NCBI RefSeq assembly: GCF_002795405.1
Contig: NZ_PHGZ01000015.1
Span: 1-64,000 of the forward strand
Length of the DNA stretch: 64,000 nucleotides
Direction of reading: 5' to 3'
Source: Caviibacterium pharyngocola
GTDB taxonomy: Bacteria > Pseudomonadota > Gammaproteobacteria > Enterobacterales > Pasteurellaceae
Under the pieces are notes generated by a model. The model did no database searches and was not told the DNA's origin. It saw only the letters and a list, made by a program, of their open reading frames with translations. Below are positions 1-64,000 of the stretch, piece after piece; the stretch's first letter is position 1; every line of letters starts with the position of its first letter. The position numbers and the translations under genes are program-made.

Positions 1-48
1 CATCGGTCCGCCCCTACAATATACCCCTTTGTCAATAAACTGAGGATT

Positions 49-939
49 TTATAAATTTTTCAATTTTTCCAACGACGGCGCAAAGTAATAACTGCCGGTC
101 ACGGCTTTGGTAAAACCTAACAGACGATCGGTTTTGCCGTCGCGTTCGCCGAACATACTGAGTAATTGTTGTTCGATATTATACAAGGTTGCACAATATG
201 CGATAAAAAACAGTCCGTTCGTGCCACTTGCCAAGCCGTAAGGCAAGCTTTGACGTAAAATTTTCAAGCCTTTGCCGTTTTCTTTTACATCTACCCGACC
301 GACGTGCGAAGTTTCCGGTACGTCTTCCAATTCAACGCTATCCGGTTTGGTGCGACCGATAACGTTTTCTTGTTTTTCATCACTGAGTTTCGCCCATTTC
401 GGCAAATTATGTTCATAACGTTGCGTGAAAACATAGCTGCCGCCCGCATCTTCGCCTTCGGCAATCGTACCGACCGTAGCGCGCGCGTCGCCTTGCGGAT
501 TTTCCGTACCGTCGATAAAACCGGTTAAATCCCGATCTTCAATCCAACGGAAACCGTGAATTTCCTGTTTTACTTCAATCGCGGCGCCGAATGCTGCAAG
601 CGCGGCCTGCGCGACGGAAAAATTTACATCCGGACGTAAAGATTGAATATGAATTAACAAATCGTTTTGTGTTGCCGGTGCAGATAAATCGCCTTTACCT
701 AGCGTAGAAAAAGGTTTTAATTCCACCGCACTTTGCGCGCCAGCTAATTGCTTCCATACACGATCACCGAATGCCACCACGGCACCTAAATTCGCCTCGG
801 CATATTGCGCCTGAAACGCCGCCAATTTTTCGCAAAAAGTTTTACAAGCTTGCGCAATCGCAGATAAATCCGTAATGTCGGCTTCCAAATAAATCGCCGC
901 TTTGGTATGTTCCAATAAAACACCGCTTTGAATTGTCAT
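49..939 (-). CDS. yfeX: Dyp-type haem peroxidase, YfeX-like
   Basis: Cytoplasmic dye-decolourising peroxidase of 296 residues. The signature GFIDGTENP (near residue 140) supplies the distal Asp of the GxxDG motif, and SHVGRVD (near residue 213) carries the likely proximal haem His. There is no Tat or Sec signal, which separates it from exported EfeB and fits the cytoplasmic YfeX branch of about 300 residues. These enzymes oxidise porphyrinogens with peroxide; release of iron from haem has been claimed and disputed. The gene diverges from the iron-uptake operon starting at 1201, so shared iron control through the intergenic Fur-like site is plausible but inferred. Start ATG at 939 is preceded by a good AGGAG. 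Confidence 0.9.
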
Positions 940-1106
940 TGTTAACTCCTATCCAGTTCAAATTTCTGCGTTTATCATAAACGCTTTACCCTTGCGTTTC
1001 AAGGCAACAGCTTGATTATCCAATTAAATTTCCCTTGCCCTAAATTACAAAAACATAACAAAACAAATGCAGGAAAATAACAAAAACCTGTTTTTGATCA
1101 AAAACT

Positions 1107-1125
1107 GATAACAATTCTCATATTC
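1107..1125. promoter_or_regulatory. Candidate Fur box
   Basis: The 19-mer GATAACAATTCTCATATTC matches 13 of 19 positions of the Fur consensus GATAATGATAATCATTATC. It sits in the 261-base gap between the divergent peroxidase gene and the iron-uptake operon, about 75 bases before the fetM ATG. Iron-repressed control of this operon type is established in other bacteria; here it is inferred from the motif and position only. Confidence 0.55.
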
Positions 1126-1200
1126 TTCTTGAAAAATAAAATAATAAGCGGATAATTCCGTTGCAGATAAGAATGACTTTTATTTAGATATTGAGGTGAT

Positions 1201-3114
1201 ATGTTTTTATTCCGTTGTTATCGCGCAATGTTATATTGTGCCGCTGCTTTTTTCTGTGTTGTCGCCAATGCGGAAAATAATTTTCAACAATGGGTCGCGG
1301 ATATTGAAAATCGGTTGGATAAAACCGCATCATTATACGAACAACGTCAAATCGACGACGCCCGCACCGAAGTGCAAATGGCTTATTTCGAAGTGTTCGA
1401 AAACCTAGAAGGCCCGATTCGCATTAATTTCTCCGCACAGAAAAGTTATCAAATGGAAGCGACTTTCGGTGAAATTCGTAAAATGATCGGTGAAGAAAAA
1501 CCGCTTGCCGAGGTAAAAGCAAAAATCGACGGACTCAAAGCCGAATTGCAAGAAGTGTTACCTTCTTTAGCGGACGGTCATCAATTAAACGCTTCCGGAC
1601 AACACGACGTTTATGAACATCCGGAAATCGCCTTACATTGGCAGAAAAGTTTCAAACAAATCGACGATTTATTAGCGCAATCCATTAGCGCCTATGAAAA
1701 AGGCGATTTTGCCGGCGCTAAAAAATTGGTACAACAAGCGCAATACGACGGCTATAAAAATTCCGAAATGGAAATGTCCATTCGCCAAAATCGTTCCGCT
1801 GCCATTTCTTCCGGTATCAATCAACAATTCTACGATCTGATTAAACTGAGCGAACAACCGGATCAACTGAATAATTTAGGCTATCAAACCACCGTTTTAT
1901 TGCAAGATATCGAAGAACAATTACCGAACTTACCGACCACGCGGGAAAGCCAAGCGGTCAGCGAACAAAGTGCGGTGGAAAATTCAACGGATAATGCGAC
2001 GGAACAAGATTGGGCAAGCGTAAGCGCCGAAGTTAATCAACGTATTCAGCAAGCTATTGCGATTTTTGAAAAAGGTGACAATAAAAAAGCAATGCTTGCG
2101 GTGCAAGACGCTTACTTCGACGTCTTCGAAAACAGCGGAATGGAAAATAAAGTCGGCTCGCGCGACAGTAATTTCAAAACCCAACTTGAAGGCTATTTCA
2201 CTCGTTTAGTCAGCTTGATGAAAGCCGGCGCAGAAACTGAAAAGTTACAACAACAAGCCAGCGGATTAAGCCAAGATTTAGCGAAAGCGGTCGAAATGTT
2301 ACAGGGTGGAAAACAAAGCGATTGGGCAATGTTTTTATACAGCTTGTTAATCATTTTACGCGAAGGCTTGGAAGCGTTATTAATCGTCGCGGCGATTGTG
2401 GCTTATTTGGTGAAAAATAATCATCAGGATAAATTGCCGGTGATTCGCCAATCCGTTTATGTGGCACTGGTTGCCAGCGTGATTACCGCCGCAATTTTCC
2501 AATTAGTGTTCTCCAATTCCGGCGCTAGCCGAGAATTATTGGAAGGCTTTACGATGATGATCGCCGTGGTAATGCTATTTATGATGAGCTATTGGCTGTT
2601 ATCCAAAGTCGAAGCGCAAAACTGGAAACGTTATTTGGAAGGCAAACTTTCCGCCGCATTGACCACCGGTTCGTTGATCGGCTTATGGCTCACCAGTTTC
2701 TTAGCGGTCTATCGCGAAGGCGCGGAAACCGTTTTATTCTATTACGCCCTCGCCGGCGACGCCTCAAGTGCGGTCAGTTATTTTTATCTTTTCGCCGGAT
2801 TTATCGTCGGTGCGCTGATTTTAGCAGTTTGCTATTTCGTTATGCGCTATACCGTGGTGAAACTCCCGCTTAAACCGTTTTTTATGTTTACCGGTTCCTT
2901 TATGTATTTAATGGCGTTCGTATTTGCCGGTAAATCGGTGTTGGAATTGATCGAAGGGAAGTTATTCGAGCCGACAATCGTTTCCAACGTACCGGAAATT
3001 TCCTGGTTAGGAATCTACCCTTATGCGGAAACCTTAATTCCGCAAGCGATTTTACTCGTTGCCGCTGTTTTTGCCCTTTTCTATATGAAATATCAAAGCA
3101 AAAAATCAGCTTAA
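1201..3114 (+). CDS. fetM: FTR1-family iron permease with periplasmic helical N-domain
   Basis: Inner-membrane iron permease of 637 residues. A signal-like N-terminus (about 1-24) leads into a 350-residue periplasmic helical region, then about seven membrane helices. The iron-transport motifs are REGLE at residues 387-391 and REGAE at 505-509. The N-domain contains three related helical units near residues 35-70, 150-190 and 275-315, recognisable from the recurring AYFEVFEN, AQYDGYKN and AYFDVFEN segments. The length matches FetM/Cj1658-type proteins rather than the short EfeU. It is first in an eight-gene operon and is expected to work with the downstream P19 protein. GAGG lies just upstream of the chosen ATG. 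Confidence 0.92.
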   Translation: MFLFRCYRAMLYCAAAFFCVVANAENNFQQWVADIENRLDKTASLYEQRQIDDARTEVQMAYFEVFENLEGPIRINFSAQKSYQMEATFGEIRKMIGEEKPLAEVKAKIDGLKAELQEVLPSLADGHQLNASGQHDVYEHPEIALHWQKSFKQIDDLLAQSISAYEKGDFAGAKKLVQQAQYDGYKNSEMEMSIRQNRSAAISSGINQQFYDLIKLSEQPDQLNNLGYQTTVLLQDIEEQLPNLPTTRESQAVSEQSAVENSTDNATEQDWASVSAEVNQRIQQAIAIFEKGDNKKAMLAVQDAYFDVFENSGMENKVGSRDSNFKTQLEGYFTRLVSLMKAGAETEKLQQQASGLSQDLAKAVEMLQGGKQSDWAMFLYSLLIILREGLEALLIVAAIVAYLVKNNHQDKLPVIRQSVYVALVASVITAAIFQLVFSNSGASRELLEGFTMMIAVVMLFMMSYWLLSKVEAQNWKRYLEGKLSAALTTGSLIGLWLTSFLAVYREGAETVLFYYALAGDASSAVSYFYLFAGFIVGALILAVCYFVMRYTVVKLPLKPFFMFTGSFMYLMAFVFAGKSVLELIEGKLFEPTIVSNVPEISWLGIYPYAETLIPQAILLVAAVFALFYMKYQSKKSA

Positions 3115-3153
3115 TTATTGACTATCATATCCCTAAAGAGGAGACATTCGACA

Positions 3154-3675
3154 ATGAAAAAAACATTATTAGCCGCTACCCTATTGGCAAGTATTTTAGC
3201 CGCGCCTTCGGCTTTGGCATTTAAAGAATATCCGATCGGCGAAGCCGTGACGATGAACGAAATGGAAATCGCCGCCGTTTATTTACAACCGGTAGATATG
3301 GAACCGCGTGGTATGGGATTATCGGCGAAAGATTCCGATATTCACTTAGAAGCCGACATTCACGCCACGAAAGGCAATAAAAACGGTTTCGGCGAAGGCG
3401 AATGGATGCCGTATTTGACTATTTCTTATACTTTAGTCAACACCGATACCGGTGAAAAACAAGAAGGTACTTTTATGCCGATGGTTGCCGGCGACGGCCC
3501 GCACTATGGTGCAAACATCAAAATGATGGGCGTGGGTAACTATAAAGTGACTTACCATATCGATCCGCCGCCGAAAGCCGGTATGCACCGTCATACTGAT
3601 GAAGAAACCGGTGTCGGTCGCTGGTGGAAACCTTTTGATGTCAGCTATGAATTTAAATTCACCGGCTTAAATTAA
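3154..3675 (+). CDS. fetP: Periplasmic P19/FetP iron-copper binding protein
   Basis: Secreted protein of 173 residues, P19/Tpd family. I chose the ATG at 3154 because it follows AAAGAGGAG and begins a clear signal peptide ending near ALA; the upstream TTG at 3118 would add 12 residues before it. Likely metal ligands are the Glu/Met-rich GEAVTMNEME segment, the two His of DIHLEADIHA, the His of DGPHYG and the HRH near the C-terminus. P19 proteins are dimers that bind copper and iron and feed the FTR1 permease; that partnership follows from family knowledge and from the neighbouring fetM. Confidence 0.93.
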   Translation: MKKTLLAATLLASILAAPSALAFKEYPIGEAVTMNEMEIAAVYLQPVDMEPRGMGLSAKDSDIHLEADIHATKGNKNGFGEGEWMPYLTISYTLVNTDTGEKQEGTFMPMVAGDGPHYGANIKMMGVGNYKVTYHIDPPPKAGMHRHTDEETGVGRWWKPFDVSYEFKFTGLN

Positions 3676-3689
3676 ATCTTATTTTGCTT

Positions 3690-3710
3690 GGCACGGAAAT
3701 TTTCCGTGCC
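3690..3710 (+). terminator. Hairpin after fetP, possible attenuator
   Basis: A 10-bp perfect stem (GGCACGGAAA with TTTCCGTGCC around one T) followed only by TTTGTG. It lies 15 bases after the fetP stop. The poor T-run suggests partial termination or mRNA end protection, which would give more fetMP message than downstream transporter message. Confidence 0.5.
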
Positions 3711-3795
3711 TTTGTGCTATATTCGACACCTGTTTTATAAGGTGTTTTGTCGTTTTAACACTACAACGAAAAATGCGTTTTTGCCCTAACAAATT

Positions 3796-5196
3796 ATGAA
3801 TTACTACTTTGTCTTTCTCTTACAATCTATTTTGCCGCTTGCCTTGCTGCTCGGTTGCTATCGGGTGAATTATCCCGAAACAAGCATTAAAAAACTGTTT
3901 TGGCTAACCTTTTTCGGTTTGGCTTTCGGTATTGTTATCAGTCTCAATTATCCTACCGGGCAAAAAGCCGCATTAGTCCAAAATGCCGGCTTATTATTTA
4001 CATTCGTTTTGTTTTATGTCTGCCAATTCTTTTCTTCGCGTTTTTTGGCAAATGCGTGGCAATTTATTTTAAGCCTCATCGCCGGTCTGCTTTGGGCAAA
4101 AGATCCGAATATTGCCGCCATTACTAACACCGACGTCATCAATACAGAATTTATTTTGCACCTAAGTGCGGTGATTTTAGGGCTATTTTTCTGCATTTTT
4201 ATCGCGGTTTATTTGGTATTATTGTTCGGTCAAAGCAAAAAATTACAAAAACTGACCGCACTTCGCCTGATAATCATCACCGTGATTACCGCACTTTTAA
4301 TTATTCCGACAGCGGGCGAATTACTATTAAATTTAATGAAATTACAAGTATTGGATTTAACCAAAGCCCGTTTAAGTTTTGTTGCAAAAGCCGGCAATAT
4401 CACGACATATTTTAACTATATCAATGCAGGATTGCTGCTTTTCATTATTGCGGCTTTTGCCTTAAAGGTTTATTCGCCTTATAAAACGCAGGCTCAAAAT
4501 GAAACCCAACCGATTGAAAAACGCAAAAAAACCGCGTTAATGCGCAACGCTTATAAAACCCTATTGTGGGGCGTTTTCGCCGTGTTCACCTTAATCGGCA
4601 GCCAGCTTTATTGGGATCTCGTTGCCTCCCAACCGCCGCGACTTTCCGAAGCCTTGCCGGTGAATTTAGATCAAAATAACAATGTGCGTATTCCGATTGA
4701 ACAAGTCAAAGACGGCAAATTGCACCGTTTTGTCTGGATTGCGGGCGACGGCAAAGCGGTTCGTTTTTTCATCATCAACCGCTCAAGCAAAAATCTCAGT
4801 CTTGCTGCAGTATTTGATGCCTGTATTCTATGCGGCGATCAAGGCTATGTAATGGAAGGCGATCAAGTGGTTTGCGTCGGTTGCGGCGTGCGAATGTTCA
4901 TCCCGTCCATCGGCAAACCGGGCGGGTGTAATCCTGTACCTATCGAAAATTGGCAACAAGAAAACGGTGAAGTGGTCATCAGCCGGAAAAGCTTGGAAGA
5001 CGGGCTGAATTATTTCTCGACCATTGTGGAATTGGATGTGCAAGATCCCGTTGACGGCACGAAATTAAAAAATACAACCGCCGAACATAAATACAATTAC
5101 GACGGAATCACCTACTTTTTTGCGAACGAACAAAATTTAAACGCGTTCCGCGATGATCCCGTTCGTTACATTGAAAAAACGGGAGGCGCACGGTAA
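3796..5196 (+). CDS. Membrane Fe-S-containing protein, DUF2318 family
   Basis: A 466-residue inner-membrane protein with about eight hydrophobic helices in the first 280 residues and a C-terminal DUF2318-type domain. Cysteines 343/346 (CILC) and 360/363 (CVGC), plus Cys378, form a plausible iron-sulfur or metal site outside the membrane. This is the usual third gene of FetMP/P19 iron-uptake loci (Cj1660 in Campylobacter). Its exact reaction is not established; electron transfer to or from the imported iron is the common suggestion. Its stop overlaps the next start as TAATG, indicating translational coupling. Confidence 0.85.
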   Translation: MNYYFVFLLQSILPLALLLGCYRVNYPETSIKKLFWLTFFGLAFGIVISLNYPTGQKAALVQNAGLLFTFVLFYVCQFFSSRFLANAWQFILSLIAGLLWAKDPNIAAITNTDVINTEFILHLSAVILGLFFCIFIAVYLVLLFGQSKKLQKLTALRLIIITVITALLIIPTAGELLLNLMKLQVLDLTKARLSFVAKAGNITTYFNYINAGLLLFIIAAFALKVYSPYKTQAQNETQPIEKRKKTALMRNAYKTLLWGVFAVFTLIGSQLYWDLVASQPPRLSEALPVNLDQNNNVRIPIEQVKDGKLHRFVWIAGDGKAVRFFIINRSSKNLSLAAVFDACILCGDQGYVMEGDQVVCVGCGVRMFIPSIGKPGGCNPVPIENWQQENGEVVISRKSLEDGLNYFSTIVELDVQDPVDGTKLKNTTAEHKYNYDGITYFFANEQNLNAFRDDPVRYIEKTGGAR

Positions 5197-6518
5197 TGCT
5201 GGCAAGAATGTTATTTCAATCTTGGCGACACGGCTTAAAACGTAAGCTGTTAGCCATTATTACGATTTTTCTGGCGGCGGGATTGGTTTCCGCCCTACTT
5301 GCGGTTTCCATTGATATCGGCGACAAAATGGCGCGCGAATTAAAATCTTACGGTGCGAATATTCTTGTCGAACCCGCGGGTAGCGCCGTGTTGCCACAAG
5401 ATATTAGCGGAAACAGCGCGCTTTCCACCCAAGATTTTTTAGACGAAAAAGAACTGCCGAATGTTAAAGACATTTTCTGGCGCAATAATATCGTCGGTTT
5501 TGCACCGCTCTTATCCGCCGAAGTGGACGCCGTTTCCGCGCGCGATAATCAGCCGCAACGCGTCAGTGTTTTAGGCACGTTTTTCGATCGCCCGATTGCC
5601 GTACCCGACGAGGACGATTATCACACCGGACAACGCATTATCAGCCCTTATTGGAAAGTTGAAGGCGATTGGGTGGATGACAGTGCCGAGCAAATCAATA
5701 CGCCGATTCCGTCGCTTATCGGCGAGCAACTTGCCAAAACAACCGGCTGGAAAAAAGGCGATCACTTAACTTTAACCTATCAAGAGGATGAGTTTACCGG
5801 CTCGATTCAAGTTGAAATTAAAGGCGTTTTATCCACCGGCGGCACGGAAGAACAACAGCTGGTAATTCCCTTAAGTGCGGTGCAAAATTTGCTTGATTTA
5901 GACGGTAAAATTCAGGCGATTAAAGTTTCCGCGCTTACCGTTCCTGAAAACGAATTATCGCGCAAAGCCCGTGCCAATGCGGATGCACTGGCGGCGGAAG
6001 AATACGATCGTTGGTATTGCACGGCTTATGTTTCTTCGATTTCTCACCAGCTGGAAGAAGCTATCTCCGGCGCGATTGTTCGTCCGATTTGGCAAGTTGC
6101 GGCATCCGAAGGCGTCGTGATTGAAAAAATTCAACTCTTACTGGCAGTTGTGACGATTGCCGCGTTAATTGCGGCGGCAATGGGAATCGCCTCTTTAATG
6201 ACCACCGGCATTATCGAACGCAGCAAAGAAATCGGTTTGATGAAAGCCTTAGGAGCTTATCAATGGCAAATCGTGTTGTTATTTTATTGCGAAGCCGTAA
6301 TCAGTGCCTTAATCGGCGGCGCGCTCGGCTGTATCGCCGGTTGGGGCTTAGCAAAATTTATCGGCACAGCCCTATTCGGATCGCCGTTAAGTTTTGCTTG
6401 GATCGTGATTCCTTGCGTGCTGGTGCTATCCGTTTTGATCGCATTAATCGGCACTTGGTTCCCGGCGCACCGTATTGCGCGTTTATATCCTGTCGAGGTG
6501 TTGTATGGACGTCAATAA
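5196..6518 (+). CDS. ABC transporter permease, FtsX/MacB-like (first)
   Basis: A 440-residue inner-membrane permease: one N-terminal helix, a large periplasmic domain, then three C-terminal helices in the FtsX arrangement. The cytoplasmic loop holds IIERSKEIGLMKALGA, the conserved FtsX/MacB signature. It is paired with a second, related permease and an ATPase downstream. The same trio follows p19 in Campylobacter. FtsX-fold exporters usually couple ATP hydrolysis to movement of periplasmic domains rather than transport across the membrane, so a role in driving periplasmic iron handling is possible; this is inference. Confidence 0.85.
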   Translation: MLARMLFQSWRHGLKRKLLAIITIFLAAGLVSALLAVSIDIGDKMARELKSYGANILVEPAGSAVLPQDISGNSALSTQDFLDEKELPNVKDIFWRNNIVGFAPLLSAEVDAVSARDNQPQRVSVLGTFFDRPIAVPDEDDYHTGQRIISPYWKVEGDWVDDSAEQINTPIPSLIGEQLAKTTGWKKGDHLTLTYQEDEFTGSIQVEIKGVLSTGGTEEQQLVIPLSAVQNLLDLDGKIQAIKVSALTVPENELSRKARANADALAAEEYDRWYCTAYVSSISHQLEEAISGAIVRPIWQVAASEGVVIEKIQLLLAVVTIAALIAAAMGIASLMTTGIIERSKEIGLMKALGAYQWQIVLLFYCEAVISALIGGALGCIAGWGLAKFIGTALFGSPLSFAWIVIPCVLVLSVLIALIGTWFPAHRIARLYPVEVLYGRQ

Positions 6519-7656
6519 ACCGTTAAAAACCTCAAATGAAATGTTTTGGCGCTTAATATTTCGCTCTCTGCGCTTACGCTTGCAACGAGTCGCCATTATT
6601 TTTGCCGCCCTTACCGTCGGTGCGAGCATTGTCACCGCAATGGCGGCGGTTTATTTTGATATAAACACCAAAATGAGCCAAGAATTGCGTACTTTCGGCG
6701 CCAATTTTTATATCGGTCCGAGCCACGGTACGCTTTTAAAAGAAAGCGAACTTAAGCGCATTTTACATCATTCGCCGCCGGGCTTGATTACCGCAGCCAG
6801 CCCGTATCTTTACGGCATTGCACGTTCCGATTTAGAAAAAATCGTCATAATGGGCGTGTGGTTTGAAGATATGCCGACTCTTGCCCCTTATTGGCAAATT
6901 ACCGGCAGCGCTATCGGCGTGAATTTTGACGATCGTAATGCGATGATCGGCAAAACCCTTGCCGAACGCTTACATTTAAAAGTCGGCGATCAGATAAAAT
7001 TAAGTAAAAATGCCGTGGAAAAACATAGCTTTAAAATCAAAGCCATTGTAGAAAGCGGCGATGCAACGGACAATATGTTAATCGTCAATTTGGAATTCGC
7101 CCAAGATTGGTTGGAAAAAGACGGTTTGGCGACAAATGCATTTCTAAACGTCAAAAACGATCAAGGTCAAGTAGAACAATTCGCTGCGGATTTACAACAG
7201 CGCTATCCCGATTTGGAAATTCGTCCGATTCGAAAAGTATCCGCCTCCGAAGGACAAATTTTAGATAAAATCAAAGGGTTAATGGGATTGATTTCTTTAG
7301 TAATTTTGATCCTCGCCACCCTTTGCGTAAATACAACTTTAATCGCGATTGTCGGCGAACGCGCCAAAGAATTTGCTTTACAAAAAGCCTTGGGCGCTAA
7401 ACGAAGCGACATTGTGAAACAAATCGCAACGGAGATTTTGATCATTGCCGTCTGCGCAATTATTTCGGGCTTAATTATCGGCTATTTCCTTGCCCAAGTG
7501 CTCGGCTTAACCGTTTTCAAAGCCTATATCGATATGCGCTTGCCGGTGATTCCGATTACCATTCTACTTTCGTTAATCGTGGCGTTTATCGCCGTTATTG
7601 TGCCAACCCGCCGCGCGTTGGACATTCAAACTGCCAACGTGTTAAAAGGGGAATAA
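6505..7656 (+). CDS. ABC transporter permease, FtsX/MacB-like (second)
   Basis: Second FtsX-type permease of the iron operon, 383 residues from the ATG at 6505. The frame is open back to 6475, but 6505 gives a 14-base overlap with the previous gene, typical of coupled translation; an ATG at 6541 is a shorter alternative. It has one N-terminal helix, a periplasmic domain and three C-terminal helices, with GERAKEFALQKALGA as the cytoplasmic coupling motif. Two non-identical permeases suggest a heterodimer with two copies of the ATPase encoded next. Confidence 0.84.
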   Translation: MDVNKPLKTSNEMFWRLIFRSLRLRLQRVAIIFAALTVGASIVTAMAAVYFDINTKMSQELRTFGANFYIGPSHGTLLKESELKRILHHSPPGLITAASPYLYGIARSDLEKIVIMGVWFEDMPTLAPYWQITGSAIGVNFDDRNAMIGKTLAERLHLKVGDQIKLSKNAVEKHSFKIKAIVESGDATDNMLIVNLEFAQDWLEKDGLATNAFLNVKNDQGQVEQFAADLQQRYPDLEIRPIRKVSASEGQILDKIKGLMGLISLVILILATLCVNTTLIAIVGERAKEFALQKALGAKRSDIVKQIATEILIIAVCAIISGLIIGYFLAQVLGLTVFKAYIDMRLPVIPITILLSLIVAFIAVIVPTRRALDIQTANVLKGE

Positions 7657-7657
7657 A

Positions 7658-8332
7658 ATGAAAAATTACGTTATTGAAACACAACATTTATATAAAAGAT
7701 TCGATCAAGTGACCGCACTTGAAGATATTAATATTCAAATTGCTACGGGCGAATTCGTGGCGATTATGGGCGCATCGGGTTCCGGCAAAACCACATTAAT
7801 GAATATTTTAACCGGCTTGGACACCGCAACGGAAGGTAAAGTGATTTTAGACGGCGTGGATGCTGCTCAGCTTGACGAAACCGGACGCCAGCGTTTTCGC
7901 GCAGAAAAAATCGGTTTGGTCTTCCAACAATTTCACCTTATTCCCTATTTAACCGCGTTGGAAAACGTGATGCTTGCGCAACATTATCACAGCATTATTG
8001 ACGAACAAGCGGCAAAAGAGGTATTAGAACAAGTGGGTTTGGGTCATCGAATTGATCACCGCCCGAGCCAACTTTCCGGCGGCGAACAGCAACGCGTGTG
8101 TATCGCACGCGCGTTGGTCAATCAACCTCCGGTGATTTTCGCCGACGAACCGACCGGTAACTTAGACGAAAAAAATGAAAAATTGGTGTTGGATTTGCTG
8201 CAAGATCTCAATAAACAAGGACGCACCATCGTGATGGTGACGCACAATCCGGAATTAGGTAAATTAACCGATCGCACGATATTTTTACAACACGGTAAAT
8301 TTTTACGAGAAGAAAAGAATATTCGTCTATGA
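7658..8332 (+). CDS. ABC transporter ATPase, LolD/MacB type
   Basis: A 224-residue ATPase with Walker A GASGSGKTT (about 38-46), Q-loop in VFQQFHLIPY, signature LSGGEQQR, Walker B VIFADEPTGN and the switch His in VMVTHN. It falls in the LolD/MacB/FtsE group that energises FtsX-type permeases, matching the two preceding genes. One base separates it from the second permease, and it overlaps the next gene by ATGA, so the complex is expressed as one unit. Confidence 0.9.
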   Translation: MKNYVIETQHLYKRFDQVTALEDINIQIATGEFVAIMGASGSGKTTLMNILTGLDTATEGKVILDGVDAAQLDETGRQRFRAEKIGLVFQQFHLIPYLTALENVMLAQHYHSIIDEQAAKEVLEQVGLGHRIDHRPSQLSGGEQQRVCIARALVNQPPVIFADEPTGNLDEKNEKLVLDLLQDLNKQGRTIVMVTHNPELGKLTDRTIFLQHGKFLREEKNIRL

Positions 8333-8817
8333 AATTCAATAATTTAATAAAATGGTTACTGATAAGTGCGGTCGGTTTTTGCTTAATTTCCTGTAAGGAG
8401 GAAACGGCAACCGTCGGCGGACAAGCACCGGAAATAGCCGTATTCGATTTACAAGGTCAGCCGGTTAATTTACAAGATTACCAAGGAAAAACCACGCTAC
8501 TGAATTTTTGGTCGGAAACTTGCGGAATCTGTATCGCCGAACTCAAAGAACTGGCACAACTTGAGCAAGAAAATCCGAATAAGATTCATATCTTAGCCAT
8601 TAATATCGACGGTGCGAACGCCGACACGCAGAAAACGGTGGAAAAACGTCAAATTCATTTACCTGTGGTAAAAGATCAAATGAAAATTAGTGCGGAGCGC
8701 TATCAATTAATCGGTACGCCGACCTCATTTATTATTGACCCGCAAGGCAAAATACTTTATAAATTCGAGGGCTTGATTCCCCAAGATATACTGACAAATT
8801 TATTTAAAGGTAACTAA
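8329..8817 (+). CDS. TlpA-like thioredoxin lipoprotein
   Basis: A 162-residue exported thioredoxin-fold protein. The signal peptide ends in a lipobox, LISC, so it should be lipid-anchored facing the periplasm. The active site is CGIC (Cys65, Cys68) in the WSETCGIC context of TlpA/ResA proteins, and the cis-Pro loop is GTPTSF. In the P19 locus of Campylobacter two thioredoxin-like genes occupy this place. It probably keeps cysteines of the DUF2318 protein or the adjacent cytochrome reduced; this is inferred from position. Confidence 0.86.
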   Translation: MKFNNLIKWLLISAVGFCLISCKEETATVGGQAPEIAVFDLQGQPVNLQDYQGKTTLLNFWSETCGICIAELKELAQLEQENPNKIHILAINIDGANADTQKTVEKRQIHLPVVKDQMKISAERYQLIGTPTSFIIDPQGKILYKFEGLIPQDILTNLFKGN

Positions 8818-9125
8818 TGAAAACATCCTACTCTACACTGGCGATCGCCGCATTAACCTTATGTACCGCCACTGCCGGCTATGCGGATCTTGAGCGCGGG
8901 AAACGTTTATTTAACCAATCTTGCGCAATGTGTCACGGTAAACAAGGCGAAAAATCGGCACTCGACCAATCCGCGTTGTTAAATACATTAAAAACCGATG
9001 AAATTATCACCGCACTTCAAGCGCGCAAAGCGGGTGAAATCGTCGGTGCCGGCAATGCGGCGAAAAACCGCCTTAGCGAAGAAGATATGAAAAGTCTTGC
9101 CGAATATATCGAAACCTTGAAATAA
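8817..9125 (+). CDS. Small periplasmic c-type cytochrome
   Basis: A 102-residue monohaem cytochrome c with a signal peptide (about 1-23) and one haem site CAMCH (Cys36, Cys39, His40). Size and the C-terminal LAEYIETL helix fit class I cytochromes; the only good candidate distal ligand is the Met in EEDMKSL. It is the last gene of the iron operon, coupled by TAATG to the thioredoxin gene, and ends at a strong terminator. Campylobacter P19 loci do not usually end in a cytochrome, so here electron delivery to the iron system may pass through a haem protein; that is inference. Confidence 0.85.
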   Translation: MKTSYSTLAIAALTLCTATAGYADLERGKRLFNQSCAMCHGKQGEKSALDQSALLNTLKTDEIITALQARKAGEIVGAGNAAKNRLSEEDMKSLAEYIETLK

Positions 9126-9152
9126 CTAGGTTTTACATTGGAAAAGACGAAA

Positions 9153-9180
9153 GGGATACCGCTTGGTATCCCTTTTCTTT
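9153..9180 (+). terminator. Rho-independent terminator of the iron operon
   Basis: Perfect 8-bp stem GGGATACC/GGTATCCC with loop GCTT, followed by TTTTCTTT, 27 bases past the cytochrome stop. Confidence 0.9.
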
Positions 9181-9222
9181 GACATAAATTCAATACAGAT
9201 TTTATCCTGGCAGTGTCGATAG

Positions 9223-9552
9223 TTAGGCTTGCGGGTGTCTTTCCGCAACTTCTTTCAACAAGGTTTGTAACTCGCCTTGTTGAAACATTTCCAACACAAT
9301 ATCACAGCCACCGATCAGCTCGCCTTCCACCCATAATTGTGGGAAAGTCGGCCAATTTGCATAAGCGGGCAATTCTGCGCGAATATCCGGATGTTGTAAA
9401 ATATCCACATAGCCGAAAGGCACTTGGCAATTAATCAATGCTTCTACCGCTCGTGCGGAAAATCCGCAAGACGGAAATTTCGGCGAGCCTTTCATATAAA
9501 TAAGGATCGGGTTTTCGCTAATTTGTTTTTTAATTTTTTCTAAGGTTTCCAT
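9223..9552 (-). CDS. grxD: Monothiol glutaredoxin Grx4
   Basis: A 109-residue cytoplasmic monothiol glutaredoxin. The single-cysteine active site CGFS and the glutathione-binding WPTFPQL and GGCDI motifs are intact. Such proteins bind a [2Fe-2S] cluster as bridged dimers and pass it to apo-proteins. I chose the ATG at 9552 because it starts the conserved METLEKIKKQI; the frame extends 16 codons further upstream without support. In Haemophilus influenzae grxD also neighbours the ompA/P5 gene; here the lemA-TPM genes lie between them. Confidence 0.95.
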   Translation of the reverse strand: METLEKIKKQISENPILIYMKGSPKFPSCGFSARAVEALINCQVPFGYVDILQHPDIRAELPAYANWPTFPQLWVEGELIGGCDIVLEMFQQGELQTLLKEVAERHPQA

Positions 9553-9636
9553 AATTTTCCTCAACTGGCATAAAGTGGCTAGATTGTAGCATAGGCGCAA
9601 TCAGATACCAATAAGCCGAGAGAAATAATCAACTAT

Positions 9637-10422
9637 TTACCAACTTCCGCCGGCGCCACCGCCACCAAAGCCGCCTCCGCCGAATCCACCGCCGGAGCCG
9701 CCTCCGAAGCCACCGCTACCAAATCCGCCGCCAAAACCACCGCCGTTTCCGCGACGACGTGAAAGCGTGGATTGCCGGCGTAAAATTTCGCTAGGATGAT
9801 TATTGGTCGGGCTGATATAAGGTGTTCGGCGCCAATTCAATTCGCCAAAAAGCACGAACAGCACAAAAATAGTGATCATTATGAAAGGAATATATTGTTC
9901 CCAACTGTCATCTTCCTCTTGTTGTGCATCAAATTCGCCTTTGCTGGCGGCAATGATATAATCCAAGCCGTTGCGAATACCTTTGGCGTAAAATCCTTGT
10001 TTAAATTGCGGCGTAATCGCATTTCGAATCACTTGTGACAAAAAGGCGTCCGGTAACACACCTTCCAAGCCCTGCCCCGTTGCAATAAAGATCTTTCGAT
10101 CATCTACGGCAATCAACATCAACACGCCGTTATTCAACTGTTTACGACCTATGCCCCATTTATCGCCCAAAGCAAAGGTATATTGCGCGATTTCGTATTC
10201 TCCGGTCGTCGGAACCAACACCACGGCAATTTGCGAACTGGTTTCCTTTGAATAATCGATAAGCTTTTGTTCAAGCTGCGCTTTTTCGCCTGTCGTGAGC
10301 GTGTTTGTATAATCATTGACATAACGAAACGGATTCGGACTTGCAGGAAAATTAACCGCCCACAAGCTCGAACAACAAAAAACAAACAGAAAAACCACCG
10401 CACTTTCCATTAATTTAATCAT
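9637..10422 (-). CDS. TPM-domain protein with glycine-rich tail (YgcG type)
   Basis: A 261-residue exported membrane protein: signal peptide (1-22), a TPM domain to about residue 165 with the conserved GKGxGLxG-like region, one membrane helix near 180-195, then a tail almost entirely Gly/Ser/Phe ending in GGAGGSW. TPM proteins with such tails are regularly encoded beside LemA, as here. Their function is unsettled; phosphatase-like and membrane stress roles have been proposed. It overlaps the preceding TPM gene by eight bases. The Gly-rich tail may be exposed in the periplasm or cytosol depending on topology, which the sequence leaves open. Confidence 0.85.
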   Translation of the reverse strand: MIKLMESAVVFLFVFCCSSLWAVNFPASPNPFRYVNDYTNTLTTGEKAQLEQKLIDYSKETSSQIAVVLVPTTGEYEIAQYTFALGDKWGIGRKQLNNGVLMLIAVDDRKIFIATGQGLEGVLPDAFLSQVIRNAITPQFKQGFYAKGIRNGLDYIIAASKGEFDAQQEEDDSWEQYIPFIMITIFVLFVLFGELNWRRTPYISPTNNHPSEILRRQSTLSRRRGNGGGFGGGFGSGGFGGGSGGGFGGGGFGGGGAGGSW

Positions 10423-10864
10423 TAATGATCACCTCGTTATCCAGTTCGTTTTTATCATCCGGTTGAACGGGAAAATGCTCGGCAAGTTTTTTTCCGCTTT
10501 GTTCAATCGCGGCAATAACACCTTGCGTATATTGATTTTGTTTGAAATGATCGATCATCAGTTCGCATTGGCTACGCCAAAATTCATCGCCGACATATTG
10601 GTGAATGCCTTGATCGCCGATAATCGCACATTGATGATCTTTATAAGCAATGTAAATCAACACGCCGTTACGCGCTTGCGTCACCGTCATTTCTAATTCG
10701 TCGAACACTTGCAATGCACGCTCTACCGCCGAATAAGTGCGGTCGGTTTTCGGCATATTTCGCTCGATATAAACGCGCAATTCCGCCGAACTCAACAATT
10801 CAAGGCGGTATATTGCCGCCTCGATTTGTTGTTTATCAAAAGGTATTCCGGAAAATAGCCCCAT
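10415..10864 (-). CDS. Small soluble TPM-domain protein
   Basis: A 149-residue protein that is essentially one TPM domain, with the recognisable core NGVLIYIAYKDHQCAIIGDQG. It has neither a signal peptide nor a membrane helix, unlike its partner downstream, so it should be cytoplasmic or a peripheral membrane protein. The cluster lemA-TPM-TPM is common in Proteobacteria. Nine bases separate it from lemA. It has diverged strongly from the other TPM copy and is not a recent duplicate. Confidence 0.82.
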   Translation of the reverse strand: MGLFSGIPFDKQQIEAAIYRLELLSSAELRVYIERNMPKTDRTYSAVERALQVFDELEMTVTQARNGVLIYIAYKDHQCAIIGDQGIHQYVGDEFWRSQCELMIDHFKQNQYTQGVIAAIEQSGKKLAEHFPVQPDDKNELDNEVIIND

Positions 10865-10873
10865 AGCAATACT

Positions 10874-11455
10874 CTAATTAAAGTTTACGACAGGTGCGTT
10901 TTCCGAACCGGCTGTCGATTTAAAATAAGGTTTTTCTTTAAACCCTAAAATCATCGCCGCTAATTTTGTCGGGAATTGGCGAACTTTTTGGTTATATTCA
11001 CGCGCCGCTTCATTAAAGGTATTACGCGCCACATTAATTCTGTTTTCCGTACCTTCAAGCTGCGCTTGTAAATTCATAAAGCCTTCGTGTGCTTTTAATT
11101 CCGGATATTTTTCGACCGTAACAAGTAAACGTGATAACGCGGAACCCACATTATTTTGTTCTTGTTGGAACTGCGCTAATTGTTCCTCGCTCATATTTGC
11201 CGGATCGATTTTCGTTTGGCTGGCTTTTGCACGCGCTTCAATCACTTGCGTTAAGGTTTCTTGTTCGAAATTCGCTTGACCTTTTACCGTATTGACTAAA
11301 TTCGGAATTAAATCGGCACGACGTTGATATTGCGATTCTACATTTGCCCAAACCGAATCGATTTTTTCTTCTGCTTGAACCAAACCGTTGTAGCTACTCA
11401 TTAGCGTAAAACCCGCAATAATCGCAACAATAATTACTAAAAGCCATTTTTTCAT
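10874..11455 (-). CDS. lemA: LemA family protein
   Basis: A 193-residue inner-membrane protein with an N-terminal helix (about 3-20) and a long antiparallel coiled-coil body containing the family core QYQRRADLIPNLVNTVKG. I chose the ATG at 11455, preceded by AAGGA; the 18 codons upstream are not conserved-looking. LemA proteins have the N-terminus outside and the coiled body in the cytosol; their role is unknown. First gene of the lemA-TPM-TPM unit, which starts just after the ompA terminator. Confidence 0.92.
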   Translation of the reverse strand: MKKWLLVIIVAIIAGFTLMSSYNGLVQAEEKIDSVWANVESQYQRRADLIPNLVNTVKGQANFEQETLTQVIEARAKASQTKIDPANMSEEQLAQFQQEQNNVGSALSRLLVTVEKYPELKAHEGFMNLQAQLEGTENRINVARNTFNEAAREYNQKVRQFPTKLAAMILGFKEKPYFKSTAGSENAPVVNFN

Positions 11456-11494
11456 AGGTGTGTCCTTATAAGGATAATTTTTTCTAAATATAAC

Positions 11495-11520
11495 AAAAGA
11501 CCTAAACATAGGTTTAGGTC
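11495..11520 (-). terminator. ompA terminator
   Basis: Perfect 9-bp stem GACCTAAAC/GTTTAGGTC with a 4-base loop. On the minus strand it is followed by TTTT; T-rich sequence lies on the other side too. It separates ompA from lemA. Confidence 0.85.
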
Positions 11521-11555
11521 TTTTTTAGGAAATTCATTAAAGAATTAACAAATAA

Positions 11556-12599
11556 TTATTTGTTACCTTTAACAGAAATTTCTACGCGACGGTCGTCAGC
11601 TAAACAAGCGATTAATGCTTTACGCGCTTTAACTGAGTCACATTTGTTACCTGTTACAGGGTTAGTTTTACCATAACCTGTTGCAGAGATAGCTTCTTGA
11701 GCAACACCTTTAGATACTAAGTAGTTAGCTACTGTATCAGCACGACGTTGAGATAATTTTAAGTTAGAAGCTTCTGAACCGATACGGTCAGTATAACCGG
11801 CAACTGCAACTTGTGGACCGCTTAATTGAGCGATTTCACCGTAGATACCGTCTAATACGCCTTGCGCTTCAGGTTTTAAGTTTGCTTTACCGAATGCGAA
11901 AGTAACGTCAGAGCTTAATGCGAAAGTTTTGCTTACAACTTCAGGAGCAACAACCGGAGCACCTTGACCGAAACGGTAAGATAAACCTGCAGTTACAGAA
12001 CCGATGCTTGGAGTGTAGTCAGCACGTGTACCGTCAGCATTTTTCAATTTACCAACTTTGTTGATCCATTGATATTCTAAGCGTAATGCCAATTCAGGTA
12101 ATGAAGGTAAGTTGTATTCAACACCAGCTGCGAATACCGGAGACACTTTTAAGCTGTGTTCACGTTCCCAAACGCCTTCGGAACCTTTTTTGTTTTTGTA
12201 GTCAGAACGGATTAAAGCTGCACCAACACGGCCGTAAACATCTAAACCGTCTAATACTTGGTAGCTACCTTTTAAGCTTAAGTGCGCACCGTGGTTAGTG
12301 TGTTTAGAAATAGTCACACCTTCTTCACGGATTTTAGCACGACCGAAATCGTCATAACCTAATTCAACGGCTAAACCTAAGTTATCTTGGTTAAGAACTT
12401 GGTAACCACCGAATACACCGTAAGTAAGGGAGTTACGTAAATAACCGTAACCTTCTTCTTCAAATTGTGTGTAACCATCGTGGAAAGATGCCCAACCAGC
12501 TTTTGCACCAGCATAGAAAGTATTTGCTTGTGGAGCTGCTTGTGCTACTGAAGCTGCTGCTAAACCAGCGATTGCTAATGCGATTGCAGTTTTTTTCAT
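11556..12599 (-). CDS. ompA: OmpA family outer-membrane porin (P5-like)
   Basis: A 347-residue outer-membrane protein. Signal peptide of about 21 residues ending AQA, an eight-stranded N-terminal barrel to about residue 210, a Pro/Val linker, and a C-terminal OmpA peptidoglycan-binding domain with GYTDRIGSEASNLKLSQRRA and two Cys near the end that usually form a disulfide. Codon use is that of a highly expressed gene. The four extracellular loops are of moderate length. The P5 homologue in H. influenzae is an adhesin and complement-resistance factor; that role is not shown here. Confidence 0.95.
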   Translation of the reverse strand: MKKTAIALAIAGLAAASVAQAAPQANTFYAGAKAGWASFHDGYTQFEEEGYGYLRNSLTYGVFGGYQVLNQDNLGLAVELGYDDFGRAKIREEGVTISKHTNHGAHLSLKGSYQVLDGLDVYGRVGAALIRSDYKNKKGSEGVWEREHSLKVSPVFAAGVEYNLPSLPELALRLEYQWINKVGKLKNADGTRADYTPSIGSVTAGLSYRFGQGAPVVAPEVVSKTFALSSDVTFAFGKANLKPEAQGVLDGIYGEIAQLSGPQVAVAGYTDRIGSEASNLKLSQRRADTVANYLVSKGVAQEAISATGYGKTNPVTGNKCDSVKARKALIACLADDRRVEISVKGNK

Positions 12600-13141
12600 T
12601 TGGATGATCCTCTATTTAGTCATCAATAAAATTAAAAATTAAAGTTCCATCTAACTCTAGCTGAAACCTAAACACGATTTAGTGTTATAGTGATCTTAAA
12701 CTTTTTTTATAAAAAAACAAACTTTTTTTTATAAAAACGAACTTTTTCTTCGCTCGATAGTTTAAAATGCGTATCCGTTAGGGTATCGAATTTGCCCTAT
12801 CTCTCCTTTTGACAAATTCATTTTCTTCAGTTTCCTAAAGAATTGTTCAAAAGTATGCATATTATCATCTTGAAAAAATAGAAAATCAAACACTTTTTGC
12901 ATATTTAGCTCAAAAAACAAACAGTCAACATCCTAAATCTGCTATTTTTTGAACTTTTTTTGAAGCCAATAACACTCCATAAGAAGTAATGCCTTATTCG
13001 GTTAATTTCATTGAGAAGATTTATCCCTATATATAAAGCAGAAAATTTTTCTAACTAAACACGGCAGATATGCTAGAATTTCCGACTAAATTCGCTGTTT
13101 TAAACTTATTTACTTAACCGATGTCAATGAGAGTAATATAA
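12600..13141. other. 542-base intergenic region between ompA and ydiJ
   Basis: No gene is evident on either strand. Next to ompA the minus strand has TATAAC (about 12683-12689) that could serve as its -10. A T/A-rich unit AAACTTTTTTTATAAAAA occurs twice in tandem (about 12698-12740), with a third partial copy after it. On the ydiJ side ATATGCTAGAAT (about 13068-13079) is a plausible -10 region. The long A+T-rich stretch suits a strong, regulated ompA promoter. Confidence 0.4.
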
Positions 13142-16100
13142 ATGCTGCCACGTTTAAATGATATTCCCCAATTAAATGAACTTGTTTCCGATTATTTACA
13201 AGAACTCGCTCGTCAACATTTTGACGGCGATATTGCCTCTGGTTACGGCGAACGGCTCAGTCTGGCAACGGATAACAGCGTTTATCAACAAATTCCGCAA
13301 GCAATTTTGTTTCCGAAGAATACGGCGGATGTGGTACGAATCACTAAGCTCGCCCAACAAGAAAAATATCTTTCTTTAACTTTTACACCGCGCGGCGGCG
13401 GCACGGGCACCAACGGGCAAGCCGTGAATAACAATATTATCGTCGATTTATCCCGCTATATGACGCAGATTTTAGAATTTAACGCGGAAGAACGTTGGGT
13501 GCGCGTCCAAGCGGGCGTGGTGAAAGACCAATTAAATCAATTTCTCAAACCTTACGGCTTATTTTTTTCACCGGAATTATCCACCAGCAACCGCGCGACC
13601 TTAGGCGGAATGATCAATACCGACGCCTCCGGACAAGGTTCGCTAAAATACGGCAAAACTTCCAACCACGTTTTAGGCTTACGCGCCGTTTTAATTAACG
13701 GCGAAATATTAGATACAAGTGCGGTCAAAACCGAAGGTTTTTTGGAAAATTTGGCGCAACAAAAATTACCTGCATTGAGTAAAACGCTACATCAAGAAAT
13801 TTTTCAACGTTGTCGAGATAAACGACAAACCATTTTGTGCGATTTACCGCAGCTCAATCGTTTTTTAACCGGCTATGATTTAAAAAACGTCTTTAACGAC
13901 GACGAAAGCGAATTTAATTTAACCCGTATATTAACCGGCTCGGAAGGATCATTGGCATTTATTTGCGAAGCGACCTTAAATCTAACGCCGATTCCGCAAT
14001 ATCGCACCTTGATCAATATTAAATACCGTTCTTTTGATGCGGCGTTGCGCAATGCACCTTTTATGGTCAAAGCCGAAGCGCTTTCGGTGGAAACCATCGA
14101 TTCAAAAGTACTGAATTTGGCGAAACAAGATATTATTTGGCATTCCGTTAATGAATTATTGACCGAAGATCCGAATAATCCGATTTTAGGGTTAAATATT
14201 GTCGAATATGCCGGCAATAATCAAACCTTGATCGAAAAACAAGTCCGTCACCTATGTGAACAGCTTGATGAAAAAATTCAACGTAAACAAGATGATATTA
14301 TCGGCTATCAAATTTGCTCCGATTTAACTTCGATCGAACGGATTTATGCAATGCGCAAAAAAGCGGTGGGCTTATTAGGCAATGCCAAAGGCAACGCGAA
14401 ACCGATTCCTTTTGTGGAAGATACTTGCGTACCACCCGAACATCTTGCCGATTATATCGGTGAATTCCGCGCCTTATTGGATAAACATCAGTTGCAATAC
14501 GGAATGTTCGGTCACGTTGATGCCGGCGTTTTACACGTTCGTCCCGCCTTAGATTTATGTGATAAACAACAGGTTCTGCTTTTTAAAGAAATATCCGATC
14601 GCGTGGTTGAATTAACCCATAAATATGGCGGCTTAATTTGGGGTGAACACGGTAAAGGAATGCGCTCCCATTACGGCGAAACCTTCTTCACGCCGGAACT
14701 GTGGCAAGAATTGCGTTATATAAAATCTTTGTTCGATCCGCATAATCGCTTGAATCCGGGGAAAATTTGCACGCCGTTAAATAATGACGCGTCACTCTAC
14801 TCCATTCTTTCGCCGATGCGTGCCGATCAAGATCGCCAAATTCCGATTCAAATGCGCGAAGAATTTTCCGGCGCAATGAATTGTAACGGGAACGGCTTGT
14901 GCTTTAATTTTGACGTTAACAGCACAATGTGCCCGTCAATGAAAGTCAGCAAAAATCGCCTTTATTCGCCGAAAGGGCGCGCAGCGATGATTCGAGAATG
15001 GCTGCGTTTAATGGCGAACGAACAGGTTCAGCCGGCGCAGTTGGACTTCCGCCAAACGGAAATTAAGCTCACCGATTTGCTTGCACGCATTGGTAATACT
15101 ATCAAAAAACGTCGCGGCGAATACGATTTTTCGCACGAAGTGAAAGCGGCGATGGATACTTGTTTAGCCTGTAAAGCTTGCGCCAGCCAGTGCCCGATTA
15201 AAATCGACGTGGCAAGTTTCCGCTCGAAATTCGTTTATTTTTATCACAGTCGCTATTTGCGCCCGTTAAAAGATTATGTCGTCTCCAATGTGGAAACCGT
15301 CGCGCCGTTAATGGCGAAAGCGCCGACATTCTTTAATTTCTTTACTGCGGCGAAATTAACCAAACCGCTTGCGGAAAAAATATTGGGAATGACGGATTTG
15401 CCGTTGCTCAGCGTGCCTTCGTTGCAACAACAATTAGTGGAAATCGGCTATCAAGGTTATTCGCTCGAACAATTAGAAACACTGAATGCACAAGAAAAAC
15501 AGGATATGCTGCTCATCGTGCAAGATCCGTTTACCTCTTATTATGATGCCAAAGTGGTTGCCGATTTCGTTCGTTTAACCCAAAAACTCGGTTATAAACC
15601 GGTGGTTTTACCTTTTAATCCGAACGGCAAAGCACAGCATATTAAAGGCTTTTTGAACCGCTTTGCCAAAACCGCAAAAAACCAAGCGGAATTTTTAAAT
15701 CGAATGACGAAGTTATCCCTGCCGTTGGTTGGCGTTGATCCGGCGATTGTGTTGTCTTATCGCGATGAATATAAAGAAGTGCTTGGGCAAAATCGCGGTG
15801 ATTTCCAAGTGATTACCGCGCACGAATGGTTAAAAGTTCAACTTCAATCGGAAGCACGCCAAAGTGCGGTGAAAAATTTGCTTAAAAATGACCGCACTTC
15901 TGACGAAATATGGCATTTATATCCGCATTGCACCGAATCCACCGCGATGCCGAACAGCCCGAAAGAATGGCAAGGCATTTTTGCCGCATTCGGTCAACAA
16001 CTAGCCGTTGAAAACGTCGGTTGCTGCGGAATGGCGGGCACGTTCGGACACGAAACTCAACATATTGCGATGTCAAAAGAAATTTATGCGTCTTCTTGGG

Positions 16101-16231
16101 CGAAAAAATTAGCCGGAAAAAATCCGGAATATTGCTTGGCAACCGGCTATTCTTGCCGTAGTCAGGTAAAACGTTTGGAGCATTGGCAGCCGAAACATCC
16201 GGTTCAAGCCTTATTAACCTTGCTTAAATAA
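13142..16231 (+). CDS. ydiJ: FAD/Fe-S D-2-hydroxyacid dehydrogenase, YdiJ-like
   Basis: A 1029-residue fusion enzyme. The N-terminal FAD-binding half has FTPRGGGTGTNGQ and the FAD-oxidase C-domain with GHVDAGVLHVRP and ELTHKYGGLIWGEHGKGMRS. Next comes a ferredoxin-type cluster site CLACKACASQCP near residue 680, and a CCG-type domain with NVGCCGMAGTFGHE near the end. E. coli YdiJ is about 1018 residues and oxidises D-2-hydroxyglutarate; related fusions act on D-lactate, so the substrate is uncertain. An uptake-signal dyad lies inside the gene. It opens a unit with menI and hemH. Confidence 0.9.
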   Translation: MLPRLNDIPQLNELVSDYLQELARQHFDGDIASGYGERLSLATDNSVYQQIPQAILFPKNTADVVRITKLAQQEKYLSLTFTPRGGGTGTNGQAVNNNIIVDLSRYMTQILEFNAEERWVRVQAGVVKDQLNQFLKPYGLFFSPELSTSNRATLGGMINTDASGQGSLKYGKTSNHVLGLRAVLINGEILDTSAVKTEGFLENLAQQKLPALSKTLHQEIFQRCRDKRQTILCDLPQLNRFLTGYDLKNVFNDDESEFNLTRILTGSEGSLAFICEATLNLTPIPQYRTLINIKYRSFDAALRNAPFMVKAEALSVETIDSKVLNLAKQDIIWHSVNELLTEDPNNPILGLNIVEYAGNNQTLIEKQVRHLCEQLDEKIQRKQDDIIGYQICSDLTSIERIYAMRKKAVGLLGNAKGNAKPIPFVEDTCVPPEHLADYIGEFRALLDKHQLQYGMFGHVDAGVLHVRPALDLCDKQQVLLFKEISDRVVELTHKYGGLIWGEHGKGMRSHYGETFFTPELWQELRYIKSLFDPHNRLNPGKICTPLNNDASLYSILSPMRADQDRQIPIQMREEFSGAMNCNGNGLCFNFDVNSTMCPSMKVSKNRLYSPKGRAAMIREWLRLMANEQVQPAQLDFRQTEIKLTDLLARIGNTIKKRRGEYDFSHEVKAAMDTCLACKACASQCPIKIDVASFRSKFVYFYHSRYLRPLKDYVVSNVETVAPLMAKAPTFFNFFTAAKLTKPLAEKILGMTDLPLLSVPSLQQQLVEIGYQGYSLEQLETLNAQEKQDMLLIVQDPFTSYYDAKVVADFVRLTQKLGYKPVVLPFNPNGKAQHIKGFLNRFAKTAKNQAEFLNRMTKLSLPLVGVDPAIVLSYRDEYKEVLGQNRGDFQVITAHEWLKVQLQSEARQSAVKNLLKNDRTSDEIWHLYPHCTESTAMPNSPKEWQGIFAAFGQQLAVENVGCCGMAGTFGHETQHIAMSKEIYASSWAKKLAGKNPEYCLATGYSCRSQVKRLEHWQPKHPVQALLTLLK
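15862..15899. repeat. Intragenic uptake-signal dyad
   Basis: AAGTGCGGT at 15862-15870 and its reverse complement at 15891-15899, separated by 20 bases, inside ydiJ. Paired uptake signals normally sit at gene ends as terminators; this one is in coding sequence and no T-run follows. Confidence 0.85.
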
Positions 16232-16252
16232 ATCCTTGGTTGAGATCACAAG

Positions 16253-16672
16253 ATGAACATTTGGAAAAAACAATTCAGCCTTAAACAACTCAATCGTCTT
16301 AATGAAGGCTGCGCGGTCGATCATTTAGGCATTGAATTCACCGCACAAGGCGATGATTGGCTGGAAGCTACGATGACGGTAAACCATAAAACCACGCAAC
16401 CGATGGGCTTGTTACACGGCGGCATTTCCGCCGCCCTTGCCGAAACGGTCGGTTCCCTCGCCGGTTTTTGTTGCGTCGAACAACATCAGGCGGTGGTCGG
16501 CATTGAATTAAACGCCAGCCATTTGCGCCCTGTCAGCGGCGGAAATATGATCGCCAAAGCTTCTCCCGTACGTTTGGGAAAAACCTTGCACGTTTGGCAA
16601 ATCGATATCCGCGATCAACAAGATAAACTCTGTTGTAGTGCACGTTTAACGCTTTCGGTAATCAATCAATGA
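16253..16672 (+). CDS. menI: Hotdog-fold acyl-CoA thioesterase (YdiI/MenI-like)
   Basis: A 139-residue single hotdog domain. The motif [17 protein letters not shown] carries the helix Glu used as catalytic base in the PaaI/YdiI group, and [12 protein letters not shown] is the second conserved strand. Family members hydrolyse 1,4-dihydroxy-2-naphthoyl-CoA in menaquinone synthesis or other aroyl-CoAs. It lies 21 bases after ydiJ and overlaps hemH by ATGA. In H. influenzae the homologue has the same neighbours. Substrate assignment is from family knowledge. Confidence 0.88.
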
Positions 16673-17640
16673 AAAAGATCGGTATTATTCTCTCCAATTT
16701 AGGCACGCCGGACAGCCCAACGCCGCAAGCCGTCGCCCGTTATTTATGGCAATTTTTAACGGATCCGCGCGTGGTGGATTTGCCTCGTTGGCGCTGGCTA
16801 CCCTTATTGAAATGGATTATTCTGCCGCGTCGCGCCAAACGAATCGCCAAAACTTATCAATCGGTTTGGCAAGCCGAAGGATCACCGTTGCTGGCGATTA
16901 CCCGTCGGCAGCAAGCCGCGCTGCAACAATATCTGGAAAACCAAGGGTTGGATTGTATCGTGGAAATCGGAATGACTTACGGCAATCCTTCGATGGCAAG
17001 TGCGGTGCAAAATTTAATTGAAAAACAAACGGATGAAATTATCGTACTGCCGCTTTATCCGCAATACAGCAGCACCACGACCGGCGCCGCATTGGATAGT
17101 TTTACCGCCGTCTTAAAAAATCACCGCGCCATTCCGCCGTTTAAATTCATTCATTCTTATCATTTGGATGAAAATTATATTCAAGCTTTGGCGGAATCGA
17201 TCAAAGTGCGGTTTAAATCCGATGAGTTTTTACTTTTTTCTTTTCACGGTATTCCGTTGCGTTATGAAGAAAACGGCGATTATTACCGCGAACACTGCAA
17301 ACAAACGGTGTTAGCCGTGGTGGATCAGCTAGGTTTAAGCGAGAATCAATGGGGTTTATCCTTCCAATCTCGTTTCGGGCGAGAAGAATGGTTGCAACCT
17401 TATACGGATCAAGAAATGAAAAACATTACCGCTCGCCAAGGCGTGCAAAAAATCGCCCTGATTTGTCCGGGATTTGCCGCCGATTGCCTGGAAACCCTTG
17501 AAGAAATCGAGCAGGAAAATCGCGCGCTTTTCCTACAACACGGCGGCACGGAGTTTCAATATATTCCGGCGCTGAATGCCGATAAATCGCACATTGAAAT
17601 GTTAGCAAAACTCATTTTAAACGAAGTGCGAGAACGATAA
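16669..17640 (+). CDS. hemH: Ferrochelatase
   Basis: A 323-residue enzyme inserting ferrous iron into protoporphyrin IX, the last step of haem synthesis. Typical motifs are [10 protein letters not shown] at the N-terminus, [14 protein letters not shown], the active-site FSFHGIP and the conserved [17 protein letters not shown]. The length fits the usual 320-residue proteobacterial form, with no C-terminal cluster extension. Its presence means the organism can make haem from protoporphyrin even if earlier steps are missing, a variable trait in this family. Confidence 0.95.
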
Positions 17641-17707
17641 AAAAGCGGGCAATGCAATCCCAAAGTCGGGCTAACCGTTCAGCTAATTAAAATACCCTCT
17701 TAATCCA

Positions 17708-17765
17708 AGCGCGGTCAGACAGATTTAGTTACATCCACTGACCTCTAAATTAACCTGACCGCGCT
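17708..17765. repeat. Inverted repeat between hemH and selD
   Basis: An 11-bp perfect inverted repeat, AGCGCGGTCAG (17708-17718) with CTGACCGCGCT (17755-17765), around a 36-base spacer. The core differs from the uptake signal AAGTGCGGT at one base (AAGCGCGGT). It lies between convergent genes hemH and selD and could be a decayed uptake-signal dyad; no clear T-run is present. Confidence 0.6.
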
Positions 17766-17826
17766 GTGAGAGTGGCAAAGCCACTCAACTATGCGTAACC
17801 GATTGCGACCGCAGGTCGCTGTCGGA

Positions 17827-18918
17827 CTATATCACCGTGACAATCGGTTTATCCTTACGTTCCAGCAAGCGTCCTATTTCGATTAATTCGATACCCTGTT
17901 CGCGCGCCACGTTTTTCACTTGTTCTTCGCTTTCCGCTTTCACCGCGATCAATAAACCGCCGGAGGTTTGCGGATCACATAATACGGATTTTTGCAGATC
18001 GGTCATCGGACCGACTTTGTGGCCGTAACTTTCGAAATTGCGTCCGGTTCCGCCCGGAATACAGCCTTTTTCAATATAGCGAATGACACCGTCTAAAGTT
18101 TTGATTTTGTCGAAAAAAACCTCCGTACTTAACTCGGATCCTTCGCAAATTTCGATAAGATGCCCTAATAATCCGAATCCTGTGACATCGGTCATTGCGG
18201 TAATGTCGTCAATTTCGGCAAATAAACTGCCGATATCGTTCATTTTACACATTGTTTCCGTCGCCAATCCTTTGTGTTCGGCTTTCAGCTTGCCTTTTTT
18301 CTCCGCCGTGGTTAACACGCCGATACCGAGCGGTTTGGTTAAATAAAGGTTACAACCTGCTTGCGCCGAGGCGTTTTTCTTCACTTTTTCGGTGTTGATG
18401 ATACCGGTGACCGCCAACCCGAAAATCGGTTCCGGCGCGTCGATAGAATGTCCGCCGGCAAGGGCGATACCCGCTTGTCGGCAGGCAAAACGTCCGCCGT
18501 CCACAATTTTTTGCGCCACGGACGCCGGCAATAATTTAATCGGAAAACCTAAAATCGCAATCGCCATAATCGGTTTACCGCCCATTGCAAAAATATCGCT
18601 GATAGCATTGGTAGCGGCGATTCGCCCGAAATCAAAAGGATCATCGACAATCGGCATAAAAAAATCCGTGGTGCTGATAATCCCGATACCATTGCCAATA
18701 TCATACACCGCCGCGTCGTCTTTCGTTTCGTTGCCCACCAATAAATGCGGGTCAACGAATTTTTCCATTTCCGAATGTAAAATACTTTCCAGCACTTTCG
18801 GTGAAATCTTACAACCGCAACCCGCACCGTGACTATATTGGGTTAATCTGACGGTTTGCGTAACGGTTTCGTTTAATTCGTGCTGAATATCGTTCAATTT
18901 TGTGTTTTCCGCTTGCAT
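17827..18918 (-). CDS. selD: Selenophosphate synthetase (Cys form)
   Basis: Makes selenophosphate from selenide and ATP for selenocysteine and selenouridine synthesis. I chose the ATG at 18918, preceded by AAAGGAG, giving 363 residues; the frame runs 80 codons further upstream without family resemblance. The catalytic region is [10 protein letters not shown], with TGC (Cys) at the position where H. influenzae SelD itself has selenocysteine (UGA). ATP-binding motifs with [11 protein letters not shown] and the AxxDxxAMGG-like segment are intact. It is convergent with hemH and divergent from gntR. Confidence 0.94.
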
Positions 18919-19053
18919 TTTCAACTCCTTTGAAGGTCGATTTTGTTGAATTATACCGCCGTTTGCACGAAAGTGTCTAAAAGTGCGGTGAAATTTTTGT
19001 GATTTTCTCAGGTTCTTTATACAATAAGCGCAAGAAAATAAAAAAGGAAGATT

Positions 19054-20052
19054 ATGACAAAAAATAAACGCCCAACATTGCAAGATATTGCCAATCATCT
19101 CGGCGTAACAAAAATGACGGTCAGTCGTTATTTGCGCAATCCTGATTCCGTCGCCCAAGATACAAGAATAAAAATCGCCGCGGCGGTGGAGGAATTCGGC
19201 TATATTCCCAATCGTGCGCCGGATATTTTATCCAATGCGAAAAGTCGCGCTATCGGTGTGTTGCTCCCCTCACTCACCAACCAAGTGTTTGCCGATGTGT
19301 TGAAAGGCATTGAACAAATTACCGATCAAGCGGGTTATCAAACGATGCTCGCCCACTACGGCTATAGCGAACAAAAAGAAGAACAACGAATCGAAAGTTT
19401 GCTTTCCTATCACGTTGACGGTTTGATTTTATCGGAAAATCATCACACGCCGCGCACGCTTAAAATGCTGGAAGTCGCCAATGTACCGGTGATTGAAATT
19501 ATGGACAGTGGCGAGGTCGGTATTCAACAAGTGGTCGGGTTCGATAATATCGCGTCGGCGCAGTTAATGGTGGAAACGATGATCAATCGCGGCTATAAAA
19601 ATATCGTTTATTTCACCGCGCGAATGGATAAACGTACAAAACTGAAAATGATCGGCTATGAACAGGCAATGCGAAAACACGGCTTGGAACCGCATAGTTT
19701 GATTACCGAAGAACCTTCTTCTTTCACTTTGGGCGCGGATTTATTACAAAAAGCCTTAAGCCAATATCCGGATATGGACGGTATTTTTTGTACTAACGAC
19801 GACTTAGCGATCGGCGCGCTGTTCGAATGCCAACGTTTAGGCATTAAAATTCCGCAACAAATCGCCGTCGCCGGATTTCACGGTCACGATGTCGGACAAT
19901 CAATGACGCCGCAACTCGCCACGGTAATTACACCGCGTTTGGAGATCGGCAGAGTCGCCGCACAAGAACTGTTAAACCGTTTAAACGGCATACCGGCGCA
20001 AAGTAATATCATCAACTTAGGTTATCAAATTAATTTGGGCGAAAGTATTTAA
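19054..20052 (+). CDS. gntR: LacI-family repressor, GntR (gluconate) type
   Basis: A 332-residue repressor. The N-terminal helix-turn-helix [20 protein letters not shown] is followed by the hinge [20 protein letters not shown] and a periplasmic-binding-like effector domain. The hinge, the segment [19 protein letters not shown] and the C-terminal [18 protein letters not shown] closely resemble E. coli GntR, which responds to gluconate. No gluconate genes are adjacent, so it would act in trans. AAAAAGGAAG precedes the ATG. Confidence 0.88.
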
Positions 20053-20055
20053 ACG

Positions 20056-20080
20056 AAAGGCGATGAAATTCATCGCCTTT
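20056..20080. terminator. Bidirectional terminator, gntR/nhaA
   Basis: Perfect 10-bp stem AAAGGCGATG/CATCGCCTTT around AAATT, four bases past the gntR stop and before the convergent nhaA stop. T-rich sequence follows at 20090-20096. Confidence 0.8.
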
Positions 20081-20093
20081 GTATTGTTCGTTT

Positions 20094-21269
20094 TTAAACG
20101 CTGTTTGACTTGGTGAATTGACGTAATAATCCGTATCCGACCACGGCAGAAACACCGGATCCCAGCAAAATCCCCAAACGGGCAAAAGCGGTTAATTCAC
20201 TCGCGCCTTCACCGCCGAACGCCAATCCGGAGAGGAACATCGACATCGTAAACCCGATACCGCACAACACGGCGACGGCAAAAATCTGCTTAAAATTAAT
20301 CCCTTCCGGTAGTTGCGCAAGGCGTAATTTCACCGCCAAAAAGCTAAACAAGAAAACGCCGATCGGTTTGCCCAGCAATAACCCTAAACTCACGCCTAAG
20401 GTTAGCGGCGAAAGTAGCGCCTCCGCGCCGATTCCCGATAAAGATACGCCGGCATTGGAAAAAGCAAATAGCGGTAAGATCATAAAAGAACACCAAGGTG
20501 CTAAGGCGTGTTCCATTTCATATAACGGTTTTTTGCCGTGTTTTCCTTTCAACGGCACGCAGAAACCGATAATCACACCGGCTAAGGTGGCGTGTACTCC
20601 GGATTTTAACACCGAAACCCATAAGACCAATCCGACAATAACGTAAGCGACTAAATTCGATACTTTCAAGCGATTTAATAAAATTAAGCCGATAATGGCG
20701 ATACTCGCTAAAATTAACGCGCGCGTACTTAACTCGTGCGAGAAAAATAACGCAATGACAATAATCGCACCTAGGTCGTCAATAATCGCCAGCGCCAATA
20801 AAAAGATCTTTAAGGCGAAAGGTACGCGGCTGCCCAATAAGCCTAATACGCCTAAGGCGAAGGCAATATCCGTCGCCATAGGAATCGCCCAGCCGTCTTG
20901 ATATTGCGGAATATCTTTATTAATCCACCAATAAACCAACGCCGGCACAATCATTCCGCCTAATGCGCCGACGGCGGGAAAAACCGCCCGTTGATAACTG
21001 GAGATCGCGCCCACCAGCATTTCCCGCTTCACTTCCAAACCGACCAAAACAAAAAACACCGCCATAAATCCGTCGTTCACCCACATCAATAAGGGCTTAT
21101 TAATTTCTACAATCGAACCGAATTGAATAATGACGGGCGCATCCAGAAAACTAAAATAATAATCGCGCAAAGGTGTGTTTGCCAATAACACGGCAAAGGC
21201 GGCGGCAAATAATAAAATCATTCCGCCCGCAGCTTCTAATTTCATAAAATAGCGAATATACCTAACCAT
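20094..21269 (-). CDS. nhaA: Na+/H+ antiporter NhaA
   Basis: A 391-residue inner-membrane antiporter with about 12 helices. The essential paired aspartates are in [15 protein letters not shown] (helix V), and the family segments [12 protein letters not shown] and GFTMSMF (near the C-terminus) are present. NhaA exports sodium in exchange for protons and protects against salt and alkaline stress. E. coli NhaA is 388 residues. AAGGAGAGT lies before the ATG. The gene stands alone, with dgt upstream on the same strand about 160 bases away. Confidence 0.95.
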
Positions 21270-21430
21270 TTACTCTCCTTAACTTAACAATAAAAAACCA
21301 TAACGTCGTTTTTTGTAACATAAAAGTTAAATTCGGATCAAGGCGAATCGGCAACATTTTGTTTTTTATGAAAAAAATGCGGACAATTTCACAAAAATCG
21401 ACCGCACTTTTTATTATTTCGGATTGAATG

Positions 21431-22783
21431 TTAAAGCTGATGATATACTTTAAGCGCATAGGCATCGGACATTCCGGCGATATAATCGCAAATCACTCGC
21501 CGTTTTTTATCGTCCGGCGCATTCGCCCAACGATTTGCCGTATTGCGCGGCAATAGGCGCTCCGGATCGCTGTCAAAAATGCGGAACATTTCGGTTAAAA
21601 TACGCTGCCCTTTATATTCGATACGCTGCGTTTCCACATCACGAATCACATATTTCCACACGAAACGTTTAAAAATATTCAACACGGCAATTACTTCTTC
21701 CGGCAATTCCGCGTTATAGCGCAATAAAGGTTCGTTAAAATCGCCGGTTAATTTCCAGCGAACGCCGGTAATAAAATAATTTACCAAGGCGCCAATGGCA
21801 TTTTTACGTTCGTAATGTTGGTCGGAAAATAATTTCGCACTAATCGTTGCTATATTTTTTCGAATCCATTCTGATTCACAACGGCTTAATTCCTCCAAGG
21901 CTTCTTGCCATTGCTGCAAATGTACCACACCGACCACAATAGCATCTTCCAAATCGTGTACGCCGTATGCAATGTCATCCGCCAGTTCCATAATACTGCA
22001 ATCTAATGATTTATAACGAGTTTTTAAGGTTTCTTGCGGTGTAGTGCGGGTTTGTTTAAATTGTCCGAATAATAGCCGGTCATCCGCGCATAGCGGTTCA
22101 AGCAGCCAATCGAACATTGCCGAATCATCTCGAAACAAACCTTTACCGGGACGCCAATCGGCAAGTTTAACGTAGTCGGAATGTACTGCGCTCAATTCCG
22201 ACAAGCTTGCGTATTGCGGTGAAGATTCGTCTAAAATCGCTGGATATTTCACGATACCTAACAGCGTTCGACGGGTTAAATTCATTCCGGCGTTCGGCGT
22301 GTAAGGTTCCAGCTTGGTTAACAAACGAAAAGTTTGCGCATTGCCTTCAAAGCCGCTGTGATGACGCATCATATAATTTAGTGCGACTTCACCGCCGTGT
22401 CCGAAAGGCGGATGACCGATATCGTGCGCAAAACACAGGCTTTCGATTAAATCGTTCGGCGGTAATAAGGATTTCAGTTGTTTTTGCAATTCCGTTTTAT
22501 CAACGCCGCATTGCGCAGATAAATAAACAAAAGCGTCGGTAAATTTAAGTTGCGCGGTTAAACTGCTGCCGATTTGCGCCACTTCCAAGGAATGCGTCAA
22601 ACGCGTGCGATAAAAATCATTTTCGCCCACGGCGTGAATTTGGGTTTTCGCCTGCAAACAACGAAAGGCGGCGCTATGCAAAATACGTCCGCGATCGCGA
22701 CGAAACGGCGGTCGGTGATCTCGTTCGCGCGGTTTATCCGACAGAAATCGGGCTTGCCAAGCCATATCAATGTGATTTTTCAT
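21431..22783 (-). CDS. dgt: dGTPase-family triphosphohydrolase (HD domain)
   Basis: A 450-residue HD-domain enzyme. Metal ligands are supplied by [10 protein letters not shown] and [15 protein letters not shown]; the conserved [13 protein letters not shown] and the early [17 protein letters not shown] identify the dGTP triphosphohydrolase family. It hydrolyses dNTPs to nucleosides plus triphosphate. This subfamily includes proteins credited with limiting phage by lowering dNTP pools; whether this copy does so is unknown. An alternative start is the Met seven codons in. One base separates its start from the end of lrgB, so it follows lrgAB in one unit. Confidence 0.9.
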
Positions 22784-22784
22784 A

Positions 22785-23468
22785 TTAAACGATCAAATAG
22801 ATGATTTTAAACACCAAAGGAGCCAAAATTGAACTGATTATGCCGCATAATACTAAAGAAATCGAACTATAACCACCCGCTTTCGGATCAATATCCATAC
22901 AACTGACCGTGCCCAGCGCGTGCGACACCGAACCGACGGATAATCCGATAGCTTGCGAATGGATTAATTTTAATTTTTTTAACACTAAATATCCGAACAT
23001 TGAACCTTGCAAACCGGCAACCACTACACCGACAGCGGCAACGGAAGGAATGCCGCCGATATTATCGGCAATCGCCATCGCGATCGGCGTGGTAACGGAT
23101 TTCGGCAGAACCGTCGCGACAATTTCCGCATTCGCCCCTAAAAGCCACGCTAAAATCGCACCGCTTACCATTGATAACACCGACGCTACGGTGGTAATAA
23201 ATAAAATAATCTTCCAGCGCTGGCTAATTTGACGCAGTTGTTCATATAACGGCAATGCCAATGCAACGACGCTCAGCCCGAGCAAATTATTTAAAGGCGC
23301 ATTGCCTTGCATATATTGATCATAAGGAATGTGACAGAGTAACAACACGGCAATCAAGATAATTACGGTTAAGACGAAAGTGTTCAAAATCACGGATTTT
23401 AACCGTTTACTGATTTGAAGTGCGGTAAAAAAAGCCGCAATCGTTAATAACGAATATAAATAAATCAT
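22785..23468 (-). CDS. lrgB: LrgB/CidB-family membrane protein
   Basis: A 227-residue inner-membrane protein with about seven helices. The family segments [22 protein letters not shown] and GLQGSMFG, and the C-terminal SVSHALGT, are well preserved. LrgB with LrgA modulates murein hydrolase activity in staphylococci and exports glycolate or pyruvate in some bacteria; which applies here is not visible. It overlaps lrgA by four bases. Confidence 0.9.
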
Positions 23469-23878
23469 TCTTGCTCCTTCGCGCGTTTTTTCAAGACTTT
23501 ACGACGCAAGCCGGTAAACGAACTTTGCGCAAATAAATAATCGCCTAATACCCCGACGACAACTAAGGTTACGAACGTGCTGACGATATTCGGGATTAGC
23601 AAAGCTTTTGCTTGAGAAACCAATAAATCGGCATATTTGATCACGCCAACGCTCACCGGCACAAATAACACCGCCATATAACGAATTAATAAACTCGCAC
23701 CGAAAAAAATCCAATGTAATTTAATTAATTGCGTGGTTAAGCCTAAAAAAAGCAACAGTAGCCCCCAAATGCTGCCGGGCACACCGACCGGAATAAAATG
23801 AGAAATCAACTCACCAAGATATAACATCAAATAAAGAATGGCGAAAGAACGCACTAACTGAAAAATTTTTTGACCCAT
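23465..23878 (-). CDS. lrgA: LrgA/CidA-family holin-like protein
   Basis: A 137-residue membrane protein with four helices, holin-like. The conserved [16 protein letters not shown] segment identifies the CidA/LrgA family. I chose the ATG at 23878 because [12 protein letters not shown] aligns with family N-termini; a start 12 codons upstream at 23914 is possible, and no strong ribosome site distinguishes them. The C-terminus is long and basic ([13 protein letters not shown]). It is coupled to lrgB. Confidence 0.86.
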
Positions 23879-23996
23879 ATTTCTACCACTCAACTTTTTT
23901 AATAAAAAATACAAAATAATTTTACTCTTATTTTATTCGTTTTGTTATGCATTTTCGGTAAAATACTCTTGTGTTAGATCAAGTTTTATTGGAATT

Positions 23997-24497
23997 ATGT
24001 ACAAAAAAGTCTCTTTCGCCTTGTTTGTCTACCTGCTCGGTAGCCTTCCCGCATACGGGCAAAACGACATAACTTGCTATGTGGTCGCCATTTCCGACGG
24101 CGATACCTTCACCTGTTTATCGGCGGAAAAGACACAACTCAAAATTCGCTTAGAAGAAATCGACGCCCCGGAAAAAAACCAACCGTTCGGCACGCAATCA
24201 CGTCGTTATTTGGGCAAATTGATTCATAATAAACAAATTCATTTAACAACTTCCGGCTATGACCGTTATCATCGCATTTTGGCGACGGCATATAATTCCG
24301 AAGGATTAAACATTAATTTACAAATGGTTCGCGCCGGAATGGCGTGGGCTTATACACCTTATGTGCGCAATCCGGTCTATTTTACCGCGCAAAAAAACGC
24401 ACAACGCCGACAAGCCGGATTATGGCAATCCCCTAACCCGATTCCGCCTTCACAATGGCGACATAAAAAACCAAGCTTTAACGGGAGAGAAAAATAA
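23997..24497 (+). CDS. Secreted staphylococcal-nuclease-like protein
   Basis: A 166-residue thermonuclease-family protein with a signal peptide ending near YGQ (about residue 22). The fold is recognisable from VVAISDGDTFTCL, the catalytic Arg and acidic residues in IRLEEIDAPE, and MVRAGMAWAYTPYV. It should be a periplasmic or secreted Ca2+-dependent nuclease. A role in degrading external DNA or in nucleotide scavenging is possible; this species also takes up DNA. It abuts csdA with no gap. Confidence 0.88.
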   Translation: MYKKVSFALFVYLLGSLPAYGQNDITCYVVAISDGDTFTCLSAEKTQLKIRLEEIDAPEKNQPFGTQSRRYLGKLIHNKQIHLTTSGYDRYHRILATAYNSEGLNINLQMVRAGMAWAYTPYVRNPVYFTAQKNAQRRQAGLWQSPNPIPPSQWRHKKPSFNGREK

Positions 24498-25703
24498 ATG
24501 GCATTTGATCACCAACTATTTCGTCAACAATTTCCGTATTTTCAACACAATGAAAATGCCGTTTACTTCGACAATGCAGCAACCACGCTCAAACCGCAAG
24601 TTTTAATCGACAGCACCGTGGCGTTTTATCAATCGGCGGGATCTGTTCATCGTAGTCAATATGATGAAAATCAGACCGCACTTTACGAACAAGCCAGAGC
24701 GCGAGTAAAAGCCTTGATTAATGCGGAAAGCGAGGATGCGGTGATCTGGACTTCCGGCACGACACAAGCGGTGAATATTGTGGCAAACGGCTTGCTTGCC
24801 CAACTTTCTGCGGACGATGAAATCATTATCAGCGAAGCGGATCATCACGCCAATTTCGTCACCTGGCAACAAATTGCCAAAAAGTGCGGTGCAAAAATTA
24901 TCGTTTTACCCATTACCGATCAATGGTTAATCGACGAACAAGCGTTACAACAAGCCCTAAACGAACGCACCAAATTGGTGGCGCTCAATTTTGTGTCCAA
25001 TGTAACCGGCACGGAACAACCCGTTGAAAAATTAATAAAATTGATTCGCAAAAAAACGCGCGCCTTTGTTCTTGTGGATGCAGCCCAAGCCATTAGTCAT
25101 TTAAACATAGATATTCAACGACTGGACGCCGATTTTATCGCTTTCTCTGCGCATAAAATTTACGGCCCGAATGGCTTAGGTGTATTAAGCGGCAAATTAT
25201 CCGCATTGGAACAATTACAACCGCTAATCTTCGGTGGGAAAATGGTTGATCGGGTATCAAAATCACACATCAGCTTCGCGCCGCTGCCTTATCGTTTAGA
25301 AGCCGGCACACCGAATATCGCCGCCGTCATCGGATTTAGCGCCGTGCTACATTGGCTGGAAAATTGGGATATCGAACAAGCGGAAAGTTATGTCCGACAA
25401 TTAACCGAACAAATCAAAGTGCGGTTAAAAAATTACCCGAATTGTCAATTATTCGAATCACCGCAACCTAGTTCCGTCATAAGCTTTGTGTTTAAGCATA
25501 TCGCTTCATCGGATTTAGCCACGCTTTTAACCGAACAAGGCATCGCCCTACGAACCGGCGAACATTGCGCTCAACCTTATTTAGCGCGCTTAGGCGAAAG
25601 CTCGACACTTCGCCTCTCGCTCGCACCTTACAATAACACCGAAGAAATCGACGCATTTTTTAACGCATTGAATAACGCACTTAATTTACTAGAGATAGAA
25701 TGA
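24498..25703 (+). CDS. csdA: Cysteine desulfurase CsdA (SufS type)
   Basis: A 401-residue PLP enzyme that removes sulfur from cysteine to form a protein persulfide. The PLP Lys is in FSAHKIYGPNGLGVL, cofactor contacts in ADHHANFVTWQ and LVDAAQAISH, and the active Cys in LRTGEHCAQPYL. The sequence is nearer to CsdA/SufS than to IscS. Coupling by ATGA to the SufE-like csdE supports CsdA. The other suf genes are not adjacent. The gene contains three uptake signals. Confidence 0.92.
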   Translation: MAFDHQLFRQQFPYFQHNENAVYFDNAATTLKPQVLIDSTVAFYQSAGSVHRSQYDENQTALYEQARARVKALINAESEDAVIWTSGTTQAVNIVANGLLAQLSADDEIIISEADHHANFVTWQQIAKKCGAKIIVLPITDQWLIDEQALQQALNERTKLVALNFVSNVTGTEQPVEKLIKLIRKKTRAFVLVDAAQAISHLNIDIQRLDADFIAFSAHKIYGPNGLGVLSGKLSALEQLQPLIFGGKMVDRVSKSHISFAPLPYRLEAGTPNIAAVIGFSAVLHWLENWDIEQAESYVRQLTEQIKVRLKNYPNCQLFESPQPSSVISFVFKHIASSDLATLLTEQGIALRTGEHCAQPYLARLGESSTLRLSLAPYNNTEEIDAFFNALNNALNLLEIE

Positions 25704-26074
25704 AAACAGCATTACAACAAGCAAGATCTTGGGAAGAACGTTACCGTATCATTATTCAAGCGGGAAAAAACATTTCCCGCCCGACAGATCAACAACTCAG
25801 TGAAATGCAACTGATTCCCGGCTGCGAAGCCAAACTCTGGTTTCAATTCACCCGAAAAAACGACCGCACTTTCACCTTCCAAGCCTACAGTGAAGCCAGA
25901 ATTATCAACGGCTTACTGTGGTTTCTATTACAAGAAATCAACGGCAAAACCGCCGAAGAATTACACAATTTCAATATCATCGACTATTTCACCCAGCTCA
26001 ACATCGCCCAACGCCTCAGCACCACAAGATTAAACGGATTGCGACAGATTGGGGGGATTTTGGAGAGCTTATAA
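25700..26074 (+). CDS. csdE: SufE-like sulfur acceptor CsdE
   Basis: A 124-residue SufE-fold protein accepting persulfide sulfur from CsdA. The acceptor cysteine is in LIPGCEAKLWF, and IINGLLWFLL and TTRLNGLRQI match the family. It is somewhat shorter than the usual 140 residues. In E. coli CsdE passes sulfur to CsdL/TcdA for cyclic t6A formation; that partner is not in this window. Confidence 0.92.
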   Translation: MKTALQQARSWEERYRIIIQAGKNISRPTDQQLSEMQLIPGCEAKLWFQFTRKNDRTFTFQAYSEARIINGLLWFLLQEINGKTAEELHNFNIIDYFTQLNIAQRLSTTRLNGLRQIGGILESL

Positions 26075-26077
26075 CGT

Positions 26078-26105
26078 AAAAACGGCAGGTTTTCCTGCCG
26101 TTTTT
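26078..26105. terminator. Terminator after csdE
   Basis: Perfect 12-bp stem AAAAACGGCAGG/CCTGCCGTTTTT with a TTTT loop, between convergent csdE and the symporter gene; it can work in both directions. Confidence 0.92.
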
Positions 26106-26120
26106 GTTTTAATTACTCAA

Positions 26121-27794
26121 TTATTTAAATTGTTGCATACGTTGTTTAGCAAATACATAGATAAAGTAAAGAACAGTCGCTGCGCCGAAGCAGTAATAAC
26201 CGATCCACACAATATCCAACACATTTTTCGCCATAAAGATATACATTGAGATAGAGGCAAAAGTCACCACTAAAGAAACCGCTTTGGCATAAGCCCAAGG
26301 TTGGATATCCACTTGTTTGGTGTATTCTTCGTTGTATGGATTTGCCATTGGTGCCATTTTACCGATAATTAACATTACTACCACGTTAATCACGAATAAG
26401 ATAGCGATTAAGTGGAAGAAGTGAATTTCTACTTCAATGATAAATTTACATACAATGTAAGCAACCATACCGAAGATTAAACCGAATTTTGCTGCAATCG
26501 CCGGAACACGTTTAGTTAATAAACCCACCACAACCACACTTAAAATCGGTGCGTTGAAGATACCTTGTAATTCTTGAATTAAGAAATATAAGCCATCCGG
26601 TGCATTTGCAACTAAAGGCGCAACAATCATAGAAACTAAAGCTAAGATGGTTCCCACCCATTTACCCACGCTCACCAATTTCATATCAGAAGCATTCGGG
26701 TTAATTTGTGCTTTATAAACGTTGCGGGAAAATAAAGTCACTGATGAATTTAACGCACTGTTGAAAGTAGATAATACTGCTCCTACAACAACAGCCGCAA
26801 AGAAGCCCACAAAGGCATCAGGTAACACTAAATGCACTAAGTTTGGATAAGCTTGGTCAGGAATATCTAATTTACCTTGGTAAATATGATAAGCGATGAT
26901 ACCCGGTAAAATAATCAATAATGGACCTAAAAGTTTTAAGAATGCGCAAAGCAACACGCCTTTTTGACCTTCTTTCAGGCTTTTTGCACCTAATGCACGT
27001 TGAATAATGGATTGATTTGTACACCAGAAAAATAAGTTAGAAATAATCATACCGGTGAAAAGTGTTGAGAAAGGTACAACAGAATCATCGCTACCGATAG
27101 AATTAAAATGATCTGGGTTAGAACGGTAAACTTCAGTTAAGCCAGCCCAAGCATCACCGTTACCCACATAAGCCAAGCCTAAAACCGTGACTAAAATACC
27201 TCCCACTAATAAACCCACACCGTTAATGGTATCAGACACCGCAACCGCTTTTAAGCCGCCGAAGATCGCATAAATGGAACCTAAAATCCCGGTTCCCCAA
27301 ACCATAATCCAAATTGCCGTAGTTTTGTCGATACCGAATACCGCAGACACATCAAATAAACTTTCAAGAGCAAGTGCACCGGTATAAAGTACGATTGGCA
27401 ATAAGGAGATGACGTAACAACCTAAGAATAATAAGGATGTAATAAGTAATGTGCCTTTATCAAAGCGTTTTTCCAAAAATTCAGGAATAGTGGCAATACC
27501 GAGTTTTAAATATTTCGGTAAGAAGTATAAGGCGAACATCGCAATGGTAATTGCCGCAATTACTTCCCAAGCCATTACGATAAAACCTTGACGATAAGCA
27601 AGACCGTTAAGACCCACTAAATGTTCGGTGGAAAGGTTGGTTAATAACATTGAACCGGCGATAAAAGTTGCAGTAAGTGATCGACCGGCAAGATAATACC
27701 CTTCCGAATTGCTTAAATCGTCTTTTCTGGTGTACCACCAAGCCAGCACCGCCACAAGTGCGGTAAATCCTACGAATGATATGAAAGCTAGCAT
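26121..27794 (-). CDS. Sodium:solute symporter (SSS family), YidK/SglT-like
   Basis: A 557-residue inner-membrane symporter with about 14 helices. Family features include GYYLAGRSL, NLSTEHLVGLNG, GGLKAVAVSDTINGVGL (sodium and substrate region) and the conserved WCTNQ. It resembles E. coli YidK throughout and the Vibrio sodium/galactose carrier SglT. I chose the ATG at 27794, with AGAAGGA before it. The substrate, probably a sugar, is unknown. A 20-bp perfect palindrome lies about 75 bases upstream. Confidence 0.9.
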   Translation of the reverse strand: MLAFISFVGFTALVAVLAWWYTRKDDLSNSEGYYLAGRSLTATFIAGSMLLTNLSTEHLVGLNGLAYRQGFIVMAWEVIAAITIAMFALYFLPKYLKLGIATIPEFLEKRFDKGTLLITSLLFLGCYVISLLPIVLYTGALALESLFDVSAVFGIDKTTAIWIMVWGTGILGSIYAIFGGLKAVAVSDTINGVGLLVGGILVTVLGLAYVGNGDAWAGLTEVYRSNPDHFNSIGSDDSVVPFSTLFTGMIISNLFFWCTNQSIIQRALGAKSLKEGQKGVLLCAFLKLLGPLLIILPGIIAYHIYQGKLDIPDQAYPNLVHLVLPDAFVGFFAAVVVGAVLSTFNSALNSSVTLFSRNVYKAQINPNASDMKLVSVGKWVGTILALVSMIVAPLVANAPDGLYFLIQELQGIFNAPILSVVVVGLLTKRVPAIAAKFGLIFGMVAYIVCKFIIEVEIHFFHLIAILFVINVVVMLIIGKMAPMANPYNEEYTKQVDIQPWAYAKAVSLVVTFASISMYIFMAKNVLDIVWIGYYCFGAATVLYFIYVFAKQRMQQFK

Positions 27795-27866
27795 AATAAT
27801 TCCTTCTATATGGATTAATCTTCTCGTCATCGAAACAACGCGTCAGTAAGATCTATTTTGACCTAA

Positions 27867-27886
27867 TTTGAAATATATATTTCAAA
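27867..27886. promoter_or_regulatory. 20-bp perfect palindrome, candidate operator
   Basis: TTTGAAATAT followed by its exact complement ATATTTCAAA. It lies 72 bases upstream of the symporter ATG in an A+T-rich stretch, a suitable place for a repressor or activator site. No regulator gene is adjacent, so the cognate protein is unknown. Confidence 0.5.
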
Positions 27887-28020
27887 ATTTATTAATTCAA
27901 ATATTTTTATTTCATTTTGCTACATAGATCAAACTTTTCATTTCGGAATACACAGAAAACAATCAATCTGATACAACTGGTAGGAAGTTTTTAATGTTTT
28001 AATACGCTTCTTCCAAAGCA

Positions 28021-28049
28021 AAAAAAAGACAAGGCATAACCCTTGTCTT
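28021..28049 (-). terminator. cspD terminator
   Basis: Stem AAGACAAGG/CCTTGTCTT (28026-28049) with a 6-base loop, followed on the minus strand by TTTTT; it lies about 36 bases past the cspD stop. Confidence 0.88.
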
Positions 28050-28085
28050 AAAAAAATCTTTGACTAAATAAAGGAAGTGAAATTA

Positions 28086-28295
28086 TTATTCTGCGACGGG
28101 GACGATTTTGGTGGCGTGGGAGCCTTTTTCGCCGTGGACGGCTTCAAAATTGACTTTTTGTCCGGCTTTTAGTGAACGGTATCCGTCCATTTCAATTACC
28201 GAGTAATGCGCGAAAATATCTGCATCGTTGCCTTCTGCAGAAATAAACCCAAATCCTTTTGCATTGTTAAACCATTTTACAACACCAACTTCCAT
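28086..28295 (-). CDS. cspD: Cold-shock domain protein CspD-like
   Basis: A 69-residue single cold-shock domain with RNP1 KGFGFISA and RNP2 DIFAHYSVI, binding single-stranded nucleic acid. The segment MDGYRSLKAGQKV is typical of CspD, which inhibits replication in stationary phase in E. coli. I chose the ATG at 28295; the extra 14 upstream codons are not part of the fold. It neighbours a UPF0181 gene, the same order as in H. influenzae. Confidence 0.93.
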   Translation of the reverse strand: MEVGVVKWFNNAKGFGFISAEGNDADIFAHYSVIEMDGYRSLKAGQKVNFEAVHGEKGSHATKIVPVAE

Positions 28296-28490
28296 AACAT
28301 TGACCTCTAATATGGATTGAAAAGTCCTTATAGACATTTTAACTTCAATAAGACGACCGTCCTATCACCTAAATTTATTCGGGATATTCAATGAATTTGG
28401 ACTTTTTGGCAATAAAAAATGTTTTAAAATCAAACAGAGATCACAAAAAATCTTTATATATTCGTTGCTTACACAATTCAGCAGGAAAAT

Positions 28491-28658
28491 TTATTTTTGT
28501 TCTTGCGCTTGAGATTTTGTATATTTTTCGCGCAATTCTTGTGCAACTAAAGCGATGGCTTCGCCGCTGCCCATTCCCTGTTCCATTAAAAGACGAATTT
28601 TTTCCGCTGCGGCTTGCTGTTGTTCGTGTGTCAAATGAAGTAATCCGTTATCCGACAT
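28491..28658 (-). CDS. Small UPF0181 family protein (YoaH-like)
   Basis: A 55-residue protein starting [20 protein letters not shown] and containing the family signature [25 protein letters not shown] precedes the ATG by seven bases. The family is conserved in gammaproteobacteria and has no known function; the helix-turn-helix-like, charged sequence suggests a small nucleic-acid or protein binder. It lies upstream of cspD on the same strand, with about 195 bases between, and divergent from argF. Confidence 0.88.
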
Positions 28659-28738
28659 ATTTTTACCTTTATCAAAATAAGAGAAACCAGTAATATACCA
28701 ATAAAATAACGAAACACAATATCAACAGGAGTAACACT

Positions 28739-29743
28739 ATGCCGTTTAATTTAAAAAATCGCCATTTATTAAGTTTGGTAAATCATACGTCGCGAGAAAT
28801 TCGTTTTTTGTTGGATTTAGCGCGTGATTTGAAACGGGCAAAATATGCCGGTACGGAGCAACAACGTTTAAAAGGCAAAAATATCGCGTTGATTTTTGAA
28901 AAAACCTCCACGCGAACCCGTTGCGCTTTCGAGGTCGCCGCTTATGATCAAGGCGCGAACGTGACTTATATCGATCCGACTTCTTCGCAAATCGGTCACA
29001 AAGAAAGTATGAAGGATACTGCGCGCGTGTTGGGCAGAATGTATGACGCCATCGAATATCGCGGTTTTAAACAAAGTATCGTTAATGAATTGGCGCAATA
29101 TTCCGGCGTACCGGTATTTAACGGGTTAACTGATGAATTTCATCCGACGCAAATGCTTGCCGATGTGTTGACAATGATTGAACATTCTTCCAAACCTTTA
29201 AATGAAATCAGTTATGTATATATCGGCGATGCGCGTAATAATATGGGCAATTCATTGTTGCTCATCGGTGCAAAATTAGGGATGGACGTTAGAATTTGCG
29301 CGCCGCAAGCGCTGTTGCCGGAGAATGAATTAGTGGAAATGTGCCGTCAAATTGCACAACAAACCGGCGCGCGAATCACAGTGACCGATGATATTGATTC
29401 CGCCGTGCGTGGTGTGGATTTCGTTCACACGGACGTTTGGGTATCAATGGGCGAACCTTTGGAAACTTGGGGCGAGCGTATTAATTTATTGATGCCGTAT
29501 CAAGTAACAACCGAGTTAATGCAACGCTCAGGCAATCCGGCGGTGAAATTTATGCATTGTTTACCGGCGTTTCATAACTGTGAAACCGAAGTTGGACGGG
29601 AAATCGCGGCAAAATATCCGGCATTGGCGAACGGGATCGAAGTGACGGAAGATGTGTTTGAATCGCCGATGAATATCGCTTTTGAACAAGCGGAAAACCG
29701 TATGCATACCATTAAAGCGGTAATGGTTGCATCTTTAGGCTAA
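28739..29743 (+). CDS. argF: Ornithine carbamoyltransferase, catabolic/anabolic type
   Basis: A 334-residue enzyme interconverting ornithine plus carbamoyl phosphate and citrulline. The carbamoyl-phosphate motif is STRTRC, and the ornithine-binding motif is HCLPAFHN; the [16 protein letters not shown] segment is also conserved. Length suits both the anabolic ArgF and the catabolic ArcB. No arcA or arcC lies beside it, and no arginine biosynthesis gene either, so the direction cannot be decided here. AGGAG precedes the ATG. Confidence 0.94.
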
Positions 29744-29763
29744 CCTATTCATTCATAACGAAA

Positions 29764-29793
29764 AAGTGCGGTAAAAAAGACCGCACTTTTTTC
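29764..29793. terminator. Uptake-signal dyad terminator, argF/truC
   Basis: AAGTGCGGT (29764-29772) and its complement (29780-29788) form a stem with a 7-base loop and flanking A/T runs, placed between convergent argF and truC. It serves both strands. Confidence 0.92.
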
Positions 29794-30511
29794 ACAACGA
29801 CCAACCGAATTCTTCAAAAAGCCGTTGCCATTGTTCATCTAAAGGCGCAAAAATTTGTATTCGCGCATTTGTGACAGGGTGATGAAACGCTAATTTTTCC
29901 GAATGTAACATTAATCGCTCTACGCCGATATTTGCCGTTAATGCGCGATTTTGATGCAAATCGCCGTACTGCGTATCGCCCAAAATCGGATGAAAAATAT
30001 GTTTCATATGCCGCCGAAGTTGATGTTTGCGTCCGGTATGCGGGGTTAATCGCACCAAAGAATAGCGCGCAGTTTGATAACGCCCAACCGCATAAGGCAA
30101 TTCTGCCGTTTGTAAGCCGGAATAATCCGTAATCGCCTCTTGCGCGGCTTTATCTTCTTGTGCAAATTTATCGGCGATTTTATCCAAATGCGGTTTAAGC
30201 GGATAATCGATCCGCCCTTCTCCGTTCAAATAACCGCGCACTACCGCTAAATAGCTTTTCTCAACTTGTTTCTGTTCAAATTGAATACAAAGCTGATTCG
30301 CCGTTTCCGGATTCAAGGCAAACAGCAGCACGCCGGAGGTCGGGCGATCCAAGCGATGAATCGGATACACATAACGATCGATTTGATCACGCAAGGTTTG
30401 CATTACGAATTGCGTTTCGTGACGATCAAGCCAACTTCGGTGCACCAACATTCCCGCCGGTTTATTCACTGCAATCACTTCATCGTCTTGATAAAGAATC
30501 TCCAAATCCAT
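29792..30511 (-). CDS. truC: tRNA pseudouridine(65) synthase
   Basis: A 239-residue RluA-family enzyme. The catalytic Asp is in YPIHRLDRPTSGVLLFAL, and GRKHQLRRHMKHIFHPILGD is the second family motif. It isomerises U65 of tRNA-Ile1 and tRNA-Asp in E. coli. Pairing with yqcC, one base away upstream, is conserved and supports TruC over RluA or RluC. No S4 domain is present, as expected. Confidence 0.93.
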   Translation of the reverse strand: MDLEILYQDDEVIAVNKPAGMLVHRSWLDRHETQFVMQTLRDQIDRYVYPIHRLDRPTSGVLLFALNPETANQLCIQFEQKQVEKSYLAVVRGYLNGEGRIDYPLKPHLDKIADKFAQEDKAAQEAITDYSGLQTAELPYAVGRYQTARYSLVRLTPHTGRKHQLRRHMKHIFHPILGDTQYGDLHQNRALTANIGVERLMLHSEKLAFHHPVTNARIQIFAPLDEQWQRLFEEFGWSL

Positions 30512-30512
30512 T

Positions 30513-30827
30513 TTAGCCCGCTTTGCACAAGCGCTCGATTTCGCTGATCGGGTCTAATAATTCTTGCAATCCGTCCAGTTCTTTCAACGCTTCTTCAATA
30601 TAAGGCACGACGGCGATTTCATTGGGCAAAGGCAAATCGCCTTCCAATAAAGCATACATTCTCGGAATAAAAATCCACTGCAGCCATTCGTCCGCTTCCA
30701 TCGTATCCAGCGCAAAAGGCTGAGTGCTTAAAAATGCCGTTTCATCAGGCGGAAAACTTTGCCATAAATCGAGTTTTTCCATTACTTGTTGCAAGCGGCG
30801 TAATTGCTCGCGCGTTTGATCACGCAT
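30513..30827 (-). CDS. yqcC: YqcC family protein (DUF446)
   Basis: A 104-residue soluble helical protein. The core DEWLQWIFIPRMYALLEG identifies the family. It is almost always next to truC, as here, so a link with tRNA modification is possible, but no activity is known. It is divergent from the zinc-ribbon gene at 30933. Confidence 0.88.
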   Translation of the reverse strand: MRDQTREQLRRLQQVMEKLDLWQSFPPDETAFLSTQPFALDTMEADEWLQWIFIPRMYALLEGDLPLPNEIAVVPYIEEALKELDGLQELLDPISEIERLCKAG

Positions 30828-30932
30828 TGTTTTTTCCTTTATTATTAATAAGATTCACAAACCGTTTGTGTATTTTATGAAATTTGAGTATGTTTATCCA
30901 CTCCGACACAATATTCTACGAATCGAGAAATT

Positions 30933-31718
30933 ATGTATCTGATCGAAGCTTTCTTTAAACATCAGGCAAACGCCACCAATCATTTCGCCGATTTAACTTA
31001 TTTGGTCAATCAAGTCATCGAACAATGGCGCTATAACGGGCAAATTATCGGACGCGAAATTCCGTTGTTTTTTGCCGAACAAGCGGGCGAACAATGTTTA
31101 GCGGTCAAAGTCATTTGTCCGGAACAATACAGTTTATTACCGGAATTTAATAACTCGGAAGTAGAAAATGCCTTGGAACAGGCGGAAAGTGCGGGTATTT
31201 TTTTCGACGGTTTTCAAGTGGTCGCCGATGATCTTAATTCCGACACCACAAACAACCAAGATTCGCCTTCGTGGCAAATTCTTTATACGACTTATTTGCA
31301 ATCTTGTTCGCCGTTGCACAGCGGCGATGATTTTCTGCCGATTCCGTTGTATAAACAATTAAAAAACGTCCCGCACTTAAGCCAAGATGTGATCAAATGG
31401 CAAGAAAATTGGCAAGCCTGCGATCAATTACAAATGAACAGCACGGTTTTAGAACAACAAGCGCTCGCCGAAATTTCCGACATTAACGGCAATTTATTTA
31501 AACACGGTTATTATTTAGCACAAGACATCGAACGCAATACGGGCATTCCGACCTATTATTATCTGTATCGCGTCGGCGGCGAAATGGAAGAAGAAAAACA
31601 CCGCCGCTGCCCGCTTTGTCGGCAAAAATGGGCGCTAAACAAGCCCTTATTCGACCTGTTTTATTTTAAATGTGATCATTGTCGCCTCGTATCCAATTTA
31701 TCGTGGCATTGGCAATAA
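30933..31718 (+). CDS. Zn-ribbon-containing protein (DUF2310)
   Basis: A 261-residue cytoplasmic protein ending in a zinc ribbon with CPLCRQKW and, 20 residues later, CDHC. The body has no other motif that I recognise. The family is found in Pasteurellaceae and Vibrionaceae. It is 12 bases upstream of queF and so likely co-transcribed with queF and ppnN; the syd gene, which occupies this neighbourhood in E. coli, is absent. Confidence 0.82.
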   Translation: MYLIEAFFKHQANATNHFADLTYLVNQVIEQWRYNGQIIGREIPLFFAEQAGEQCLAVKVICPEQYSLLPEFNNSEVENALEQAESAGIFFDGFQVVADDLNSDTTNNQDSPSWQILYTTYLQSCSPLHSGDDFLPIPLYKQLKNVPHLSQDVIKWQENWQACDQLQMNSTVLEQQALAEISDINGNLFKHGYYLAQDIERNTGIPTYYYLYRVGGEMEEEKHRRCPLCRQKWALNKPLFDLFYFKCDHCRLVSNLSWHWQ

Positions 31719-31730
31719 GGAGAAAAATCA

Positions 31731-32570
31731 ATGGATTATAACGATAGCAGCTTACAGGCACTTAAACTCGGACAACAAACGAAATATCTTTCAAATTATG
31801 ACCGCACTTTGTTACAACCGGTTCCGCGCCGCTTAAACCGCGACGGTTTGGGCATCAGCGAAAAACAGCCTTTTACCTTCGGCGCGGATATTTGGACGGC
31901 ATATGAAATTTCTTGGTTAAACGCCAAAGGCGTGCCGCAAGTAGCGATTGCCGAGGTGGAAATCGATTATCGCAGCGAGAATTTGATCGAGTCGAAAAGT
32001 TTCAAACTCTACCTCAACAGCTTTAACCAAACTAAATTTTCCTCGTTTCAACAAGTTCAAACGGTTTTACAACAAGATTTAAGCGATTGCGCCAAAGGCG
32101 AGGTAAAAGTGCGGTTAAATTCTTTGTCGTTTTATGACCAAATGCCGATCGCAACCTTGACGGGCGAATGTTTGGATGAACAAGATATTGAAATCGACAA
32201 CTATGATTTTAACCCGCAATTATTGGAAAATTGCACGCAAGATCAGGTGGCGGACGAAACGCTAGTCAGTCATTTGCTGAAATCAAACTGCCTGATCACT
32301 CAACAGCCGGACTGGGGCAGCATTCAAATTCACTATGCGGGAAAACGGATCGATCGCGAAAAACTCTTGCGTTATTTGGTGTCTTTTCGTCAACATAACG
32401 AATTTCACGAACAATGTGTCGAGCGAATTTTCTGCGATTTAATGCGTTTCGCCCGACCGGAAAAACTCACGGTTTACGCCCGTTATACGCGACGCGGCGG
32501 GTTGGATATAAATCCGTTTCGCTCTAATTTTGAACAAGTGCCGTCGAATCATCGTTTAGCGCGTCAATAA
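31731..32570 (+). CDS. queF: 7-cyano-7-deazaguanine reductase QueF
   Basis: A 279-residue two-domain QueF reducing preQ0 to preQ1 with NADPH in queuosine synthesis. The catalytic Cys is Cys187 in [15 protein letters not shown], with the conserved Asp seven residues on. The N-terminal segment with [15 protein letters not shown] supplies the NADPH-binding region typical of the E. coli-size enzyme. AAGGAG precedes the ATG. It lies between the zinc-ribbon gene and ppnN. Confidence 0.95.
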
Positions 32571-32586
32571 ATAACAAGGAGGAAGA

Positions 32587-33951
32587 ATGAGCCACATTCA
32601 TTACGTCAACCCGAAAGGCAGTATGGATCAACTGTCTCATTTGGAAGTGGAATTACTCGCGAAAAAAGCCCATAGCGAGCTTTACGCGTTATATCGAAAT
32701 TGTTCGCTCGCGGTATTAAATTCCGGCGCCGTGACCGACGATAGTCGCGCCCTACTCAGCCGCTATCCCGATTTCGATATTAATCTTATCGCCAAAGAAC
32801 GCGGTATTTCTTTGGAATTGCACAATCCGCCGCCAAGCGCCTTTGTGGACGAACGTATTATTCGTAACATTCAATATCACCTTTTTGCCGTGTTGCGCGA
32901 TATTGTGTTCGTCAACGAATTAAACCGCCGAATCAACCCGTGCAATATTCAAGACAGCGCCCACATTACCAATCAAGTGTTTTCCGTTCTGCGTAACGCA
33001 AAAGCGCTGATTGTGGGCGAACCGCCTAATTTGGTGGTGTGCTGGGGCGGACATTCGATTAATCAAACGGAATATCAATATTGCCGCGCCGTCGGGTTAG
33101 AACTCGGACATCGCGAATTAAATATCGTCACCGGTTGCGGGCCGGGCGTAATGGAAGCGCCGATGAAAGGCGCGGCAATCGGACATTCGAATCAACGCTA
33201 TAAAAACAGCCGCTTTATTGGTATTACCGAGCCGTCGATTATCGCCTCCGAGCCGCCGAATCCGATCGTTAACGAGCTGATCATTATGCCGGATATTGAA
33301 AAACGCTTGGAAGCCTTTGTGCGCATCGGGCACGGCATCGTGATCTTCCCCGGCGGGCCGGGCACCTTTGAAGAATTATTATATATTTTAGGTGTAAAAC
33401 TGAATCCGGAAAATCAGACACAAAAACTTCCGCTGATTTTAACCGGCCCGAAAGAAAGCCGCGCTTATTTCGAAACCATCGACCGCTTTATCGGCGAAAC
33501 TCTCGGACAAGAAGCGCAACAACTTTACGAAATTATTATTGACGATCCGGTGAAAGTAGCGCGTCGTATGCGCGCGGCAATGCAAGAAATTAAAGAATTT
33601 CGCTATCAACACGGCGATTCTTACGCCTTCAACTGGTCGCTAAAAATTTCGCCGGAATTCCAAACGCCGTTTATCCCGACCCACGACAATATGGCGAATT
33701 TGGATCTGCATTTGAATCAAGCCAAAATGGATTTAGCGGCAAATTTACGCTGCGTTTTCTCCGGTATTGTGGCGGGCAATATTAAACCGGATACGCAAGA
33801 TAAAATTGCCGAATTCGGTAAATTTAAGTTGCAAGGCGATCCGGTATTAATGGAAAAAGTTGACCGCGTGCTACAAGATTTTATTCAACAACATCGAATG
33901 AAATTACCGGGCGGCGAGGCATACGAGCCTTGTTATGAAATTGTCAAATAA
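32587..33951 (+). CDS. ppnN: Nucleotide 5'-monophosphate nucleosidase PpnN
   Basis: A 454-residue LOG-like enzyme that cleaves purine and pyrimidine nucleoside monophosphates to base and ribose 5-phosphate; in E. coli it is activated by (p)ppGpp. The catalytic region has [15 protein letters not shown] and [17 protein letters not shown]- and C-terminal extensions match YgdH/PpnN and exceed the 200-residue plant-type LOG proteins. It is co-directional with queF, as in E. coli. Confidence 0.94.
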
Positions 33952-33968
33952 GCCGAAAACGAAACGAA

Positions 33969-33996
33969 AAGTGCGGTTATTTCACCGCACTTTTTT
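33969..33996. terminator. Uptake-signal dyad terminator, ppnN/yadH
   Basis: AAGTGCGGT (33969-33977) with its complement (33984-33992), loop of six bases, and TTTTTT after it, between convergent ppnN and the ABC permease gene. Confidence 0.92.
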
Positions 33997-34001
33997 CAGA
34001 T

Positions 34002-34769
34002 TTAACTTCTCAGTCCCACGCCACGGCTAATTAAATAATACGCCACAGCGTAAAGTGCGGTGATAAATACACCTAAAACCGAAAAAGTATAAACCAAGCC
34101 CACATCGCTCACGCCTAAAAAACCATAGCGAAAGCCGTTGATCATATACACGATCGGATTTAATTTCGATATCGCTTGCCAAAAATCCGGTAATAAGGAA
34201 ATGGAATAAAATACGCCGCCCAGATAAGTTAACGGCGTTAAGACGAAAGTCGGGATAATGCTGATGTCATCGAACGATCGCGCGAACACGGCATTAATTA
34301 ATCCGCCTAAAGAAAAGGCGGCGGTTGTCATTAACAAGGTTAATGCGATGACTGTCCAAGAATGAATGTCGAAGGACACGAATAATAACGATACGATCGT
34401 CACTAACACGCCGACGCACAATCCGCGCGCCATTCCGCCTGCCATATAACCTAAAATAATGATATGCGGCGATGTGGGCGAAATTAGCAATTCTTCGACG
34501 TTTCTGGCAAATTTAGTGCTGTAAAAAGAGGACGCGACATTGGCGAACGAATTGGTCAATGCCGACATCATAATCAAACCGGGCACAATAAATTGCATAT
34601 AACTGAATCCGCCCATTTCGCCGATTCGCCCGCCGATAAGTTGTCCGAAAATCACGAAATATAAAGTCATCGTAATCACCGGCGGCACGAGGGTTTGCAC
34701 CCAAATACGCATAAAACGGCGGATTTCTTTGGTTAAAATCGTTTTAAAAGCAATCCAAGACAAACTCAT
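34002..34769 (-). CDS. yadH: ABC-2 type transporter permease
   Basis: A 255-residue permease with six helices of the ABC-2 type (NodJ/YadH). FARSFDDISIIPTFVLTPLTYLGGVFY contains the family motif before helix five. It overlaps its ATPase gene by four bases. The pair is conserved widely in gammaproteobacteria and its substrate is unknown; export of a drug or an envelope component is assumed for the class. Confidence 0.92.
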   Translation of the reverse strand: MSLSWIAFKTILTKEIRRFMRIWVQTLVPPVITMTLYFVIFGQLIGGRIGEMGGFSYMQFIVPGLIMMSALTNSFANVASSFYSTKFARNVEELLISPTSPHIIILGYMAGGMARGLCVGVLVTIVSLLFVSFDIHSWTVIALTLLMTTAAFSLGGLINAVFARSFDDISIIPTFVLTPLTYLGGVFYSISLLPDFWQAISKLNPIVYMINGFRYGFLGVSDVGLVYTFSVLGVFITALYAVAYYLISRGVGLRS

Positions 34770-35713
34770 TCTTTACTCTCCTGTTGCGCCGCCGGTTTAT
34801 TCAATGCCATTGAGACGAACAATTCTTCCAAGCGATTCGCCTTATTGCGCATACTTAATACATTAATGCCTTGTTCGGTTAATTGGCTGAACAGGCGATT
34901 CAATCCTTGCTCGCGTTTCACTTCCACTTCAATGGTATTGCCGTCAATATAAGTGACATTGTAATGCTCGATTTTCGCCAGCGGGCTTTTTAACGCCAGA
35001 TCCAGAATAAAGGTTTCCGTTTCCAGTTTCATCAGCAATTCTTTCATCGGCATATTCACCACTAATCGCCCTTGTTGGATGATCCCGATATGGCGGCACA
35101 ACATTTCCGCTTCTTCTAAATAATGGGTGGTTAAAATAATCGTCGTGCCGCGTAAATTCAGTTCTTGCAAAAATGCCCACATCGTGCGGCGCAATTCAAT
35201 ATCCACGCCGGCGGTCGGTTCGTCTAAAATCAATAATTTCGGATGATGCATTAACGCGCGCGCGATCATCAATCGGCGTTTCATCCCGCCGGATAATCGA
35301 CGGGATTGTTGGTTGCGTTTATCCCACAAATCCAATTTTGTTAACCACACTTCCGCGCGTTTTAAGGCTTCTTTCCGCTCGATGCCGTAATATCCGGCTT
35401 GATTGACCAAAATATCAATCACATTCTCAAAGTGATTGAAATTGAATTCCTGCGGTACCAAACCGATATGTTGTTTTAATCGGCTTAAATTGGCATCCAA
35501 GTCCTCACCGAACACTTTCACGCTACCCGCCGTTTTATTCACCAAGGAACAAATAATGCCGATGGTGGTGGATTTCCCCGCGCCATTATGTCCGAGCAAG
35601 GCGTAAAAATCACCTTCTTGCACGGCTAAATCAATGCCGTGTAAGGCTTTTACGCCGTTTTTATATTCTTTGGTCAGTCCTTTTATTTCTAATGCTAACA
35701 TCGTTTTTTCCAA
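34766..35713 (-). CDS. yadG: ABC transporter ATPase
   Basis: A 315-residue ATPase: Walker A GHNGAGKST, Q-loop VPQEFNFN, signature RLSGGMKRR, Walker B LLILDEPTAGVD, then a C-terminal domain of about 90 residues with VLSMRNKANRLEELFVS. The sequence tracks E. coli YadG along its whole length. The start may be the Met four codons in (35701), which matches YadG better. It forms a unit with yadH and directly follows epmC. Confidence 0.92.
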   Translation of the reverse strand: MEKTMLALEIKGLTKEYKNGVKALHGIDLAVQEGDFYALLGHNGAGKSTTIGIICSLVNKTAGSVKVFGEDLDANLSRLKQHIGLVPQEFNFNHFENVIDILVNQAGYYGIERKEALKRAEVWLTKLDLWDKRNQQSRRLSGGMKRRLMIARALMHHPKLLILDEPTAGVDIELRRTMWAFLQELNLRGTTIILTTHYLEEAEMLCRHIGIIQQGRLVVNMPMKELLMKLETETFILDLALKSPLAKIEHYNVTYIDGNTIEVEVKREQGLNRLFSQLTEQGINVLSMRNKANRLEELFVSMALNKPAAQQESKE

Positions 35714-36250
35714 TTAAATTTTTGTCACGTCAAAATTTGCCAAGTTAATGCGATTTTCCGTCCCATAAAAAATCGCTAAGGCATTGCGTAAGGTTTCGGC
35801 GCGTTTCGGTAAACCTTTTTCCGCATAAATTTTAACTTGTTCATAAACCGCTTGTTTAAACGGCTGCGTATCGCCTGGATTGCCATTCAAATTATCGCTG
35901 CTGGCAAAATAGCGAAATCCGGCAGCAGTGGCTAAAATCCATTCGATCGCTTGCGGTTTGACTTCGACTTTTTCAAACTCGCGCTGGCGTTCCGCCGAAC
36001 GTCCGTCCGGTTCGTACCAATAGCCGAAATCTTCCAATTTTCGCCGTTCTTTACCGGCAACCAGCCAATGCGAAATTTCGTGCAACGCGCTGCTGTAAAA
36101 TCCGCGCGCAAAATAAATGGCGTGATAAGGGCAATTTTCGTTTGCCGGTACATAAAGAGGTTCCTCGCCGCCTTTAACTAATTTCGTGTTGTATTCTTGT
36201 TCAAAACATTGATTAAAGATCGCAATAATATCGTCTAATTGATGTTCCAT
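35714..36250 (-). CDS. epmC: EF-P post-translational hydroxylase EpmC
   Basis: A 178-residue metalloprotein, YfcM/EpmC family, that hydroxylates the beta-lysylated Lys of elongation factor P. The metal site is LHEISHWLVAG (HExxH), and the C-terminal Glu/His-bearing helices follow. I chose the ATG at 36250, starting MEHQLDDIIAIF as in the family; the frame is open ten codons further. The partner genes epmA, epmB and efp are not in this window. An uptake signal lies just upstream (36279). Confidence 0.9.
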   Translation of the reverse strand: MEHQLDDIIAIFNQCFEQEYNTKLVKGGEEPLYVPANENCPYHAIYFARGFYSSALHEISHWLVAGKERRKLEDFGYWYEPDGRSAERQREFEKVEVKPQAIEWILATAAGFRYFASSDNLNGNPGDTQPFKQAVYEQVKIYAEKGLPKRAETLRNALAIFYGTENRINLANFDVTKI

Positions 36251-36367
36251 TGATGACTCCAAAAAAGCTAAAAAAATCACCGCACTTTCGGTGAAAAAAC
36301 GCTTTATTATAACAGCTCGCGATCGACATTCCTTTTTTTATTTGCTTATTTAACTCATTGCACAAGT

Positions 36368-36398
36368 AAAAAAATAACCCCGCTCAAGGCAGGGTTAT
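36368..36398 (-). terminator. htpX terminator
   Basis: Stem ATAACCC/GGGTTAT extended by GC pairs around a short loop; on the minus strand it is followed by TTTTTTT. It lies just past the htpX stop. Confidence 0.85.
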
Positions 36399-36407
36399 CG
36401 ATATTGA

Positions 36408-37268
36408 TTATTTAAAGCTGTCTGCGTTTTTTAACGCTTCGATACGTTTTTCCAACGGCGGGTGACTTAAGAATAATGAGGCTAATCCGCCGCGTTTTCC
36501 GTTAATCGCAAATGCCGCCAGCTGACCTTCCATTTCTTGCGGTTCGTGGATTTGTTGCAAACGTTGCAACGCTGCGATCATTTTTTGTTTACCGACTAAC
36601 GAAGCCGAACCGGCGTCTGCGCGGAACTCGCGATAACGTGAGAACCACATTGCGATCATACTGGCGAGGAAACCGAACACGATTTCAAGCACCATAGAAA
36701 TCAAGAAATACATTCCCTGACTGGTTTCGCCGTCACGATTACTCGCCGCCACTTTGGCGATCATCCGCGAAATAAAAATCACAAAGGTGTTTAACACGCC
36801 TTGCAACAAAGTCATCGTTACCATATCGCCGTTTTTGATGTGGCTGACTTCGTGCGCTAAAACCGCTTCCGCTTCGTCTCTGGTCATCATATTCAATAGC
36901 CCCGTACTCACGGCGACTAAGGAATTATTTTTACTCGCACCGGTGGCAAAGGCATTGACATCGGAAGAATGATAAATCGCCACATCGGGCATCGGCAAAT
37001 CCGCTGCTCTTGCTTGCGCGCGAACGGTTTCCACCAACCAGCGCTCTTGTTCGTTGCGCGGTTGTTCGATAATTTGTCCGTTGACGGAACGTAACGCCAT
37101 TGATTTGGATAAAAATAAAGAAATCAATGATCCGCTGAAACCGAATAACGCCGCCATAATCAGCAAGCCCATTGCATCTTGCGATTGAATGCCGGTTAAA
37201 CTTAAAATAATATTAAAAACGATTAATACCGCCATATTTGTTGCTAAAAACAACAGAATTCTCATCAT
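36408..37268 (-). CDS. htpX: Membrane zinc protease HtpX
   Basis: A 286-residue M48 protease of the inner membrane. Two N-terminal helices precede the catalytic [15 protein letters not shown] (HExxH), followed by two further hydrophobic segments and the third zinc ligand in the [10 protein letters not shown] region. I chose [11 protein letters not shown] at 37268, matching E. coli HtpX; the 13 codons upstream have no counterpart. GGGGAGAGGA is the ribosome site. It degrades misfolded membrane proteins together with FtsH. Confidence 0.95.
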
Positions 37269-37383
37269 AAAACGTTCCTCTCCCCGAAGGATAAATACTT
37301 TCGACACGACTTATAATACCGCTATAAATCCTTGCTACTATATCGTTACTAAATTGTTAATTTCAAGGTATTTTACAAAAATT

Positions 37384-38460
37384 TTACCATAAGCTCATTT
37401 GCCGTTCCGCACGCGGATCCGGAATATGCGCAAATAAACCGATGAGGCGAATTTGACGCCCTTGCGCTCGTTGCCAAATTTGCCGTAACAAATCGGTAAA
37501 ATTTTCTTGATTAAATTGCACCGCACTTTTTTCCAATGTCGTCGAATGAAAATCGTCAAATTTCAATTTCACCCCGATTCGTTGAAAATGCGTAAGCGGA
37601 ATGTCCGCGCAACTTGCTTGAATTCGACGTAATAACTGCGGATAAAGCGTATTTAACACGTCGATACCTTGGGCAACCGTCCGAATATTTTCCGCTAAGG
37701 TGCGTTCCACGGCGATGGATTTACGCTCGCGGTTCGGTTCGACTTGACGTTCATCAATACCGTGGCTGAATTGCCAAATCCGCTGCCCCATTTTGCCGAA
37801 ACGATTGATTAATTCGTTCAAAGAAAATCGTTGTACGTCCGCGCAAGTTTGTAGCCCGATTTCCGTTAGTCGTTGCGTTGTCACTTTTCCAACACCGGGA
37901 ATTTTGCGCAAAGGTAATTGTCGGACAAAATCCGCCACTTCGTGCGGATTGATTACGAATTGTCCGTTCGGTTTATTATGATCGGACGCGATTTTAGCAA
38001 GAAATTTCAACGGCGCGATACCGGCGGAGGCAGTTAATTGCAATTCTTGCCAAATCGCGCGTCGAATATCTGCCGCAATCCACGTCGCCGAACCGCGAAA
38101 CAGCGAGCTTTCTGTCACGTCTAAATAGGCTTCATCCAAAGAAATCGGTTCGATTAAATCCGTATAACGGGAAAAAATCTGATGAATTTGGGCGGAAGTT
38201 TGTTTATAGCGCACCATATCCACCGGTAATAACACCAAATCGGGACATAATTTCACCGCCTGCGCCGTCGGCATTGCGCTGTGTAAACCGTAACGACGCG
38301 CAATATAATTGCAAGTGCTTAACACGCCGCGCTGACGCGACGATCCGCCCACCGCCACAGGCTTATCCTGTAAAGCGGGATTATCGCGAATTTCGATCGA
38401 AGCATAAAAACAATCCATATCAATATGGATAATTTTGCGCGGTTTTGTTTTATCGCTCAT
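37384..38460 (-). CDS. dinB: DNA polymerase IV (Y family)
   Basis: A 358-residue translesion polymerase. Catalytic acidic residues are in IIHIDMDCFYASIE and EPISLDEAYLD, the helix-hairpin-helix in LRKIPGVGKVTTQRL, and the C-terminal little-finger domain ends with RQMSLW, a clamp-binding motif of the QxSLF class. The start is uncertain: ATG 38460 fits family length but is preceded immediately by the T-run of an uptake-signal dyad and lacks a ribosome site; a GTG at 38499 inside that dyad is the alternative. Confidence 0.93.
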   Translation of the reverse strand: MSDKTKPRKIIHIDMDCFYASIEIRDNPALQDKPVAVGGSSRQRGVLSTCNYIARRYGLHSAMPTAQAVKLCPDLVLLPVDMVRYKQTSAQIHQIFSRYTDLIEPISLDEAYLDVTESSLFRGSATWIAADIRRAIWQELQLTASAGIAPLKFLAKIASDHNKPNGQFVINPHEVADFVRQLPLRKIPGVGKVTTQRLTEIGLQTCADVQRFSLNELINRFGKMGQRIWQFSHGIDERQVEPNRERKSIAVERTLAENIRTVAQGIDVLNTLYPQLLRRIQASCADIPLTHFQRIGVKLKFDDFHSTTLEKSAVQFNQENFTDLLRQIWQRAQGRQIRLIGLFAHIPDPRAERQMSLW

Positions 38461-38463
38461 AAA

Positions 38464-38501
38464 AAGTGCGGTGAAAAATTCATTTATTTTTGACCGCACT
38501 T
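38464..38501. terminator. Uptake-signal dyad between ybjD and dinB
   Basis: AAGTGCGGT (38464-38472) and its complement (38493-38501) with a 20-base loop. On the minus strand the stem is followed by TTTTT running directly into the dinB ATG, so it can end ybjD transcription but crowds the dinB start. Confidence 0.75.
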
Positions 38502-38529
38502 TAACACAAATAACTGTATAAATAAACAG

Positions 38530-40092
38530 TTAATCTCTTGCTAAGGTTAACACGCGTGAAAACAAGCGTTTAAACAATAACGGAATAGATTGAACGCCGC
38601 GTTTTTCGATTTCCGTAGATAAACTGATAGCAAGATCTGGTTTTGAAGTGCGTTGAATGGCTTTTTGAATAATTTTACTGACGGGATAAACGTTGGATTG
38701 AACTTGCCAGCGCGCCAAGCGAATAAACACGGATTCAAACCCAGCGTGATAGAAGAAATGTTCGATATCCCGTTTCGGTAATATCGTAATGCGATTGCCT
38801 GCCGGATCATCAGGATGCTGCAGATTTTTCACTACTTCGGCATATTTTCGTCCTGCTTCGTCACCGTCGGTCAACACATACCATTCAATGCCCATTGCTT
38901 TGACATATTTAATCAACGGGCGCAATCCGCACTGCGCGAATTCTACGATACGAATGCCTTCCATTGCTAAATCGATATGCAATAGTTTCGCCAATTCGTT
39001 TAAAATCCACACTTCCGTTTCGCCCTCCACCAGCAACCACACCCGCGAAAACAATGCCAAACTGCGATTATGATGAATATGAAAAGTGAGCCGGCGCAGA
39101 TCTTCTTTGCCTAAATCTTTGCGCGTTAATTGAAAACTTTTAGTTCTATCCACCGCGCGCACCAAACGACAAATGGACAGCAAACCCACTTGGGAAATCA
39201 ATTCCACGGAATTGGTCGTGGTAATGCGTTGCATTGGAAAATAATTAGACAATTCCCACGCAATCGCCACCATTCGAGGATGTAACCGCGCCTCCGGATC
39301 TTCAAGCAAAATAATCGGTCGCGTATATTTATTCAGCAATAATTGTTCGCTACTGAGAAATAATGCGCTTAAGTCGCGGAAAAGCCGTTTTTGTAAAAGA
39401 TGATTTTCATCCTGCCGTAATTTCAAGCATAAAGATTTCGCGCGGTGCCACAATAACGTCGTATCTTCCGTTAATTCGACCGCACTTTGTCGGTTTAAAA
39501 AATAATATTGCAGTAATTGCCGCACCGCTTGAATTTCTTTCTGCAAATCGTCTTGTGACTCGCCGTTTGGGCGCGACGTGCCGATTTCAAGCACTTTGCG
39601 CGGATTTAAACGCGCATCGCGAAAACGATAAACCGGATGACGACCGATTAAAGACAGCGCCGTTTCGTCGTTATTTTCCAGCGGAATAATTTTGCCGTCT
39701 TTATCCAAAAACGCATAATCCGTGACGATCCGTTCGCCTTTTACGCTGCCCGTCACTTGAAAATAAACGCGCGAATAACCGTCTTCATTCGGTACGAATA
39801 AATGCCGATAAGGATGATTGTGCTGCGCGGAATGTTCGGTGGCATCTTGTTCGCAAAAGGTGAACAACATTCTAATTTCATTGGGTTGCGGATCATTTTC
39901 GGTGGCAAGATAAAAATCTTCGGCGGTAAATTGATAGAGCTTTTTCTCAGCGTTCAAAATTAAACTTAATGCCGCTAATAGACTGGATTTACCCCACGCA
40001 TTTTCACCAATCAGTACCATATTCGGACGCAAGGTTAAAGACAGGCGATTAATGCCTCTGAATCCCATAATGTCTAATTGGCGTAAATACAT
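38530..40092 (-). CDS. ybjD: OLD-family ATPase-Toprim nuclease, YbjD-like
   Basis: A 520-residue protein: an SMC/RecF-like ATPase with Walker A GENAWGKSS (about 33-41), signature and Walker B in PIILLEDPEARLHP, and a C-terminal Toprim domain with LLVEGETE and LTDGDEAG. It follows E. coli YbjD throughout. OLD-family proteins are nucleases; class 2 members act in phage defence with a UvrD-like partner, which is missing here. As in E. coli, the lysine exporter gene lies nearby, so this is probably a core housekeeping copy of unknown role. Confidence 0.88.
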   Translation of the reverse strand: MYLRQLDIMGFRGINRLSLTLRPNMVLIGENAWGKSSLLAALSLILNAEKKLYQFTAEDFYLATENDPQPNEIRMLFTFCEQDATEHSAQHNHPYRHLFVPNEDGYSRVYFQVTGSVKGERIVTDYAFLDKDGKIIPLENNDETALSLIGRHPVYRFRDARLNPRKVLEIGTSRPNGESQDDLQKEIQAVRQLLQYYFLNRQSAVELTEDTTLLWHRAKSLCLKLRQDENHLLQKRLFRDLSALFLSSEQLLLNKYTRPIILLEDPEARLHPRMVAIAWELSNYFPMQRITTTNSVELISQVGLLSICRLVRAVDRTKSFQLTRKDLGKEDLRRLTFHIHHNRSLALFSRVWLLVEGETEVWILNELAKLLHIDLAMEGIRIVEFAQCGLRPLIKYVKAMGIEWYVLTDGDEAGRKYAEVVKNLQHPDDPAGNRITILPKRDIEHFFYHAGFESVFIRLARWQVQSNVYPVSKIIQKAIQRTSKPDLAISLSTEIEKRGVQSIPLLFKRLFSRVLTLARD

Positions 40093-40171
40093 AATATCCT
40101 CTTTGAGTTTCCGCTGTGCGTAACGTAAAATAACATATAACTCTTTTAACTTTAAGCAAAACTCAACAAAT

Positions 40172-41080
40172 ATGTACGAAGGACTTTTTATCGTTTTAGG
40201 CCCGATGTTTTTGGGTTATTTAATTAAAACAAAAAACACCGCACTTTTGCACAGAATCAATCAAATCGTGATGATTTTACTTTACATTATTCTGTTTTTA
40301 ATGGGATATGCCTTAGGGCAACTGGATGATCTCGCCACGCAATTACCGATTATCGGTTTCTCCGCCCTCACCTTTGCCGTGATCATCCAAAGCTGCAATA
40401 TTGCCGGTTTAATCGCTTACGATAAATTATTTCCCGAACCGCTAAAACGCCTCGGCAACGATATGCCGCCGCGCTGGAAATTATTGCTCGACAGCGGAAA
40501 ATTATGTTCAATGGTATTCATCGGATTTTGGGTCGGTTTATTTGCCAAAGATTGGCTTGCCTTGCCTTTCGGCGCCAGCACTTATGCACTGATAGCATTG
40601 ATTTTCTTCGTCGGTATCCAACTTCGAAATAACGGTATTTCCTTGCGCGAAGTGCTTTTTAACAAACGCGGCATTTACACCGGCGTAATCTTTATTATCA
40701 CTTCCCTACTCGGCGGAATCCTCGCCGCTTACGCGCTGGATCTACCCGTCAGTCAAGGTCTTGCCATTGCCTCCGGATTCGGCTGGTATTCGCTTTCCAG
40801 TGTCATTATCAATGACGCTTGGGGTGCTGTTTTCGGCAGTATCGCCTTTTTTAACGATCTCTCGCGCGAAATCGTCAGCTTATTTATTATCCCGTTTTTT
40901 ATGTTCAACCACCGCTCCACCGCCGTCGGCATTGCCGGCGCCACCGCGTTAGATTGCACCTTACCGATTATCCAACGCTCCGGCGGCATTGAAGTGGTTC
41001 CATTGGCAATCAGTTTCGGATTTATCACCAACATCGTCCCACCGATTTTATTGGTTTTTTTCTCCTCGATTCCGATTTGA
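40172..41080 (+). CDS. lysO: Lysine exporter LysO family
   Basis: A 302-residue inner-membrane protein with eight to nine helices, LysO/YbjE (DUF340) family. The acidic residue in ILFLMGYALGQLDDL and the conserved SGFGWYSLSSVIINDAWGA-like region near residue 210 identify it. It exports L-lysine and toxic analogues such as thialysine in E. coli. It is divergent from ybjD. Confidence 0.9.
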   Translation: MYEGLFIVLGPMFLGYLIKTKNTALLHRINQIVMILLYIILFLMGYALGQLDDLATQLPIIGFSALTFAVIIQSCNIAGLIAYDKLFPEPLKRLGNDMPPRWKLLLDSGKLCSMVFIGFWVGLFAKDWLALPFGASTYALIALIFFVGIQLRNNGISLREVLFNKRGIYTGVIFIITSLLGGILAAYALDLPVSQGLAIASGFGWYSLSSVIINDAWGAVFGSIAFFNDLSREIVSLFIIPFFMFNHRSTAVGIAGATALDCTLPIIQRSGGIEVVPLAISFGFITNIVPPILLVFFSSIPI

Positions 41081-41089
41081 TTTAAAATT

Positions 41090-41215
41090 ATGGAAGGATG
41101 TATTGAGCTAAAATTTTTTATTTGCGTAGGAAACAAGCCATATCACCACAAAAGCTTGTACAAATTCGAGCAACCAATGTTTCTGAGAAGAATATTTAAT
41201 AGGAACAATAAATGA
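41090..41215 (+). CDS. Possible 41-residue ORF before the HigA-type gene
   Basis: An ATG-started frame of 41 codons whose stop overlaps the next ATG as ATGA. It has no clear ribosome site and no family that I recognise; it does not resemble a HigB toxin. The coupled overlap is the only argument for it, and it may be chance. Confidence 0.2.
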   Translation: MEGCIELKFFICVGNKPYHHKSLYKFEQPMFLRRIFNRNNK

Positions 41216-41517
41216 AAATGTTCAATCCCGCTCACCCGGGCAAAGTCTTAAAAGACGTAATTTCCGAATTCCAAGTCAACGATGTAGCGGAAAAACTAGG
41301 CATTACACGAGTAACACTTTCCCGTATTCTTAACGGGGAAACCAACATCACGCCGGAAATGGCATTGCGTTTAAGTAAGCTTCTACCTAATACAACGCCT
41401 AACTTCTGGCTCGGTATGCAAGTCAATTACGATTTGTGGCATTTGGAACAATCCGTCACCTTTGATATTGAACCGCTTTATCAAGCGAGATCCCGTGAAG
41501 AACTTAATAATCTTTGA
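41212..41517 (+). CDS. higA: HigA-type antitoxin / XRE regulator
   Basis: A 101-residue protein starting MKMFNPAHPGKVLKDVI, the typical opening of the VapI/HigA family, with a helix-turn-helix in DVAEKLGITRVTLSRILNGE and the C-terminal NFWLGMQVNYDLW. HigA antitoxins normally follow a HigB RelE-like toxin; upstream there are only 131 bases after lysO and no toxin. It may be an orphan antitoxin or the regulator of the small ORF that follows. Confidence 0.85.
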   Translation: MKMFNPAHPGKVLKDVISEFQVNDVAEKLGITRVTLSRILNGETNITPEMALRLSKLLPNTTPNFWLGMQVNYDLWHLEQSVTFDIEPLYQARSREELNNL

Positions 41518-41544
41518 TTTATATTTAACTAGGAAAAATAACCA

Positions 41545-41697
41545 ATGAAAGTACAACCGATAAGTTATAAAGTCCTCAAAGACATATTGTTTAAGAATGA
41601 AGAAACTCACACGCTTTATCTACAAGAAAAACGCGTTGAGGCACTTCAATTAATTCGGTTCATTAAATTTTTCAAACGATCTAAAAATATTAAATAG
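41545..41697 (+). CDS. Hypothetical 50-residue basic protein
   Basis: An ORF beginning MKVQPISYKVLKDILFKNEE and ending in a strongly basic KFFKRSKNIK. AGGAAAA precedes the ATG by nine bases, and it lies 27 bases after the HigA-type gene in the same direction, followed by terminator-like hairpins. It could be a small partner of the antitoxin or a degenerate piece. I recognise no family. Confidence 0.5.
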   Translation: MKVQPISYKVLKDILFKNEETHTLYLQEKRVEALQLIRFIKFFKRSKNIK

Positions 41698-41746
41698 AAC
41701 AAAAAGCCTTGCTATTTAGGCTTGGTTCGGATTAAAAAATAGATAA

Positions 41747-41774
41747 AAAAACCTAGCAATCAAGCTAGGTTTTT
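41747..41774. terminator. Terminator after the HigA unit
   Basis: Perfect 11-bp stem AAAAACCTAGC/GCTAGGTTTTT with a 6-base loop, 50 bases after the small ORF; symmetrical, so usable on both strands. Confidence 0.85.
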
Positions 41775-41830
41775 ATAGCCAGACAAAGTCTGGCTATAAT
41801 AAAAAAAGCCTTGCTGTTACACAAGGCTTT
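41774..41830. terminator. Two further hairpins ending the phage-type pair
   Basis: TATAGCCAGAC/GTCTGGCTATA (41774-41798, loop AAA) and AAAGCCTTG/CAAGGCTTT (41805-41830). On the minus strand the second is followed by TTTT and would end the operon at 41848-42967. The stem AAGCCTTG recurs in the ssrA terminator at 43109-43143. Confidence 0.75.
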
Positions 41831-41847
41831 TAATCCATTTCATTTAA

Positions 41848-42285
41848 TTAATCGACAAACTCTAAATAGGCTTTATCGATTTTCCCTTCTGTGCGATAAG
41901 GCACATCCGCTTTTGGCAATTTGATTCCGAGCTTTTCCGCAACGACTTGTCCGTCAAGGTATTTGTCACCTTCTTCAAACAATTCTAACGCTTTCAATAA
42001 AAATTCTTTCTGTTCGCGCGTCTGGAAACAAACACAGAACCAATATTCAGAATCTGTTGCTAACTCAAAACGCTTATCTTCGCGCTTGATTGCGTCCCGA
42101 AATCCTTTTTGTAAGGCATTTAAATCCGCCTCGCAATCAATTTCCGGATCGCCTGTCGGCTCAGGCGCCTCAAAATAGGATTTATTTTGCTGTCTTTTTG
42201 CAATCGCTGCTTTTTCTTTCGCTTGCTTTTGCTTAATTCTTGCCTCAGCTTTAATCTTTTCTTTATCCACGCTTGCCATTTGCAC
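41848..42285 (-). CDS. Hypothetical phage-type protein
   Basis: A 145-residue soluble protein. The first 35 residues are almost all Lys, Ala, Glu and Gln and form a likely helix or coiled coil; the rest includes EYWFCVCFQTREQKEFLLKAL and a C-terminal basic/acidic tail. The start may be the third codon (Met-Ala-Ser-Val). It overlaps the upstream PAPS-reductase-like gene by 23 bases. I have the impression that such pairs occur in Pasteurellaceae prophages; I cannot name a function. Confidence 0.7.
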   Translation of the reverse strand: MQMASVDKEKIKAEARIKQKQAKEKAAIAKRQQNKSYFEAPEPTGDPEIDCEADLNALQKGFRDAIKREDKRFELATDSEYWFCVCFQTREQKEFLLKALELFEEGDKYLDGQVVAEKLGIKLPKADVPYRTEGKIDKAYLEFVD

Positions 42286-42967
42286 ACTCCCACCGAAATA
42301 TTTCCAAATCCGCCATTGGATATAACTCTAAAATCTTTTGATAATCTTTCGGAAAATGCTGCTTAATTAAATACAAAAAGCGCAAATCGATTCCGTCAAA
42401 AGATCGCCCGAATATTTTATAATCCTGTGCCAATTTAACCTTGTGCTTTCTAAAGCACTCAATTAAATCAGCCTTTTTCCAATCCCAAACAGGATGATAT
42501 TTTAACTGATTAAATGAGATACTGCCGTGCTTGTTAATGGCGATTCTTCGCATTGGCGAATCTGCCGCTCTTACACCGTCCGCAACCAATGTATTGCTTG
42601 GTAAATCGAATTTATCGCACATCACTTTCTGGACATCGAGATAATCAAATTCCGGAAATGCGGCATCCTCAATCACCTTGCAATTTTGCGGCGGCTGGAC
42701 AACAAAATTATTCAATAATCTCGGCACGGAGGTGTGTGGGAGCTGTGTTATTTTCACACCGAAAAAGCGCTCATAATAATCAATGCTTTCATCCACAAAC
42801 TCCAAATGCGGAACGAGATAAAGATAATAAGGGATAACCTCCTCAAATTTATCTCTAATTGCCAACCACGCCGCTACGGCATCTTTACCGCAGCTAAACG
42901 CTAGCAATGTCTTTTTCTGCCGGCTTGCGACAAAATCGATTGTCTCAACACCTGATAATGCAGCCAT
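42263..42967 (-). CDS. Phage-type PAPS-reductase-like protein
   Basis: A 234-residue adenine-nucleotide alpha-hydrolase of the PAPS-reductase fold. The PP-loop is FSCGKDAVAAW (SxGKD), and later VADGVRAADSPMRR and HPVWDWKKADLIE fit the family. The reductase Cys-containing tail of true CysH is not evident. Relatives are frequent in phages, where the role is unknown; DNA modification or nucleotide metabolism is possible. It heads a two-gene unit facing away from ssrA's promoter, with a palindrome upstream. Confidence 0.82.
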   Translation of the reverse strand: MAALSGVETIDFVASRQKKTLLAFSCGKDAVAAWLAIRDKFEEVIPYYLYLVPHLEFVDESIDYYERFFGVKITQLPHTSVPRLLNNFVVQPPQNCKVIEDAAFPEFDYLDVQKVMCDKFDLPSNTLVADGVRAADSPMRRIAINKHGSISFNQLKYHPVWDWKKADLIECFRKHKVKLAQDYKIFGRSFDGIDLRFLYLIKQHFPKDYQKILELYPMADLEIFRWECANGKRG

Positions 42968-43052
42968 TTATTGCTCCTTTTTTGTTATTGGATGAAACTA
43001 CTTTAACAAGTTCCGTTAGCAAAGACAATAAACAGCTAAAATATCGGTTAGA

Positions 43053-43066
43053 TACCTAATTAGGTA
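43053..43066. promoter_or_regulatory. 14-bp palindrome upstream of the phage-type pair
   Basis: TACCTAATTAGGTA is a perfect palindrome 86 bases upstream of the PAPS-reductase-like start, in an A+T-rich gap of about 140 bases between that gene and the ssrA terminator. It has the look of a phage repressor or XRE operator; the nearby HigA-type protein is a candidate binder. This is inference from symmetry and place. Confidence 0.45.
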
Positions 43067-43108
43067 CTTAAATCATCGGATTTAATAGGCAAGACTACAT
43101 AGGAATTA

Positions 43109-43143
43109 AAAAAGCCTTGAATCATTGATATTCAAGGCTTTTT
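43109..43143. terminator. ssrA terminator
   Basis: Perfect 14-bp stem AAAAAGCCTTGAAT/ATTCAAGGCTTTTT with a 7-base loop, 33 bases past the mature 3' end of ssrA on the minus strand, and with T-runs on both sides. Confidence 0.92.
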
Positions 43144-43175
43144 CGTATTTGATAGAACTTTATCAGACTAAGATT

Positions 43176-43541
43176 TGGTGGAGCTGGGGGGAGTTGAACC
43201 CCCGTCCGAAATTACTCTACCTTCAGCACTACACGTTTAGTCTAGTCTTTAATTTCATTTACCCTCTGCGGACAGACACGCGAAGAATAAACTAGCTTGA
43301 TTTAATTTAACGTTTCGATCCTCAAGCGGAGGCTTCAGCGCGATCTCGTTTTGGTTTGACTCCTCTTGATCCCCGTCTTACGAGCGGAAGCTAGGGAGAG
43401 AAGGCTAAATGCAGGTTATTAAGCTGCTAAAGCGTATTGTTCGTCGTTTGCGACTATTTTTTGCGGTTTATTTACGAGGCCTACCGCACCTCGACGTGCA
43501 CCTTGGGCTTTGTCAATCCCGTCGAATCCAGAATCAGCCCC
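43176..43541 (-). ncRNA. ssrA: tmRNA
   Basis: A 366-base tmRNA. The 5' end GGGGCTGATTCTGGATTCGA pairs with the 3' end, which finishes with GGTTCAACTCCCCCCAGCTCCACCA, the Ala-tRNA-like T arm and acceptor with encoded CCA. The tag frame reads (A)NDEQYALAA-stop, from GCAAACGACGAACAATACGC onward, as in Haemophilus. It rescues stalled ribosomes with SmpB. The 3' end is a classic integration site, and phage-type genes lie just beyond it. Confidence 0.97.
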
Positions 43542-43553
43542 AAAACTCGGTTA

Positions 43554-43581
43554 AGTTTACCAAAAACTCGATAAAATGCAA
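43554..43581 (-). promoter_or_regulatory. ssrA promoter
   Basis: On the minus strand TTGCAT (-35, at 43576-43581) and TAAACT (-10, at 43554-43559) are 16 bases apart, 12 bases before the mature 5' end of tmRNA. Confidence 0.65.
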
Positions 43582-43654
43582 AAAGAATAATTTTTTATAA
43601 AAACAAAAGACCGGAAAATAAACATTCCGGTCTTTATTATTCAAGATAACGATC

Positions 43655-44248
43655 TTATTTTGCCGCTTCTTTTACTTGTTCAATCGCGTTTTTAACATCT
43701 TCCGCTTTGTTTGATACCGCGTCAGCCGCTTGGTTTACTTTTTCTGTAACCACGTCTTTCACTTCGGTAACTTTATCGGTTGCCGCATCTTTTGCTTCGG
43801 CAACTTTATCCGCCGCTGCATCTTTAACTTCAGTCGCTTTATCCGCCGCAGCATCTTTAACTTCAGCTGCTTTATCCGCCGCCGCTTCTTTGACTTCAGT
43901 CGCTTTATCCGCTACGGCATCTTTTGCTTCGGTTACTTTATCAGCAACCGCGTCTTTCACTTCCGCTGCTTTTTCCACTACGGCATCTTTTACTTCATTC
44001 GCTTTAGCAACTGCGGTATCTTTAACTTCGTTGGCTTTTTCAACGACGGTATCTTTTACATCTTTCGCCGCTTCTACCGCCGCATCTTTTACATCGGCTG
44101 CCGCTTGTGCGACGGAATCTTTCGCTTCGGATACGCTTGCTTTTGCATTTTCAACTTGTTGAGACACTTTATTTTCTTTGTCAAAACAACCTGTAACGCT
44201 TAATGTTGCACCTAATACTAATACCGCTAATAGTGATTTTTTCATCAT
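43655..44248 (-). CDS. Lipoprotein of LEA-like 11-residue repeats
   Basis: A 197-residue lipoprotein. The signal peptide ends in LSVTGC, so Cys21 should be acylated. Nearly all the rest is about 12 copies of an 11-residue unit like VKDAVADKATE, rich in Lys, Ala, Asp, Glu and Val, the pattern of LEA group 3 and apolipoprotein amphipathic helices. This predicts a long periplasmic helix lying on or between membranes, perhaps for desiccation or osmotic stress. The second codon is also Met. The repeats produce long open antisense frames that are not genes. Confidence 0.85.
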   Translation of the reverse strand: MMKKSLLAVLVLGATLSVTGCFDKENKVSQQVENAKASVSEAKDSVAQAAADVKDAAVEAAKDVKDTVVEKANEVKDTAVAKANEVKDAVVEKAAEVKDAVADKVTEAKDAVADKATEVKEAAADKAAEVKDAAADKATEVKDAAADKVAEAKDAATDKVTEVKDVVTEKVNQAADAVSNKAEDVKNAIEQVKEAAK

Positions 44249-44565
44249 TGCTCCTACACAATTAATTTAAAAGAATAACGTACAAATCGACACGCTGTTC
44301 GTTTGTCGTGCATAGTGTCTAACAAAATTCGTTGAAAATAAATATATCTTTACATTTTTTTACTTATCAAACGGAGGAACGGATAATTCGAAAGAAAATC
44401 GATGAAATAACTGCTTGATTCGATTAGTGATTGTTATATAAAGAGAAATAATGTGATTTTATGTAAATTTTCGAACTTTTTTATTTGTTTAAATTTAATC
44501 CGTTCGGTGTATTTTGTAGATAAATTTAAACCGCCCGAAAAGGCGGTTTTCAGCAAAGACATATT
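44249..44565. other. 317-base A+T-rich gap
   Basis: Between the LEA-like lipoprotein gene and bioD, both read on the minus strand. It holds the lipoprotein's promoter (not clearly resolved) and the bioD terminator at 44528-44550. I see no ORF with a plausible start and no RNA gene. Confidence 0.4.
44528..44550 (-). terminator. bioD terminator
   Basis: Perfect 8-bp stem AAACCGCC/GGCGGTTT with a 6-base loop, 15 bases past the bioD stop; a short T-rich run follows on the minus strand. Confidence 0.8.
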
Positions 44566-45294
44566 CTATTTTACCCATTGGGTTTTCATATAAGTCAGTC
44601 TTTCTACATTCGTAATATATTGTCCCAGTTCTTGTTCTTCCGGCTTGTACACATAAGGAATACGTCCTAAAAGCGGCGCATCGATTTTTTCAGTCAAAAT
44701 ATCAATAATTTCGGCATAATGCCCCAAACAAGGATTGATTCGATTTGCGATCCAGCCCAACAACGGCAAGCCGGATTGTTGAATGGATTGAACGGTCAAT
44801 AACGCGTGATTGATACAACCTTCTTTAATACCGACGACCAGAACAATCGGCATATTATGGCTTTTCGCCCAATCGGCAAAACTGTATTCTTTATTAATCG
44901 GCGTCAACCAACCGAATGCCCCTTCCACTAAAACGGATTGATAACGACCGGACAAGCGCTCCAAATCCGCATTAATTTTTTTAATGTCGATTTGACCGCT
45001 CTTTGAGGTTAACATCGGCATTGTATGCTCGAAACTGTAGCTGTTAACGTCTTGATAAGAAACTTTTTCATTTGTCGATCTCATCAAGGTTAATACGTCC
45101 GGATTATCTTCCGCGCCGTAATCGCTTTCCGATTTCGTTTGCATATCGTTATAAACGGGATCATCTTGTCCGCACGCAACGGGCTTATATCCGACAATCT
45201 GAACCCCTTTATTTTGCAACGCCTGAATAATTGCCCGGCTCGATACCGTTTTGCCCACATTGGTATCCGTACCGGTTACAAAAAAACTACTCAT
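44566..45294 (-). CDS. bioD: Dethiobiotin synthetase (BioD2-like)
   Basis: A 242-residue enzyme closing the ureido ring of dethiobiotin with CO2 and ATP. The P-loop is [10 protein letters not shown], with YKPVACG and [11 protein letters not shown] as further family segments. The other bio genes are absent nearby, and the gene lies beside a Mlc-type regulator; E. coli has its second bioD (ynfK/bioD2) beside mlc in the same way. The VEGA motif normally reads VEGAGG, and here the second Gly is Phe. Confidence 0.9.
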
Positions 45295-45376
45295 TAATTT
45301 CCCCTTTTATTCCATTTGTAGGGATTCTAAAGTAATTTTTCTCGGCGGATATTGAGCTAACACAATTTTTTCTGCA

Positions 45377-46606
45377 TTATTGGACATCTTTAATCAAATG
45401 CCCCAGCAAACTGCCGTCATAAATACCTTGTTTAATCGCCGCCATCACCACAACCGGACTATTCCACTCATATTGACTGGTAATCACATCCGCCGTTTGC
45501 CCGTTCGGTGCCAAATAGTTATTTAACGTTTCGTTTATTCTCGGCAAAAACACGTCCTTCACTTCCTCCGGCAAACCGGAACTTAGCATAATTTTTTTGG
45601 AACAGAATACATTCACCAAGTTCATCAAAATATACGCCGTGACATCCGCCAAATGATTCAAAATTTCAACTGCTTGCGCCTCACCTTCTTTCACTTTTCG
45701 GCATAAGAAATAAATTTTTTCCGCATTATCCGCCAAATTATTCTGCGGATAAAAATGATCGATTAACCGGTAAACGGCTTTATGGGTAATTTGATTCATT
45801 ACTTGATAGCGCTCGATTTCCGGCAAATCGGGATTAATCGCCTCCTGCACCGGCGAAAGTTTCGGCACGATCATCTTGTCAATGGTAATACGGCTATGCC
45901 CGTTACGGCATAAAATTTCGCCTTGCGATACCGCACTCAAATTAATTACATCGCCTAATTGCACAAACAGCACGTTATCACAGCCGATTACGCTACCCAG
46001 CGTATTTTCCGCCAGTAGCCAAGTTTGGAAATATTCCGTGACGATAATCGGAATATTAAAGTGCGGTGCAAATAACGCCTGAAGATCCAAATTCATTTCG
46101 GTTTTACCCAAGCGACACAAACGGTTATCAGTTTTATCCAACTCACCGGTTACTGCAATCGAAAAGGTAATAGGATGATTAAGCTGCCGCTGCACTTGAT
46201 TTAAAAAATGCAATAAATGACAAATCAACACCGATTCCAAATCCGTCAAATCCGTCGGTGTTAACGGATAAGTCTGCTGCGAAATCGGTGTGCCGTCCAA
46301 TTCGCACAACAAAATATCAAAGTGATCTTCTGCCAAAATGGCACACAACGCTTGCCAATAAAAAGGTGAAACACATAATCCCACTGCCGGACGTCCGCGA
46401 CTTTCCGTATTTTGCACCGCTCTTTCAATAATTAATCGTTCTTCAATTAACTCGCGGGTTAATGCCGTGATCGTTGCCGGTGCTAATTGCGATAATTTTG
46501 ATAAATCAATCCGTGAAATTTCCTCAAATTGTTCAACTAAACGATAAATTTTACCTAGTTGTTTTAATCTTAAGGGTAATTTGTCTTCCTTTCTTACCTT
46601 AGCCAT
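45377..46606 (-). CDS. mlc: ROK-family transcription regulator, Mlc-like, zinc motif lost
   Basis: A 409-residue protein with an N-terminal winged helix (KIYRLVEQFEEISRIDLSKL then LAPATITALTRELIEE) close to Mlc/NagC and a ROK body ending VVMAAIKQGIYDGSLLGHLI. Mlc proteins normally carry a zinc site CxCGNHGC after an ExGH sugar motif; here the region reads EILCRNGHSRITIDK and runs on with no CxCGxxGC. The sugar Glu is also missing. It may no longer respond to sugar or zinc. It is next to bioD and divergent from asnS. Confidence 0.85.
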   Translation of the reverse strand: MAKVRKEDKLPLRLKQLGKIYRLVEQFEEISRIDLSKLSQLAPATITALTRELIEERLIIERAVQNTESRGRPAVGLCVSPFYWQALCAILAEDHFDILLCELDGTPISQQTYPLTPTDLTDLESVLICHLLHFLNQVQRQLNHPITFSIAVTGELDKTDNRLCRLGKTEMNLDLQALFAPHFNIPIIVTEYFQTWLLAENTLGSVIGCDNVLFVQLGDVINLSAVSQGEILCRNGHSRITIDKMIVPKLSPVQEAINPDLPEIERYQVMNQITHKAVYRLIDHFYPQNNLADNAEKIYFLCRKVKEGEAQAVEILNHLADVTAYILMNLVNVFCSKKIMLSSGLPEEVKDVFLPRINETLNNYLAPNGQTADVITSQYEWNSPVVVMAAIKQGIYDGSLLGHLIKDVQ

Positions 46607-46729
46607 ACATTTCTCAATTTAATTTAATTAAAAAAATTTTTTGCAATTTATACCAGTTACACTCTGAAAAACAAGATAATTCCCTTAATTCTGTGGCATA
46701 AGTCACAAAAACAAAAAATTTAATACATT

Positions 46730-46758
46730 TTGGCAAATTCTCTAACTTGCGGTAAACT
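46730..46758 (+). promoter_or_regulatory. asnS promoter
   Basis: TTGGCA and TAAACT separated by 17 bases, with the -10 about 40 bases before the asnS ATG at 46800. It is the best promoter match in this divergent gap. Confidence 0.65.
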
Positions 46759-46799
46759 AAGAAAGTTTTATGCAAAATTTTTTAAAAATTGAGGTTGAT

Positions 46800-48203
46800 A
46801 TGACGAAAATTGCACCTATTGCCGAAGTATTACAAGGGAAAGTCGCCCTTGGTGATCAAGTGACCGTGCGCGGTTGGGTTCGTACCCGTCGCGATTCTAA
46901 AGCTGGACTTTCTTTTCTCGCAGTTTACGACGGTTCTTGCTTTGATCCGATTCAAGTTATCGTAAATAACGATATTGCAAACTATGAAAGCGAAGTTTTA
47001 CGTTTAACTACCGGTTGCTCGGTGATTGTCAGCGGTACGGTGGTCGAATCGCCGGCAGAAGGACAAGCGGTCGAATTACAGGCACAAACCGTTGAAGTTG
47101 CCGGCTGGGTGGAAGATCCGGAAACCTATCCGATGGCGGCGAAACGCCACAGTATCGAATATTTACGCGAAGTGGCGCATTTACGTCCGCGTACTAATAT
47201 TATCGGCGCGGTGGCGCGTGTGCGTCATTGCTTGGCGCAAGCCATTCACCGTTTCTTCCACGAACAAGGTTTCTATTGGGTGGCAACGCCGTTAATCACT
47301 GCCTCCGATACGGAAGGCGCCGGCGAAATGTTCCGCGTTTCCACCTTAGATCTGGAAAATTTACCGCGTACCGATAAAGGTGCGGTGGATTTTTCACAAG
47401 ATTTTTTCGGTAAAGAATCGTTCTTAACCGTTTCCGGACAATTAAACGGCGAAACCTATGCTTGTGCATTAAGCAAAATTTATACCTTCGGTCCGACTTT
47501 CCGTGCGGAAAATTCCAACACTACTCGCCACTTGGCAGAATTCTGGATGGTCGAACCGGAAATCGCTTTCGCCGATTTAGCCGATAACGCCAAACTTGCC
47601 GAAGATATGTTGAAATATGTATTCCGCGCAGTGTTAAACGAGCGTAAAGACGACTTAAAATTCTTTGAAAAACACGTTGATAAAGATGTTATCACGCGTT
47701 TGGAAAACTTTATTCAATCCGATTTCGCTCAAATCGATTACACCGATGCGATCGAAGTATTATTGAAATCAGGCAAAACATTCGAATTTCCGGTTTCTTG
47801 GGGGATCGATCTTTCTTCCGAACACGAACGCTATCTTGCCGAAGAACATTTCAAATCACCGGTTGTGGTGAAAAACTACCCGAAAGACATTAAAGCGTTC
47901 TATATGCGTTTAAACGACGACGGCAAAACCGTTGCGGCAATGGACGTTCTTGCGCCGGGAATCGGTGAAATCATCGGCGGTTCTCAACGTGAGGAACGTT
48001 TGGACGTGTTGGATAAACGTATGGTCGAAATGGGATTAAATCCGGAAGATTATTGGTGGTACCGCGATTTGCGTCGTTATGGCACCGTGCCGCATTCCGG
48101 CTTCGGTTTGGGCTTTGAGCGTTTAATCGTGTATGTCACCGGCGTGCAAAATATTCGCGACGTTATCCCGTTCCCACGCTCACCGCGTAACGCAAACTTC
48201 TAA
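46800..48203 (+). CDS. asnS: Asparaginyl-tRNA synthetase
   Basis: A 467-residue class II synthetase. The N-terminal OB fold ([16 protein letters not shown]) binds the anticodon; class II motif 2 appears in [21 protein letters not shown] and motif 3 in [10 protein letters not shown] near the C-terminus. I chose the ATG at 46800, preceded by GAGG and starting [11 protein letters not shown]; the frame is open ten codons further back. Length matches E. coli AsnS (466). Confidence 0.97.
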
Positions 48204-48220
48204 GATAAATAGAACAAACA

Positions 48221-48250
48221 AAAAAACTCCCGATAAAAGGGAGTTTTTTT
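48221..48250 (+). terminator. asnS terminator
   Basis: Stem AAAAAACTCCC/GGGAGTTTTTT with a 7-base loop and a long T-run, 17 bases past the asnS stop. Confidence 0.93.
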
Positions 48251-48309
48251 ATTACTGTGTAAAAAAGAAATTATCTTGCTGCAATAAACGGGAAAATCTC
48301 ATACAAAAA

Positions 48310-48346
48310 CGACCGCACTTTTCAGCATAAAGTGCGGCTGTTTTTT
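48310..48346. terminator. Uptake-signal dyad, asnS/sspB
   Basis: GACCGCACTTT (48311-48321) and AAAGTGCGGCTG (48329-48340) pair almost fully; one arm has a perfect uptake core, the other ends in GGC rather than GGT. T-runs flank both sides, so it can terminate sspB on the minus strand. Confidence 0.8.
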
Positions 48347-48362
48347 CTTTTGTTTTTGGGAT

Positions 48363-48836
48363 TTATTTCACAATACGTAAATGCGAGGCGGATTTTTGTC
48401 CGTTATTTTTATTCTTTTCTTTTTCGACTTTCGGTTTATCCGCCGGTTTATCTACGGCTTCGGCAAAACTGAGCGGCTGTTCAACTTCCGCCTTATCTTG
48501 TGCCTCATCATAGAACGACTCAGGTTCAAACATTACGCCGTCACCGTTTTCGCGCGCATAAATCGCCAACGCTGCGCCCATAGGAATAAAAATCTCTTGC
48601 GGCACACCGCGAAAACGCGCATTAAATTGAATAAAATCATTAGTTAATTGTAGGTTTCCCGTGGCATTGGCAGAAAGATTTAACACGATTTGCCCGTCTT
48701 TGACATATTCAACCGGTACTTTCACGCCCCAATAGGTCGCATCTACAACCAAATAAGGCGTAAAATCGTTATCCACTAACCAATCATAATATGCTCTTAA
48801 TAAATAAGGGCGTTTCGGAGAAGATTGATATTCCAT
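48363..48836 (-). CDS. sspB: ClpXP adaptor SspB
   Basis: A 157-residue adaptor that tethers ssrA-tagged proteins to ClpXP. The N-terminal domain begins with SPKRPYLLRAYYDWLVDN and contains the tag-binding VQ-like groove strands; a charged flexible linker leads to the ClpX-binding end HLRIVK. It is 14 bases downstream of sspA. Its substrate tag is encoded by ssrA at 43176-43541 in the same window. Confidence 0.95.
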   Translation of the reverse strand: MEYQSSPKRPYLLRAYYDWLVDNDFTPYLVVDATYWGVKVPVEYVKDGQIVLNLSANATGNLQLTNDFIQFNARFRGVPQEIFIPMGAALAIYARENGDGVMFEPESFYDEAQDKAEVEQPLSFAEAVDKPADKPKVEKEKNKNNGQKSASHLRIVK

Positions 48837-48850
48837 TACACGTCCCCGAT

Positions 48851-49489
48851 TTATTTATCGTCCATTAAATTTTTCGGCGCAACTTCACCGACCGATTGTA
48901 AGAAAGAATCACGTTGTACGACACGATCCATATAAGCTTTCACCGCTTTACTGCCGACACCGGTAAACTCAACGCCTAATTGCTGCATACGCCATAGTAA
49001 TGGTGCAATATAACAATCGACCAAACTAAATTCTTCACTCATAAAATATGGCAACTGATTAAAAATCGGTGCAATCGCTAAAATTTCTTCTTTTAGTTGT
49101 TTTAATGCAATCGCGCGTTCTTCATCATTTCCCTTTTCCGCTTTTGCCAACACAGGATACCAATCCTGTTCGATACGCATCATTAATAAGCGACTTTTCC
49201 CGCGCGCAATCGGATAAACCGGCATTAATGGCGGATGCGGAAAACGTTCGTCAAGATATTCCATAATAATGCGAGAGTTATATAACACAAGATCGCGATC
49301 AACCAAGGTCGGCAACGTACCGTAAGGGTTCAACTCCATCAAATCTTCCGATAGGGTTTGCGGTTCTACAATTTCCGTATCATAAGCAACACCTTTTTCC
49401 GCCAATACGATTCGAACTTGGTGGCAATAAATATCCGTTTTATTCGAAAAAAGTGTCATTATTGAACGTTTATTTGCAGCGCTTGTCAT
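48851..49489 (-). CDS. sspA: Stringent starvation protein A
   Basis: A 212-residue RNA-polymerase-associated protein with a glutathione-S-transferase fold: thioredoxin-like N-domain (DIYCHQVRIVLAEKG), then ESRIIMEYL-like helix as NSRIIMEYLDERFPHPPLMPVYP, and SLVDCYIAPLLWRM in the helical domain. GGAGGA precedes the ATG. It normally follows rpsI in one operon; here the intron and a terminator intervene, so its own promoter (a TAAAAT at 49534-49539 is a candidate -10) matters more. Confidence 0.95.
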   Translation of the reverse strand: MTSAANKRSIMTLFSNKTDIYCHQVRIVLAEKGVAYDTEIVEPQTLSEDLMELNPYGTLPTLVDRDLVLYNSRIIMEYLDERFPHPPLMPVYPIARGKSRLLMMRIEQDWYPVLAKAEKGNDEERAIALKQLKEEILAIAPIFNQLPYFMSEEFSLVDCYIAPLLWRMQQLGVEFTGVGSKAVKAYMDRVVQRDSFLQSVGEVAPKNLMDDK

Positions 49490-49583
49490 CTTTTCCTCCG
49501 ACGACTTAAAATAAAATTGATAAAAGGTCGCTTATTTTAGCACATTTCATAGGGTAATACATAAACCCTTCCGAAAAATACAC

Positions 49584-49614
49584 AAAAAAAATTGCAAGCC
49601 TTTCGACTTGCAAT
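49584..49614 (-). terminator. Native rpsI terminator beyond the intron
   Basis: Perfect 8-bp stem ATTGCAAG/CTTGCAAT with an 8-base loop and a T-run of seven on the minus strand. It starts 26 bases into the 3' exon, so in spliced RNA it lies directly after the rpsI stop codon. Confidence 0.9.
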
Positions 49615-49640
49615 TTCTTCGATAAAACGAAAATAAAAAT

Positions 49641-49679
49641 GTCGGGTAGCGAAAATGCATTACTACATTTCCGCCCCCT
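49641..49679 (-). ncRNA. Group II intron domain VI
   Basis: A stem-loop of the form GGGGGCGGAAATG...CATTTTCGCTACCC follows domain V after two to three bases. The A of CTACCCGAC (complement of position 49647) is seven bases from the intron end, the usual place of the branch-point adenosine. Confidence 0.8.
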
Positions 49680-49681
49680 AA

Positions 49682-49715
49682 GAACTGTACAAGCAAATTT
49701 CTCTGCATACAGCTC
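49682..49715 (-). ncRNA. Group II intron domain V
   Basis: A 34-base hairpin starting GAGCTGTATGCAGA and closing TTTGCTTGTACAGTTC around a GAAA tetraloop. The AGC catalytic triad is at the 5' side, and the two-base bulge is on the 3' side. This is the catalytic core, and it appears intact. Confidence 0.92.
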
Positions 49716-49735
49716 AAGCCTTTCTATTATCTGTG

Positions 49736-51475
49736 TTAGACAGCTCCTTTACTGATTGTTAGGTTTAATGCGTGTATCTGTGTATGACAAGTTGGGTGCA
49801 CCAAACAACGATTTTTCAAGCTATCACTTCCTCCATTCATTTTGTAAATAATATGGTGGTCGTGCCAGCCTGTTTGTTTCGTGATTGGTTGATGGCAATA
49901 AGCACACTTTCCTTGCTGTTCCTTAAATAACCAACTCCAAATTCGTCTATGCTTTTCTTGGTTGTATAACCTGCGTTGACGAAGAAGTTCGCTTTCTAAT
50001 TCCCATTCAGGTAGAAACGGATTATATTCCGATTTTATCTTTATGTGCCGTTCTATTTTTACCCCACTACAATAGACTAAGTCTATCGGGTGTAAATCGC
50101 CTTTCTTATCAGTGTAAACTGTTCCGAACACCCAACTTCGGGTTGCTGTGGTACAAAAGTATTTCTCTTTTATCCACTTTATCCCTTTATTGTGATGTCT
50201 CCGTTTACACCATTTCCATAAGGCTCGCCATACTAATGCGTCCATTCGTCCAAAGGCTTTGCTTGCCACTTGATGTTTGTGGTAGATTGCCCAACCTCGT
50301 AGCATTGGATTAAGTACCCTAATTAAATCAGATTGTTTTGCCATTTTCATTTTAGAAATAGTTTCTTTGACTTTACGATAAAATGTTTGCACATTCTTTT
50401 TGTTCGGTCTAATCAACACTTTTCCTTTGAAACGTCTGACATTCCAACCTAAAAAGTCAAAACCCTCTTCAATATGTACCACTTTTGTTTTACTCTCTGA
50501 AAGTGTAAGACCTCGTTCAGCTAGAAAACCTTTAACAAGTGGGATAACCTTTTCTTCCAGTAATTCTTTAGAAATCCCCGAAATAATAAAGTCATCAGCA
50601 TATCGAACAAGATAGGTTTTGTGTCTTCGGATTTTTGAGCCTGTTTTCTTGCCAAAATGTTCAGCAAGTAAGCTCTCTAATCCATCCAATGCCATATTTG
50701 CTAACGTTGGAGAGATAATACCGCCCTGCGGTGTGCCCTCCTCTGTTCGCTTGAGCTGTCCAAACTCCACTACGCCAGATTGAAGCCATTTTCGCAATAT
50801 CCGCTTGTTCATCGGTATATGCTTTAATAGCCAATCGTGGCTGATGTGGTCAAAACACCCTTGTATGTCCGCATCTAATACCCATTCCACTGGCTGATTG
50901 GTTTTCTTCCCTTTATGAGAGAATATCTGATGAATATGTGTTATCGCGTCCGCTGTGGAACGTTCTAACCGAAATCCATAAGAGCCTGTATCCGCCAATG
51001 TTTCTGCTACGGGTTGTAGCCCCAACAAATATAACGCTTGCATTGCTCTATCTTTCATTGTCGGAATACCCAATGGGCGTTGTTTTCCGTTTGCTTTAGG
51101 GATAAATACTCGCCTTAATGGGAGTGGTTTATACCCTTTAGCTGAAAGTGAGAAAATCGCTTGGTATTTTTGTTCGGGGCTATTCCATAGCACCTTATCT
51201 ACGCCAAATGTGCGTTTACCTTGATTTTCAGTCACTCGCCTTACTGCAATCGCTTTTGCATAAAACGAGTGGACAAGTAATCGTTGTAGGTTTTTAACCC
51301 TACGCCAATCCTTTGCCAAAGTTGCCTTCGCAATCCGTATCTGCACACCTTTAACAAATTGGTAAGCCTTTTGCCATTCAATAAAATGCCATTGGCTTAA
51401 CTTTTTCGATTTGTTCGAGGTCGTTGGAGTTGGATTGCTTTCTACTTTTTTAGTATAATGCTTTCGCTCTTTCAT
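49736..51475 (-). CDS. ltrA: Group II intron reverse transcriptase-maturase with HNH nuclease
   Basis: A full-length 579-residue intron-encoded protein. RT motifs run from IPKANGKQRPLGIPT (125-139) through DADIQGCFDHI (201-211) and GTPQGGIISPTLANM (247-261) to the catalytic YADD (292-295). A maturase X domain follows (about 360-425), then a C-terminal HNH endonuclease with CAYC (524-527), HDHH (538-541) and CH (563-564). AGAGG precedes the ATG. With all motifs present the intron should be able to splice and retrohome. The protein type with HNH is that of chloroplast-like and bacterial B-class introns. Confidence 0.96.
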   Translation of the reverse strand: MKERKHYTKKVESNPTPTTSNKSKKLSQWHFIEWQKAYQFVKGVQIRIAKATLAKDWRRVKNLQRLLVHSFYAKAIAVRRVTENQGKRTFGVDKVLWNSPEQKYQAIFSLSAKGYKPLPLRRVFIPKANGKQRPLGIPTMKDRAMQALYLLGLQPVAETLADTGSYGFRLERSTADAITHIHQIFSHKGKKTNQPVEWVLDADIQGCFDHISHDWLLKHIPMNKRILRKWLQSGVVEFGQLKRTEEGTPQGGIISPTLANMALDGLESLLAEHFGKKTGSKIRRHKTYLVRYADDFIISGISKELLEEKVIPLVKGFLAERGLTLSESKTKVVHIEEGFDFLGWNVRRFKGKVLIRPNKKNVQTFYRKVKETISKMKMAKQSDLIRVLNPMLRGWAIYHKHQVASKAFGRMDALVWRALWKWCKRRHHNKGIKWIKEKYFCTTATRSWVFGTVYTDKKGDLHPIDLVYCSGVKIERHIKIKSEYNPFLPEWELESELLRQRRLYNQEKHRRIWSWLFKEQQGKCAYCHQPITKQTGWHDHHIIYKMNGGSDSLKNRCLVHPTCHTQIHALNLTISKGAV

Positions 51476-52109
51476 ACTTACCTCTGATATAACAAGAGTT
51501 TGGTATAAAAGTATTGGTTTTAGGATAACACCTTATCTTGCAACAACTTTCCCAAGCCCGTAAATATCCTATTTACGTTCAAATCGTTACAAGAGTGTAT
51601 TATCATAAATACCGATAATTTTAACCGCTCTTGTAACCGATTAGGGCAAAGAGTGGAGCGTTAGGTTTTATTTAACAAGCCTAACGCTCGTTTTCTTTGT
51701 ATTGTTTACATCGTCATCATTTTCACTTCCTTGATGTCCATAATGGGAACTTTTGTAAAACCATTATTTCTTTCTGTAAAATGAATTTGATTACCTTTAA
51801 GATGTTGCATTCATCTTGCGATGAAAGACCAGTTGGAAGTCTGCACCCTTTCGAGTTAGGCTATGTTTCACACCCTATCTGCACCATTACAGCACAGCAT
51901 TTGCTTTTTCCAACCTCCCTTACCTGCATTTTCAACAGTATCGCTTACGCTTTACCTGCCCTATCCTTTTCCCCAGTTTGTACATAAGTATGTATCAGTA
52001 TTGAGTATTGTGGACGTGGCGAAAATACAGGCTTACCAAGTTCCGTAATTATCACACGAGTAGGGAAGATACAGTCTGTTCTCCGGCAGCATTATGATGA
52101 CGTATTCCC

Positions 52110-52116
52110 AACGCTA
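52110..52116 (-). other. EBS1 of the group II intron
   Basis: The RNA reads UAGCGUU in the loop of a hairpin with stem GCAGCA/UGCUGC. It pairs over seven bases (one G-U) with AACGUUA, the last seven bases of the rpsI exon (53220-53226). Confidence 0.8.
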
Positions 52117-52217
52117 AAGAGAATATCCTGCTGCATACCTTTTGGTCTAAGCCAATAGCAACCGTAGGCTCTTCCTCGTAACGAAGTTTATCAACTGTTC
52201 ACTTACGTTTATCTTTC

Positions 52218-52223
52218 TACCCA
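52218..52223 (-). other. EBS2 of the group II intron
   Basis: The RNA reads UGGGUA, pairing over six bases (one G-U) with UACUCA in the rpsI exon just upstream of the EBS1 target. Its distance of about 100 bases before EBS1 is normal for domain I. Confidence 0.6.
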
Positions 52224-53218
52224 GTCTAGCCTCTCTCAATGTGTGTTGCTCACATTTTCCTTACATTACCTCACGGCAATATAAGCCCTTTCGGGGAGTA
52301 CATTGTCAGGAAGCTCCGCACAAAACCGTTGCCAGTTATGCACTATCCCTAGACTACTGTTAGCCATATAACAGGTTGTACTATGAATTTCATTGCAAAG
52401 TTATATCTCAACAAAATTCATCACAACAATGATAATTACAGCTTTCGCATACTTACTAAGTTTTAATAAATAAGCCCTTGCTGTTGCTTTAAAACTTACC
52501 TTTTGTAATTTATTGCTAAATTACTTTGTAAATTAACCGCTTAATATCAGATAGATCGAACCTATAGCTATGCAAATAGATAGATGATCAGTCTATTTAT
52601 AGGATAGATAAGTAAGATCACTGGATATAAGTTTAGGTAAATTTGAGCCGATAAATAGCCGTGCTGTTACCGCAAGCCATTTACGGGTAGCTATCAATTT
52701 CAAGCTACAATGGGTGCTTCCTTGTAGGAACGTCCCTAAGTAAAGATAAGTAGTAAAGTATACATTCGATCATAAGAAATTCCACTTCCTTATTTTCGGC
52801 TTCTCTCAGAATGCTGTAAGCCTTTCGGACTTTATTTATAGTAGGTTGCACAATTATTCTTTATGGACGATATTACGTTTAGGATTTGACCCCAGCCACT
52901 CTACTTAAAGCAGGCGACTAACGGTAGTAATATCTTTCGATAACGGATCTTGCTTTCTTACTCTCCTCAAACTCCCTCGTACAACGTAGTTGAGTACCTC
53001 AGAGTGAAGATCATACCTTATTACCGCATAAAGTTGGAAATTGTCTTCCCCAACTTAGCACCAAGTCTTGAGCAACGCTCCGTTCTTGGCCTGGCTTCCC
53101 AAGTACCCCCGAGGGGTACTTGAAAAGTGGAATAGAAAGACATATAATGCCTTTCCATTCCTGCAATAACTCCTTGATATATAAGGAGAAATTGCCATAA
53201 GCACGACAACTTGTCGCA

Positions 53219-53611
53219 CTAACGTTTTGAGTATTGCGGACGACGACGTGCTTTGTGTAAACCCACTTTTTTACGTTCGACGCGACGCGCATCACGGGTA
53301 ACAAAGCCCGCTGCACGTAATGCAGGACGTAAAGTTTCATCGTACTCAATTAACGCACGAGTGATACCGTGACGGATTGCACCCGCTTGACCTGAAATAC
53401 CGCCGCCTTTTACAGTGATATAAAGGTCTAACTTATCTGTCAATTCAACCAATTCTAACGGTTGACGCACGATCATACGAGAAGTTTCGCGACCGAAATA
53501 TACGTCTAATTCACGTTGGTTGATAGTGATTTTACCACTGCCCGGTTTGATAAATACACGAGCTGAAGAGCTTTTGCGGCGACCTGTGCCGTAGTTTTGA
53601 TTCTCTGCCAT
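53219..53611 (-). CDS. rpsI: Ribosomal protein S9
   Basis: A 130-residue protein of the small subunit, ending in the conserved PQYSKR tail that reaches the P-site tRNA. It starts [15 protein letters not shown], as in related bacteria. The stop seen in the DNA is TAG, whose G is the first base of the group II intron; the ancestral and spliced stop is TAA. It lies 16 bases after rplM in the usual operon. Confidence 0.97.
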
Positions 53612-53627
53612 TTTCCTAACCCCGTGA

Positions 53628-54056
53628 TTAAATATCTAAAACTTGTGGTTGTTGTGCTGCGTGTTCGTGTTGAGCGCCCGCATACACTTTTAATTTACGG
53701 AACATTGCACGACCTAAAGGTCCTTTCGGCAACATACCTTTAACCGCAATCTCAATCACAGCTTCCGGACGGCGTTGGATCATTTCTGCGAAAGTCGCTT
53801 GTTTGATACCGCCTACATAGCCGGTGTGCCAGTAGTAAATTTTATCGCTTTCTTTTTTACCTGTTACGGCTACTTTGTCCGCGTTAATAACGATGATGTA
53901 ATCACCGGTGTCAACGTGCGGAGTGTATTCTGCTTTATGTTTACCACGAAGGCGACGAGCTAATTCGGTAGCTAAACGACCTAGGGTTTTACCTGTCGCA
54001 TCTACTACATACCAGTCGCGTTTAACCGTTTCCGGTTTTGCTACAAAAGTTTTCAT
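53628..54056 (-). CDS. rplM: Ribosomal protein L13
   Basis: A 142-residue large-subunit protein. I chose the ATG at 54056, starting [20 protein letters not shown] as in E. coli L13 (142 residues); five codons upstream are open but not part of the family. [10 protein letters not shown]-like sequence appears as [20 protein letters not shown]. It heads rplM-rpsI. A leader of about 140 bases precedes it. Confidence 0.97.
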
Positions 54057-54091
54057 TAATTTAATTACCAATAAAATAATATTAATACCCA

Positions 54092-54110
54092 GTGTCTAAA
54101 ATTCAGACAC
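54092..54110 (-). promoter_or_regulatory. Leader hairpin of rplM
   Basis: GTGTCT/AGACAC stem with a 7-base loop in the untranslated leader, 36 bases before the rplM ATG. L13 leaders in several bacteria bind the protein for autoregulation; that this hairpin does so is a guess. Confidence 0.4.
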
Positions 54111-54198
54111 AACCAGTCATCTTAATCTTCACCCCTTCGAGTGCGATCTCGATAAAATAATGCGCGGTGGGAATCCGTCGCATTTACAGGGTCGCAAG

Positions 54199-54228
54199 AT
54201 TATACAAGAGATTTTCCGTAAAAGCTAA
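54199..54228 (-). promoter_or_regulatory. rplM-rpsI promoter
   Basis: On the minus strand TATAAT (54199-54204) with TTAGCT 18 bases upstream. The -10 is perfect, the -35 poor. It would give a leader of about 140 bases. Confidence 0.6.
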
Positions 54229-54265
54229 TTTTTTCTTCCGATTTCGGTTAAATTCGGTATAAAAA

Positions 54266-56266
54266 TTATTCGTTATTTTCCAACAAATAACTTAACCCGC
54301 TTTGTCTTTCCGTGCGTTTATTCACCGCACTTTGCCAAATTCGACGACGAGTGAAAACGGTGATATGCTTTTTCGCCCGCGTAACGCCGGTATAAATCAA
54401 TTCTTTGCAGAGAATCGGATTCGGTTCCGTCGGTAAAATCAATAACGTATGATCAAATTCCGAGCCTTGCGATTTATGCACGGTCATCGCAAATGCCGGT
54501 TCGTAGGCGGGCATTCGGCTTGCCAGTTCGTTTTGCCCGTTTTCAAACCAAAAACGCTCGCTGATTTCACCGTTTTTATCCTGCGTGCGTAAATAAATAC
54601 CGATCTCGCCGTTTAATAAACCGGTGTTACTATCGTTTTGCGTCACCATTATCGGCTTACCCGCATACCAATCGCGCGGATGATTAAAATTCACCAATCC
54701 TAAGGAACGCAACTGTTCGGCAATACGGTGATTTAAATTTTCGCTGCCCAGCTCGCCGACGCGAAGTGCGGTCAAAAATCGAACGCGATTAAACGCGGCA
54801 AAAATCCGTGCCAAATCCGCCGGTTCGAAAAGATCTTGTTGTTGCGCAATTTCTGCAACGATCTGTAGATATTCGCGATAATTTTCCACCGCACTTTGCA
54901 CCACCGCCGCCACACAATCACGCAAAATCTCCGCCCTTGTTTTTTCTGTTTCCGGCGCAGCAAAATAAGGATCGAAATCCACCAAGGTAATTTCAGGTTG
55001 TGTTTTCACAACATCGTCCAGCCGGTTTTCCAACACCCGCCAGCTTTGTTCGCCTTGCGCTTGGTTAATCGCCTCCGCCAAGCGTTTAATGTCGGATTGA
55101 TCATCGAAACGGCGACTTACTACTAAATTACACAAACAATCGCGAATTGGCTGTCCTTGTTCGGATGAGGCTAATTGCGCACCAGTGGTTCGGCGCAGAT
55201 AATCCGTTAACATCGGGCTATATCCTTGCGACAAAAATTTGCCCAATTCGCTTAAAATCGCGCCCGCTTCAACGGAGGAAAGCTGATCTTTATCCCCCAA
55301 CAAAATCAATTTGGTTTGCGGTTTCAAAGCGCGCAATAATTTCGCCATTAAGGACAAATCGATCATTGAGGCTTCATCCACCACCAACACATCCAGAGGC
55401 AACGGATTTTTTTGATCATAATGGGTTTTATCTTCAAAAAAACGCACGCCTAATAAGCGATGAATGGTTTGCGCTTCGCTCGGTACGGCGGCTTTTAAAT
55501 CCGCGCTAATCGCAATTTTTTCGTGCGTTTGCAAACGAATAAACGAGGCTTCGATGCTTTTATTTAAGCGATCGGCAGCTTTTCCCGTCGGCGCCACCAA
55601 TTTTATCCGCAACTGATTTTGATGCATTTCTTGCAATGCCAACAACAGACGGAAAACCGTTGTGGTTTTCCCTGTTCCCGGCCCGCCGGTAATCAAACAA
55701 AAAGATTTATTTAAAGCAATAGCAACGGCGATTTTCTGCCAATCGGGCTGATCGCTCGCAACGGATTCGGGAAAATAACGTTGTAACACCTCGGCAATGC
55801 GCGCGTGATCTTGTCCGATCGCCGAGGATTGTTGCGACATTCGGATGAAATATTGTGCAATTTGATATTCATCTTGCCAAACGCGATAAAAATACAGCGC
55901 GCCGTCCCGTAACACAAAAGGCGCGGCGTAACGTAGCGGCTGCTCGGTAAACGCAATATGCTCGCGCAATACGGATTGCCATTGGGTCGGTTCGAGGGAA
56001 TGTAATTTCTCTTGAATTTCGGTTAAAAAATGACGTTCGCTCCAAGGTAAGGCAAAGCCTTGTCCATATGCTTCGCTAAGTATCAAGCGAGAATGCCCTT
56101 GTCGATACTGATAATGGCAAAGTGCGGCTAAAAAAATCGCTAAATCTTGAACGGCTTGCGGATAATTAAAGGCGCGACGTTGCTTGGTGTGAATAAATTC
56201 GGCGAAATAATAATCCGCCGCGCTAATCAAACCTTGTTGTTTTAAGCGAGATAAAATATTTAACAT
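54266..56266 (-). CDS. recD: Exonuclease V alpha subunit RecD
   Basis: A 666-residue SF1 helicase, the 5'-3' motor of RecBCD. Walker A is ITGGPGTGKTTTVFRLL, Walker B VLVVDEASMIDLSLM, and motifs III-VI follow (LLGDKDQLSSVEAGAIL, AMTVHKSQGSEFDH, YTGVTRAKK). The start overlaps the recB stop as TAATG, coupling the two. Length is slightly above E. coli RecD (608). recC is not in this window. Confidence 0.95.
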   Translation of the reverse strand: MLNILSRLKQQGLISAADYYFAEFIHTKQRRAFNYPQAVQDLAIFLAALCHYQYRQGHSRLILSEAYGQGFALPWSERHFLTEIQEKLHSLEPTQWQSVLREHIAFTEQPLRYAAPFVLRDGALYFYRVWQDEYQIAQYFIRMSQQSSAIGQDHARIAEVLQRYFPESVASDQPDWQKIAVAIALNKSFCLITGGPGTGKTTTVFRLLLALQEMHQNQLRIKLVAPTGKAADRLNKSIEASFIRLQTHEKIAISADLKAAVPSEAQTIHRLLGVRFFEDKTHYDQKNPLPLDVLVVDEASMIDLSLMAKLLRALKPQTKLILLGDKDQLSSVEAGAILSELGKFLSQGYSPMLTDYLRRTTGAQLASSEQGQPIRDCLCNLVVSRRFDDQSDIKRLAEAINQAQGEQSWRVLENRLDDVVKTQPEITLVDFDPYFAAPETEKTRAEILRDCVAAVVQSAVENYREYLQIVAEIAQQQDLFEPADLARIFAAFNRVRFLTALRVGELGSENLNHRIAEQLRSLGLVNFNHPRDWYAGKPIMVTQNDSNTGLLNGEIGIYLRTQDKNGEISERFWFENGQNELASRMPAYEPAFAMTVHKSQGSEFDHTLLILPTEPNPILCKELIYTGVTRAKKHITVFTRRRIWQSAVNKRTERQSGLSYLLENNE

Positions 56267-59200
56267 TAAAAGAGCGCCTCCAATTCCTCGATTAAACGCC
56301 GATCCGGTTTATCGAAATACACTCCGTTCGAATCTCGCCCGTTCATTCCGCGCAAGAAAGTGTAAATCACGCCGCCGAAATCGCGATCATAGTCATATTG
56401 CTTATCCTGCCGACATAAATAACGGTGTAACGCTACGCAATACAGCAAATATTGCCAGTCATAATGCCCGTTTAATATCGCCTGCCGCAGATTTTCGCCG
56501 GCGTAATCTTGCATTTGATCGCCCAATAAATTGGATTTGTAATCCAACAAATAATATTTCCCGTTATGACGAAAAACCAAGTCGATAAACCCGCGCACCA
56601 TTCCTTGAAAACGATTTAAAATCAACGGCTCGGAAGGCAAATGATGATATTTTTTCAAAAGCCGATTAAACGCCGCCACGTCAAAATGCGCCGTCAATTT
56701 TAGATAAAACTGCATTTCTTTTAACATATCTCGGCGGGCAATTCGATTCAGTGCAAAAGACTCGCCGTCTGCAGTCAATGGCGTACGCAAGATTGCCTCC
56801 AACCATTGTTTTAACGGCGCAACCCACTCCTCGCTAAGCTCCAAATGATGACATAATTTACGCACGGATTCTTCTTCCGTCGGTCGGGTAAAATCCGTTT
56901 TCTCGAAATAACGGTGCAATTCCGTTCCGACCCGCGTGCCGTGCGGAAAATCGAACGGCGAATAACCTTGCGGATAATCTTCAAGCGGCTGTGCTTGGTG
57001 CGACGTTTTTTCCGCATTTAGCGGTGCGGATAGATTCAGATCGTAATCCTTCGCTTCATCAAAAAGGACGACATTTTTCACCGCACTTTCCGCAACATTT
57101 TGCTCCGCCTTCGCTTTGCGCTGCTCCGCTTGATTATAATTATGCTTATTGAGCATATCGGTGAAACCGGTGATCGTCCAATCATATTGAATTCGACCGG
57201 AAAATTCAGCGGCGGAAAGTTTTTCTTGCGGAAGTTTGGAATCCAGCGGTAAAAGATTTTTTGACAATTCGATCGTTTGTCGCACGATTTTATCCGCACC
57301 GACTTTTTCAATAAGTTTATCGAGCAAAGCGTCTGCCTTATAAATCGGCGTTTTAAAGGAAAGCTGTTCGCGAATTTCACCTTGGCTCAACGCGTACAAC
57401 AGCGCGTTCCATTTTCCTTTAAAGGTTTGCGGCAAGCCGATGACGACCTGATATTTGGCACGGGTAAGCGCCACATAAAGCAAGCGCATTTCTTCGGCGA
57501 GGCTTTCTTTTGTCGTATCGCTTCGATGACTATGATCAAGATCCCACAAAACGCTTTTGTGCTGCGCCGAATAATAAGTGTTAATTTTGTAGCCTCTCTC
57601 GCGTTTCGTGCTTTCTCTCGACGGCAAACCGATAAACGGCAACCAAACCAAATCGTAAGCCAAACCTTTTGATTTATGAATGGTGACGATTTTGACCAAC
57701 TCCCGCTCGCTTTCCAAACGAATGATTTCTTCCGTTTGCGAGATGCCGTGGACTTGCTTTTCAAACCAACGCAATAACGCCGCTTCCCCTTCGTTCAGGC
57801 GCGCCGCTTGCTGTAATAATTCCGCCAAATGCAGCAAATCCGTGATCATTCGTTCGCCGTTCGGATTTTGTAGCAGACGCTCGTTCAGTTGCTTGTCTAA
57901 TAATAAGTTATGCAACATTACTAACACGCCTTGCTTTTGCCAGATTTGACGGTAATGCATAAAACGATCGACAATTTGTTCCCAGCCGTCTTGCTTGATG
58001 GCATAAATTTCCGCCGCCGTTAAGCCGAATAATTCGCCAGCAATGGCATTCAAAATCAATTTTTCATTAAAAGGATCCAAACAGGCTTTTAAAATCACCA
58101 ATAATTCTTGCGCAATAGTGCCTTCATAAACATTACTTTTATCCGATAAATACACCGCCGTAATGCCTAATTTTTGCAATTCGATTTTGACTAATTCCGC
58201 TTCTTTCCAATCTTTCACCAATACGGCGATGTCTTTTGCCTGCAGCGTTTTTTCGCCGAAAACAGCTTGATTTTTCACCGCACTTTTCAGCCACCGGTAG
58301 ATGGATTGTGCGCAAGCCTGAGCGAGCTCGCGTTTATCGCCGCTTTCCGATAAGTAACAACGTAACGCCGGTTCGATTTTTCCGTCTAACACAAAAGGCG
58401 ACAGCGTTTTGCCGGCTTTCACCGGTAAAAAACGGATCTCATCAAATAAAAACGGCGAGGGTTCGTCAAAATGAAATAGCGCATTCACACAATCGATCAA
58501 AGCTTGTCCGGAGCGCCAGTTGTGTTCTAAGGTGAAACTGTTATTCGTTCGGCGCGAGGCTTGCAAATAAGTAAAAATATCCGCACCTCTGAATTTATAA
58601 ATCGATTGTTTTGGATCGCCGATCATCATAAATCCGGTCGGCGTTTCCGTTTGCACCATATAAACACTGGAAAAAATCCGATATTGCAAGGCGTCCGTAT
58701 CCTGAAATTCGTCAATCATCGCAAAAGGATATTGGCAACGAATTAATTGCGCCAATTCCGCGCCCTGTTCGCCGCCTAGCGCTTCGGACACCAAACGCAA
58801 TAAATCGTCAAAACCTTTTTGATTATGATGGGCTTTATAGTCGATTAAACGCCGTCGAATATCGCGAATGCAATGATATAACAACATTGCTTCGTCCAAT
58901 GTCGGATCGCCGATTTGTTCGATAAAATTTTCCGTTTCCGCCAATAAATTATGTGAAAAAGGCACCGCACTTTTCTTCGTGTTTTCATTTACCGCCGATT
59001 GGGTGAAATATTTTGCCAGCTGTTCGGGCAGGGTTGAACAATCCTCGCTTGCCGCCCATTGGCGAACCGCGTTAAAGCGCGAATCATTATGGTCGTCACG
59101 ATAACGAGAAATCTGCGCGCGATTTTCCTGAAATAACGCTTTAAGTTCGTTTTCTTGTTTTAACCATTTTTTCTTAAAGGCTTGAACCAGCGTGAGCCGC

Positions 59201-59904
59201 GAATCTAAATAATCTTGCAAAAATTGCGCTAAGCTCATCGCCAATACATTCGTCGGCGCAATATCGACGCGTAATTCCTCCGCCGAAACATAAGCACGAA
59301 TTTTCCCCAACAGCGCGCTCGGCGAATCGAAACATTTTTTGATAAATTCGGCAATATGCAAGGGTTGAGAATAAAAATTTTCCCGCCAAAATTCATTGGT
59401 TATTTGTTCGAACAATTCGCTTTCGTCTTTGACTAGCGCCAAATTAAAGTGAATGCCCGAATTAAACGCATATTGCATTAAAATCCGGTAACAGAAACCG
59501 TGAATGGTGTAAATCGCCGCCAAATCCATATTTTGTTCGGCAAGAGTTAAACGGTGTACGGCTTGTTCGATATCCGGAATATGGTCGATCAGATCCGCTA
59601 AAAACGCATCTTCGATCATAGTGCGATCGCCGCTATACCGATAACGAATCAGCTGTTGTTTTGCCGAATAAATTCGTTCGCGAATACGTTCGCGCAATTC
59701 TTGCGTCGCCATTTCGGTGAAAGTCACAACGAGAATTTGTTCGACGGTTAAAGGTCGCGCAAAACAATGTTCGCCCGCTTGTAGTAGCAAGCGAAGATAC
59801 AAGGAAGCAATGGTATGTGTTTTTCCCGTTCCAGCGGACGCTTCGATTAAACTGACCGCGTTCAACGGAACGGTGACGGGATTGAGGGAAGTGGGTTCGT
59901 TCAT
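56266..59904 (-). CDS. recB: Exonuclease V beta subunit RecB
   Basis: A 1212-residue SF1 helicase-nuclease. Walker A is EASAGTGKTHTIA, motif II MIDEFQDTDALQY, motif III GDPKQSIYKFRGAD, motif V VKIVTIHKSKGLAYD, and motif VI LLYVALTRAK. The C-terminal nuclease domain has YYLLDYKSNLLG with the metal-binding Asp and Lys. With RecC and RecD it processes double-strand breaks and also degrades incoming linear DNA, relevant in a naturally transformable family. Three uptake signals lie inside the gene. Confidence 0.96.
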   Translation of the reverse strand: MNEPTSLNPVTVPLNAVSLIEASAGTGKTHTIASLYLRLLLQAGEHCFARPLTVEQILVVTFTEMATQELRERIRERIYSAKQQLIRYRYSGDRTMIEDAFLADLIDHIPDIEQAVHRLTLAEQNMDLAAIYTIHGFCYRILMQYAFNSGIHFNLALVKDESELFEQITNEFWRENFYSQPLHIAEFIKKCFDSPSALLGKIRAYVSAEELRVDIAPTNVLAMSLAQFLQDYLDSRLTLVQAFKKKWLKQENELKALFQENRAQISRYRDDHNDSRFNAVRQWAASEDCSTLPEQLAKYFTQSAVNENTKKSAVPFSHNLLAETENFIEQIGDPTLDEAMLLYHCIRDIRRRLIDYKAHHNQKGFDDLLRLVSEALGGEQGAELAQLIRCQYPFAMIDEFQDTDALQYRIFSSVYMVQTETPTGFMMIGDPKQSIYKFRGADIFTYLQASRRTNNSFTLEHNWRSGQALIDCVNALFHFDEPSPFLFDEIRFLPVKAGKTLSPFVLDGKIEPALRCYLSESGDKRELAQACAQSIYRWLKSAVKNQAVFGEKTLQAKDIAVLVKDWKEAELVKIELQKLGITAVYLSDKSNVYEGTIAQELLVILKACLDPFNEKLILNAIAGELFGLTAAEIYAIKQDGWEQIVDRFMHYRQIWQKQGVLVMLHNLLLDKQLNERLLQNPNGERMITDLLHLAELLQQAARLNEGEAALLRWFEKQVHGISQTEEIIRLESERELVKIVTIHKSKGLAYDLVWLPFIGLPSRESTKRERGYKINTYYSAQHKSVLWDLDHSHRSDTTKESLAEEMRLLYVALTRAKYQVVIGLPQTFKGKWNALLYALSQGEIREQLSFKTPIYKADALLDKLIEKVGADKIVRQTIELSKNLLPLDSKLPQEKLSAAEFSGRIQYDWTITGFTDMLNKHNYNQAEQRKAKAEQNVAESAVKNVVLFDEAKDYDLNLSAPLNAEKTSHQAQPLEDYPQGYSPFDFPHGTRVGTELHRYFEKTDFTRPTEEESVRKLCHHLELSEEWVAPLKQWLEAILRTPLTADGESFALNRIARRDMLKEMQFYLKLTAHFDVAAFNRLLKKYHHLPSEPLILNRFQGMVRGFIDLVFRHNGKYYLLDYKSNLLGDQMQDYAGENLRQAILNGHYDWQYLLYCVALHRYLCRQDKQYDYDRDFGGVIYTFLRGMNGRDSNGVYFDKPDRRLIEELEALF

Positions 59905-59952
59905 AGCTTACCGAAAAATAGAAAAATCAGCGAAATCAATAAAACGGCGTAA

Positions 59953-60309
59953 TTAGAAATTTAAGACTTTATCCGCTTCAACCGTCCAATCCGCCAATTC
60001 GACTAAGGTGCCGATTCGAACGCCTTCGGCAAGCGGTAAGTCGGTGATTCCGCGTGCATTGGTGCAAGTTTTGCATAACTTAACGGTTGCACCTTGTGCG
60101 GTTAAAATTTCGATCATTTGTTGTAAATGATAGCCTTCCGCCGGTTGTTGTTTCGCCAATCCGCCTGTCACTGCATCCGACATAAAAAATAATTTTAATT
60201 CCACCGCACTTTTATGCTGTTCTTGTAATTGCAACGCTAAGCGTAATGCACTGAAAAAGCTTTCGTTGCCATAAGGTGCGGAATGCACGATAAATAAGAT
60301 TTTTTGCAT
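59953..60309 (-). CDS. DsrE-family protein, YchN-like
   Basis: A 118-residue single DsrE/YchN domain. VHSAPYGNESFFSALRLALQ is the typical opening, and KLCKTCTNARGI carries two cysteines, the first of which corresponds to the conserved sulfur-carrying position in the family. E. coli YchN is 117 residues and forms a hexamer. No tus/dsr partner genes are near, so a specific sulfur-relay role cannot be assigned. Confidence 0.88.
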   Translation of the reverse strand: MQKILFIVHSAPYGNESFFSALRLALQLQEQHKSAVELKLFFMSDAVTGGLAKQQPAEGYHLQQMIEILTAQGATVKLCKTCTNARGITDLPLAEGVRIGTLVELADWTVEADKVLNF

Positions 60310-60338
60310 AATACATTCTCCCTGTTGCAGATAGAAAC

Positions 60339-60510
60339 AGTGGGCTAAATGCCCACTTAGTTTATTGACAAAGTATACTTAAGTAGGATGGGCTTTAGCC
60401 CATCATATTGAAATAATTATATTTTTTGATGGGCTGAAGCCCATCCTACACATAAAATAAAATACGATTTAAATCAGGTCTGTCATCAGTCTGAATGGGC
60501 TAAACGCCCA
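60339..60510. repeat. Cluster of four palindromic repeats (REP/BIME-like)
   Basis: Four related palindromes: AGTGGGC/GCCCACT (60339-60357), GATGGGCT/AGCCCATC (60387-60404), GATGGGCT/AGCCCATC (60428-60445) and TGGGC/GCCCA (60496-60510). The two inner ones are arms of a 22-base inverted repeat with one mismatch (60384-60405 and 60427-60448), and the outer pair is also inverted. They fill the gap between the DsrE gene and the permease gene. Confidence 0.85.
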
Positions 60511-60520
60511 CTGAATTAAT

Positions 60521-61831
60521 TTAACCGACCCATACGAATTTTGCAATAAACAGTAACGCCACTACCAAAACCGGTGCGTTAATTTCTTTCCAGCGCCCTG
60601 TGCCGGCTTTCATTATGCAATAACAGATAAAGCCGAAGGCGATACCTTCCGTAATCGAATAGGTAAACGGCATCATCGCGGCGGTGATAAATGCCGGTGC
60701 GGCTTCGGTTAAATCGTGCCATTGCACGCGAATAAGGCTGGACGCCATTAAAATTCCGACGAACACCAAAGCGCCTGCAGTGGCATAAGGCGGCACCAAA
60801 CCAGCTAACGGCGAGAAGAAGATTGTCAATAAGAACAATAATCCGACAACCACCGCTGTCATTCCGGTGCGTCCACCGACGGAAACGCCCGCGCCGCTTT
60901 CGATGTAGGTACTGATCGCCGAAGTACCGATGTATGATCCGGTGACAGCGCTGATACTATCCACATAAAGCGCTTGTTTCATTTTCGGGAAACGTCCGTT
61001 TTCATCGCTGATACCCGCTTTGTCCGTAACGCCTAATAAGGTACCGGAAGAATCGAATAGATTGACCAACAAGAAAGAGAAAATAATGCCTAATAAGGCG
61101 GTATCCAACGCACCGGCAATATCTACTTTGCCGACAACAGCATCTAAGCTCGGTGGCATTGACACTACGCCGTTAAATACCACGTTATCGTCAAAAATTA
61201 ACGCAAGTGCGGTCACTAATGCGATAGAAACCAATACGCCGGAATAAATATTTCGCGCCGCGAACACAACGATAATAAAAAAGCCTAAGATGCCCATTAA
61301 TACTTGCGGATTATGCAACTCACCCAAGGCGACTAACGTTGCCGGATTCGCCACAACCAAGCCCATATTTTTAAAGCCGATTAACGCGATAAAGAAACCG
61401 ATCCCCGCGCCGATACCAACTCGTAGCCCAAGCGGAATGGACGCCATTAACCAATAACGCACTTGGAAGATCGTCAACAGCAATAATCCGACGGAGCCCC
61501 AAAAGATCGTTCCCATTCCCACTTGCCAAGAATATCCTAATTTTCCGACGACCACATAAGCGAAAAAGGCGTTAAGCCCCATTGCCGGCGCCAGTGCAAT
61601 CGGCAAATTGCTGAATAATCCCATTGCGATGGTTCCGAATGCGGCGATTAAACAGGTGGTGACGAACACCACTTGCTTATCCATTCCCGCATCGCCCAAG
61701 ACCGAAGGGTTGACGAAAACAATATAAACCATTGTGAAAAACGTCGTAATACCGGCGATGATCTCCGTTTTCGGCGTAGTGTTGTGCTGATTTAACTTAA
61801 ACAGTTTTTGTAGAAAAGATTGATTTTCCAT
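60521..61831 (-). CDS. NCS2-family purine permease
   Basis: A 436-residue inner-membrane permease with about 12-14 helices of the AzgA-like branch (adenine or guanine/hypoxanthine). Family segments are TEIIAGITTFFTMVYIVFVNP, ALAPAMGLNAFFAYVVV and, later, TYIESGAGVSVGGRTGMTAVV. I chose the ATG at 61831 (MENQSFLQKLF); the frame is open 38 codons further without resemblance. Which purine is carried cannot be read from the sequence. Confidence 0.9.
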   Translation of the reverse strand: MENQSFLQKLFKLNQHNTTPKTEIIAGITTFFTMVYIVFVNPSVLGDAGMDKQVVFVTTCLIAAFGTIAMGLFSNLPIALAPAMGLNAFFAYVVVGKLGYSWQVGMGTIFWGSVGLLLLTIFQVRYWLMASIPLGLRVGIGAGIGFFIALIGFKNMGLVVANPATLVALGELHNPQVLMGILGFFIIVVFAARNIYSGVLVSIALVTALALIFDDNVVFNGVVSMPPSLDAVVGKVDIAGALDTALLGIIFSFLLVNLFDSSGTLLGVTDKAGISDENGRFPKMKQALYVDSISAVTGSYIGTSAISTYIESGAGVSVGGRTGMTAVVVGLLFLLTIFFSPLAGLVPPYATAGALVFVGILMASSLIRVQWHDLTEAAPAFITAAMMPFTYSITEGIAFGFICYCIMKAGTGRWKEINAPVLVVALLFIAKFVWVG

Positions 61832-62142
61832 TTTTATTCCAATTCGATGTGTTGAGAAAAAAAGATGAAAAACAATTCGTGAAAGAAGGGTGTTTTTCTT
61901 ACCGATTTTAGCAAAATAACTCGGCTTTCGCGATCTGTTTTTCAAAAAATCTTATTTTTTCCACCGCACTTTCGAAACCTGCAAAAGCTGACGCGATCCA
62001 GTTCAAATTTTTTATTCATATCAATTTGGAATATAAATTTTTTGTGAAGTGTATAGCAAAATTTACATTTCGATATTTACGAAAAAATACTTCTAATATA
62101 TAAATTTAAAGGAATAATTCTTCAACAACAAAGGGAATCACT
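61832..62142. other. 311-base divergent gap, permease/sialidase
   Basis: It contains one uptake signal (61973-61981) and A+T-rich sequence with the promoters of both genes. TGTGAAGTGTATAGCA near 62044 is a weak half-match to a CRP site. I see no ORF. Confidence 0.35.
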
Positions 62143-64000
62143 ATGAAAAAAACAAAAAAGACAAACCTACTTAGAAAAACTGCGTTATCACTCCTAATTT
62201 CTTCAGCCGTTTTATCCGGAGCATACGCATCAACTGCCATATTAGACTTCTCCAGTGTCGAGAGCTTTCAGCCCGTCGATATGACGGAACATTTCACCAG
62301 CAATAATGTGTTTAGTTTGAGTTCGGGTACATTAACGTTTCGTGTGAATCCGAATTCAGGTTTCAGCACCCTACTCGGCGTCAGTGATAACACGGCGGAT
62401 GACAGATACATTATGTTTTACACGAATGTCACCGCCGCCGGTCAAACTTACGGGATTGAAATTAGAGACCGCACCAATTTGATTCCGAACAGTCAATTAG
62501 TCACACAAGCGCTTCCGGCTTCAAGTGACGGCTTTAGAACCGTTACTTACAGTTTCGATAAGGAAAATCAAACCATTAAGATCTATGTTGACGGTCAACT
62601 GCGACAAACATCGACCCAATCCAAGTTCTTTGAAGATATTTCAGGGTTGAATACCGCTTCATTAGGTTCGTTAAAACGTCCGAATAATCGTACGAATACC
62701 TTTACCGGCGCAATTTATCACGCGGGCGCGACGGATGAAGTGTTAAGCGATTCGGCGATTTTAAAATTGCACGAAGATATTGTGGCAAGACATAGCGTCG
62801 ATTTGGCAAAACAGGCGGAAAAACTCGCTTATTTATCCGAAAAACGCGAGCGTATGGGCGCGTTTATGAGTGAAAAATACGAAATGTTTAAACCGGGTCA
62901 AGGCGGCGCGGCAAGTTATCGTATTCCGGGGTTATTAGCGACCCAAGAAGGTGTCGTTATCGCCGCGATTGACAAACGTAATCAACACGCTTCCGACTGG
63001 GGTAATATCGACCTTGCGATTCGTCGCAGCTTAGACGGCGGTGTTACTTGGCAAGATGATCAAGTGGTGGTCGATTTAGCCGAACAAACCTATTCTTCCT
63101 TAGGTGCTGCGGAATCTGCTTTGGTGATTGATGCCGTAATGGTGCAAGATAAACAAAACGGTCGTATTTCGATGGTTTTCGATATGTTTCCGGAATCTCA
63201 AGCTTTATTCGGAATGTTCAGTAACTCGCAAGCCAGTTTTGAATCCGAAGGCAACGGACATATTCAAGTGGACGGCAAGTGGTATCGCTTAATCACCGAT
63301 GAAAGCGGCGCAAGATATACGGTTCGCGAAGAAGGTATCGTTTATAACCGAATGGGCGAGGCGCAAGATTATCGCGTAGTCATCGAAGGCGATCCTAACC
63401 GCTCTTTTAAAGATCTGGGCGATATTATTCAAATCAGCACCGGTGAAAGGGTCGGTAACATCTTTTTAAGATCCAGAAAAAGCGGTCACGACAGCGGTCC
63501 GTTTAACGCGCATTATACCAGCTATTTGTGGATGACTTACAGTGAGGATCAAGGTGCGACTTGGGCGAGCCCGATTGATATTACCACGCAAGTCAAAGCG
63601 GACTGGATGCGTTTCCTCGGCACCGGCCCGGGTACCGGTATTCAGTTGAAAAACGGCAATTTAGTCGTGCCGGTTTACTTCACCAATCGCGATAACAAAC
63701 AATCCTCCGCAGTAATTATCAGTAAAGACGGCGGTAAAACGTGGGAACGCGGCGATTCGCCGAACGATGCCTATTTGGATGAAATCGGCGGTGCGAGATA
63801 TTTAAATACTTATGATTATGAAATTACCGAATCCCAAGTGGTCGAAATGGATAACGGCGACATCAAAATGTTCTCGCGTAACCGCAGCGGCGCGGTGATT
63901 ATTTCAACCAGTCACGACGGCGGGATGACGTGGGATAAAGGCGCAAGACTAAGAGAAGCCGCTTTATTGGATCCGTATTCGCAAATGTCGGTGATTCATT
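62143..64000 (+). CDS. nanH: Secreted exo-alpha-sialidase, partial at window end
   Basis: At least 619 codons, open to the window edge. A long signal peptide ends near AYA (about residue 38). Residues 45-230 form a lectin-like sialidase N-domain (CBM40 type), followed by the catalytic propeller with SYRIPGLL (Arg260 of the Arg triad). Four Asp boxes are visible: SLDGGVTW, SEDQGATW, SKDGGKTW and SHDGGMTW. It would release sialic acid from host glycans for nutrition or surface decoration. AAAGGGAA precedes the ATG. An autotransporter or other C-terminal domain cannot be excluded. Confidence 0.92.
   Translation, partial: MKKTKKTNLLRKTALSLLISSAVLSGAYASTAILDFSSVESFQPVDMTEHFTSNNVFSLSSGTLTFRVNPNSGFSTLLGVSDNTADDRYIMFYTNVTAAGQTYGIEIRDRTNLIPNSQLVTQALPASSDGFRTVTYSFDKENQTIKIYVDGQLRQTSTQSKFFEDISGLNTASLGSLKRPNNRTNTFTGAIYHAGATDEVLSDSAILKLHEDIVARHSVDLAKQAEKLAYLSEKRERMGAFMSEKYEMFKPGQGGAASYRIPGLLATQEGVVIAAIDKRNQHASDWGNIDLAIRRSLDGGVTWQDDQVVVDLAEQTYSSLGAAESALVIDAVMVQDKQNGRISMVFDMFPESQALFGMFSNSQASFESEGNGHIQVDGKWYRLITDESGARYTVREEGIVYNRMGEAQDYRVVIEGDPNRSFKDLGDIIQISTGERVGNIFLRSRKSGHDSGPFNAHYTSYLWMTYSEDQGATWASPIDITTQVKADWMRFLGTGPGTGIQLKNGNLVVPVYFTNRDNKQSSAVIISKDGGKTWERGDSPNDAYLDEIGGARYLNTYDYEITESQVVEMDNGDIKMFSRNRSGAVIISTSHDGGMTWDKGARLREAALLDPYSQMSVIH

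Follow-up and report, generated by a model that had tools for sequence, protein, structure and literature searches.

The rpsI locus of Caviibacterium pharyngocola (Pasteurellaceae; GCF_002795405.1, NZ_PHGZ01000015.1, positions 1 to 64,000, the 64,000-nucleotide stretch referred to here as the window) carries a group II intron with an oversized domain I, raising the question of whether a second, ORF-less intron is nested within it. A sequence-only reading of the locus had proposed such a twintron, with a duplicated or expanded domain as alternatives. The host intron displays the group II hallmarks, a GUGYG 5' end, domains V and VI, an AY 3' end, EBS/IBS pairings and a reverse transcriptase-maturase IEP (Table 1). 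On the minus strand, the 5' exon ends in CAAAACGTTA and the intron starts with GTGCGACAAG at 53219. Empty rpsI alleles of other Pasteurellaceae read CAAAACGTTA followed directly by ATTTT, also given as CGTCGTCGTCCACAATACTCAAAACGTTA followed by ATTTT, which equals the two flanks of the window joined, and both intron ends are therefore exactly placed. EBS2/IBS2 and EBS1/IBS1 are fully paired (6/6 and 7/7, respectively, with one G-U pair each). Downstream of the intron, a GCAAGCC/GGCTTGC hairpin, probably a terminator, is covered by a weak plus-strand match to the Atu_C9 sRNA at 49553-49616 (24.7 bits, gathering score 40).

The excess length is confirmed by measurement. EBS2 lies 997 nt from the 5' end, in agreement with the roughly 1000 bases noted earlier, and the D1 anchor 862 nt from it, compared with 210 and 74 nt, respectively, in the intron of gamma proteobacterium HdN1 (L106/L107), a relative without the insertion. 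The HdN1 intron, which starts with GTGCGACCTGAAGTTGCTTGAATGATTGTTTC, otherwise resembles that of the window, sharing a homologous IEP (53% identity), the same D1D4-7 and D5/D6 and the GTGCGAC 5' end, and has ∼17 nt where the window has ∼760 nt. The extra RNA had been assigned to 52330-53100, a close estimate, but the extension actually occupies ∼53212-52449, beginning directly after GTGCGAC, and 52375-52231 is ordinary domain I.

Table 1. Features of the rpsI intron and its domain I extension (window coordinates).
Feature	Position	Strand	Basis
Complete group II intron, 3579 nt, GTGCG...CCCGAC	49641..53219	-	Rfam D1D4-7 and D5/D6; empty alleles fix junction
rpsI (ribosomal protein S9), host gene	53219..53611	-	identity from sequence
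Expansion, ∼760 nt extra structured RNA, between 5' GTGCGAC and conserved GCGNAAGCTGT..ATTGTT	52449..53212 (about)	-	alignments with HdN1 and 20 relatives; covariation
5'-terminal hairpin GUGCGACAAGUUGUCGUGC	53201..53219	-	in all aligned Pasteurellaceae copies
Two covarying hairpins, 53193-53183/53175-53165 and 53162-53149/53142-53129	53129..53193	-	two-sided changes at 15 pairs
Covarying hairpin, kept in both Pasteurellaceae subtypes	53059..53091	-	covariation and joint alignment
5' strand AUAAAUAA-A-GUCC of 12-bp long-range helix, partner 52477-52466	52827..52839	-	20 sequences, both subtypes
Hairpin with GCUACC, not an intron 3' end	52687..52708	-	compensatory changes in 5/6 pairs
3' strand GGGCUUAUUUAU of 12-bp long-range helix, partner 52839-52827	52466..52477	-	consensus fold
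Domain I core, ordinary (group-II-D1D4-7)	52231..52375	-	Rfam, 106.7 bits
EBS2 TGGGTA, partner IBS2 TACTCA	52218..52223	-	intron 997-1002
EBS1 TAGCGTT, partner IBS1 AACGTTA	52110..52116	-	exon pairing
IEP, 579 aa: RVT_N, RVT_1, GIIM maturase, HNH endonuclease	49736..51475	-	domain matches
Domains V and VI; sole domain V of intron	49641..49717	-	Rfam 58.9 bits; family model 96.5 bits

The long 5' region is not peculiar to this copy. The genome contains two paralogues, 88% and 70% identical, with the same colinear long 5' region, which also occurs in ∼20 of 140 genomes of the family; close relatives of this kind are what the sequence-only reading had named as evidence against its own proposal. 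Fourteen members could be aligned across the whole region; six further ones have this architecture except for a differing middle part, so that two alternative middle modules, type 1 and type 2, occur within the Pasteurellaceae.

The extension is a folded RNA whose helices covary among these relatives, which bears out the expanded domain of the earlier alternatives. On the alignment, the consensus fold pairs 96.8% of cells and includes 45 pairs with changes in both partners, compared with 23.7 ± 2.4 in shuffles (0/500) and with 36–50% paired and 6–15 two-sided pairs when partners are slid by 1–3 columns, values to be read with the fold having been derived from the same alignment used for scoring and sequence kinship inflating covariation. 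The 12-bp long-range helix is paired in 20 sequences, one of its pairs occurring as UG, UA or CG. In a joint alignment with type 2, the first hairpins, H3/H4, H16 and the 12-bp helix hold in both subtypes, whereas the GCUACC hairpin, H23 and, in part, the proposed closing helix H6 (53025-53018/52438-52431) fail; no conclusion is built on H6 for that reason. Since some helices are common to both subtypes and others are not, the extension has a common scaffold and replaceable parts. Its overall topology is uncertain because the closing helix partly fails in type 2 and both this helix and the 12-bp helix are absent from the single-sequence fold. Conservation is poor in the middle of the extension (intron ∼570–720), which could be RNA with little structure. 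A pairing predicted between 53127-53122 and the EBS2 region was dropped as an artefact.

Combined, we favour, with a probability of about 0.93, one continuous mobile intron with a vertically inherited, peripheral domain I extension of ∼0.75 kb after GUGCGAC, the Pasteurellaceae and largest form of a known CL1/IIB1 lineage. A nested ORF-less group II intron, spliced first and thereby letting the outer intron fold, would account for the ∼0.75 kb of extra length and for the intron-end-like motif GCUACCCGU beside a hairpin near 52685-52710. The motif is present as had been described but it is the 3' strand of a covarying hairpin (52708-52703/52692-52687), and its use as a 3' splice site is ruled out by covariation, five of the six stem pairs being changed on both sides. 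GCUACC is not kept as a sequence, varying instead with its partner (GUAGCU/AGCUAC, GUGGUU/AACCAC, GCAACU/AGUUGC), and the hairpin that contains it is missing from the type-2 subfamily. No 5' end for an inner intron was detected either, GTGYG occurring within the extension in none of the 14 aligned relatives; in the alignment it opens column 1 (14/14) and recurs at a single other place, column 975 (8/14), inside D1D4-7. The absence of a convincing second domain V, already remarked upon from the sequence, was borne out by covariance searches, which returned only the true one: Rfam cmscan at E <= 10 detected no other in the intron, and a family D5/D6 model built from seven family members and run with filters off scored the true domain V at 96.5 bits and the next best match at 8.2 bits. 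Applied to 20 related loci, this model gave a single match per locus in 18, and none within an extension. In addition, no relative was seen from which a defined internal segment had been cleanly lost. All Pasteurellaceae relatives measured have the extension, and in outgroups its length is graded. With these observations set against it, the nested intron retains almost no credence.

Duplication of part of domain I, which would also yield extra structured RNA of similar composition, is equally hard to sustain at the sequence level, as the best direct repeats in the 1.74 kb are short and imperfect (20 nt at 75% and 14 nt at 86%) and D1D4-7 matches once. A twintron or other captured element of ancient origin, its inner ribozyme decayed past recognition and the fossil co-opted as structure, would fit the size of the insertion relative to HdN1 (hundreds of nt against 17) and the alternative type 1 and type 2 middle modules, which show that exchange or rewriting of blocks does occur. 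It is very improbable, if marginally less so than the two preceding explanations, as neither a domain V, intron ends nor a mobile-element protein has left a trace, extension lengths climb by clade and not in one step, and a search of IMG/VR and of 369 genomes from the class gave no stand-alone copy of the core motif CCTACTATAAATAAAGTCC, which is conserved, beyond the introns of this genome. None of the matches listed for plasmids and E. coli includes the extension, all beginning at intron position 833 or beyond.

The length of the 5' region varies with phylogeny. In a midpoint-rooted maximum-likelihood tree of 66 IEPs, the distance from the 5' end to the D1 anchor, for which several rows have no value and some 5' ends, notably those of L039 and L104, are placed by motif only, is 819–942 nt in the Pasteurellaceae (all 14 tree rows with a measurable distance). 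In the sister clade, the Orbaceae, it is 433–456 nt in most, with one value uncertain; for a Gilliamella bombi copy that is not in the tree the value is 720 nt. Distances of 299–620 nt are observed in Burkholderiaceae and Pseudomonadaceae, 361 and 539 nt in Vibrionaceae and 184 nt in a Rhodocyclaceae MAG, with HdN1 basal at 74 nt. A branch with 100/96 support holds 63 rows apart from HdN1, L104 (184 nt) and L110 (without a value), under midpoint rooting and with several rows lacking a distance. Such grading by clade fits a peripheral insertion that has grown and been remodelled, not one captured in a single event. In the Gilliamella loci L048 and L112, a GTGCGATTCG motif precedes the true 5' end by 164 nt (within rpsI in L048), rendering the 1282-nt value for L039 unreliable. 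Tandem head-to-tail introns are found in Haemophilus massiliensis and Frischella japonica (L033:6874-6875; L044:6825-6826), in which CTACCC[AG]AC is followed immediately by GTGCGAC, the 5' end GTGCGACAAG thus lying directly after the 3' end of another copy.

Large 5' insertions in group II introns have been described previously. According to the published accounts, a subset of CL1/IIB1 introns carries them (PMC4028801, PMC4465626), and the Azotobacter groEL intron (Ferat et al. 2003; Michel et al. 2007; via PMC4028801, PMC4465626, PMC8283771), that of A. vinelandii, is placed in a monophyletic subset with a large insertion at the 5' extremity (PMC4465626, after Michel et al. 2007). Compared by description, those introns and the one examined here have in common an RT/maturase, a large domain I insertion immediately at the 5' end and a site within the stop codon of an essential gene. 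The Pasteurellaceae form differs from what is described for that subset in its ∼0.75 kb insertion, the longest clade found, and in its sites, rpsI, gapA and tuf, not groEL. Assignment of the window intron to CL1/IIB1 is likely, given its HNH domain and the way the class is described in the literature. The 5' insertion as a feature is thus known; what is added here is the Pasteurellaceae form, with its length and structure. Bacterial and archaeal twintrons (PMC4424553, PMC4649490) are likewise oversized group II introns; unlike them, the window intron has no inner domain V or GTGYG...AY ends, and the additional RNA characterizes its entire lineage.

The window copy lies in the stop codon of rpsI, the empty site being TA/A (slash, insertion point), with a UAG stop that takes the first G of the intron. 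The other copies in the genome are located directly after the gapA stop codon TAA and in that of tuf, between TA and G, and the IEP is open in all three. Several members of the lineage (window 53219; L113:566; L114:245; L108:3992) are thus located in or right after the stop of an essential gene, which is rpsI, gapA or tuf in this one genome and groEL in Vibrionaceae relatives (Photobacterium, Vibrio), where the intron resides in the stop codon itself. Among Burkholderiales and Pseudomonas relatives (L049-L111), a TATAAT-like hexamer (at least 5/6) is observed 9–12 nt upstream of the intron at 24 of 30 distinct sites; in these 5' flanks, other offsets give the hexamer at 0–2 sites and -35 matches are weak. 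Judged by these motifs, such relatives insert just downstream of promoter -10 boxes, a preference of which no description was found in the literature searched.

In the continuous intron favoured here, the whole element, extension included, would be removed in one splicing reaction. The extension would fold as side branches of domain I, leaving the catalytic core from D1D4-7 onward unaltered, and was probably built up stepwise by hairpins being added and remodelled, not by intron capture. The S9 stop would be UAG before splicing and UAA after, with S9 being made either way. A speculative and rather unlikely proposal would give the Pasteurellaceae extension a function of its own, as an RNA module that might serve the IEP or ribosome as a platform, or act as a switch that links translation termination at the host stop to splicing; on this view, it was elaborated because the lineage targets the stops of essential, highly expressed genes.

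For this locus, the twintron question is all but closed by the comparative sequence evidence. The introns of HdN1, without the insertion, of the Burkholderiales, with 0.3–0.6 kb to the anchor, and of the Pasteurellaceae, with 0.8–0.9 kb, form a comparative set that lets the origin and role of a known but unexplained 5' insertion be tested. Within a single genome, this lineage has introns at the stop codons of three different essential genes.
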